From Salminus brasiliensis (Eukaryota > Chordata > Actinopteri > Characiformes > Bryconidae), in assembly GCF_030463535.1 (NCBI RefSeq), contig NC_132891.1, positions 7,403,622-7,467,621 on the forward strand: a stretch of DNA of 64,000 nt. The letters run 5' to 3'. Of the stretch, positions 1 to 64,000 are shown piece after piece. Position numbers and translations under genes: made by a program. Position 1 is the stretch's first letter. Each line of letters opens with the position of its first letter. The notes below the pieces were generated by a model that did no database searches, was not told the origin of the DNA, and worked only from the letters and a program-made list of their open reading frames with translations.

Positions 1-3000
1 GCTGTCGGGAGCGAGCGCGGCGAACAGCAGCGGCCGCTGGTGGTGAGTAAACTTCAGTCTATCCAGGCAGGGTCCCGAGGGTCTGAGTGGTCAGCTCTGA
101 ACACACACGCCCTGTGTAAAGCAGGTCCAGACACGCTCGTGCTGTTTATGTGCGTTGTTTGTACATGCCATGTACGTGACGTCATACGGACGTTCAGTAT
201 GATCAGTATTAATAAATGCAGCCTATAATTAGGAGAGCATTACAGGGGTAGATGGGGTCCTTTGGGGTGACGAGCCTCTGTCAAATGCTGGGAACGGGAT
301 GTGCGAGAAGCCTGTATTTGTAAGAGTGTGGACTGGTTTACACACGGAAGACCCCCGTTTAGATTCAGAGCTGGTCGATGGAGGCTAAACGTTTCAGACG
401 TTTGTGGGACGTTTTGCATGACTGTGGCTAAATGCTGCTCAGTACGCTTTACGCCTGGCTTTACGCGCGTGAACGGAGGGGAAGGAGAAGCTCTCCTCAA
501 AGCAAATCCACTTAGTTTTACAGTAAAGCCCCCCCGCCCACCTTCTCCATTTCCCATGCGTTCTGACAGCGCGGCTTGAACCCCAGACAACATTTCCCTC
601 GGTCCAATAATGTGGGATAAATTAAATATGGATTTATTTCATTGGCTCCGTTCAGAGCCGCGTTCTCGTAAGGCGCTGCGCGTCCACGATGCTCCAAAAT
701 ACGCGTCCTCGGCAAACGCCTGTATCTGTAACATCTGACTAATCATGTGGAGAGAGTTAACCCCTTCAGCTCTGAGGGTGCATCAGTTCATCACTCCCAT
801 ATACACGAACTACACCATATTTTAATGGTCACTCTTAAAACATTAAAAATGCTACAAAGGGTTATTTGAGCAATGCCATAGAAGATATGAGTAAAGAACT
901 TTATTATTTAAGTATAGCTATTGATTAAAGGGTCTTCAGATTAATAACTCAACAATAAGGTGGTAATAAAGCTTCTATAAATGAGCTGCATGCACTGGCA
1001 ATCAGAACCGCCACTCAGTGGCCTCAATCCTGCAGTCAAATGTTAGGTCAATGGCAGTCCCTAGATCTAAATGAACACCTACAGCAGTGATTTAACCTCT
1101 TAAACCATGTGCGTTCACCCTCATAACTACATTACTGTCACAGTAACAGCAATTTCACAAACCCTAGAGCAGAACCCTGTGGGACTCATGCAAAATGTGC
1201 TAAATTTACCATATAATTCACAGTGGTTTCTGCTTTAGGACCTATAAGCGAATAATAAAGCTAGGGTTCAATGTGTTGAGTCCGTCTAGGCTTTATTTGA
1301 ACTGTAAGACTGAATCAACCTCTAGTGGTTGGGCTGTGTGTAAGGCAAGATATGTTTTAAATGCGTTATGAAATACAGTATCGGTCTTAATAATGGTCCT
1401 GCACCACAAGCACATTAAAGGCGCGGCCAGTTGACTTGAGTTTGTTTTAAAAATCGAGCAGTGTAACAAAATGAGATGTTGAGAACGACACGAAAAGTAG
1501 TCACAGGCCTTTAATAAGCTATTTTTGTGAAAGGTCTTCGGTCTCACTGGATGTGACTGATAGGTAGGATCTAACACTGGCTCTTCTCCAGCCACATCTG
1601 ACTTCACAGGCTCTGCTGTCTATAATTACGACCTGCTGTTAAAACAACATCAGCTATAAGGCCAGGGTTAACATGAAGTTTCCTACTTTAGGTGAAATTA
1701 GGTAATGTTTCTTCTGCTCTTCTTGGTTGGGATGGTGAACTGTGAGCTGATCATTAGAGTTAGAGTAGGCCTGTGTTCCCTCAGGGAGTGAAAATGTAAG
1801 CGGATGAACATCCACTCTTAGTTCTTGCCAAAATGAGAAGACATTAGAGGACACTCTTTGGAGCGATGACTTAGAAGAACCACTTTTGTCTCCTTACCGA
1901 ATCTTTCAAATGAGTCTGTTAAAAACCAATCCACCTGAAAGCTTCTCCGGCTATTCTGCCAACACACTTTGGTGCCCTTGGGTGTTTAAGAGTGTACTCT
2001 ATCTATTTAATGCTGTGATCCATCTTAAGGTTCTGCATGGTCACTCGACATCCAACATACTCAACACATGAGGTCACACAAGGTCACCCTCCTGTCCTCT
2101 TTTTCCTCTGTTAGGGGCATTGTGAATGTTGCATCTTCTGCCAACCTCCTCACCAACACCAAAAATGTGCAGTTGGCGCTGGACCCCAGCCTGTCTTTGC
2201 TGAGTCGCCGCCAGAGGAGGTTGATCCGGCAGAACCCCGGCATTCTGCACGCCATCGCAGCCGGCCTGCACACGGCCATGAAGGAGTGCAAGTGGCAGTT
2301 CCGCAACCGCCGCTGGAACTGTCCCACCTCACACTCTCCTACTGTCTTCGGCAAGATCGTCAACAGAGGTGAGCTGATCTCGTATGTCAGTCAGTGTTCT
2401 GGGGTGATGGACTAATTTCACTGATCCTTAAAAGGCACTTTGGCTCACTAAGAAGCCACTGAATAGATGGTCATTTAAAGTACCTTTTTGTGTCGCTTCC
2501 TAAAGATTTTAAGATCCGACATATGTAAGGTTCACTTTATCCAAGCTAAGCTCAGAATGAATAAGATCAGTGATACGAAGGTGAGGAATTGAAGGTCAAG
2601 GAGTTAACATAAGCCTACCTTGCATTTGAGAGCCTTAGGTCTGGGTCAGTGCAGCAGGACCTAACTGCAAGACAGGCCTTTGCTAAATGATTTATACCTT
2701 TAAAAGCAGGCATGGCTGGGAATTCCTGAAGAACATTGTGGCTGTTGTTTGTCAGGTTGCCGAGAGACAGCGTTTGTGTTCGCCATCACGAGTGCAGGGG
2801 TGACCCATGCCGTGGCCCGGTCCTGCTCTGAAGGCTCCATCGAGACCTGCACCTGCGACTACAGGCGCCGGGGACCTGGCGGGCCGGACTGGCACTGGGG
2901 GGGCTGCAGTGATAACGTTGACTTCGGCAGGGTGTTCGGACGAGAGTTTGTGGACTCCAGCGAGAGAGGCCGAGACCTGCGATACCTCACTAATCTACAC

Positions 3001-5317
3001 AACAACGAGGCGGGGAGAATAGTAAGAGACCCTATAAGTGACTGATAAAACAGCCTACTAATTCAGACTTGCAGGCTATGTTTAAGAAGCTTAAAAATGT
3101 GATATTTCTGATATTTGTTAACTCTAGGCTCACTGCTCAGGTCATGAATCTAAAGATTTTTGATTCGGCTGTTAATCCTAAAACTTTCTGTTCCGTAGCT
3201 ACTATGATTTATTTGGTAATAGCTGGTAAAGACTGAGGCATGGCGAATTATTCTGAACCTGCCAACAGCTCTAACAGACCAACTTCAATTCAGGAAAGCT
3301 TGTTACCCACTTAAAGGCATAGTTTGGTGAAAATTCAACTAAACATGATTCATAACTGACCCCAGATGCAGTCATCTCATCTCTGTCAATGCATGCCCAA
3401 AAAAATCAGTCTGGTTCAGAACAGAGTTTCATGTACATTAGTCTATATAAACAAAACATTCACTTATCTGCAGAGCTGAACGGAGCCCCAGTGCTTAGCT
3501 TAAACATTTAAACAAAGCCTATTCATTTCCCTGTAACTAAACAGTTTGTGTTTATAGATTTCTGAATTAAATACATTATGATTTTGATGTATTTACCAAT
3601 AAAAGAATGCTGACCATTGCAGTGTCAGAACTGTTAGCCTAGCATCTTCTGATGCAAACTAAATAAGATATTAAACATGTCATGGATGATCAACCGCATC
3701 TGGGTTAAGTGATAAATTATGTTAATTAGAATTTTTTTCCCAAGCGGTTCCGTTAAGTTTGTGACTCCATCGGCTTACTCATTAGTGGCTTGGACTTGAA
3801 TTTCTGTAAAACTGCTTTGTAATCTGTTGTAAACAAAAAAAAAGACCTACAGAAATAAAAATAGATTTAATTATTATAATAAAAGACTGACTTGTAACAC
3901 AGACTTGCAAACTCTGTTTAAGACAATGATTAATAACAGGATTTGAATGTTTGCTTAACCCCTTAATGCCCATTTTAATCTTAACTACTAGGAAACTATG
4001 TAATGCCACGGAGTCAGAAGAGTGAGGAATGGAAAGTTGGGTCATGTAGACCTCTTATATCCCTTAAAAAAGGCTTCTTACAAGGTTGCTTTAGTTACGG
4101 CAGTGGTTCTATATATAATATATAGATATATGTTTTGTAATACTGCATCGATTGTCACATAGAAAGATGTGGACTTTTCATTAATTTGATATAAAGAATA
4201 ATGTTAACAATAAATTTGATTGAAAAAAAAAAAAGCCAAATGTTGTCTAAATATTGTAACTCCTGTATGGTGATTTGCGTTGTATCTCCAAGTTCTGATA
4301 CACATTGTATCACTTATTATCCAGTAAATATTTTCAATTATTCTGTAACTGCTATGAAGTTAATATGTAGGCATTCTCAGTCTCAGTGTTAAAGGCCCTT
4401 CACTGATCTAGAAAATATACATAAGGGGATAAGAAAATTAAGATGTTTTGTAATACTGTGTTGATTCTCAATATAGACAATTAATTCATCTAAAAATGTG
4501 CAAAGTTGTAAAATAAAGGATAAATTTAATTTAAAAAAAATGCAATATCACCTTGCTTATAGAATCACAATGTATTGAATCTTAACACAAGTATTGTGAT
4601 AAATTCTGTATCGCCTGATCATGATATGTATTGCATCACTTATTATTCAGTAATTAGCCTAAAGTTAAGTCTTATTATCAAGGAAATAGTCTACATTATT
4701 CTGAAGTTAATATGTAAGTGTTATTCTCTGTGTATATCCAGGGTCCTTCAACCTGAAGGTGTTAAAGGCTTCTCACTGATCTGGGTGAATCTCATTTCTC
4801 TCTTATTTTCTCTGGTTTCCTCCAGACTGTTGCCTCAGAAATGCGCCAGGAGTGTAAGTGTCATGGCATGTCGGGCTCCTGCACTGTGCGCACCTGCTGG
4901 ATGCGGCTGCCCAGCTTCAGAGCGGTCGGGGACGTCCTGAAGGATCGCTTCGACGGAGCCTCCAGAGTGGTGTATGCCAACAAAGGCAGCAACCGGGCAT
5001 CCCACCGGGCTGACCCCCGCCACCTGCAGCCAGAGAATCCAGCACACAAGCTGCCGTCCACCCGAGACCTGGTCTACTTTGAAAAGTCACCCAATTTTTG
5101 CTCCTACAACGGCAAAACGGGCACACTGGGCACATCGGGACGCACCTGCAACAGCTCGTCTCCAGCGCTGGATGGTTGCGAGCTGCTGTGTTGTGGGCGG
5201 GGCTATAAGACTCATATCGAGAAGGTGACGGAGAGATGCCACTGCACTTTCCACTGGTGCTGCCACGTCAGCTGCCTTAACTGCACCAGCACACAGACTC
5301 TACACCAGTGTTTATGA
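1..5317 (+). CDS. wnt1: Wnt1 secreted signalling protein, 5' partial, four exons
   Basis: Coding exons are 1..42 (partial, codons start at base 2), 2115..2368, 2756..3021 and 4826..5317; all introns are GT-AG and phases match. They give 350 residues plus stop, against about 370 in vertebrate Wnt1, so about 20 signal-peptide residues lie left of the window. Wnt1 is a lipid-modified secreted ligand for Frizzled/LRP5/6 that drives beta-catenin signalling, classically at the midbrain-hindbrain boundary and dorsal neural tube. Visible hallmarks are the RQNPGIL and RNRRWNCP blocks in exon 2, the [10 protein letters not shown] block in exon 3, and in exon 4 [10 protein letters not shown], whose serine is the Porcupine palmitoylation site. 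The C-terminal cysteine-rich domain ends HQCL. The residue before CTFHWCC is His, where human has Asn, so that N-glycosylation site is absent. Exon 3 ends ...NEAGRI and exon 4 begins TVASEMRQ. Identification is from family knowledge and is close to certain. Confidence 0.97.
43..2114 (+). other. wnt1 intron 1, no gene seen
   Basis: This is a 2.07 kb intron with donor GTGAGT directly after base 42 and acceptor TTAG at 2111-2114. It is mostly AT-rich. A somewhat GC-richer stretch lies at about 300-700. Short open frames on either strand show no recognisable domain. No simple or interspersed repeat stands out by eye. Confidence 0.6.
4131..4790 (+). repeat. Diverged tandem duplication in wnt1 intron 3
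   Basis: Two neighbouring AT-rich segments, about 4131-4400 and 4443-4770, share ordered blocks. Both begin with ATGTTTTGTAATACTG, both carry a TTGTATCACTTATTATCCAG-like block (around 4303 and 4631), both have a GAAGTTAATATGTA block, and both end near TTAAAGGC...TCACTGATCT. The second copy runs up to the exon 4 acceptor region. It looks like an old local duplication with indels. No coding content is seen in it. Confidence 0.55.
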
Positions 5318-5920
5318 GAGAAGGAATAGAGGGCAGCGTTCCTGCCATAATCAAAACGGGCATGAACTGGAATGGGACAGCTGGCCAGTGGGTCACTGGT
5401 GTATTTCCAGGTTACAGTTTGTATATACTGGAGAGAAATATTTTTTTAGGATTTTTGTCAAAACAGGAGCGAGAAACTGACAGAAACATGATGATCAGGA
5501 TTAAGAAAAGTAAGTAAGTGAGTGCATGAGTGACGGTGCATCTGCCAAGAAATGTGGGATATCTCATTTGATCAGATGAACAGAGCTGTCAGTAAACATG
5601 TACTGTGAGAAAACTCTTAAAGGAGTACTCCACAAAGTTACAACCTGATGTACAACCTTGCATCTTTAGTATACTGCTGATTATCATGGGCAATAATTCT
5701 GTCATGCATCCCTGTAAATTCTGTACTGCAAACATGCTAATGATAGAAACATATGGGCAGATGCAGAAACCCCTTCCCACACTGGTTGTGTAACATACAA
5801 AGTTTTTACAGAGATGTTACTGCCATTGATAACTGATCATATCACCCTTGCCATAACTAAATTCCACACATCTAAAGCATCCATATTTTAAAAATAAATT
5901 ATAATGAATAACAATTATAA
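5318..5920 (+). other. wnt1: wnt1 3'UTR, proximal part, with candidate polyA signal
   Basis: Non-coding sequence follows the wnt1 stop codon. The first canonical AATAAA on the plus strand is at 5893-5898, so a short 3'UTR of about 600 bases is possible. A second candidate end lies at about 8.6 kb (separate entry). Which site is used cannot be told from sequence alone. Confidence 0.45.
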
Positions 5921-7072
5921 TTATTAATCATAAATTTCATGTCATTGTTGATATTTCCATGGAGCAATTGAAACTATAATGGCCCAAAATCACATGGAAT
6001 GAAATACTGCCACATTACCATCCATTACAAATTAATAATGATTTTCCTCCTCCTGTAAAATTGAGGTTTATATAAAATATGAGATTTTTGCCTAACAGCA
6101 ACAATACTGCAGTAGCTAGACTTTAAGTTGGAAAACAGTGGAGTGCTCTTTTAAGGTTCATGCATGTGTATGAAACTCTCTGTTTGGAGGGTTTACTCCA
6201 TTATACTACTAGAGATGGACGCAGTGCAGCGTTCATCTAATTCAGTTAGATGATATTGTGACCACTGCACACTGCTATTCACTATGGTGCGGTATATAGC
6301 GAATCGCTGAGAGGGATCCAGTCCAAAAATACTTATGGATTTTGAGGCCAGAACCACCAATCCGAAGGTTCTGCCATCTCCTCCCTCTCCTGGTGTCCGA
6401 TTCTCTGCGGAGCAGGAAACTGGAGAGCAGGAACTGGACGCAAAGTCTGACAGATGTTCCTGCGGCCAGGGAACCACAAGCATGTTCTCTCATAAACTGG
6501 GGAAAAAAAGGTCCTACAAGAGGAGGGTTATTTAAAATATCAGTGTGTTGTTTTCTTTAGCTACAGTTCTACTTTTCTCACCAAGCAGAGGGGAAAAAAC
6601 GAAAAGGCTGCATGATGTACAGTATCTCAAAAATGGGATGTGCCGTCCTTCCCCGAATTCTGTGCAGTGGAATCCTGGACCATGCCCAAAGCTCGTATGA
6701 TTTCCCACTCAAACTCATCCTACTTCCCGGCGTTGCTTACACTCTTCTGTCTTTCTCCACCGCCATTCACTAACGTGTGGTCTACCGCACAGTGGCACTG
6801 ATAGACAGTGATTGGAAACAACTATTAGGGAAAAGACAAAAAAAAAATCCTTTTAAAATGAATGAATGTAGTGCTGAAACACTGACAAGAGACACTTGTT
6901 CATTGATTCGCTTCTTGCTGGTGTTTGGAAAAGCACAAAATATCTGTACACAGAGAGCGGCAAAGGCCAGTAGTCAGCATCCTGGACAAAGAGATGCAGA
7001 TTTAAATGTGTGCATCAGTTCCACATGAATGGAGCGTAACACACCAACACTGTGCCACTGTTTTTAAGTGAT

Positions 7073-7662
7073 ATTGTCGCTGTCGTTCAAAAATCTCCAT
7101 TTTTGCCGTTTTTAATTTTTTGACATAATGTGAATCTGACAGTCATTCTTTTCCATCAGCACCCGGAGTCAGAGAGAGCACAATTGGCCTTGCTCTCTCA
7201 GAGGTGGGTTGATGGCACTTCCTCCCTACATCACTCCTGGTGTGATGCTGATCAGCACAGTCATCTGTTGTATCGGAGCTGGGGAGCAACGTTTTCCTTC
7301 AAGTGCACTGGTTACCTAGCAATGCTGCATCAGCAGCAGTTCCAAAAGAGACGGTGGCTGGCTTCACATATGTCGGAGGAGACATGTGATAGTCTTTGCC
7401 ATCCTAGTGTTTAGGGCATTGCTAGTGATATGGGGAGTCCATATGAATGGGGATTGGGTAACTGGATATTCAAATTGGGTAGAAAAGTGGGGTAATTTTT
7501 TTTTTATTTCATGATGAATAAACCAATGGAAATGCTCCAACATGACCTGAAAATAATGTCTTTTTACCCTGACTTACATTGAAAGTTAATTTTTTTTTTT
7601 TTACTTCTCCTGTTAAGCTGCCATTTTGGAGATACAAGAGTTTTGCATGACAGTGACAACAT
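7073..7662 (+). mobile_element. MITE family A, copy interrupted by a second repeat
   Basis: The left end reads TTGTCGCTGTCG...AAATCTCCATTTTTGCCG. The right end reads GCCATTTTGGAGATACAAG...TTGCATGACAGTGACAAC, which is an imperfect reverse complement, so the element has terminal inverted repeats of about 40 bp. The core contains GACATAATGTGAATCTGACAG and CATGATGAATAAACCAATGG. About 340 bp of foreign sequence (7155-7500) splits the core. Related copies occur elsewhere in this window. No transposase is encoded. Confidence 0.6.
7155..7500 (+). mobile_element. Interspersed repeat nested in MITE family A
   Basis: This block interrupts the family A core between TTCTTTTC and TTCATGATGAAT. It contains segments such as GGCTTCACATATGTCGGAGG and a GGGTAACTGGATATTCAAATT-like tail. 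I associate these with a dispersed SINE-like or non-autonomous repeat of otophysan fish; that link is from memory and unverified. A 94-codon open frame across it has no recognised product. Confidence 0.4.
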
Positions 7663-7792
7663 GTATCTTGTGTTTAAACGAGGCTTAGGTCAAAATCAAG
7701 TCAATTAAATGACTTGCTACCTTTTCAGCATGGCACAGGGAACCTAGGGTACCACATTTCACACATGAGTGGAAAAACAGTGTAAACTAAAT

Positions 7793-8036
7793 ACTGTCGC
7801 TGTCTCTGCAAAACCTTGCATCTCCAAAATGGCAACTTTCAAAAAAAAAAAAAAAAAAACTAAAGAACCTTTTAACTTTCAATAAAAATCAATGTAAAAA
7901 TATTTTATTCCAGGTCAGTCTGGAATATGCATCACATGCATCACATAATTTGGACAACTGCCAGATACACATTATGTTTAAAAGTGAAAACCAGCAAAAA
8001 TGGAGATAGAAGGTTTTTGTCGTAGTGGCGATGATG
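7793..8036 (-). mobile_element. MITE family A, inverted short copy
   Basis: It begins CTGTCGCTGTCTCTGC...CATCTCCAAAATGGC and ends AAAATGGAGATAGAAGG...TCGTAGTGGCGAT, forming terminal inverted repeats. The interior (TTTATTCCAGGTCAG) is the reverse complement of the TGACTTGGAATAAA core in other copies. It lies only 130 bp from the preceding copy in opposite orientation. Confidence 0.55.
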
Positions 8037-8280
8037 TGATGGTATGTGTAAAGATAATCTTGTAAATTCCCTACTACCTAATCCATACTAATCCATACTG
8101 AAACTGTTCTGTATATCAGCTGACATAACCAAAATGATGTAAATACTATACATAGATAAATATATATTTATGCTGTCAGAACCTGCAAATGACCTAATCG
8201 AAATGTAGAGTGAAACAAAGCTATTGTCATTTGCAAACATGTTTTTTGGTTGTTTGTTTGTTTATTTTTTTCTCATTCAG

Positions 8281-8625
8281 GTGTGCGCTGTTGTATAAAA
8301 GATCATGGATGAATGTGGCCTATACATTTCACTGGTCACTTCATCCTGAATGGGACCAAATATACAGCAGAGGCACGGCAGCCCTGAGAAACGCTTCGTT
8401 TGCTCGTCTCTGAAAACCTATGTTTTACATGCACTGAACATCACGTTTTTTTTGTGTGAATAGAAATATTTATTACTGTATGACGGACTTGATAGAGGGG
8501 GGCCGTGAGAGAGTATTTTCAGTATTAGGACTTATGGTCAAGGTTTAAGGTTTAGAAATGCATTCGTGTTGTCTTTAAATAGTGTCATAGGAAGAAAATA
8601 AAGTTTCTATTTTCAAGTACCATCG
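8281..8625 (+). other. Candidate terminal exon or distal 3'UTR with polyA signal
   Basis: A long pyrimidine tract ending CTCATTCAG at 8272-8280 looks like a splice acceptor. Downstream is non-repetitive sequence with AU-rich motifs (AAATATTTATTA) and an AATAAA at 8597-8602, followed by a T-rich, then GU-containing stretch. It could be the distal end of a long wnt1 3'UTR, a spliced 3'UTR exon, or a separate non-coding transcript. No protein is recognised. Confidence 0.35.
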
Positions 8626-8799
8626 TGTCTTCTCTTCACAAAAACAAGGTTTTAAATGAAATGCCAGATTCTATTAATCATAGTGCACTCAGATACCACA
8701 ATACATTCTCATCAGCTCCGCCTCACTGACCATCTGTCACTCACATCCTGTAACAAAAACATGGCATAACATGACACAAGTGCTCTCATTAAGCTATAA

Positions 8800-9190
8800 G
8801 TCAACACTGTGAGTGCGCCAGTCTATCAGTCGCTGCTGCTGAAAGCAGGCCGGCCCCGCCCGGGGAATCCAGAATCCACAGCAACCGCAGGGGCGGCATG
8901 AGCAGTGCCATAACACAGCGTCCAGTCTATATGTTTTTACAACACCAAAGGTTTTGCTTCATTTACTTAATGTCGGAAAAAAATAAAGAAATAGTAAAAG
9001 AAATAATGACAGGCTGTTTTTTCCCCCCTCCATCCGACTGGAAGGCCAGCGTGACCACAGGAGTTTGGACACATTCCGGTTCTCTTTCTTAGGCCGACGA
9101 AGGCGCAGTGGTGGGCTACCGAGGGTCAGCCAGCCAGAGCACAGCAAAGCCACATTGAGGGAGAGGACGAGAAAGCAAGAGAGAGAGACT
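8800..9190. other. GC-richer non-repetitive block downstream of wnt1
   Basis: Around 8815-8910 and 9040-9180 the composition rises well above the AT-rich surroundings, including GGCCGGCCCCGCCCGG. No exon or repeat is identified. It may be regulatory; that is inference from composition and position only. From here to about 9900 I see nothing else recognisable. Confidence 0.25.
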
Positions 9191-9914
9191 ATGCATAGTG
9201 CAAAACTATGCCCTATTCACTATACAGCGGGACTGTCAACATTGATTAGATTAATATTCGAGGAATCTACTGACAGCTTTGGCAGAGTGTTAGAAAAAGG
9301 CCAGGCAATACAAAATGGCCATAAGTGGACAAAAACAAACCAAGGACAACCTTCCAAAAATTCCAAAATAATGCACTGGAAAGCAATAAACAAGGAGGCC
9401 TTTAAAAACACTTCATTAAAATGTATAAAAATGCTTTGCAGCAAACAATGCATATTAGAGGATCTGTGTCTTTCTGTAATAGAAAGGGCAAATTTAAAAT
9501 ACACATTATCAGAGTCAATCTGCTAGTCAATCTGCAGACACATTATCAATCTGCTAATGAAACACTGCTGATTCTTTAAGAACATAGATTTTAATTTCAA
9601 TAATTCATCTGTAATTTATAGCATAACCAAGTAAGCATGGCAACCCAACTACACAATGCACTGTTTGTGAATCCATCATTTGGCAGTGTTCAGTGTCCTT
9701 CAAAACACAGTAGAGAATTACAGAAACTTTAGAACTGACTCTAACAATCTCCAATGCACAGCAACAGGAAGAAAGGATGTAGACACAGAATACCCATAAC
9801 ACAGTGCTGCTCTTTTTTGCCTATATCCTCTTGTCATTGATACATTGACATGTTGTTTTCGGGTTTCTCCATTTTCCAATATTTTTGATAGATCATTTTA
9901 TCCATGGTACATTA

Positions 9915-10396
9915 CATGTCCAAATTGTGTGGACATCCCTTCTAATAAATGCATTCAGCTACTTTAGGTTGCACCCACTGCTCACACAGATATGTATATG
10001 CATACACATACACACAGTGTCTAGTCCGTGGACTCCTAGTGAAGTATTAGTAATAGAATAGGACTCTCTGGAGCAGATAAACACAAACCTATTGGCACCA
10101 TGTCTAATGCCAGGCTAGAGGGGTATAAAGCCCCCCGGCACTGAGCTGTGGAGCAGTGGAACTGTGTTTTCTGGAATGATGGTTGTTGCTCCATGCAATA
10201 CTTTTGGGATGAGTTGGGGAGTTGGGGATTGTCATTGCTTGCAATCAAATCCAAGTTTAGAAAGCCTCCCCTGGACAGTTACTTTAACAAAAGCAGGAGT
10301 TGAAGTTGGATGGTTAATTATTTGTTAATATCCTTGATTTAGGAAGAAGGCATGAATGAGCAGTGTGCCAATACTTTCAGGCACATAGTGTATAAT
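9915..10396 (-). mobile_element. MITE family B copy
   Basis: It starts near CATGTCCAAATTGTGTGGACAT and ends near GCAGTGTGCCAATACTTTCA, with core blocks GGCACCATGTCTAATGCCAG, GTGGAGCAGTGGAACTGTG and ATACTTTTGGGATGAGTTGG. The reverse complement of this core recurs at 14.5 kb, 33.4 kb and 37.9 kb. It is non-coding, about 480 bp, with termini of the type TGTCCAAAAGTTTG. Confidence 0.6.
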
Positions 10397-11940
10397 ACTC
10401 ATAACAAAGCGGGTTCCCTGTTGCAAAGCAGCGTGTTGTTGGTTTCTGCAGCATTTCTTGTCCTACCCTGTTTTTATCTGTCTCATCTGTGTCTAGCCTG
10501 TAGCCCCGCCCTCTCATCATTGCTCCCAGGTGTTTCTTGTTAGTTCTTGCTATTTTAAAACCCCTTTCCTGGTCTAATCACTTTGTCTTGTGTTTTCCAA
10601 TGTGGCTGTCTATTCTTGGTTTGTACTTTATTTGTCCCTTTGTAGATTTCTTTTTCGAGTTTATTACTCCTCTTCAGCTTCTTTTGGTATTTTGTCACTT
10701 TTACCATGGATACTGAGCAGTTTATGAACTTGGTAAAGTCTGATGTCAGAAAAACTAGCCTGAAGCCTCATCGCCTCACAACAGGACCTTATAGCTGTGG
10801 TCTATGTGATTAGCTTGGTGCTTTTGAACGTTTTCTTTCAGGAAATGTGTTTTCTGGCTTATTAGTTTTTACAAGCTTGCTGTGGTGTAATTCTAAGAGA
10901 AGCAAATGTACCGAAACAATCACAATACACTATGAATGTGATATCGAATTTTATCCATATTGGTCAGCTCTAACATACTTCATACACACAAACACACACA
11001 CCTTTACTGGAAAGCCCAGTATGAGATGACTCATAATGTTACATATAATTATATAACTGTTATCATTAATTATATAATTAAAATGGTCACATAATGTTAC
11101 ATCTACTGGGGCATGACAATCTCTGATATACATAGTACCTCAGATTTTCCATGGTAGGGAACAGTGATTAGGGCTCAAGATCAAAATGATAACAAAGCAA
11201 AAAAGAGAGTAGTGAAAGAAAGGTCCAGAGAGCATTTATGATACGCCTACAATACATGGAACAATGGGCCAGAGCTGGATGTCCGACAGAGGACGACTGA
11301 CAAGGGGTCATTCAAAGAGTAAGAATCAGTCATTTCACCAGGAATGTGACTCATGCAAAGACATTGTTGTGGTGAAGGTGTGACTTGTTAAAGTACTCAG
11401 ACCTTTAACAAATATTCAAAAGAACCAAGAGGAGATCCCTGAATATGTGCATATGAACAGGATCTGAGAACAGAACCATAAAACGAAACGAGTAACCGAA
11501 AGAATAACGAGTGGAACAACAACACAGCGCTGTGGAGCCACAGAGCAAGAAGCATCTCAAGTCAGACTGCGTAAAGCATAGAACACGATCAAGGAAAGAG
11601 AGGGTGGGAGCGGCGGAGAGGCGAAAAGCCAAGGAGACATGAGCCTAATAATAGACATATCATCTGTCTCTACAATTAAATTTATATATTTTTACAAGCT
11701 GGCCAAGACCGAAATTTATTATTCATTTAACCCCAGACTTAGCATTAAGTACATCCTAATAGCCCTAATTGAAAGGAGGGAAATGATCTGTGAGCTAGCA
11801 AGAATCAAAGCGGTGAGGGCCAAAATGGCAGTCGGGCCTGAGTGGGTTCACCCAAGAGGTTGATGGGTACACGGATATGCTTTGGAAGGCTGGAAGTGCA
11901 CAAATGCAGAGCATTAACGGTGAGTGTGAGGAAAAGAGAT

Positions 11941-11977
11941 GATGGTGGTGGTGGTGGTGGTGGGGGGGGGGGGGGGT
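11941..11977 (+). repeat. (GGT)n followed by poly-G tract
   Basis: About seven GGT units run directly into a G homopolymer of about 13 bases. It can give polyproline or polyhistidine frames on the minus strand, but these are not genes. The tract is a potential G-quadruplex former. Confidence 0.8.
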
Positions 11978-12069
11978 GTAGAGGGATAAGAGAGTAAAAT
12001 AAGGCGGCATTCCCAGGCACTGGAGGATTGAGGGAGGTGGTGGAGGGGGTACTGTCATTGTGGGAGTGC

Positions 12070-12650
12070 TGAGGAGTCAGTGATAATTAGCTCAATTAGT
12101 GACAAAGGCAGTGTAATAAATACCGACTTAGTGTCTGGGTCCCTGCTGTCCTCTCCCTGCACGGCTTGCGATGCAGCCAGGGACTGATGGACAATTCATT
12201 AAACCGACAAAATACCCCACCGTCCAGGCGTGACGCTGCGAGTTAGCCCCCTACTAGCCTCGCCCATTGTTCTAATTGTCTGGGTTGGAGTCGCTTTCTG
12301 GCCCTCTTCTCCTTACCCCCTCCTTCAGTCTCTCCTTTCACAAAAACCCAAGGAGTTAATGCCCCTACCTAACTCCGTAAGTAGGTGATCGGCAGGTTTT
12401 GGAGGGGGGGAAAAAATGGAAAGAGTTTCTTGGAGGGAGGGTTTTAGGGGGGTGGGTTCTTGGTGGGATTAGGGTCCGAGGGTTGCCTGGGAGTGCGGGG
12501 AGCGGCCCTGATCGGAATGTCAGAGAGATGAGTCCAGAAGCTCGGATACGGGACAAAGCGAGAGTTAATTAGGAAAGATTGAAGGGGCTGGCGACAATGG
12601 GCCGCCACCCGAGTCGAGATGAAATTGCTTCCGCGGATTATTGGGGAGCG
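12070..12650. promoter_or_regulatory. Candidate conserved regulatory block 3' of wnt1
   Basis: Non-repetitive and GC-richer than its neighbours, with clustered homeodomain-type cores: GATAATTAG, CAATTAGTG, ACAATTCATTAAACC, CTAATTGTC and GTTAATTAGG, plus SOX-like ACAATGG. No exon signals or recognised protein. Mouse Wnt1 is known to be controlled by an enhancer downstream of the gene containing homeodomain sites. Position about 7 kb downstream fits such a role, but conservation was not tested. Confidence 0.35.
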
Positions 12651-13199
12651 AGTGTGTGGGTTGAGGGGTTGTGTGTGTGTGTAAGGGGATGGAAGGGTAG
12701 GGAGGGGTTCACGCAGGCTGGGATTGATGGCTGCCCCTCTGCTTGGGGAGCAGGGGAGTGAGGGAGGCTAACCGGCTGTTCCCACAGTCTGTTCTCCTGA
12801 AGCCACCTTTGACACACAGGCCTGCCAGGCGGCAAGCAGGGAGGGAGGCTGGGAATGTGGTGAACGGCAGCACAACAAACGCACAAGACCTCAAAAAAGC
12901 AGAAATTCATCATCTCTCGGGTTCCAAAGAGAGCCACGAGACAAGTGGAGAGGGATGTAGAGTGAGAGAATGGAGGGTTTTGTGGATAGATCCACCTATT
13001 AAGACACAACAGGAGAAGATACCAGATACGGTCAGAAAGGACACCTGAAAAATGGCAATGCGTGTTCTATAGTGATTGAGAAGATCTACTTAGTGCCAGT
13101 TGCCTTCACTGGAAGACTCAAAGACTCCTTTTTCCATTTCTAACAATAAAAGCTTTAATTTAATAAGTGCCTCAGAAGGTCTCTAAAGAGTCTTTAACT

Positions 13200-13650
13200 T
13201 GAGAAGCAACGTAACCCACAAATTAAGGGCCAGCAGTGGTTTGAAGCTAATTGAATAATTGCACAAATTAAGTCTCTTGATATTTGTCCAAGACAAAACC
13301 ACACCAGACTGGCTTTCAGTAAGACATTGACTGAGCAGGAGTTTTTTTTTTCTTGTTGCAGAAGTTCATATTCCCTCTGTGCCTCCTCTACAGCTTCTGG
13401 AGGCGCATGCAGGCTAAAGAGCCTCTCTCAGCTCCTCAGGAAAGGCCTCGAGGGAGAACGGTACAGTAAACAGGTCAATTACGGTGGGTCTTTTTGCAGA
13501 GGAGATGATATACTGACCCTCACCCTCCTCCTCATCAAAACATGGTCAGGGCTTCTTATTAAAATTCCTATAAAATTGTGGAAGATTGTTTTCCCTGGTG
13601 AGGCGCTGGGCCTGCGGAGGAGTTGAGGGGCAGGGGCTGCAGCAGAGAAT
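13200..13650. promoter_or_regulatory. Second candidate regulatory block 3' of wnt1
   Basis: A non-repetitive stretch of mixed composition with AATTGCACAAATTAAG, GGCGCATGCAGG and TAAACAGGTCAATTACGG segments. Open frames through it (plus strand about 13.33-13.63 kb and an antisense frame to 14.0 kb) match no family I know. It is listed as possible cis-regulatory DNA from composition only. Between 13.65 and 14.5 kb the sequence is unique with nothing identified. Confidence 0.25.
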
Positions 13651-14539
13651 GGGCCAAAGAGGGTGTGTGGAATGCAAACACACTTTGGGTCGCCACACTG
13701 AATAGCGCACACACTGCTCAGCGGTCGGAGAGGCTGTGAGCAGAAGTGTGAGGGTACTTGGGTTTTAGTGAAGCTAGCGGATCCTACTGAGACCCGTGGT
13801 GAAAAGGAACAACCCTGGACACAGCGAGAGGCAAAGCCTGAAATTCTGTGGTTTTGCCCCTCCAGCGAGAGCCATTTCTGTGGCATGGTGTGCTCTGGAT
13901 TATGTTCTGTGTATCTGTGAGTGAGAGATAATTGGGAGGTGTGCAAGTGTGGTGCTTTCGCGTGGGCTGCAGGGAGTGCCCAGGCACGGCAGCTGGGCAA
14001 TAGGCCGGGTCCGGGAGAGTTGAACCCTAAAGGCTGCCTGACCCTCTCAGCAGATGGTGGCTCCGGAGAAACTGCCGCTTCTCATCACAATGGCTTTGCC
14101 CTTCTAACATCTCCATCATTCTCTCCAACTCCAGCCATGTAACAGAGGAACATGCAACACCCGTGGCAGGCATGACAATGCACTCAGATAATGGCACTCA
14201 ACAATAAGTGAAGGGTCAAAGGATAAATGCCTATTCTTATTTTGGCTGGTGAAAATTCATAAATCAAAAGCAGGGAATTGTGGCTGTGTTTGCCCTCACA
14301 TAATCTATGAAAAATTATATTTCAGTTTTAATTGTGCTGATATTTGCTCTTCTAGTCTATAGACACGTTGACCTTTGACAGCAGCCTCTTCTCACTAATC
14401 GTGTTTATTAAGATACAGGCTTTTTATATGCATGTAGATGGGAAAGCTATTCGCCTGGTACAATCAACAAATCAAGGGCATTAAAAAAAGAGTTTATCCT
14501 ACTTTTGCTGGAGTAACTATATCACCTGTTCAGGGAAGA

Positions 14540-14810
14540 CTTTCTACAAGGTGGAGCATTGCTGTGAGGATTTGATTGCGCTCAGCGACAAGAGCGTTAG
14601 TGAGGTCAGGATGTTGGGTGATCACCATCCAACTTCACCCCCAACTCATCCCAAAAGTATTGGATGGAGCATCACCATCATTCCAGAGAACACAGCTCCA
14701 CAGCTCAATGCTGGGGCGCTTTCTATTCATGTTCATGTTTAGATGTTTTCATCTGCTCTGAGTCCTATTTTATTGACAATACTTCTCTACAGGGATTAGA
14801 CAATGTTGTC
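14540..14810 (+). mobile_element. MITE family B, truncated copy
   Basis: It shares GAGCATTGCTGTGAGGATTT, TTAGTGAGGTCAGGATGTTG, CAACTCATCCCAAAAGTATT and CCACAGCTCAATGCTGGGGC with the other family B copies. The outer left terminus is missing, and the copy runs into a TG microsatellite on its right. Confidence 0.6.
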
Positions 14811-14812
14811 AA

Positions 14813-14816
<4 letters not shown>

Positions 14817-14857
<41 letters not shown>
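14817..14857 (+). repeat. (TG)n microsatellite
   Basis: Uninterrupted TG dinucleotide run of about 41 bp following the family B fragment. Cys/Val-rich frames through it are artefacts. Confidence 0.95.
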
Positions 14858-14858
<1 letters not shown>

Positions 14859-14909
14859 ATTTTCACATCTATGTCAGCGCGTTTTACAACTAGTCCCTGC
14901 ATCTGTTGC

Positions 14910-15055
14910 AATTAATGCACACATTTACATTCACAGCATTTGTCCGACACTCTTATCCAGAATCATGTTACACGGGTTTCAGACAGTGAATCGAACCCTA
15001 GTCCGCCATGGAGACGGCAGTGTTGTTATTCACTACACCCACCGCAAACAGTTCA
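14910..15055. repeat. Teleost interspersed repeat fragment, SINE-like
   Basis: It contains ACATTTACATTCACAGCATT, then a GACACTCTTATCCAGA block, then AATCGAACCCTAGTCCGCCA and TTCACTACACCCACC. The last part resembles a tRNA-type GTTCGA box read in reverse complement. I recognise this order as a widespread teleost repeat from memory; the family name is unverified. Confidence 0.4.
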
Positions 15056-15254
15056 CAAACGGCAGGTGCTGAAAACTTGATGAAAACATCATCTTAAAGA
15101 TGAAAATATGTTTATTTTTATAAACATTTGTATAAGTTTTCTTAATTATTATTAGTTATTTGCAGCAGAGATGTGCAACTTTTATAAAAATATGAATATT
15201 GTTTAAATACATAAAAAAATAATAATTAAAAAATATATATTTTTGTTCTGTTAT

Positions 15255-15470
15255 GCAAAAAGCTTGCATCTACATTATAGTTTTTCACTTTTTGACATAA
15301 TGTGAATCTAGAACTTGGTCTTTACATCGTGTCCAAAGTTCATGATGAATGGACCAATAGAAATGCTCCAAAATTCTTTATACCGACTTCCTCTGCTGTT
15401 AAAAGGTTTTTTTCTCCACCTCCATCTTTGCCATTTGTGCTACTTTTGGGATAATGTGACTCTGAAAGTT
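15255..15470 (+). mobile_element. MITE family A, degenerate copy
   Basis: Recognised by CTTTTTGACATAATGTGAATC and CATGATGAATGGACCAATAG followed by GAAATGCTCC. The right half departs from the consensus: a second DNA-type block, TTTGGGATAATGTGACTCTG, appears where the right terminus should be, so the copy is probably rearranged. Confidence 0.5.
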
Positions 15471-15484
15471 GGTCTGTGTATTGT

Positions 15485-15790
15485 GTCCCAATCCAAACTG
15501 AAACTGCACCGCCCAGGACAGGAAGGCCCTCTAGCGTTTGATCAAAACTGCACAGTCCATCTTAGGACCACACTAGGGCCATTAGGAGGGCACTCAACAT
15601 CATCAGGGACACACACTCCCAACATAGCCTCTTCACACTTCTACCATCAGGCAGACGCTACAGGAGTGTAAAGTCCAGCACAACTAAACTCACCAAAGGG
15701 CCATCAGGCTTGTGAATGACTTCATCAGCACACTGCCCCTTCCTGTCAATCTGACTGCTTGACCTCTAGCCAACACACACACACACACAC
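15485..15790 (+). pseudogene. LINE ORF2 C-terminal remnant with (CA)n tail
   Basis: Reading across frames gives fragments like LFTLLPSGRRYRSVKSS, a pattern I know from the C-terminus of L2/CR1-type LINE reverse-transcriptase proteins. It is followed by a degraded KxFFP-like region, CTGACTGCTTGACC and a short (CA)n run. Frames are broken, so it is inactive. Sequence to about 16.2 kb may be further LINE 3' tail. Family assignment is approximate. Confidence 0.45.
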
Positions 15791-16289
15791 ATACATACAT
15801 CATACTGGAACTACACAGACAAATTTCATTTTGTCAATTTTTGGTTGGTCTAATTTTTCCCCTTTTTCTCTCAATTCTTTGGGAAAAATTAACCCACTCG
15901 AGGCTAAGGACTTAACACATGTTCATCCGCCTCATTTCAAACTGCACTCAAAGGAAAGCACCAAGAGTGATGAGGGGAGAGAGAGCGCCATCTACACACC
16001 TGGAAAGACTCAATTGTGCCAATCGCGCAAAGTTTAAGAACCTGCGACCATAGTGGGCCATAGTGCAAGCTCATTAGACCTGACGCTGAGCCACTCGGAG
16101 TGTGCTGCTGTCACACTACTGTTTGCAATACTGCACAGCGCACTTTATGATGATGCTCTTTGCAAATTTCTTGCCCCCTTAATGTGTTTAAGACTGTCAG
16201 TTGTGTTGTGAAGCCCTACAGTCCACGGTCACAGTCAATCCAAAAAAAAATCAAGAACTTTAAAAGTATTCTCAAGTGCAGTCACATGT

Positions 16290-16635
16290 ATATATATATG
16301 TATATGATGTATATGATGTATATATGATGTATATGGTTGTATATGGTTGTCTTATGATGAAACTGGCTCTCATCAGGACCGCCCCAGGAAAGGAAGTCCA
16401 AGAGTTGCACAGGATAAATTCATCAGAGTTACCCGCCTCAGAAACCGCAAGTTAACAACCCCCCAGATAATAGCCCACCTCACAGCTTCACATTATAGTA
16501 TTTTGGTTTCTTGAACACGTTTAAGTTTACTACATGATTCCCAGTGTGTTAATTTACAATGTAGGAAATAAAAGAAAAAAATTTAAACATTGAATGAGAC
16601 GGTGTGTCCAAACTTTTGACTCGTACTCTATGTCC
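16290..16635 (+). mobile_element. Internally deleted Tc1-like element remnant
   Basis: The AGGACCGCCCCAGGAAAGGA and CATCAGAGTTACCCGCCTCA segments resemble the DNA-binding region of teleost Tc1-like transposase genes. The right end, TTGAATGAGACGGTGTGTCC then AAACTTTTGAC, is a typical terminal sequence. The middle of the gene is missing. The left flank is a (TATATG)-rich low-complexity stretch. Not functional. Confidence 0.5.
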
Positions 16636-16799
16636 TAGTTTTCATTACGTTTCGAGGTGAATTCTGCCTGTAGTCTTTAAGTTGTGTTGTATAGTTTTTA
16701 CTTGTTTTAATAGCTTGTGTGGAGGATTAGTAATGTAAGAATTTCACTGTACAGTGCACTGCCTCTTTACTGTGCATATGATAATACAACTTTTAAATC

Positions 16800-16960
16800 T
16801 TGAATTTCATGATGAATGTACCAATAGAAATGCTCCAAAATGACTTGGAATAGAAATTCTTTCCATTGAAACTTCAGAAGCTTTTTTCCGTCTCCTGTAA
16901 AAGTTGCCATTTTGGAGATAGAAGATTTTTGTGGGACACTGACAACATGAGACCAAAGCA
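16800..16960 (+). mobile_element. MITE family A, partial copy
   Basis: Contains CATGATGAATGTACCAATAG, GAAATGCTCCAAAATGACTT, and then AAAGTTGCCATTTTGGAGAT and GTGGGACACTGACAACATG. It includes the right terminus; the left part is absent. Confidence 0.6.
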
Positions 16961-17747
16961 TAGGTTACACACATAAACATGAGAATGATCACGAAAAAAG
17001 TCACTGGAAAAAATCATGGCCAAAGAAATCATCACCACATGATCATGGTGGGCCTTCAAGAGGATTTCAAGCTAGCAAGAAAAAGTACCTTGAATGTAAA
17101 TCATCTTCTGCGACCACACGACTGCAGAGATGAAAAACATCTCAGTCTGTTACACCACACGACTCTGACTGACGAGACTGAAAGAGGTGTATGAGTCTGA
17201 GAAGTCCAAACACTCAGGGGTCCAGACACTCTAAAACCGCTGCTTTCCTGTGGATGTGTTTGCTGTGCATAAAGAATGTGGACAGACCACTGGACCACAC
17301 AGAGCAATCAGGCCGATGTCTGTGGCTTCCCCCCTCTCTCCCCATCTCAGCAGTACTCTGCCATGCCGTTTCCCCGGCTCAAGAGCTGTTTTCTTGTCTG
17401 AGTGTGTGTGAAGGTGTGTGTGTGTGTGGACTTGTGGGTGGTGGTATAATTTACACCGCAATATCAGTCCCCTCCCCACGAGCTAAAGGACCACGACCTC
17501 TTGATTTCTCTATTAGTGAGACAGGCTGTTCTCATTTGGCCTGCGATTCACCCAGACTAAATCATTTCCTGCAACTGCAGAACTGAACACGTTAAGATCT
17601 CCTCTGAAGCTCCTCAGTTATTTATACTGTACCTCCCGTTCAGATGACCCCATCTTTACTCTTCACTCTCTTCACCAGAATCTGTTTGGTACATTTGTGT
17701 GGAATATGACACTCTCTGGCCTCCTGGACGTGGATTAGAGCGATGTT

Positions 17748-19566
17748 ATGAGGGAGGACGTTCTAGAACAGTATCAATGAGGGAGGACGTTCTAGAACAG
17801 TGTGAAGGAGAGGGCCTTCTAGAATAGTGTCAATGAGGGAGGACGTTCTAGAACAGTGTCAATGAGGGAGGACGTTCTGGAACAGTGTGAAGGAGAGGGC
17901 ATTCTAGAATAGTGTCAATGAGGGAGGACGTTCTAGAACACTGTGAAGGAGAGGGCCTTCTAGAACAGTGTCAATGAGGGAGGACGTTCTAGAACAGTCT
18001 GAAAGAGAGGGCCTTCTAGAATAGTGTCAATGAGGGAGGACGTTCTAGAACAGTGTCAATGAGGGAGGACGTTCTAGAACAGTGTGAAGGAGAGGGCCTT
18101 CTAGAATAGTGTCAATGAGGGAGGACGTTCTAGAACAGTGTGAAAGAGAGGGCCTTCTAGAACAGTGTCAATAAGGGAAGAAGGTTCTAGAACAGTGTGA
18201 AAGAGAGGGCCTTCTAGAACTGTCAATGAGGGAGAACGTTCTAGAACAGTGTCAATGAGGGAGGACGTTCTAGAACAGTGTGAAGGAGAGGGCATTCTAG
18301 AATAGTGTCAATGAGGGAGGACGTTCTAGAACACTGTGAAGGAGAGGGCCTTCTAGAACAGTGTCAATGAGGGAGGACGTTCTAGTGTAAATAAATGTGT
18401 GAATGAAAGAGCCTTCTAGAAGAGTGCAAATGATGGAACATTTTAGAACAGTGCAGGAAACATTAAACAGGGAACACTGTTCTAGAATGCCCCATCATTA
18501 AGACTGCTCTTCAATGTTTCCTACACAGCACTGTAAATGATATGGCATTCTAGAACAGTGCAAATTAGGGAACATTCTAGAACCATTTCAATGAGAGAGG
18601 ACATTCTAGAACAAAGTGAAAAAGCGTATAAACTGTGTGAATAAGGGACCATTTTAGTGACCAGTGTCAATGAGGGAGGATGCAGAGCAATGTGAAAGAG
18701 AGGGCACGATAGAACAGTGCAAATAAGGGAAGGTTCTCAAAATTTGTGAAGGGGGAGAACACAGTATAGTGGTCCGAACTGAAAGAACATGCTAGAACAG
18801 TGAGAATGAGGGAACATTATAAAACAGACTGAATTTGGAAGCACATTCTTGAATAGTGTGAAATGGGAAGAACATTCTACAGTGGTCTAAACTGAGAGAC
18901 CATTCTAGAACATATTAAAGGGGGAGAACATTCTACAGTGGTCTGAACTGAGAGAACATTCTAGAACAGTTTAAAGGGGAGAACATTCTACAGTGGTCTG
19001 GACTGAGAGAACATTCTAGAACAGTTTGAAGGGGGAAAACATGTTCTAGAACAGTTCAAAGGGAGGAGAACACATTCTAGAACAGTGTGCATGGGGAGAC
19101 ATTGTACAGAGGTCAGAATAGAGAGAAAATTCTAGAACAGTTTGAAGGGGGAGAACATTCTACAGTGGTCTGAACTGAGAGAACATTCTAGAACAGTTTA
19201 AAGGGGGAGAGCATGTTCTAGAATAGTTTGAAGGGGGGAGAAAACATTCCAGAACAGTGTGCATGGGAGAGACATTGTACATTAGTCTGAATTGAGAACC
19301 ATTAAAGGATAAACATTCAAGAACATTGCTACAGTGTTAGCCTAGAGCAGTGTAAAAAGAACATCCGACAAGAGTTAGAAAGTGAGAACGCTGGATGTGA
19401 ATTATGTTCTAGAGCAGTGTGGAGGCTGAGAATGTTCTAGAGAAGTAAGGATGATGAGAACACACTTTATACAACCTTTTATAACAATGTGTGAAAACAT
19501 GCCTCAGCAATGTGACAGTGTGTACAGAGTCAACATTCTAGAACATGAAAAGAGGAGAACGTGTGA
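17748..19566 (+). repeat. Satellite arm A, TTCTAGAA-containing tandem array
   Basis: Tandem units of about 27-29 bp have the form GAGGGAGGACGTTCTAGAAC followed by AGTGTCAAT, alternating with GAAGGAGAGGGCCTTCTAGA types to make a two-unit pattern of about 56 bp. The array is fairly regular to about 18.4 kb and more degenerate after that. Later units read GAGAACATTCTAGAACAGT (for example near 18954, 19010 and 19181). Those three contain a complete GAAnnTTCnnGAA trimer; the early units usually have GGA or GGG in place of the first GAA. No genuine coding frame is seen. Confidence 0.9.
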
Positions 19567-19580
19567 AAGACGGTCTGCTG

Positions 19581-20905
19581 TTCTTCAGTAATAGGCCATA
19601 AGCTTAATGTGAGTGGCTGAAACTAGCAGTGCATGCTAATCTAGTGTGTATCCCTCTCTCTCTCTTTCTTCTCTCTCTCTGTTTGTATGTCACATTAACC
19701 CATTAACCTCTGGGGTACCAGAACCTTCAGTCCATGATCAGTTCAAGACAATGTTTAGAACCGACACACCAAATAAACCAGTGTAAATAAGGGAGACCTA
19801 CTCTAACAGGTCTACCCTATTCACACTGTTCCAGGATGTTCTCCCTATTAACCGCCTTCTAAAAGGTTCTCCCCTTTCACACAGTTCTAGAATCTTCAAC
19901 TCAGTTCCGCTGCCCCCTCTCACTATTCCACAATGTTCCTTAATTCATACACAGTCCATGATCACTTTATATAACAGGGACTTCTGTACGAACTGGTGGG
20001 GCTATTCTTCGGTAATAGGCCATAAGCTTAATGTGAGTGGGTGAAACTAGCAGTGCATGCTAATCTAGTGTGTATCCCTGCGTGTACACGTCACAGCTGT
20101 GGGTGTTTAGATGTTCTATACAGATGTGAGCCCTCTTTTCTGACTATACTGCATTTTGTAAGTACGCACAGGTCATTAACTGCTTTGCTAGCAAGGTCCG
20201 TATATGTCATCCTGAGTCACTTTATCTAGAGCGCTCTGCAGACTCATGAGACGAAGAGCAGGAAAACACATATGAATGATACATTGTCTAAAATGCAACC
20301 CATGGAAAAAAATGTTTAAGACAAAGGGAAACAGCTCTGGGTTTTTTGGTTTTAATTATTGGCTGTGCTTTTACAGCGACAGTCGGCAAGTACTCAACTC
20401 TGACACACGAACGCAGGAATGTTTATTTGCTGCAGTTTAGGAGCGCAGTGGCTTACAGGAACACTGACACATTCCTGTGTCACCATCTCTCTCTCTCTCT
20501 CTCTCTCTCGCTCTCTCTCTGTTTGTATGTCACATTAACCCATTAACCTCTGGGGTACCAGAACCTTTAGTTCATATCACACTGGCATCACAACCATGCT
20601 GTTCAAGACAACGTTTAGAACCGACACACCAAATAAACCAGTGTAAATAGGGGAGATCTCCACGTCCTCCCTTTTCACACTGTTCCAGGATGTTCTCCCC
20701 ATTAACCGCCTTCTCCACCAAAAGGTTCTCCCCTTTCACACAGTTCTAGAATGTCCTAGCTCAGCCCCCTCTCACTATTCTACAATGTTCCTTAATTAAT
20801 ACACAGTCCATGATCAGTTCATATCACACTGACATCACAACCATGCTGTATAAGACAACGTTTAGAACCGATACACCAAATAAACCAGTGTAAACAGGAG
20901 AGACC
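19581..20905 (+). repeat. Duplicated non-satellite spacers inside the satellite region
   Basis: Two spacer types recur. Spacer 1 (AATAGGCCATAAGCTTAATG through CTAATCTAGTGTGTATCCCT) is at 19581-19655 and 20005-20079. Spacer 2 (GTTTGTATGTCACATTAACC through ACCAAATAAACCAGTGTAAA) is at 19681-19800 and 20521-20660, with its second half again at 20806-20905. Between them are fragments of the satellite in arm B orientation. This indicates segmental duplication together with the array. The stretch 20.1-20.45 kb is unique. Confidence 0.8.
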
Positions 20906-21061
20906 TAGAACAGTGTGAATGGGGAGGAGGTTTTAGGGCAATGTGATTGGGAAGAACAATCACTCTACTGCTCGTCATCCTGTTCTACAATGTTTTACAC
21001 ACTTCAGCGCACGTTCTCTCACTTTACACTGCGGCAGAACGCTCTCCTGTGTGCACTGAGA

Positions 21062-22200
21062 ATGCTCTAAAATGTTCTCATAGAATGTTCACCCCTTTAC
21101 ACTGTTCTAAAATGTTCTTTTATTCACGCTGTTCTAGAATGTTCTTTTATTCACGCTGTTCTAGAATGTTCTTTTATTCACGCTGTTCTAGAATGTTCTT
21201 TTATTCACGCTGTTCTAGAATGTTCCTTTATCCACGCTGTTCTAGAATGTTCCTTTATCCACGCTGTTCTAGAATGTTCTTTTATTCATGCTGTTCTAGA
21301 ATGTTCCTTTATCCATGCTGTTCTAGAATGTTCCTTTATCCACGCTGTTCTAGAATGTTCTTTTATTCATGCTGTTCTAGAATGTTCCTTTATCCACACT
21401 GTTCTAGAATGTTCCTTTATCCACGCTGTTCTAAAATGTTCCTTTATCCACGCTGTTCTAGAATTTTCTTTTATTCACGCTGTTTTAGAATGTTCCTTTT
21501 TATTTAAACTGTTCTAGAATGTTCCTTTATCCACTCTGTTCTAGAATGTTCCTTTATCCACGCTGTTCTAGAATGTTCTTTTATTCATGCTGTTCTAGAA
21601 TGTTCCTTTATCCACACTGTTCTAGAATGTTCCTTTATCCACTCTGTTCTAGAATGTTCCTTTATTCACGCTGTTTTAGAATGTTCCTTTTTATTCACGC
21701 AGCTCTAGAATGTTCTTTTATTCACGCTGTTTTAGAATGTTCCTTTTTATTCACGCAGCTCTAGAATGTTCCTTTTTATTCACGCTGTTCTAGAATGTTC
21801 CTTTATTCACGCTGTTTTAGAATGTTCCTTTATTCATACTGTTCTAAAATGTTCTTTTATTCACACTGTTTTAGAATGTTCCTTTTTATTCACGCTGTTC
21901 TAGAATGTTCCTTTATTCACACTGTCCTGGAATGTTTCTTTAGAATGTTTTACTGTCCTAGAACGTTCTCCCTATTAACACTGTTCTAACACGTTCTCCC
22001 TATTAACACTGTTCTAACACGTTCTCCCTATTAACTGTTCTAACATGTTCTCCTCGTTCACACTGTCCTAGAATGTTCCCCTATTAACACTGTTCTAACA
22101 TGTTCTCCTCGTTCACACTGTCCTAGAATGTTCACGCCATTTAATCATGTTCTAAAATATTTTCTCCGTTCACAGTTCTAGAATGTTTCTTCATTCATCC
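21062..22200 (+). repeat. Satellite arm B, 27-bp heat-shock-element-like array
   Basis: From 21131 the unit GTTCTAGAATGTTC plus TTTTATTCACGCT or CTTTATCCACGCT repeats with an exact 27-bp period (starts 21131, 21158, 21185, 21212, 21239, 21266, 21293, 21320, 21347, 21374, 21401 ...). Spacing becomes looser after about 21480. Each perfect unit contains TTC-TA-GAA-TG-TTC. I count about 20 perfect trimers by eye to 21.91 kb. The orientation is opposite to arm A. Because 27 is divisible by 3, one frame stays open for long stretches as a nine-residue repeat; this is not a protein gene. Units after about 21.95 kb read GTTCTAACACGTTCTCCCTA. Confidence 0.92.
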
Positions 22201-22385
22201 TGTGTACAAGTGATAACTATCTAGAACAGTGGATAGAGGGGAGTGATCAAGAACAGTTTTAATGGTGGAGGACATTAAAAGTTAGGTTAAATAAGTGGAT
22301 GGGTGAGAACAAAGGGTGAGAACATAGGGTGAGAACATAGGGTGAGAACATTATAAAACAGGGTCAATGAGGGGAACAATCTAGA
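22200..22385 (+). repeat. Degenerate satellite fringe
   Basis: Fragments return to the arm A orientation (ATCTAGAACAGTGGATAGAG) and include three copies of GGGTGAGAACATA. It marks the right border of the satellite region. Confidence 0.55.
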
Positions 22386-22389
22386 ACAA

Positions 22390-22760
22390 TATAAAATGAA
22401 GAACATCTAAGAGTCTCCCAGCCATCACGCACAGGTAGAACACACCAACCACACTTTGGGCCTAGAGGGTCTCTTGGTGTTTGCTGGGGCGGGTGCGATC
22501 TGGCCTTAAGTGACTTCATTGAATGGCAGCTGAGTGAGTCCGCTACTGCAGCTCCAGGGGGGAGCCGCTGTCCCACCCATTATCCCCTCAGCATCTGGAA
22601 GCCAATCCCAGTAAAGCACACGTTTCTTTTGGCAACTGCATGCTGACTGCAGTGACACAGAGGACAGCCAACCACAGGAGCCCCACATTCCCCCTTCCAT
22701 GCATGCTGAGAGCAGCTTGCATAACCTCGCTCTCCTCCAGCAACACTCACACACACGCGT
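22390..22760. other. Unique GC-richer block, no gene recognised
   Basis: Non-repetitive sequence with blocks such as GAATGGCAGCTGAGTGAGTC and AGCATCTGGAAGCCAATCCC. Short open frames give no known domain. It could be regulatory, but there is no direct evidence. Confidence 0.25.
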
Positions 22761-22852
22761 GTGTGTTTTTATGCACTGTTGGGCTATGGGTCACACATGA
22801 GTCCCATGTGTATGCTGAGCTGAGAGGAAGGGATGGTGTCTGAGGGCATGAG

Positions 22853-22853
<1 letters not shown>

Positions 22854-22878
<25 letters not shown>
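22854..22878 (+). repeat. (TG)n microsatellite
   Basis: Short TG run of about 25 bp. Confidence 0.9.
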
Positions 22879-22883
<5 letters not shown>

Positions 22884-23109
22884 TACACTCTAGGCAAAAA
22901 GAGGTTACACATAGAACCATCTACAAAAGGTTTCCCACCACAACACAAAGAACCTTTAAGCTAGGCAAAGAAACACGTAAACGTCCATACAGTTCCTATA
23001 TAGAACCAACACTTCTATTAAAGAACAGCACAGCTACAGCACAATATTTTCAGCAATCTTAACACACAGTTACTTTGTCTATTAAACAAAAGACTACATT
23101 TTAATAATA

Positions 23110-23750
23110 AATATGGCCTGTGCAAAAGTTTGGACGCTCTATACTATAGCCTATACAAAGGCTCAGATTGTTGATAAGGTCTTAGGCCCGCGGCAGGTCA
23201 CAAATTGTGATTAGAAATTGCTCAAATCAAAGCTTTAGAAGTTCTCTTCAAGCCTTCAACTAACATTTCTCAAACATGGGCTCCTCTAAGCAACTGTTCA
23301 AAGATAGGAAAGTGAAAGTATGGCCACAAGGCAGTGGGAAGCCACACGAAGATAGTCAGGCATTTTCAGCTTGCTGTTTATAAAGTGCAGAATGTTAATA
23401 GAATGTGGCAGTTCAGGGGAACCTCTCAGAGACAACGCTCAGAGAGGACTGCTCATTTGCTGGTAAGTCAAAAGGATCCATTTGACTGCCAAGAATATGC
23501 AGGAACAATTATCAAGAGTCAAGAAGGTGGTGCGCAACTGTGCGGCATTGCTTGCACAACATATCCTTGACGGAAGTATAAAAAAACTCCTTACCTGTGA
23601 CCTCTTCAAAAAGGTTGCTGTGGACTGATGGCCACAACAGACACTATATTTTATGAAAAGAAGCCTTGCCAGCTGTGAAGCTATTATGCTTTGGGGTTGA
23701 GCTGCTGCCAGTGGCCTAGGCAATATTGCAGATTCAAATGATGTAATAAA
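23110..23750 (+). pseudogene. Degraded Tc1/mariner-like transposase element
   Basis: The left end has a GCAAAAGTTTGGACG terminus. Near 23690 the plus strand reads AIMLWG-stop-AAASGLGNI, close to the IMLWGCFAASG block conserved around the catalytic region of Tc1-like transposases, but with a stop and frame changes. A 78-codon open piece at 23334-23570 is a fragment of the same remnant. It is inactive. Assignment is by motif memory. Confidence 0.45.
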
Positions 23751-24015
23751 TAATTTAATAATAAATACTGGCTGGGCAGTAATTATACTTTAATTATACA
23801 GCATTTTAATTATACTTATATTTTGTATTAGAAAATATATTTTTTATATTTGAATGAGAGCAAAAAGTATTCATATGAAAAGTGATTACTACTACTGTCT
23901 TTAATAAGTTCAACCCTAAACCCGTAACCTCAGTCATTAAATTTAATTGCAGGTCAGCCCTGGTTTTCATCTGGACGGTTATGTCCTGAAAATGTACAAT
24001 ACATGTACAAAACAT

Positions 24016-24017
<2 letters not shown>

Positions 24018-24055
<38 letters not shown>
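24018..24055 (+). repeat. (CA)n microsatellite
   Basis: Uninterrupted CA run of about 38 bp. The flank to 24.3 kb is unique, and from there to the rps26 promoter the sequence is AT-rich with nothing recognised. Confidence 0.95.
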
Positions 24056-24058
<3 letters not shown>

Positions 24059-24794
24059 ACTTGCCCTCAGCCACTCTCCCTTCCTCCCTACTCAGTACAC
24101 CCAGCCCCAACACTGTGCTCTTTTCGCAGCTCTGTCAGCCAACAGTCCATCATTTCTTACTTTACCTGCGTGTTGATGAAGCGCTTTCCTCGGGTCGGCA
24201 GCTGGGCACCTGCTGACCTCTGGTGGCCGCACTTTGTCAGTGCCATTCTGCTCAGTGCAGTTCGCGACAACGGAAACACTGCGATCAACACAAACACATA
24301 ATATTAATAATTGTGATTAATTAATTGTTAAACTCGTTTTAAGAATTTTAAGAAAATCGTTACACCTGCTAACAAATTACTTTGGATTTAACCTTTAATG
24401 ATAATAAGTCATGTAAATGACAGGAAGCTGAGGAGACAATAAGAGTCTACACACGTAATCTACGCACACATGGTGCACATGATGCAACGCGATGAATAAA
24501 CCGAGACTACAAGCACATTTCCACCACAATACCAGCAGTACATCAATTCTAAATAACAAAATTAATTAAACAGAAAAACATTATTGATGTAAGCTCTTTT
24601 TAAGAATGAATGAAGAAATTAAACGATTGCTTATTAAAAACTACCCATGTTAAATTATTTATTCTTATTCTTAATAATGCAGTGTACTTTCAACTGGTGT
24701 AAAAGTAAATTTCTGAAACACTCCACATAAAAACTAAGGTTAACATTTTTTATTTAAGTGTTATTTTATTCCAGGTTCTAGGACTTTTATTTTT

Positions 24795-24870
24795 TCCACC
24801 GGAAGCTTGGGGAGGCTTTATAAGCTACGTCACAACGTTTCCGGTTCTCTTGCTTGCCACTCGTGTGAAG
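24795..24870 (+). promoter_or_regulatory. rps26: rps26 promoter and 5'TOP leader
   Basis: An ETS-type CCGGAAG lies at 24799-24805, a TATA-like TTTATAA at about 24817-24823, a CRE-like TACGTCA at about 24826-24832 and a second ETS-type TTTCCGG at about 24838-24844. The pyrimidine run TTCTCTTGCTT from about 24845 fits a 5'-terminal oligopyrimidine start, giving a leader of about 25 bases. This is the usual promoter form of ribosomal protein genes, whose mRNAs are regulated translationally by mTOR/LARP1. Confidence 0.65.
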
Positions 24871-26535
<1,665 letters not shown>

Positions 26536-26560
26536 TTTGGGGAAAAGTTCTTGTGTTAAA

Positions 26561-26566
26561 AATAAA
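26561..26566 (+). terminator. rps26: rps26 polyadenylation signal
   Basis: Canonical AATAAA, 26 bases after the stop codon, followed by T-rich sequence at about 26599-26611. This gives a very short 3'UTR, as usual for ribosomal protein genes. Confidence 0.85.
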
Positions 26567-26619
26567 CAAACTGTTTACTACTTATCTTTGTATGCGTTTT
26601 TTTTTTTTGGTCAATGAGC

Positions 26620-27440
26620 CTGTATGTCTGATCCCACTGGCAGTGAGAATGTGATGTTGGTAAGATGAGCTGGAAAGAAAAGTGACCTGACCTGAATGGT
26701 CATTCATGAATTTTTCACCTCAGTTGACAGAACTGCCTGGGTGCTGGATATTTCAACATAATGCTTGAACAGTGAATGGGCAGCTAAGAATTACTTGTGC
26801 TGGGCAATCTTTAACAAAACTCCAGAACAGGGCCACATAGCATACAAAATGACCACCACACTACACCAGGTAGCTGCTTGTGTGAATATTCTGTATGGCA
26901 AGAGTGCCTTGTGTACCAAGGATATTTGGGCAAATCAATGTCTTGGGACAAACAACCTCAGTTTAAGATCTAGTTAGACTTTTTCAAATGACCTATAACT
27001 GCTTCCAAAAGAGGACAGATAAGGATATTTGGGTTGAAGAGTGAATATTACCTAGTACTGAATAGGCCACCCACCAGAAATATCTAGCTTGCATGGAGGC
27101 CCATTTCAACCACAGGACCTGTTTGAATAAAACGGTCATTAATACATATCAGTGAAGTTTTGGCTTTGGTCTCAGGGGGTTTCATAAACCTTAAATTAAT
27201 TATTCCTGTTACCTTTGTAACCTATGACAAATGTATATAAATGTACCAAAATCCTGCTTGATTTAGTCAAATTAAAAAACAGGTATGCAAGATATAGCTT
27301 GAATAATTAAGGAATCTTGTGTTTGCAATAAATGTAAACTACACACTAATTTCTCACATTTTTCAGAAACAAACCTGACTGACGACACTAGGCAGAGTTG
27401 GAAACACTAGTTGAGATTTTTAGGTGGACAGGAGATACAA
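26620..27440. other. Intergenic sequence between convergent rps26 and ikzf4
   Basis: AT-rich and non-coding as far as I can tell. No recognised repeat or RNA gene. Confidence 0.5.
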
Positions 27441-30400
27441 CAAATATTACTTTATTGGACATGAAAAATTACTTCAACTGAATGTTGGGTTACACTCCTT
27501 AAAAACAAACTCAAATAAACAACACCTCTTGAAACCAACACACCTTTTAAAGAACATGAGGCAGTTTTTTATATTTTAACAAATTTGAGGTAAAGAGTTT
27601 TTTCTTTGTCATATACATCTTTTTTCTCACAAAGCCTTTAAAAACATTGAACCCAGGAGAAAGCCTGTAAGTATGAAAGGGAACTCGATCCCTGCCTCAC
27701 CAAAACGCTCGGTCTCTCTTGCTGCTTGTTATGGTCACTTCACAGTTCATTTAAAAATATTCATTTAAGTTCATCACACGTGGGATTCAGGGTAACAAAC
27801 TTTGGGGGAGAAAACAGTGAGGTCAGGGCTGGAGGAAACAGGGAAAATCTGCAGCTGAATATTTTACAAGCTCAACAGTTCCAGATTTCCAGCAAACAAA
27901 GAAGCACACATGCTACCTTCTCACTCATACATACCATATAATTATTTACAGAATTTCATTTCAACCATTAATAAGTGCATCATTAAGTATTATATATTTG
28001 ATTTCTTTTCTTAAATAACTTCAAGTAAAATTATGTCTACGGTAGAAGAAGAAGAAGAATGAATTCTCCTCAGCTATGAAGGGTGCAAAGCTATTGAAAG
28101 AAATACTGGTTTTGGTCTCGTTTGTCATCTACTTCTGAATTCATTCACACTGCAGGCCTTCACCGGCGTTTGAATCCAAACACACGTCTTAAAGAGGTTT
28201 CTGGATGCATTTCAGCTAGCGATAAGTATAACACTAGATCAGTGGTTCACATGTAAGCAGGTTTGGGAAATAGCTGACCACCTTCACAAAGGCTGAGTGA
28301 CAAACATGCTACAATATCTAAAGTATCCTTAAGCACTGTCCACTTTTTCAAAAGGTGGTAACAAACAAACCTCGAAAAAAATCGGATGATATTTTTCAAA
28401 AATTCGCTCATTGGTGCTTCAGTATCTCAGCGTATTCGTCTCAAATTGTGCAAGAGAGAACTAAAACAGGCCACGATATCTTGGCAGGACGGTACAAAAT
28501 TCTGCGACAACAGTTCCACTCTTTTCCCTCAGCTCAAGCAGCAATCCATAGTTGTTGGGGTTAAGTGTACCTTGATACATGAACTCATATGTGACATGAT
28601 CACACAGGACAAGCGTACAGGATACAAGTTAAGTCCAATATCAAGGGCTGAAGCCACACAAACAACCAAGCACCAATTTTACAACACAAGGAGAATTTTT
28701 CTGTTCTGAAACCTTTGTGACAACGACCCCTTTCATTAGGAAAATAGTATTTATAGAACTTTAAAAACAACACACTGTTTATCTGGTCTTTATAACCTAC
28801 ATATTCTCGTATCAAATTGTTACTTATTTTCCCTAAATAGCATTTTTATCAGAAATCAGTGCAATAGAGCAATTTCAGAAAACAAAAGAATATGTTCCAA
28901 AGCTCAGTCAACAGTGAGTACTGTAGGATCCCCTAAAGCCTTTTAGTAACGACCCACCCCTGAGCCCACCCGGCAGCCCCAGCAAAACACTCACATTTAA
29001 GCAGAGAGTTAGAAAAGTGCAAACCTCCTCCGAGGTAACAACCCCCCTCCCCGTCGTCGGTCAGAGTCACAGAATGCGATATGGGTCTTTGTTTGATCTG
29101 CACCAGCACATTAAGGCTCCTTTCACTGCTCAGTGCTTCACTACACCAGTTTGCAACTGCCAAATATACAACGTTCAGCCCAGTTTTGATAAACTCTAGA
29201 AGGAACTCTGGAACAGAGTCAGCGTACCTTATATTAACTGAAGCCAGGTGATCGTTTTATCTTCGACAAATTCATTGCACAGGCTGGATATAAAAGGGGG
29301 GGGGGGACTTCATACTGCAAACACCGATACACAAAAACCCCTCTGTAGTCCTGAAGAATTAAGTTTTTTTCTTTTTCAATAAATGTCATCATCGCCACTG
29401 AGGTGAGGTCTACCTAGTTTAAAACAACAATCAAGATCTGAGGCACAAGGAAACCACCAAGTCTAAGAGTCTGACCCGGATAAAGGTTATCCACTGCTGT
29501 ACACTCGAAAACTAAGGCAAAATATTTCAAGTTAATTTCCACTTAAATAAGACATGTAGTATACACTGTTTTTTTAGAAGAAAAAACTATACAATTACCC
29601 AAGACATGACCAAATTCTTAATCCCCTCCACTTCCTCAGTTATGCACACTGCCATGCTCAGACTGGCAGCTGGCAACGGGTTGTATTGTGCCTCCGGTAA
29701 CCACCAGCATTAAACGCCATGCAATTCAATAACTAGCTAATACAGGGTTGATATAAAGCAACTAATTAAGGCAATACGTGTGTGTGTGTGCTCCGTTTGT
29801 ATGGCTAACATACAGATCTCCTCTTTCTCCTAGCCCTAAAGAGGCCTGCAGCCCATGCTGCTACTCCACATTTTTCCTTTTAGTCCCCTGCGTCCTCCCT
29901 GAGTCCTCTAAACTCCACAGCCCTTCAGAGCTACTGTAAAACCTAGGAGTCTAAACGCAAGAGAGTGAAGTCTCCATGCTTTTAGAATATACTACAACTG
30001 TGGATCTCGCTCAGCAGCAAGCTTTTATGCTTCTCTGTTTTTCAGTCACTCTCCCTCTCTCACACACATTCCCCCACACACGCTCACTCACAACCTCTAA
30101 CACAGACTGTGTGGAAATGCTGCTGGCAAGACTTCAACGGTCCTGCCTCCTGCTGCAGCATGCTCAAGCACCAAGTTTCTCTAACTAACCAAGAAAAGGT
30201 AAACCCCACTGAAGAAAGGCACTTCTAAAGCAAAACAGCTGTGTCTTGCCAAAAGAACTGATTTGGGAGTGCAATCGGATGGTGGGATTTGTTCCCTCTG
30301 CTCTAATCTAATCCCTCTCCATTGGATCTCACTCAGCACCAGACCAAACTGCCCCCCAGCATCTTCAGGTTTGTGCCTATGCCAGTTAGCCTTCAACAGG

Positions 30401-30649
30401 ACAAAGCCTGGTGTTCACTTAACAGTAAAAGCAAGTGCTCATTTGTTCTGCCCCCCCAAATCTGGTGCAGACCAAACTGGACTCCGTGTCATCTCAAAGC
30501 AGCATACGTCTCTGCCAGTACCCTCCTCCCTCTTCCAAAAAAACAAACAAACCAACAAACAAACAAACATACATACAAACAAACAAACAAACAAAAAAAC
30601 CCGTCCCACCCGCAGACCAGCCCTTCCACCCCTTTTGCTTTCAGCCGGC
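27435..30649 (-). other. ikzf4: Probable long 3'UTR of ikzf4
   Basis: Downstream of the ikzf4 stop codon on the minus strand there is no other gene for 3.2 kb. The reverse complement of TTTATT at 27451-27456 provides an AATAAA for a minus-strand transcript and is the best far-end polyA signal I found. A long Eos 3'UTR is plausible. A homopolymeric G run at about 29297-29306 and a GTTT-repeat tract at 30539-30600 lie within. Extent is inferred. Confidence 0.4.
30539..30600 (-). repeat. (GTTT)n tract in ikzf4 3'UTR
   Basis: Plus strand is (AAAC)n, broken by CATACATAC; the transcript strand therefore carries TGTTTGTTTGT several times. It begins about 50 bases after the stop codon. The 11-mer UGUUUGUUUGU is the published GU-rich element consensus bound by CELF1. 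Confidence 0.85.
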
Positions 30650-35146
<4,497 letters not shown>

Positions 35147-35902
35147 TCTCACACCAGATGCCTAAAAACCAACAGCAGAAAAAACGAAACATCATGAGAA
35201 AACACTTGATGAAATGCCGCAAGGCACATAGATTGACTTATAATCTGTTTGTCTAACAGCTTGCATCTCCTCGCTTAGACTCACATCTTTAATTTAGAAA
35301 TGAATTAGTTATCAACTCGTATGGCATTAAGAATACTACCGCAAGTTAATATCTTGTAGTTTTGGTACCAGCCCCAGCTCTCTGCCTTCTACAATACTTT
35401 GGTTAAGACTAAACAGAAAGCAGTGCATAAGTCAAGAAGATGCCCTCCCCTTTACATCTGACCTATCAGAGTGCAGAGGGGAAAAGATCAAGGAACAACG
35501 ACGACACCACCACCAACTAAGACAGCGATCACAGACGGATAATTGCAGATGTGGTGTTGTATAAAAACAACGAATGCCATATGTATTACAACATGGTCTT
35601 AACAGGGATTCACAGTCTTATTTAAAGGTTGGGGCAACCCTGGTCAAATTACAGGAGTCCACCTCCTCTACACAGAACACATTAAAGCATCATCATTCTG
35701 TTTATTTGCTGAATTTAACATATTGCAAACAAATTAACTTAAATACTGTGTGTAAAGAAGTATGTTGTGGTATGTTATGATTTATTGTTGTCCAGTATGT
35801 TAAATATTCTTCTTTAGCCATAACTGCTGCTTGTTGTACACAGACTTAATACACTACAACAGCAACCTTCAGTGGGATACTGATTAAAATGTCCAAGCAC
35901 TG

Positions 35903-35905
35903 ATG

Positions 35906-35941
<36 letters not shown>
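35903..35941 (+). repeat. (AAT)n microsatellite
   Basis: ATAATAATA run of about 36-38 bp, followed by GATGATGAT, upstream of the first ikzf4 coding exon. Confidence 0.9.
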
Positions 35942-35942
<1 letters not shown>

Positions 35943-36002
35943 TGATGATTATGATACTGACAATAACAACAACTATTAGCACTGACCCATATTACTTGAA
36001 CG

Positions 36003-36230
36003 TCATTGTTGTCACACAAAAAACTAGTATCTCCATTTCTGCTGTTTTTGACTTTCTGACAGAACTGTGTTCACATTTTCTGATGAATGGACCAATAGAA
36101 ATGCTCTTAACGAGCAAACCTTTTTACATTGATTTCCAGTGAAAGTGCCTAAGTTTTGTACCCCCCCCCCTTCTTCTATAAAGTTGACATTTTGGAGATG
36201 CACGCTTTTTGCATGATAGCAACGATATAC
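36003..36230 (+). mobile_element. MITE family A, compact copy
   Basis: The left end TTGTTGTCACACAAAAAACT then GTATCTCCATTTCTGC is an approximate reverse complement of the right end GACATTTTGGAGATGCACGC then TTTTTGCATGATAGCAACGA. The core has TGATGAATGGACCAATAGAA. At about 228 bp this is one of the best-bounded copies. A C10 run sits inside. Confidence 0.65.
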
Positions 36231-36479
36231 TCCTAACTTCAAAACAAAGGGAACAGGCATCCCCCCAGCTGTGCCGTTACAGACTAGCTACAGATTTCCA
36301 TATTTATCCCAAACCACAGAGACTAAACTCCTCGACTGCCTCTGTTTATCCTAAAACAGAAAAGTTAACTCCGACGCTCAGGCAGACCCGCTAAAACACT
36401 AACTAGCTACTTCCAGCAACAGGCAGCCTGTTCTTTTACACGAGCCAGGCCAGTAACTTCAGCCAAATATCTATCTAGC

Positions 36480-37160
36480 TATGCCTGTTGGATGTGGCTA
36501 TGGGTGGTGAAAGCCCTCTCCGGGCAGAGGAACAGGGCAGACCGCGCTGTCAGTGGTGTCAGTCTCCGTGTCTCCGCTGCGCTGAGCGTCTCAACCTGTG
36601 CGGCTGAGGCGAGAGCCAGCTAGCGGCAGCGGCTAACGAGCTAACGAAAGGCGACAGCTGGGGAATAAGGCGTAAACACGGCCGAACTGACGAGTAAACA
36701 ACGCGAATCGCCGTTGTGAGACACACTAACAGCTCGGCCGGTCCATTCGGGCCGTCCCGCTCGGTATTTTGGCCGTGGCGAACTAAAGCGCGATAATGTT
36801 GCCCGAGAGCCCGTCGGCGTTGCTATGGCACCCGATACTCGGCAGATGCCGCGCGGCTAGCTGGCTAGCGTTAGCCGCCTCTGTAAAACTCGGCCGGACC
36901 GCGCGCGGCTGACCACCCGCACGACGCCGTGTCACCTCCCCCGCGCGACGGGCACCGTGCACGGTCGGCCTGGTTGTTCTCCCCACCTGGCGAGCGACCC
37001 TCTCTGCCGTGTTGTTTATGTGGCTCGAGCGCGGTTTGTTTTCTCGCGCATCTCCGGGATCCTTTACCTGAAAATCCCGAACAAGTTCCGGGATCCAGCA
37101 GGCCCGAGTAAGCCACTCGCGGAACGCTCGATCAGCTTGGAAAACCGAGAGCATCGATGG
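36480..37160 (-). promoter_or_regulatory. ikzf4: CpG-rich region, probable ikzf4 promoter and first exon area
   Basis: Strongly CpG-dense compared with the rest of the window (for example GCCGTCCCGCTCGG, CGCGCGGCTGACC). Minus-strand TTTCAG then GTAAAG at 37068/37067 is a good donor for a non-coding first exon. A TTTTTAG acceptor at 35162-35167 leads into the first coding exon 15 bases before its ATG. Transcription start would be near 37.1-37.2 kb. The 167-codon minus frame here matches no family. Confidence 0.45.
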
Positions 37161-37179
37161 ATGGAATGGGACGGGAAGG

Positions 37180-38225
37180 ATGGGATCAGGGTGTCCAAAA
37201 GTTTGTAGACACCTGCTGCTCATCCAACGTTTAAGGGGGTCTGTTAGGAGCTGGGATGCAGTGATTAGTAGCCCAATGCAAGCCATCTAATGTCTAACAA
37301 ATTCACACGACTAAGCATGCAAGTATTTGCTGTAACCCAGCAGACCAACAGGGAAAGGCTGTAGCAAATATTAATTTAATATTTAATATTTAATATCACA
37401 GATACACAGACACCCCAGGACCCCACAGGACCACCACAGAGCAGGGTGGGTCATTCTCAGCACTGCATTGACCCTGGCATGATGGTGGTGTTAGTATGTC
37501 AGACACAGCAGTGCTGCTGGAGGTTTTACACACCTCAGCCTCACTACTGGACTGAGAATAGTCCACCAACCAAAAATATCCAGCCTACAGCGTCCTGTGG
37601 GCATTAGCGTCCTGTGACCACTGATGAAGGACTAGAGGATGACCAACACAAACTGTGCAGCAGCTGATGAGCTCCTGTCTCTTTACATCTACAAGTTGGA
37701 CCAGCTAGGTACGCGTGACTAATCACATCACATCTACCACATCTACTGTATGCTACAACATCCCTTGAATTTCTGCATGGTCACCATCCAGCTTTACAGA
37801 GCTTAAGGGGCACCTACCTCCATTATTAACTACCTCTAAATGTAAATGTGTGTTCTATGCTAATTCTCACATTCCTTTGAGCATGAGAACATGTCTGTGA
37901 GGATTTGATTGCATTTACCCAAAAAAGCATTAGTGAGGTCAGGTACTGATGTTAGATGATTAGTTCTGGATTACAAACGCCGACCAACTCATCCCAAAGG
38001 TTATGGATGGTGTACCTTCACTCCAGAGTTCCACTGCTCCACAGCCCAATTCCAGGGCCTTTATATCCCTCTAGCTCATGCAAGCAAGGGGACCTCAGGC
38101 TCATGTACACCTGCTCCAGAGAGTGTCCCATTTGGTTGGTGATGCTTTTCACAATTGAATGCCTGTGTGAATGCTGGGTGCACATTATAGCAGCTGCAAT
38201 CTGTAGTTGTAATTGTGAGTTTATG
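37180..38225 (+). mobile_element. MITE family B copy split by other repeat
   Basis: The left terminus, GGTGTCCAAAAGTTTGTAGA, is at about 37191. The body resumes at about 37880 (CTGTGAGGATTTGATTGCAT, CAACTCATCCCAAAGGTTAT, CCACTGCTCCACAGCCCAAT) and ends near 38220. The intervening 600 bp belongs mostly to another repeat. It abuts the inferred 5' end of ikzf4. Confidence 0.5.
37405..37720. mobile_element. Interspersed repeat family C fragment nested in family B
   Basis: Contains CCCCACAGGACCACCACAGA, CAGCAGTGCTGCTGGAGGTT, CTGGACTGAGAATAGTCCAC and ACCACTGATGAAGGACTAGA. I recognise this order from a very common non-autonomous repeat of otophysan genomes (from memory). No coding content. Confidence 0.5.
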
Positions 38226-38923
38226 TAGTAAATATTGGATCGTTTTTAAGTTTAAAAGTTATAATGTGCTCAGGAGCAGACTTTTGAATCTTGAAGCAAG
38301 TGCTGTTTGTAGCCACTGGGAGGCAGCAGACCTACAGGCATGCAGCTGAAGAAACGACAGGACAATCTCTGATAGGTAAGGAGTGTTCTGGTCTAAAAGT
38401 AACAAATAAATATGATAGTATTAAATATTTATAATAAATACTTATAAATAAGTATTTAATTTTTGCTGTTTTGCTGGACAGTCTGAACCACAGCATTGCA
38501 ACTCCCAGCCTTGTCGTTTTTTAAGAATTCATTTATTTAATGCATCCATGTTCTTTCACTAAAACCGCCCATGCATTATGCAAATACATCATACAACCTG
38601 CAATTCACTGCTGTAGAGGCTAATAAACACAAAGTGCTCAATTATCCACCCCAAAGTGCTAGTGTTTGCCCCACCTTCTTTCAAAGGTCCTCCCACCTTC
38701 AAGATACATCATCAGAAGGATGTTTTTCCTAGTCTTTAAACCTACAAAACTCCGTCTAGATACTACTACAGCATCAGTGGCATGTTTACAACTGTTATAG
38801 CCATGGTTCGGTTTCTCATTTTGCCTGGAGTTCCCCTTTAAAGAATTATTACTAAGAGCATGTTCACGTGAGCACCAGTATAACAGTGTGTTCTACATGC
38901 TAATGCTTCACTAAAGAAGACAG

Positions 38924-43390
<4,467 letters not shown>

Positions 43391-44439
43391 CTATATTCTG
43401 CTCGATTTGACAGATGAAAAACTTGTACAATTGGGATGGATTTGCACTTTAAATAATTGTATATATTATCATATTTGTGAGGAACCTTTTAATAAAATTT
43501 AGTCATTACCATTTTTTGTATTAATTTAATTATGTTACATGCTGATTTATGACAACTCAAAAAGACTTTAATTAGTGTTCTAATTTAAACCAAAATGATG
43601 CGAATAGTTGTCCCGTGTAGTTCTACAGGTAGGTTTTTGAGCTGCTGCTTTTGTTCTTTTGCTCAAGTTTTGTTTTTTCACTGAACAACACTTCACAATT
43701 CTACTTGACTATGGCTTTAGACTATTTAACAAAGTTTTTAAAAGGTTGTTCAAGGGTGTGTGGTTCTATATAGAATCTAGAAATCTATTTCAAAGACCTG
43801 CATTAATGCTTTAATAAATAAATACAAAATATTGCACCATACAGCACCAAAAAGCTATTGTATTCCACTACTGTTATGAGTGAAAGGGCCCCTTTTTAGT
43901 GCTATATACTAGCACCCTGTTTGTTTAGTACTCTATGGCTGAGCAATTAGAGCACCTCATTCCCAACTGAATAGTCACATTTTATCTGCTTAGCCTGGGA
44001 GGAAAAACATCTAAAACAGATCAAATGGTTCTACATGAAGTATAGGATTAGCCTTAGATTTACTTAGATGCACTTCTCTTATTGCAGGTGTCAAAATAAA
44101 TGTAATATTTTAACACTGAGATAATATATAAAATAACTAAACTTACAAAAGCTTTTTAATAAACATTTCTGTCTCATGGTTATTGAATGTAGTCATATAC
44201 TGTCAATAAACAATCAATTTTACCTACTTTATATATAAAAATATCTCAACTTAAATGCAAATCAGGTCAAAAGTAGCACAAGAAAATACTACAAAAAATG
44301 TGCTATAGCACTAGGCTTCAGGCCTATATTAAAAGGCCTATATAACCTCGATATCAGTGTCACTACCATAAAACTAGTTTTTTTTAAGTGAGATTATTTC
44401 CAGTTGAGTCCAGACAATAAATTACGATAATCAAGATAT

Positions 44440-44690
44440 GTCTTACCTATGACCGGAGCGGTGACTGACAGCAAGTACCACAATCAGTAGTACTTTAAAA
44501 CGTCCTCATTCTGAACCAGTGGCTGGAATTTTAAAATGCAGAGTAGCACACATCACTCTTTGAAGCCTGTGTGAGTCGTTTTTCTGACGAAAAAAGCATG
44601 AAATACAGTGAAAAGTGTGCCAGATTTTCACCAGTAATCCTGTTAACTCTCATGCAGTAGAACGCTTCCGTATTACCGCCACAGTGGACT
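44440..44690 (-). promoter_or_regulatory. dnajc22: Candidate dnajc22 non-coding first exon and promoter
   Basis: On the minus strand, ATAG then GTAAGA at 44447/44446 is a strong donor. A matching acceptor, TGTCTGCAG, lies next to about 43039, leaving about 75 bases of 5'UTR before the ATG at 42963. Transcription would start between 44.5 and 44.7 kb. This is inference from splice signals; no TATA box was recognised. 43.4-44.4 kb would be intron and shows nothing else. Confidence 0.35.
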
Positions 44691-45040
44691 CTGGACCTTG
44701 AACTTTGGAAGATGACAGTGATATTGATTTTGCTGGAGTCATTATAATGTTAACTTACCTGACCGTTCCTGATCTACTACTTATAGTAGAATATCTGACC
44801 TTTAAAATAGGCTGTATAACATGTCAACATTAATGATGGGATTTTACTCCCCAAAAAAATGGCATGAACTAATATATGACCTATCACCAGACCACAAGCA
44901 ATTTATTTGAACTGTATTCATTTCTTTCTGAGGTGTACCATTCCTGGGTTTTGTGCTGTCTCTGGCCTTGATCTGGGACCCCTGATAGTCAGAGTCCTCT
45001 GGGCCGGACAGTAACCCATTCGTGCAGCTATGTGTTTTTC

Positions 45041-45184
45041 ATGGCCTCAGAGGATCCCAGCAATGTACTGTGGAGAGAGTTCTTCCAGTTCTCTTCTTAC
45101 TGGAAGAGAAACATGGCAGCTCAGTATGGCAACTTGATGTTCACAGAGACAGGACATCATGGCCTGCTTTCAGAGGCAGTTTAA
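45041..45184 (+). CDS. Unrecognised 47-residue open frame
   Basis: ATG at 45041, TAA at 45182-45184, open upstream to 44972. The residues look protein-like (MASEDPSNVLWREFF start, aromatic-rich, few low-complexity stretches) but I match them to no family. It could be a lone exon, a decayed gene fragment or chance. No flanking splice signals convinced me. Confidence 0.15.
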   Translation: MASEDPSNVLWREFFQFSSYWKRNMAAQYGNLMFTETGHHGLLSEAV

Positions 45185-45451
45185 AGTGATTCAATGGCAG
45201 AAGAGATACTCTGAATGAGAATCACTACTCCTAATGTTGTATTTGCATACCGCAGGTCAAAAATCTAAAGTCACTTGCAAGGCCTGACAAACAAAAAAGA
45301 CAAAAATCTTGTTTGCTTTTCAGTACAGGAGAGATAACGTTATTTCAGACTGTGATTATTGTGATAAAATTGCCTGTTTATTTATATGAAGCAAAGTATA
45401 CATTTTAGACTAGAACATTGACTGGATGTAGGTATTAGGTAGTAGGATGTA

Positions 45452-45455
<4 letters not shown>

Positions 45456-45488
<33 letters not shown>
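45456..45488 (+). repeat. (TAA)n microsatellite
   Basis: About 33 bp of AATAATAAT repeats. The remaining intergenic DNA from 45.5 to 46.45 kb shows nothing recognisable. Confidence 0.9.
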
Positions 45489-45491
<3 letters not shown>

Positions 45492-46489
45492 TCTGTAGGT
45501 CTGACTACTTGGAGCTTAAGACAGTGAGCCGTGAGCATTGTGTTATACTGTGCTTCAGACCGTAGCGGTTGCTGTGTTCTGCTCACAGCAGTATGTGATA
45601 GTTGAGGTGGGCTTAACCAAGCAAAGCATTGATGGAGGGAAGTGCCTAGCTGATTACCCTGGTGGAGAGGCTGTAATGTATTGGGTGATTAGAACTGGGG
45701 TGAAGGAAATGTGCTGGGCCCTAAGTGTATAAGGTGCAGGCTTTTCTCCTCCGTTCCTGTAGTATTTCACAATAAGGGGGACAGATTTGGGGGATGTCAG
45801 TTTAACAAGAGGGATATTTTGGCATGTTTTCCTTTTGAGAGAAATATTGCTTTTTGTGCTACGATTTTAGCTAAGCTCTGAACCCACTGTGACCCTGACC
45901 AGGAATCATTGAGTCCAAGGCAGAAATTGACCTTGAGATGAATCATCTGTCTATTTTTATAATATGTAAAATATGTAGTTTTTTATTTATTGAGTGAATT
46001 GAGTTTTACTGTTGGCCTCACATCTGCATGACACTACAGTAAATTAATGACTCAATAACTCAATTTTGATTTTATTTTGCTGTTTATTTTTTGTTAATAA
46101 AAACCATAAACCTATTATTATATGTTATCCACTAGAGAAATTATACTTAAACTCCATCAGCTAGGACATTTAAAGACATTTTAAAATGCACCAGTAGCAG
46201 CATATTTACAAAATTGCTATCCAAATACTACCCAAACTTGGTACAGTAATATTTATTCTGAATGTGCATCTATCCATCCTCTTATCTGCTTCTCCATAAG
46301 AATAACTGGAGTCTGGAGCCTTCCAGGAATCAGTGAGCACAAGGCAGATATTGACCTCTAATTATAATGATAATTTAATTATATAATTTAATAACTATTA
46401 CCTATAACACTTCTGACTTCAGCTAAACCTGCTCAGGATTGGATTTCTCTCAATACTACCACCCACATATCAGCAGCATGGTCGCAGCT

Positions 46490-46906
46490 TGTTTGCATAG
46501 TCCCCGCCCATCGTCTTTCTTTTTTAAATATTTAGCACCGCCCACCCGCCCGCCCCCATCCAATCCCAACCCTCCCCCATAGACTGAGTGTGGAAGCGAA
46601 TATCAACATGTTTGCAGTTAGTTAGTGACCGCTGGACCCCTGCAGGCTCGCTTACTCGGGCTTTACCTAGGTTGGCTAGCAGTGTCCATTACTTTGTCCT
46701 GAGGTGTAGGGATATGTTCAGGCGCCGAGGGGCTGCACCCTGCACGTTTTCTGGGTAGCAGCTGAGTTGCTAACGTGGGAGAGAGACTTCCTCTGCTGGA
46801 GAAAACGACACGACGAAGTTTTCTTCACACGTCCTGTTTTGTGAATGTAACAGGTTATAACTGCAGAGACCACAGCCAGCCGAGCCTCGAGCGATGGTTC
46901 TGAAGG
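46490..46906 (+). promoter_or_regulatory. lmbr1l: lmbr1l promoter and 5'UTR
   Basis: GC boxes (CCCCGCCC near 46501, CACCGCCCACCCGCCCGCCC near 46536) and a CCAAT context (CATCCAATCCC near 46557) lie in a GC-rich stretch standing out from AT-rich flanks. No TATA box is evident. A leader of about 200-300 bases would precede the ATG at 46907. Confidence 0.5.
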
Positions 46907-46932
46907 ATGGAAACAGACGACGTGTCGCTTAG
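46894..46932 (+). CDS. Overlapping upstream ORF at the lmbr1l start
   Basis: ATG at 46894 with G at -3 and G at +4 opens a 12-codon frame ending TAG at 46930-46932. It overlaps the lmbr1l ATG (46907) in another frame, so ribosomes that use it would pass the main start. The main ATG also has a good context (A at -3, G at +4), so leaky scanning is possible. Confidence 0.35.
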   Translation: MVLKDGNRRRVA

Positions 46933-49900
46933 AGAGCAGCTTTTCCACGACCGTGTCCGAGAGATCCTTGTAAGTTGGCCATCCAATTTGCAGAGCTGCT
47001 GTTTACTGGTATCATATGGCTGAGACGTGTAGTTAACGCTTATCCTGTGCCAGGAGGATGCCGAACTGGTTGCCAGTGTTTGTGAAACCTCCCTCAAGTA
47101 ATGTTGCGGTGTTGGTTCAGTTTAAAAATGGCCCAGGCAGAAGTAAACGTAGCAGAAACCCTTCGAGAGAAGAAGTAACGTGGATGTCCACCAGAGTAGA
47201 AACTGAATTGTGTTGCACTTCCCTTTTACGGTCCTTTTGTCCTAAAATAAAAGGCCATAGCTTCAAAGTGAGAGGGCTGAGCTCCAGCAAAGCACACGTC
47301 TGAAGGAAATTGGCCCCCAGAAGGGAAGCCTGGCATGTGAAACTGTGATTTCCTGCCTCACATAGAGGTTTAATTATGATTAGAGTTGAGAATATGCTGA
47401 GCAGATTGAACTGGATACTGGGCCACATCTGCTGTGCATTGATTGATTATTGATTGTGCCTGGTGATGGTAAATAATGTGACGGAAGAAGTGCATAGGGG
47501 TAGGGGTGGTCAATATGACAGTGTTTTATTGTATGGTTTATTGTAATACACATTTTTCTGAGCATAAAAATCACTGTGCGTATGGGATAATAGGTTTTAA
47601 CGATTTAACTATTGTTAAATGTTGTGAAGAGAAAGTCTTTAAATATCATGATGTATAATTTTTACCATATTTCCCAGCCCTAGCCTTAATATCACGTTTT
47701 CTTGTCCCATACCAATACTGGAATCTTGTGCACAGGCCGGTACAGTCACTCTCCATTCTTATTTCTTTTTTAAGAAATACCACTCTTTTAATGGAGCTGT
47801 TTTTAATCGAAGCATTTCACTTAAAATGAGCTTCTAACAGTACAGGCTGTCATGTTTAACATCAACATTAGTATTAACGTTCAACATAAGCAGACATTGG
47901 GAAGGGATCTTTATTACAGATATGAAAAATACTACCTATATTATATGGACGGTTAAATATGTTTACCATGCTCCTCACATCTGTGTGACACTTGAAGGAA
48001 TGGCTGAATACTCTGAGTTTATTTAGCTGTTTATTTATTTGTTCTTCAGTTTAATTAAGCTGAGAGTTTATGTATGTAAATCTCTACAGAAATAATGCTT
48101 ACGTTTTTAGGTTAAACTAGAGTGGGCTGGACACACTCTTCAAACTAAACAAAAAAAAAAGGCTGCTACAAATGGTACTGTTATAGAGATGTTTTGCAAT
48201 AGAGATGAGTATGAGTCTGAAGAACATTTCAAAGGCTCTTCACTTAATGCAAAGGTTATTTATCTGCTCCTGTGTGGCTGTGTTAATGTCTAGCTGCGTA
48301 TCTGTCTGTCTAGCTGCGTATCTAGCTGTTTAGTGATGTATCTATGTATCTAGCTACCTGTCTGTCTATCTAGCTATACATCTGTCTGTCTAGCTGTGTG
48401 TCTAAGTATCTGTCTAGCTGTGTGTCTGTCTATCTAGCGGTGTATCTAGCTATACATCTGTCTATCTAGCTGTGTGTCTAAGTATCTGTCTAGCTGTGTA
48501 TCTGTCTATCTAGCTGCGTATCTAGCTGTTTAGTGATGTATCTATGTATCTAGCTACATGTCTGTCTATCTAGCTATACATCTGTCTATCTAGCTGTGTC
48601 TAAGTATCTGTCTAGCTACCTGTCTGTCTATCTAGCTATACATCTGTCTATCTAGCTGTGTCTAAGTATCTGTCTAGCTGTGTGTCTGTCTATCTAGCGG
48701 TGTATCTAGCTATACATATGTCTATTTAGCTGTGTGTCTAAGTATCTGTCTAGCTGTGTGTCTGTCTATCTAGCGGTGTATCTAGCTATACATATGTCTA
48801 TTTAGCTGTGTGTCTAAGTATCTGTCTAGCTGTGTGTCTGTCTATCTAGCGGTGTATCTAGCTATACATATGTCTATTTAGCTGTGTGTCTAAGTATCTG
48901 TCTAGCTGTGTGTCTGTCTATCTAGCGGTGTATCTAGCTATACATCTGTCTATCTAGCTGTGTGTCTAAGTATCTGTCTAGCTGTGTATCTGTCTATCTA
49001 GCTGCGTATCTAGCTGTTTAGTGATGTATCTATGTATCTAGCTACATGTCTGTCTATCTAGCTATACATCTGTCTATCTAGCTGTGTCTAAGTATCTGTC
49101 TAGCTACCTGTCTGTCTATCTAGCTATACATCTGTCTGTCTAGCTGTGTCTAAGTATCTATCTAGCTGTGTGTCTGTCTATCTAGCGGTGTATCTAGCTA
49201 TACATATGTCTATTTAGCTGTGTGTCTAAGTATCTGTCTAGCTGTGTGTCTGTCTATCTAGCGGTGTATCTAGCTATACATATGTCTATTTAGCTGTGTG
49301 TCTAAGTATCTGTCTAGCTGTGTGTCTGTCTATCTAGCGGTGTATCTAGCTATACATATGTCTATTTAGCTGTGTGTCTAAGTATCTGTCTAGCTGTGTG
49401 TCTGTCTATCTAGCGGTGTATCTAGCTATACATCTGTCTATCTAGCTGTGTGTCTAAGTATCTGTCTAGCTGTGTATCTGTCTATCTAGCTGCGTATCTA
49501 GCTGTTTAGTGATGTATCTATGTATCTAGCTACATGTCTGTCTATCTAGCTATACATCTGTCTATCTAGCTGTGTCTAAGTATCTGTCTAGCTACCTGTC
49601 TGTCTATCTAGCTATACATCTGTCTGTCTAGCTGTGTCTAAGTATCTATCTAGCTGTGTGTCTGTCTATCTAGCGGTGTATCTAGCTATACATATGTCTA
49701 TTTAGCTGTGTGTCTAAGTATCTGTCTAGCTGTGTGTCTGTCTATCTAGCTATGTATCTAGCTACCTGTCTGCCCAGCTAGCTGTTGAAAGACTCATCAA
49801 ACTCCCATGTTGCTCTTACACACATGATTCTTCTAGTCTTTATGGAAATAGAAGTTAAATAACCCTTTTAAATCCCCTTTAGTTTTATTTTACAACCATG

Positions 49901-52900
49901 GTAAAAGTATTATTACAATTTTGAAATCCATGTCTTGACACACAAGCAAAACCAGTGTTGGATGATAAAAAGTGCTATCTAAATACTATCCCAGACTTCG
50001 TACAGTCATTTATTTTATAAATATATATTATATATTGTATATTTGTATTATAATTGCTGCATTACTTCCAGTGAGACATGACTGATTATATTATTTTAAT
50101 GCAGCGTGCAGTTGCTTAGTGTTTAAGCACTGATATGCTTAAGCACTATATGTTCAGAAATGCATATTGTGTACAGTGATAAAATATATCAAGATAAGAT
50201 AAAATGTCGTCTGATTGCTCAGCTGTAGTTTAAACATTTGCATAGTTTGTGCATGTACAATTCTTCCTTATTTACAGGATGGGCAGACAAATGAGTACTT
50301 AAAAGCAGAGGTGAATTTGAATATTTGAGATTGGCAAATATTGCAGCCCATTTGGCACCTGCTGTTATTGTAATGCCTTTTTTAGATTTATGATTGTACA
50401 ACGCAAACTGAACTTCAACCTCTACTAACCTTACAACGAGGCACTGATGCCGACCTTTACACCTGCAGAGCTTGATTCTCGCACTCAGCAACATTTTGTG
50501 CACTGCAGACCATAACCTGTAACTGTGAATAAAGGCTTAACCATTACTGTAGTCTATAAAAGAACTGTTTTTAAAAATAAATGTGATGTAATATTAGCTT
50601 AATATCGGTATAGGACAGATCTTAGTGGGTCATTTGGACAGTACAGCTTGCCATATTAATATTAGCTGTCAGCTTTTACAGCAGGACAGTGTATGTGCCT
50701 GATCAACTCTACAGATGATCACCTGTTGCCTTCCAGAGCAGCTGTTAGTGCTAAACCATGACCTGGCTTGTGTGGTTATGTAAAGCTGCATGAAACTGTT
50801 TGTTTTGATAGCCCCCGGAGCATGCAGTAACCTTATTCTGCACAGATTTCAGAGGAGCTCTAGTAAGGAAGAGCGAGCCCAGCTTCATGACTTTTGTTTG
50901 TTTTCCTAAAATTTTTAGGCAGTATTTATGCAAGATTTTCGATCATTGAAGGTCTTTTTTACACATCAGCAGACACATTACTACTAGATGAACATGTAAA
51001 TTCTGTTTCCAGCACCAATGGTTTGTGAACACTTCATTTAAAAGTGACGGTTGACTTATCCCACAGACAGGGTTAATTGTTACAGTCGATATAAAGTCAG
51101 TACAATACAAAATAAGCACTTCTACGCAGCCTGATTACTTATTTTTTCAAACTGATCAGTTACTGATTAGTTATGGGCTTCATAAAATATGGCAACATAG
51201 GTCATCAGACATTCACAAATTTGTTTTTGACAAATATCAGCATTTCAATATTTTAGTGACTCATCAATATTGGACAGTTTTGGCCTCGTTGGCTATCGGC
51301 CTCTGATTGCTGTAAAAATCCTTGAATGATGCTGCTACAGTTGAACTACATTGAACTACATTTCTACTCTGTTTTGTTTAAAAAGTCAAGGCTATGCTTT
51401 ACCCCATATTAGTGTGTGCCCATATCTCCCCTATGCTCTCCAGTAATGAGAATCAAGGGGACATTTTAATGTTAAACCTTGTGCATTGTCAATTTCACGC
51501 AATCATACACTCAGACTGGACTCCTTGACACCTACATCTACATGATTTTTTTTAAAGACTAATCCTTGAGCTTGCCCATCCTGTCTGAGTGCGACAGTGA
51601 CCACAGTAAACTTGACCAGATTATAAAGTGGACCATTTGTAAGTTCATTGGGTATCTAGTAAAATCAATCAACTTTAACTGCTGCACACAACTGTGGGAA
51701 AACAGGCCAAAAACACAGTTTGTCCAGACACGTTTCGGCCTCCAGTCGGGACTTTTAATCAATCCGACTACTCCCCTTAAAAACAATGGCGTGAAATTAC
51801 TATGCAGCCGGTTCTTCTGTAGTCTTAGTGGAGTAATACAGGATTGTTAGCAGGAGAGTGACTCTTTGATCAACTGTGCATGGAAAGAGCTTCATGACTT
51901 TCCACAGGGTCATAGTGACACATGGTACTTCACTCTGAATAGTGTGCTCTGGGATACTCTGCCCTGAATACAGAACAACCTGTTCTATGTAGTGTAGTTA
52001 TAGCTTTGTGCTGGGTCTGTAGATTCTGTGCTCTGACTTGTCACGTGACCTACTTGATTAGGTCAATAAAGATATGATGTTGGGGCTCACGCAGTTATCA
52101 ATGAAAACATTGATAAAATGAAGGTAATTAGTTTGTATTTTTTGTAATTAGTGGGTAATGTAATTAGTGTATATGATTATTGTAGCTTTCTAATTCTTCT
52201 AATGTTTTCTCTTACCGCAAAAAGCAGAGCCTGATAGAACACCAATTTATGTGCATTTCCCCCACACAGTGCTACATATTGGGAGATGGGGATGGGGAGG
52301 TTATGTAATCTAGTTACTACATTCCTTCTCCCTGTGATTTTGAGTCCTCCAAATCATTTGTCATTTTTACTCCCACTAAATAAGGACTTAAGAGGCTTCC
52401 ACCCACTGTAAAAACAGTGTTAGAAATAAGTCCAAGTTAAATGAATCCAGTGTGAATTGATATATTGATGAACATCATATTGTGAAAATTGTGCTTTTGC
52501 ATTTTTTCTTGAAGGGGCTCTTTGTTCTGTGTTCTGTGCCAAAAATTACTTATACTTGATCTATCCATCTATCTATCTTTGCTACAAGTCCTACAGGTTA
52601 ATGACTCTGAACATTAAAACTTGTGAAATTATTTTTCCTCCCAATCTGTTGGTCTAATGCTAATGACTGAGTGCAGTAATGTAAGCAAGCCCCTGAAATG
52701 AAGGGGTTGAGTTAAATTTTAAAAGGCATCTTTTCTACATGTGAGCAGTCGAACTCCAGGTGAAAGGCGGCCTAGAATGGAAAAAGTTGTGTAAAACCAA
52801 AACAGCTGTAAAACAGGCCAATGTTCCAAAATTGAAGTGCATCCAGTCCACTAGCGACAATTCTACAGTTATAGTTATTGCACACAGTGACCTCTTTGGG

Positions 52901-55900
52901 TAAATGTGACATTGTAGGTACTTGTAGTTAGACTCCGTCAGTCTGCCACCGGTTTCCGCTGCCTTGGAAAATATTTTAAAACTATGCGACAAACTAGCCT
53001 GTTCCAACAATATGGTAATACCACGGACACTACCTTTGTACCATGCTTGCCTGTGTGAATAACTAATCTAGCCTAACACGTGCTCACACTGCAGCATAGA
53101 GCCTTTTCAATGTGCCAGTTCACTGCTGTAATCCCATTGTGACAGTATTAGCCAGCAAGCGGCTGTATGAAGTATTGGACTTTATGCCAAGTTAGGCTGT
53201 GCAGTGCAGATTTCTTAGTGTGAATGATTTGAGTCCTGAACAACACATGAGAAAAGCTTTTTCTAGTTCAGATGTTTATCCAGTGCTGCGGTTAAACTAA
53301 CGGGAATTATCCTGAACAGTGTTGATCGTGATGGCCTTGCTTTGTATGATATGTCTGTTAAATCATAACTTTTTAACTTGTATCTTAATTTTTGTTCTGT
53401 TTTTTTTTATCATTTCAGCAGTAGCTGCCTACCTACCTACCAGTATGAACAAAACATCTTACAATAAAATGAAATTACATATGGACATTAAAGGGGAACA
53501 TTTCACACAAAACTGAATACACTGTTAAACTGTCAAAACACAGGGTTCACTCCTTTTCAATTGAGATGTAGAAAATAAGCTGCAAAAACATCCTGTTTCC
53601 CCCAAAATGATTTATTGTTTTGTAATGTAACAAAAATGTGTATATTTACTAGAGATATGATTGAATACAAAATTCTCAGTTCGGTTTAGGCCAGTATTTG
53701 GACATTACACTGTGATACAACAGGAAAAAAACAAATAAATAAGGTTAGGTTTCTTTTTTTTATAAACATCTTTTTTATAAACATTCTTTTTTTAATTTTA
53801 AACAGACAGTAGTTACAGTTTGGTCCATCTAGTGTCAAATAGTACCTCCCCTGAGGTAGTTGGTACAGCCTTACGTAAACTGTGAACATACAGTCTTGTA
53901 TTTTTAATTTAAAAAACACAAAGGTTGCAATTGGCTATAAAATTCACATGTTAAAAACTTGAATGGAATGAAATTGTGAATTAAGAAGAGGGTTGTGATT
54001 CGTTCCACTTAGGTTATGTTTAACCATTCAAATGTCAAGCCCAACCCTCCCAAAGAAAAGACTCTCGCTGATTTGAAAGAAGCATTCCTGTGTTATTCAC
54101 ACTTGCCTTAGTCTGACGCAAATCACCTGGAGCCAAGCTTAGTGTCGCATGCTGCTAACTTGCCAACAGCCTAAGGTTTCTGGGTGGAACTTGCACTTGA
54201 TTCTTCATTACGTTCATCATTCTTTGCATAGGCTACCACATATTCATCGGTAATGTTTGTATTGTGACGTTTACAGACGAATACATGTGCTGTTACACCC
54301 CTGTAATATACACATTTCTCCCGATTCAGCCCTACTCCTTCATGTTAAAGGAAGCTTTGTTTTTCTTAAACAAAGCATAATACAGGGCAGTTAATCAGAA
54401 CAGAGGTCATTTATAGGCAACCGTCTTAACGAGAGTTTAGCAAATGGTCCTGTAAAAGTGAATTATGACCTGCTTTGGTATGTAAGTGATTTCTGTGTAG
54501 TTCGTTGATATCTGCTGATTTTTGTTGGGTTGTTGCAAAGTATCAGAAATAGTTGCTAGTATTTTACACCTCCCAGACTTTTTCCTGCCTCTCAGCAAGC
54601 TGTCTAGACTGCTGTTTAGCACAGCCAGATGGCTCTGAGATGACGAGCAATTGTTTTTTACTGCAAAGCCATTTGGTCAAAGAAGCCTGAAATTGGGTCA
54701 GAAATTGTAGCTGGCCCCTCCTCTTACAGGAGGGATATGTTTTGTTGGGGATTTGGTTAATTCTCCCCTGGGGTTTTGCCGCATACAGTATGAACTGCCC
54801 ACCCTTCCGTGAGCTCTTTGTCATGTTAACAACAGTAGAATGGCTGGAATGGTCCTGGGCCACTTTTTCTCCTCAAGCTGTATTCGTTGTTTTAGGATGA
54901 TACAAAGTGTCTGTATTGATGACAGAACAGTGTTTGTTTTGAACTAAAAACCAGATGGATCTGTACTCTGGACAGTCAGATATATGTGTGAGAACACGTG
55001 CCTTAACTACCCAGGCGTTACCCAGAGACCTGCACTTTTCTGCTGATGTTTGTACATTGGTGTTGAAATTCCTCTTTCCTTCCTTTTTCTTTGAGAGAGG
55101 GAGGATATCAGGCTTTGCCTTGCGTCAGTTGGTCTGATGTTTCCAAAGAAAGTTTCCACAAACTGGAAGTGTATGTCCACCAGATGTTATATTCATCCAC
55201 AAGTCCTGTATTTAAAGGAATAATTCAGCTGAAATTCAATTTTCCCCATACCTCTGTATGTAGCCCAAGACCGGTTTGGAGTGGAGACCAGAATCTAATG
55301 TAAATAGCAGATAATAAAAGCTTACACTTCCAGTCAGCATGCTGCCAACCACATTCCTAAGTCATCACACACTTGCTTAAAAGTGGGCCAATTTTTTATG
55401 TAACTTTTAATATGCATGCTTATTCAGTTCCTTCAACTCAGGATTAACAAACATATGGGCAAACATAAATCATCATTATAAAAACATTTATTTTTTTAGT
55501 TTTCACAAAAGGACACACAGGTCTCCACTGTAGTTAGGATGTAGTGACTGGGGGCTGTCAAGTAGGCCTAAGATGGATGACCGTGGCTCTGTGTATAAGT
55601 AAGGGTGGAAATACCTCTCAAGCCATGCAGCTACAGTTAATGTTGATGTACATTAACACATCAACATTTACTCATTAAGCAAGACCAGTAAATCTCCTTA
55701 ATAACCTATATGACCAAAAACATCATCTTTAAGTTGAATTTACAACTTAGGCCTACTTTAAAAGGCTCCCAGTCACGACATCCTAAATACGGTGGATGGT
55801 GGCGTCACCTCAGCATATTGCTGAGCCATTTCGGAAGTGGGGGGGGGGACTTTTTTCCTTTGCGTAACTGCCATGCTTGGGTAAAAAGGCTATTGTGTAC

Positions 55901-57676
55901 AGAAAGTGTTAATAAAGTGCAGTAGGATTGCACTGCAGGTAGTTCCTTTTCTGTCATCCACTCCGGATGAATGTGTTGCAACATGTAGGTTTGGGATTTG
56001 GGTGGAGAACAATGCCAGGATTATCGAAGAAAGACACAGAATATACTGTTGATGCAGTAAGATATGTGCAGCAGACAGATCCCCAGTGTTAACGTATTCA
56101 ACATTTACTGTAGCGATGTCTGCAATGTGTTGGAAAACAAGAGATTAAATGTTAAAGGAAGCCAGGCAAATAGACATTTGGTCTGGTTGCGTTAATGCCA
56201 TCTCATGTAAGCTATCGATTGCCCAAGATGTCAGCACACTCGCTCTTCTAATCCTGGTCAGCTACTTTCATCTGGTTTTGCTCTCCTTTGGGATTTGAGA
56301 CATAATCTTCTTCTGCCTCCATCTGTCGTTGCGTCTGCCTCTCATTTCTTCATCTATTTGTCATTCAGTTAGAATAGAATAGCATACAGCACACAGTAGG
56401 ACATGGCTGTTTTGACCATTTTCAGATAATGAAGATAAGCCTATTTGTTTATATTTTGCATATAATAACAAGAAACTATATGTATATATTATATTATATA
56501 TCTTGTTATAATAAATGAAACTATATATTATAATTTTATCAGTCGATCAAATGGATAACCTGATATCCGTTTATAAATAATGGAGTGGGGAGAATGGAGC
56601 TTACCTGAATTGAGCAGGATTGTTTTAAAACTTGATGTAAATATATTTGATTAATTATTGAATCATAATGGAATTGCCCCACATTTTAATTAATTCAGCA
56701 AGGGTTGTATGATGGACAAATGTGGTGGTGTCTGCTGTGGTCTCTGCTATGGAGTCAAATAATGCATGAACCTATGATCATGATTTTAAAAACTCTCAGG
56801 GACGTTTTCCATTTAAATTCCCTCAAAAAGGACTGTGTCTGTACCAGTGTCCTTACTGTTTTATTGTTCTTGTTGGTGCACATGGAGTAATCAATGATCC
56901 AGCTGTAGCAGCCGCTGATTAGTCAACCACATACAATTTGATTTGGCATTAATAATTATCTCTATCACTCTGACGCACTGTGGTTTTTGAGCATGTAGCT
57001 TAGGGCTATCTACTGGCAGTTAGACTGTTAGACGATACGCAGTGGAGTACAAAGATGTATAAAGATGTATATTGAAAGACGTTTAAGCATATGAGTGCAG
57101 TTGTTACTTTATGACAGGTAAGTGTAAATGAATATATGTTAATTAAGTTTTAGCCTCTTACTGGTAAGCACAGTGAAGATCTAGGAAGGCTGTAATGTGT
57201 GCACAGAAATGTCAAAAATGAAGACGCATGTGTTTGAGGGCAGGGCCGCTGTTTACGTCAGCTGTACATGTAAAACAAAGGGGTGGTAAATACACCTGCA
57301 GTCTGCTAAAGAAAAGAAATGTGATACCATAAAGAACGGTACATGCGTCACTGTATTGGTATTAATTTAGTACAGCAAAGGGTTTGGTTACACAATGTCC
57401 TCTATTTCTATCTCTCATGCCCCCCCCCCCCCCCCCCCCCGACCCCATGGCCCTGGGTATTTATGCCATGTATCCTACAGCTCTGTTTTTGTCCCCCTGT
57501 CCTGTTCCTCATAGCCTATTACACCCATCTGCTGATCTGCACAATGTATTTTCATAGCCACCCAATACCTCCTCTACGCAAGTCAGATAAGCTGTTCTTA
57601 TGTCACAGGACTGTAAGGCCGGCAGCTGTGAATGAGCGCAGCATTGTATGGGAGTGATAAGCCTATGAGTGAGAGT

Positions 57677-57774
<98 letters not shown>

Positions 57775-60700
57775 TTGGGGAGGGGGTGCAGATGGGTGTG
57801 TGGGAGAGGCTACACTGTGCTCTGGATGGCACTCAAGCTCCTTTCCAACACACTGCCTGATAACGAAGACTGATGGGTTAACTCCCTTTAGCGTGGATGT
57901 TCAGTTCCTCAGCCTCACCCGCTTTGACTTGTGAACTTCACCCACCAGTTCAGTTATCAGTGGGGTCTAATAAAAGAGCATTTCCTTTGAATGTTCATCT
58001 AAGGCTAATTGGTGAATTTAGTGAGGGAGTATTCCAGCCTTCCATCAGCTGCATGTATAGTGATTTGTGACCCATTTCTCTGTGCATAGAAAAGAACAGA
58101 AACCTGGATACAAAACACAATTTCAATAGAAGCCAATGGGCACTTGCTTCAAATCATTGTTTTTCTTTTTTTTTTTTTGTATGTACAATGTCAAAGTTAA
58201 GCTGACACCTAGAGATTAGCTTAAAAAAAGCCAGAGAATACCTTTAACATCACGTAACTCTGTAATGCTTGTATTGAAAACATGGATAATGCTTTATAAA
58301 ATAACTTTTAAACATGTTCTTCTTAAAGGTAAAGGTAAAGGTGCACGTATTCGTCACTGTACAGTGTGGACTGTACAGCGAAATGTGTCCTCCGCATTTA
58401 ACCCATCTGGTAGTGAACACACACTCACACACACACATGTGTTAGGGGCAGTGAGTACACACACACACCCAGAGCGGTGGGCAGCCAACTCCAGCGCCCG
58501 GGGAGCAGAGAGGGTAAAGGGCCTTGCTCAAGGGCCCAACAGTGGCAGCTTGCCGAGCCCGGGAATCGAACCCACAACCCTGTTATCGATATCCCGGCGC
58601 TCTAACCGCTGAGCCACCACTAAATGCATTGCATATGAAATGTTTTTTTTACTGCTAATTATTAAAAACTTTACAGATGCTGTGTGATAAAATTGCATTA
58701 CTTCCCCATGTAAAAACACCTGAATCCCATCCAAATGGTATTTTTGTGTTTGTCACACAAACGTCTTGCACTCATTTGTACTGTTTCTCTTTTGTCTGTT
58801 ACAGATTTGCGTGCAACTCTTCGTCTGCCTATACATTCTCTCCTACCTCATTCTCACTCACTTCAAGAAGAATGCAGAGTTTGTTACTGGTAAGCATAAA
58901 CCTGCCTCGGGTGAATCAGAGTGATGTGCGTTCTCACATAAATATCATTTCTGCCATACTTGTCCCTCACCACCTCGATCATATTACACAGCGTAGGTTA
59001 AAGGAGTGCAGATGTGCAATTAAAAACCCATGAGGCTGTAGAGAGGGCATTTCCCGTAAAAAAAAGTTCCCATAAAACATTCACCTGTTTCAGTGATGCT
59101 TTGGATGTTGTGCACTGCCTGTCACATGGTACACCTTGCTGGCCTGTGAAGATTTGGCTAGAGATGGCCTGTACCGATTGGTATTGCTATAGGGACAATA
59201 CCAAAAGAAAGGTTTGGGTCCTGATATATCACACACACCCACACTGTTCTGTTGTTAGCCGTGTGTTGACTTTGAGTATGAGGCTACTTTTAGATGCTAC
59301 TTTAGAAGCTCCTTTCAAAGTGCAGCAGTTTTAAAGAAAACAAATCGTACCTGAAATCTGCTGATAATGATGTTTGGGAAGGTGTTGGTATTATTTTATT
59401 TATTATTTATTTTTATTAATGTTTAATTTGAAATATTTGCATTTTAAGCAGTGCTTGTGGTGTTTTTCTGGCCTTTTGTTCTATTCAAGTTTTGCAAGTC
59501 TGGCAGGTTTTCTTTTACATTGAGACACAATTTCATGATAAAAATACCAAATAGAAATACCTTAATGAAAAGCCATAATGACTTTAAATGAAGTATTTTC
59601 ACATTAAATTTCATTGAAAGTTACGCATTGAAAAGCTTGGTGTTTCCAAACATTTGACAGGCAGTGTATACTTCCTTTGCACCTTGTAATGGCCACCTGT
59701 TTCCTATGCCCATCTGTACATCAGTGTGGAAGCTTCTGGCTCCTAAACGAGGAGTGACATGCAGGATCAGTCACCCCGATGGCAGAGGAGTTGCGTTACG
59801 CAATGGTCCTGTCAACAGGGGGAGGACATGAGGAATGTTCTGGGAGATAAACACTGTCTCCTTTACCTAGTAGTGCCCGGGGCCTCTCAACATTTAGCCA
59901 CCCCATGGGTTGCCCAGACCCGGTTTTCATATAGACAAAAGCTGTCTATGTCCTCTCTGTCATTAGCTACATATACATTATTTCTATGTTATATTTCAGA
60001 AGATTTTATGAGAATATTTTATTTTTAACCATGTTTTTACAAAATTACTTTTATTTTTCTTTACGGTTGCAGTATAAGAGATGCACATTGTAGAGCCTTT
60101 AACGCGAGCACACTGTTTAAAGTATTAATGTCCAGGTTGGTTTGGTGTGGCCACATTGCTGGCCACAAACATGCATCAGCGCTCCAGAATTTTGTCCTGA
60201 TTGGAACCAGCTGTAAAGACTGGGGGAGACTTAAAGAGTCTCTGGGATTGTGGTGGATGGGATGGAAGGGTTCCAAGTTGCTTACTGGCCTTTTGGCAGG
60301 AAATGTGCAAAAACCTGCTTTGCTTTTTAGAACATTGTTATTCACTGCATGCGTTCTCATGTGTTTCTGCCTTGCGGCTCATTTGAGTTGCGCAAGTTCT
60401 GTTTTTCTTAGCATGTGCGAGGGACTCTCTTCTGATTTTCTCCTGGAGGGCCGTGTTGTCATTTTTAATATGCTGCATATGCAGTTCAGTTTTAGACTAG
60501 AACTGTTTGTTCTTGTGTTTTTACTATGAAGCTGGTTTTTACTCTTTCTGTGTCATTCTGTCACTGATTTATTTCTTATCCCATACCATAAGAGCTTCTA
60601 CAGGCCGCCGTTTGTCACTGTGTGTCACACACTGTTTGCTGTGCAAGTTCTAACATAACACATAGTCTTTGTTAAAGCAATGGTTATGTAAAAAATCTAA

Positions 60701-61323
60701 TGAACACGATATGCCATTTACCCCGGGATCAGCTAAGCCACGTTTGATGTCTGATGTATGCTTCTTTGGGACATGCTAGGCTAATGTTGCTAACAGACAC
60801 TGGACTTAGACTGTCCCCATTCTCATCTGGGTATATACATGGCCTGACACATCACTTAACCTGCTCAAAATGCAATCAGATGTTTATTACATTCATTTTG
60901 GTAGAATTTTGAACTAATTAATTAGGTTGACTGTTAAAGCCCAGTATCGGTTTGTAATACTAGCATCTTTAGCATCTATTGGCATCTCCCATTGTAGACT
61001 ATAGAAGCACCTGTCTGATATCAAACACATCTTAGCTTACTGACTGCGTCTAGGGTAAGAGAGAAATCATATTACATTGATTTTTGGCTAAACTGTTCTT
61101 TTAATGGACCCTGACTAATGATTAAACTGCAAGTTTGCCTTTTTCCACTTTGTCTAGTGTGTACTATAGACTAACTTCAGTGTCTTTCTCTTCCCCCCTG
61201 TTTCTTCAGATGATACAGAAGATGCTACTGTCAACAAAATTGTGTAAGTATTTACTTGTTGTTACCAGAAAGTGGGAGTGTATTAAATTATCTGTTTTAA
61301 ATAATCATAGTAGTAATGTAAAG

Positions 61324-61391
<68 letters not shown>

Positions 61392-61742
61392 CCCCTGTTT
61401 ATCAGTTTGTTCTGAGTGTTAATATTGGGCCTGGGTTGGTCTTTGGCCTTCCACCGTGGCACTGAACACCTACCTTTCACAGCTGGACTCGTGTCAATGC
61501 GAAGATCATGCACTAACACACACTCCCTTTATTTTGTGTGCCAAACTCCAGGCTGTGGCTGTGTACTTTTACGCTCTCAGTGGCGGTGTGTGCAGTGCTT
61601 CTCCTACCAATCTCCATCTTGTCCAATGAAGTTCTGCTCACTTTCCCACAGAGCTACTACATGCAGTGGCTCAACGGCTCTCTTATCCATGGTACACACA
61701 CAAACACCAAACCTTAAAGTATTGTCGTGTGTGTATGTATGT

Positions 61743-61781
<39 letters not shown>

Positions 61782-63171
61782 TTTTGTTTCTGCACATTTT
61801 GGTAATTTCACATTCTCAGCCACATATTATACATATGGTTAACATTTAGGACTGACTACTTCTACCCATTATTTTGTCAATTAATCAAGCAGTTTATTAA
61901 AAAGAAATACAAAATAGGAATTTAAATAAATATGATCTGAAATCTATGTAACACACTGTGGTAAATATGCATATAAATGGGTGTGTCTCTCAGGCTCTGT
62001 TTCTTACAGTAGGAATAATATCATGCAGATGACCAAATGATCAAGTTTAATTGACTTAAGGCCAGGAGAGTGCTCATACCACATTGCCTTTATTGACTGA
62101 TGGAAATCAGTGCTGGCCTCTCTGCCATGGCCAAGGTGTTACTAATATAGCCATAGCTTAGTGCTTATGTGAGGAATTCAGACAGCATGTGTTAAGGGAT
62201 CTCTCCAGTTCCCTACTGTGGCTGAGAGACGCTTGACCCTAGATGTTACAAAAACAATAAAGATCCTATCCTAATCTTAATAAGCCTGTAGTCATTTATG
62301 GCAGTGTTTAATACATATGAGGCAAACCTTTCTTTTTTGCATAATGTTTTATGTAATGCGTTTACATAATCTACCTAAGACACAGCTTTAACACCTGTTC
62401 TTTAGCGTGCCAGACTCCAGTAAAGCAGAGGGTGTATTGAGCATTTACCACCCTCTAGTGGTGACTTTGGGGAACCACAGTGACATTGCTGTCTGCAGCC
62501 GTTGTGTATTTGTTTAATAATAAATTCATCAGGAATTGATGAAACTTCTGTTTTAGAATAAATTAGGTAAATACATGTTTATTTAGTTTGTTCATTTAAA
62601 TGTAATGGTAATTTATTATAATACTAATAAGAATTTTAACATGAAATAATATAACATTTCGAAACATTGGAAATTTACAGTCATCAGAATTCAGAATATT
62701 ATGACCACCCCTGGGTTTGGAATAAACCTAACCTATTATTTCAGCTCCATTTACCATATAGGAGTACTTTGTAGACTATATTTATATTTGTTGACTACAT
62801 TTAATATTTTTTTGCTTTTTTCATTCAGGCTTATGGAACTTAGTCTTCCTCTTCTCCAACCTCTCCCTGGTCTTCCTCATGCCTTTTGCCTACTTCTTTA
62901 CTGAATCAGAAGGCTTCACAGGGTCCAAAAAGGTACAGATTTCTTCATATTTTATAACTCTTATAACTACTGATCTTGTGAGTGCACCAACTGAGTGCCT
63001 GTCTGCATGTTACTGTTATACTTATGTGACCATGTGCTCGTGTTGCAGGGTGTCATGGCCCGAGTTTATGAGACTGCAGTGATGCTGCTTCTCCTTAGTC
63101 TGCTGGTGCTTGGCATTGTGTGGGTGGCATCAGCTCTTCTCCACGACAACACGGCCAGAGAGAGTCTCTAC

Positions 63172-63217
<46 letters not shown>

Positions 63218-63927
63218 CAGGTGCTTAAGTCAGTGGCACTATGAGAGAAATGTGGTAACTGACCACAAGTGCAGCAAATTGAGGTTAGGTTGGACAAATT
63301 ATTTAAGATGTACAAATCTGAGGTTTTGTTTTTCATTGAATTATTATTATTATTATTATTATTAGTTTATTAATTATACATTTTTGGTAGCTAAGACCTG
63401 CAGAACAGCCATTGCTATAGTGTGCATTAAATTATGTATTAACAATATGAAAGTTGCCAACCACTCCCTTTTTAAACACATTTGTACTTGATTTTAAAGT
63501 ACATTTGCGGTTGATCTTCATTTACAGTGTAGGTGAGCCGATACATAAAATATAAATTGCAAGATGAAAAACGGGAAATTTATATATTATGAAACAGCTT
63601 GTTTTGAATAGGTAAATCTAACAATTCCAGCATACCATTAAAAACAGCAAACATGATGAGTATGTGGAGAATCATAAAATAAATAGAAATAAAAAATATA
63701 TTATGGTGCTTTCAATTTCTTTCTCCTGTCAAATTTCTATTGTTGAGACACAAGGCTTGCGATGATCTGTTAGATGTTGAATAAATCATGTGAACAGTGT
63801 GTTTTAGGGGTGTTATCTCACTCTCCTGTCTGTTGTGCTCTATTTGTGCTCCATATAGACCTGTGGGAGTACTACCTGCCCTACCTCTACTCTTGCATTT
63901 CTCTGTTTGGAGTGCTGCTGCTCTTGC
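46907..63927 (+). CDS. lmbr1l: LMBR1-like membrane receptor, 3' partial, first seven coding exons
   Basis: Coding exons are 46907..46969, 58805..58889, 61210..61243, 61552..61691, 62829..62932, 63049..63172 and 63859..63927; 206 codons plus one base, continuing right of the window. All GT-AG and phase-consistent. The product is a multi-pass (nine-TM family) protein, lipocalin-1-interacting membrane receptor-like; in mouse LMBR1L acts with ERAD factors to restrain Wnt/beta-catenin signalling in lymphocytes. Visible: METDDVSLREQLFHDRVRE start, LTHFKKNAEFVTDDTEDATV loop, YYMQWLNGSLIHGLWNL, MPFAYFFTESEGF and DLWEYYLPYLYSCIS. FKKxAEFxT favours LMBR1L over LMBR1. Intron 1 is 11.8 kb; exon 3 is only 34 nt; the exon 6 donor is inside a GT repeat. 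Confidence 0.95.
48283..49790 (+). repeat. Satellite with 488-bp higher-order unit in lmbr1l intron 1
   Basis: The array is built from TCTA/TCTG tetranucleotides punctuated by TAGC (for example GTCTATCTAGCTGTGTGTCT). A 76-bp subrepeat recurs around AGCGGTGTATCTAGC (about 48696, 48772, 48848, 48924). A marker GCTGTTTAGTGATGTATCTA occurs at 48325, 48525, 49013 and 49501; the last three are spaced exactly 488 bp, showing two nearly identical higher-order copies. Confidence 0.92.
49791..57419 (+). other. lmbr1l intron 1, central part
   Basis: AT-rich intron sequence. I see a short TCTATCTA run near 52560 and a G9 run near 55840, but no recognised exon, RNA gene or bounded repeat. Open frames of 60-100 codons on both strands have no recognisable product. 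Confidence 0.5.
57420..57440 (+). repeat. Poly-C tract
   Basis: Homopolymer of about 20 C within lmbr1l intron 1. It is a potential i-motif/G-quadruplex site and a likely assembly error hot spot. Confidence 0.9.
57679..57773 (+). repeat. (GT)n microsatellite, about 95 bp
   Basis: Longest pure dinucleotide tract of the window. All Cys/Val or Thr/His frames over it are artefacts. Confidence 0.97.
58326..58621 (-). mobile_element. tRNA-derived SINE in lmbr1l intron 1
   Basis: On the minus strand the 5' end reads GTGGTGGCTCAGCGGTTAGA, containing a pol III A box (TGGCTCAGCGG). About 35 bases further is a B box (GGGTTCGATTCCC). The body has GGGCCCTTGAGCAAGGCCCT and ends in a (TTTACC)n-type tail. 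This is the classic tRNA-head SINE layout. It ends about 180 bp before lmbr1l exon 2, antisense to the gene. Confidence 0.75.
61326..61389 (+). repeat. (GT)n microsatellite in lmbr1l intron 3
   Basis: About 64 bp of GT inside a 308-bp intron, 82 bases after the exon 3 donor. Confidence 0.96.
61744..61782 (+). repeat. (ATT)n microsatellite
   Basis: About 38 bp of TTATTATTA repeats in lmbr1l intron 4, 50 bases after exon 4. The rest of this intron to 62.68 kb has nothing recognised. Confidence 0.9.
62685..62805. mobile_element. Interspersed repeat family C, terminal fragment
   Basis: CAGCTCCATTTACCATATAG then GAGTACTTTGTAGACTAT resembles the terminal part of the family C element seen at 37.4 kb (linked from memory of the full element). 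It ends shortly before the exon 5 acceptor. Confidence 0.35.
63173..63216 (+). repeat. (GT)n microsatellite starting at a splice donor
   Basis: About 44 bp of GT beginning at the first intronic base of lmbr1l intron 6. Confidence 0.96.
63341..63366 (+). repeat. (ATT)n microsatellite
   Basis: Short ATT trinucleotide run in lmbr1l intron 6. Confidence 0.9.
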
Positions 63928-64000
63928 GTAAGTATATGTCTGATTGTTCCTGTAAGTCTTTCAAGGATTTTTTTTAGAATACATGGAGCAGGTTAATAGT

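Follow-up and report, generated by a model that had tools for sequence, protein, structure and literature searches.

Introduction

In Caenorhabditis, 9 of 27 species are reported to carry at least ten 1-kb windows with more than 10 heat-shock elements (HSEs) each, and in several species one window holds more than 50 (PMC6927752). The HSEs of Caenorhabditis Helitrons are bound by HSF-1, and Helitron1_CE RNA increases on heat shock in an HSF-1-dependent manner (PMC6927752; PMC6765114). According to the same survey, the other animals examined, which were species with annotated Helitrons, contain no high-density HSE clusters (PMC6927752). Human satellite III, a pericentric repeat, is bound by HSF1, and its putative HSEs are cited as an unpublished observation (PMC9032817). 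In Pristionchus pacificus, the motif Mo34 (GAACATTCTAGAAG) is listed with 1449 occurrences, only in satellites with a unit of 39 bases, and the term "heat shock" does not occur in the main text of that article (PMC3634726). Inverted tandem arrays are known as well from the Drosophila virilis element Tetris, in which arms of tandem repeats enclose a middle region without apparent coding capacity and which gave rise to satellite arrays (PMC4079207).

This article describes a cluster of short tandem repeats rich in HSEs, found in a stretch of 64,000 nucleotides (the window) of the fish Salminus brasiliensis. It is interpreted, with a probability of roughly 0.62, as a locally amplified, inverted minisatellite that carries bindable HSEs as passengers. 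As in the Caenorhabditis Helitrons portrayed in PMC6927752, dense clusters of HSEs occur within repetitive DNA; those elements are dispersed rolling-circle transposons, whereas here there is a single local cluster with inverted arms and predicted HSF1 sites. Human satellite III differs in that its transcription on heat shock has been demonstrated (PMC9032817). An earlier sequence-only reading of the locus had invoked satellite III as a parallel; both are satellite DNA, with HSEs that are putative in satellite III, but the parallel is loose, that repeat being pericentric and the present one an intergenic cluster of 4.7 kb. The search pattern printed in PMC6927752, NGAANNTCCNNGGAN, has 0 matches in the window against 28 of the standard trimer, so that the pattern in its printed form would have missed this locus. 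Among the matches listed from open-licence papers, no report of the repeat unit or of a heat-shock satellite in fish was found.

Organization of the Repeat Cluster

The cluster extends over 4.7 kb, from about 17748 to about 22410 of the window, and is built of units of roughly 28 bp; the HSE-rich array (R1, below) is one patch of it. Units were anchored by allowing at most 4 mismatches to the 11-nt core and requiring at least 14 of 25 letters in agreement with the consensus and centers at least 15 bp apart. Under this one greedy rule, 115 units were placed between 17.7 and 22.45 kb. Orientation divides them into three groups: the left part lies on the minus strand (54 of 56 units) and the right part for the most part on the plus strand (52 of 55), and the final 200 bp return to minus (4 of 4). 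HSF1 sites were predicted with the human HSF1 matrix as printed in PMC9148306, taking as threshold the score of 9 given there; 50 predicted sites lie within the cluster and 0 in the other 59,249 bp of the window.

The left arm begins with L1 (17748-18385, minus strand), a homogenized patch also reported by TRF, in which 23 units were anchored, all 23 minus, at a spacing of 27 or 29 bp. The third HSE module is broken in most of them (variants GAACGTCC, GAAGGCCC and GAATGCCC): the perfect trimer is present in 2/23 and TTCnnGAA in 22/23. The matrix is more tolerant: 13 of the 23 in-register sites score at least 9, so that L1, too, retains possible HSF1 sites. It is followed by L2 (18386-19560, minus strand), a diverged segment with 31 of 33 units in the minus orientation, perfect trimers in 5/33 and matrix sites in 8/33, in which higher-order repeats of 56, 111 and 172 bp occur within 18745-19281.

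The middle region M (19561-20590) is assigned to no strand and includes 7 weakly anchored units, 6 plus and 1 minus, with a perfect trimer in 1/7 and matrix sites in 3/7. No Pfam match was obtained for the two ORFs scanned there. Two segments 424 bp apart, 19577-19655 and 20001-20079, are duplicates of each other, and a second offset of 840-860 bp relates pieces of 19671-19984 to pieces of 20511-20836. Over 19577-20906, inter-arm segments are duplicated in direct orientation, three pairs being 89-97% alike, and one duplicated family of this interval is 65% and 92% alike when compared without gaps.

The right part opens with R0 (20591-21100, plus strand), consisting of 8 diverged units (6 plus, 2 minus) with the perfect trimer in 0/8 and matrix sites in 2/8. 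Next is R1 (21101-21950, plus strand), with 31 units of 27 bp, some of 29 bp, all 31 plus; it holds 20 copies of the perfect trimer TTCnnGAAnnTTC and matrix sites in 23/31 units. In R2 (21951-22200, plus strand) there are 9 units of about 28 bp, 9/9 plus, with neither perfect trimers (0/9) nor matrix sites (0/9); these units carry TTCTAACA (4/9), TCCTAGAA (3/9), TTCTAAAA (1/9) or TTCTAGAA with a broken third module (1/9). The right edge, R3 (22201 to about 22410-22450, minus strand), comprises 4 diverged units, 4/4 minus, with the perfect trimer in 0/4 and a matrix site in 1/4. At 22301-22351 a 13-bp tandem repeat of GGGTGAGAACATA (3.9 copies, 97%) is found, which may have arisen by local re-expansion of a portion of the cluster unit.

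A search of the window outside the cluster with the unit profile gave no match scoring 12 or more and two at 10-11; among three Markov shuffles of this remainder, one gave three matches of at least 10 (two of them at least 12) and two gave none. Tandem arrays are prone to mis-assembly, and the earlier reading had allowed that the array might be an artefact of this kind. The units differ from one another, and diverged members of the family flank the array to the left and right, which makes an artefact extremely improbable. As to restriction sites, 65 of the window's 73 TCTAGA (XbaI) hexamers fall in 17748-22410, so that a digest would yield largely near-unit fragments from L1 and R1.

Heat-Shock Elements of the Array

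Array R1 carries the canonical three-module HSE, made up of alternating GAA/TTC modules two bases apart. As the sequence-only reading had estimated by eye, about 20 perfect HSF1 trimers are present: TTCnnGAAnnTTC occurs exactly 20 times in 21062-22200, on the plus strand throughout, against a mean of 0.015 and a largest count of 2 in 200 dinucleotide shuffles of this interval, and the whole window holds 28 perfect trimers for 0.88 expected. Nineteen of the 20 sites read TTCTAGAATGTTC and 1/20 reads TTCTAGAATTTTC. The matrix scan against shuffled sequence suggested there as a check points the same way, with 23 predicted HSF1 sites in 21062-22200 for a mean of 0.06 and a largest count of 1 in 100 Markov shuffles. 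The consensus of the array likewise scores high with the human matrix, 12.8 of a possible maximum of 14.55.

The repeat is reported by TRF at 21102-22133 with period 27, 37.6 copies and 86% matches. Unit starts are spaced by exactly 27 bp over 21102-21480 and by 27 or 29 bp thereafter, in keeping with the exact and then looser spacing that had been noted. The extent given for the array, 21062-22200, stands only in part: 21102-21950 is trimer-rich, and 21951-22200 belongs to the other sub-type, R2, which has no perfect trimer. Within 21101-21950 the perfect trimer is retained in 20 of the 31 anchored units; recurrent variants have TTT for TTC (5/31) or AAA for GAA (3/31). A block duplication lies inside R1, 21199-21391 and 21498-21690 being 95% alike.

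The shuffle figures do not count independent events, because a single unit, copied, accounts for all 20 sites. Enrichment based on copies is inflated by common descent, and the only event to be counted is the presence of the trimer in one 27-bp unit. Among random 27-bp units of the same base composition this was the case in 116 of 400,000, a figure that does not yet allow for the choice among many motifs, and among letter shuffles of the real unit in 89 of 200,000. Exact trimers and high matrix scores together give good support to the prediction that HSF1 could bind the array.

The first 13 of the 14 letters of Mo34, the motif from Pristionchus satellites given in PMC3634726, equal the core of array R1 on the minus strand. 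This 13-mer is present in 23 copies (either strand) in the cluster and 0 elsewhere in the window. The full 14-mer GAACATTCTAGAAG and ten other motifs tried from the same article are absent from the window, and the Pristionchus satellite as reported there belongs to another phylum and has a different unit length and other flanking letters. The presence of the same perfect HSE in two unrelated satellites may be a coincidence, since the Pristionchus satellite was found by searching for that very 13-mer.

Genomic Context

A Pfam scan of 9 proteins, of which 7 had matches and 2 had none, located Wnt exons at 2.0-5.3 kb, an exon of ribosomal S26e beginning near 25.8 kb, fingers of the C2H2 type at 32-34 kb and, at 42-43 kb, a TM2 protein. 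The Wnt gene is presumably wnt1 rather than another Wnt. To call the array "downstream of wnt1" was loose wording, as about 15.8 kb separate it from the end of the last Wnt exon near 5317. Rfam (gathering thresholds) and a tRNA scan found nothing in the whole window. An exact-pattern scan of viral and prokaryotic contig collections gave 0 matches, a result expected there that says little.

It is very improbable that the cluster regulates wnt1 or rps26, with the repeats serving as sites for HSF1 or another factor. The cluster does sit between the Wnt and S26e genes and contains 50 TGTTCT and 52 AGAACA hexamers; the distance to the last Wnt exon and the count of 0 in the cluster for the full palindromic steroid-receptor element AGAACAnnnTGTTCT argue against such a role. 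A steroid-receptor interpretation of the unit was discarded on this count, the element occurring once in the rest of the window, as was an interpretation as TTCnnnGAA, with 0 occurrences in the cluster and 14 elsewhere in the window.

Another tandem array of the window, with TCTAGCTGTGTATCTGTCTA-like units that are not evidently related to the HSE unit, covers 1.4 kb at 48289-49764. In 48367-49764 it shows a higher-order period of 488 bp (2.9 copies) with 99% matches, a degree of identity that suggests very recent expansion.

Sequence Constraint on the HSE

Constraint was assessed on the 61 diverged units outside L1 and R1. Across these units the nine positions contacted by HSF agree with the consensus at 0.787 and the four spacer positions at 0.832, so the HSE positions are not better kept than the rest of the site, and the G of GAA is kept at only 0.67. 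The direction is the same in R1 (0.957 for contact and 0.984 for spacer positions), where the units differ too little to tell neutrality from constraint. It is reversed in L1 (0.937 vs. 0.880), which is unremarkable, 31.5% of relabelings doing as well. The perfect trimer persists in 6 of the 61 diverged units, for 6.7 (sd 2.0) by column shuffling. When 9 of these 13 columns are picked in each of the 715 possible ways, 5.5% of the sets are intact in no more than 6 units.

Because the HSF1 matrix as printed in PMC9148306 disfavors T before GAA, the spacer makes an imperfect control, and nulls based on the matrix were added. The diverged units have a mean matrix score of 3.46, and 14 of the 61 score at least 9; the ancestral-like consensus itself carries a high-scoring HSE (12.37). 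In the in-block null, the substitutions of each unit were re-dealt inside the 15-nt site (2000 nulls). With uniform substitution, the null mean was 2.16 (sd 0.60) and 2.15% of nulls reached the observed score, which leans toward constraint; 12.2 sites of at least 9 were expected for the 14 observed, a number reached by 29.7% of nulls. With a transition fraction of 0.50 the null mean rose to 2.94 and 18.7% of nulls reached the observed score; with 0.58, the fraction observed in the site, the values were 3.32 and 42.1%, and with 0.60 they were 3.42 and 47.7%. Of five in-block runs, then, the uniform one leans toward constraint and the other four do not. A null over 25 positions (mean 0.25; 0 of 2000 reached the observed score) was set aside as confounded by anchoring: it is biased because units were chosen by their match to the core. 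The lean toward constraint is at most weak and is gone under realistic substitution, and there is no convincing sign of HSF-specific constraint across the diverged units.

These results bear on the proposal, made in the sequence-only reading, of an HSF1-recruiting satellite. Its binding part is plausible, given the exact trimers and a consensus at 12.8 of 14.55. In its functional sense, in which the satellite would be bound on heat shock, transcribed or used as a sink and kept for that role, the proposal is unlikely. The 20 perfect trimers, the 50 predicted matrix sites of the cluster, the one null run that leans toward constraint and the precedents of Caenorhabditis Helitrons and human satellite III speak in its favor, but the perfect trimer is mostly gone from the other amplified patches (2/23 units in L1, 0/9 in R2), elsewhere it decays at the rate of independent columns, and contact positions are less well kept than spacers. 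The rate at which older copies lose their sites is about that expected of drift, so that heat-shock binding is plausible and a heat-shock purpose unproven.

Origin and Growth of the Cluster

Minisatellites are locally homogenized tandem arrays whose units measure roughly 10-60 bp, and they usually grow by slippage or unequal exchange. The cluster agrees with this description in its TRF rows and in the similarity of units within patches. In 4 of 9 segments (L1, L2b, R1 and R2) the best scores of the units are with members of the same segment, as expected of local homogenization; within-segment scores are 20.3 in L1 and 22.4 in R1, for 12.1 between L1 and R1, and distinct variants dominate distinct patches. 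In the five diverged segments of the nine, own-segment similarity was not seen. The main change of orientation needs, in addition, an inversion or a foldback origin.

A rather doubtful source is a transposon of the foldback type, or another DNA transposon with inverted repeats, that has decayed; its arms of short sub-repeats would have enclosed a non-coding middle, and part of it would later have expanded again as a satellite. It would explain why a minus left arm and a plus right arm, both long, flank a middle without a recognized gene. Tetris, as described in PMC4079207, offers a precedent with its long inverted arms of tandem repeats, non-coding middle and role as a seed of satellite arrays; its units of about 220 bp, target-site duplications of 8-10 bp and several copies are features not seen at the cluster. 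A comparison of the flanks 17650-17760 and 22195-22470 for target-site duplications gave two direct repeats of 7 and none of 8 or more, and the flanks share no inverted match of at least 9. In a young foldback element the arms are expected in mirror order. By best match the arm sub-types are not so arranged (rho 0.12, where mirror order predicts a negative value), and a mean-score measure is weakly mirror-like, at -0.13 to -0.19 for centers at 19700-20100 and -0.015 at 20300. Orientation flips again in the last 200 bp, the other 59 kb of the window contain no second copy, and no Pfam transposase was detected in the 7 ORFs scanned of the 11 of at least 75 aa in the area. Helitrons are recognized by a Rep/helicase gene, TC/CTRR ends and a 3' hairpin; the same 7 of 11 ORFs gave no Helitron match in Pfam. 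A sub-threshold match to NqrM, a bacterial family (17.1 bits for a cut-off of 22), was taken as chance.

Folded as a single strand, 17748-22200 reaches -1748 kcal/mol, compared with -1210, -1272 and -1226 kcal/mol for three Markov controls and -1211 kcal/mol for a neighboring stretch of equal length; of its 1621 predicted pairs, 953 join the arms. The arms could thus, according to the folding model, pair as a long hairpin, a property compatible with a foldback ancestor; such folding is expected of any two inverted arrays of one unit and is not evidence of function. In C. elegans, heat-induced dsRNA foci overlap HSF-1 granules (PMC6453478), which by analogy only would suit an inverted HSE array. 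A scenario in which HSF binding favors the birth or persistence of arrays, so that HSE-perfect satellites recur, as in Caenorhabditis Helitrons, the 39-bp Pristionchus satellite and this vertebrate cluster, the present one acting as a 4.7-kb platform of about 50 HSF1 sites from which heat-induced read-through of the inverted arms would produce long dsRNA, is distinctly unlikely.

The inverted minisatellite with passenger HSEs would have formed as follows. Units of about 28 bp multiplied locally at about 17.75-22.41 kb, probably by slippage or unequal exchange, and a main inversion would have set the left arm opposite to the right arm. The center of the unit, the palindrome TTCTAGAA, makes a perfect three-module HSE together with the adjoining bases. 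Amplification was seemingly indifferent to the HSE: R1 would have amplified units that carry it, and L1 and R2 units mostly without the perfect form. R1 is the most homogenized patch and presumably relatively young. Occupancy of intact sites by HSF1 in open chromatin would then be a passenger property of the cluster and not the reason for its existence. Against this account speak the uniform null run, the high-scoring HSE in the ancestral-like consensus and the striking contrast between 50 predicted sites in the cluster and 0 outside it.

Implications

Dense HSE clusters have been described so far, in PMC6927752, as a peculiarity of Caenorhabditis Helitrons. The finding of 20 perfect trimers in 1.1 kb beside a Wnt and an S26e gene indicates that an ordinary-looking minisatellite can also yield an HSE cluster. 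A re-scan of vertebrate 1-kb bins for GAAnnTTCnnGAA would gauge how rare such clusters are, and the 13-mer common to this array and the nematode satellite raises the question of whether such units recur by chance or through HSF. In S. brasiliensis an HSE minisatellite arose without clear evidence that HSF binding was selected for, and it provides a natural test of whether ready-made HSF1 sites are bound, transcribed or silenced without obvious selection.
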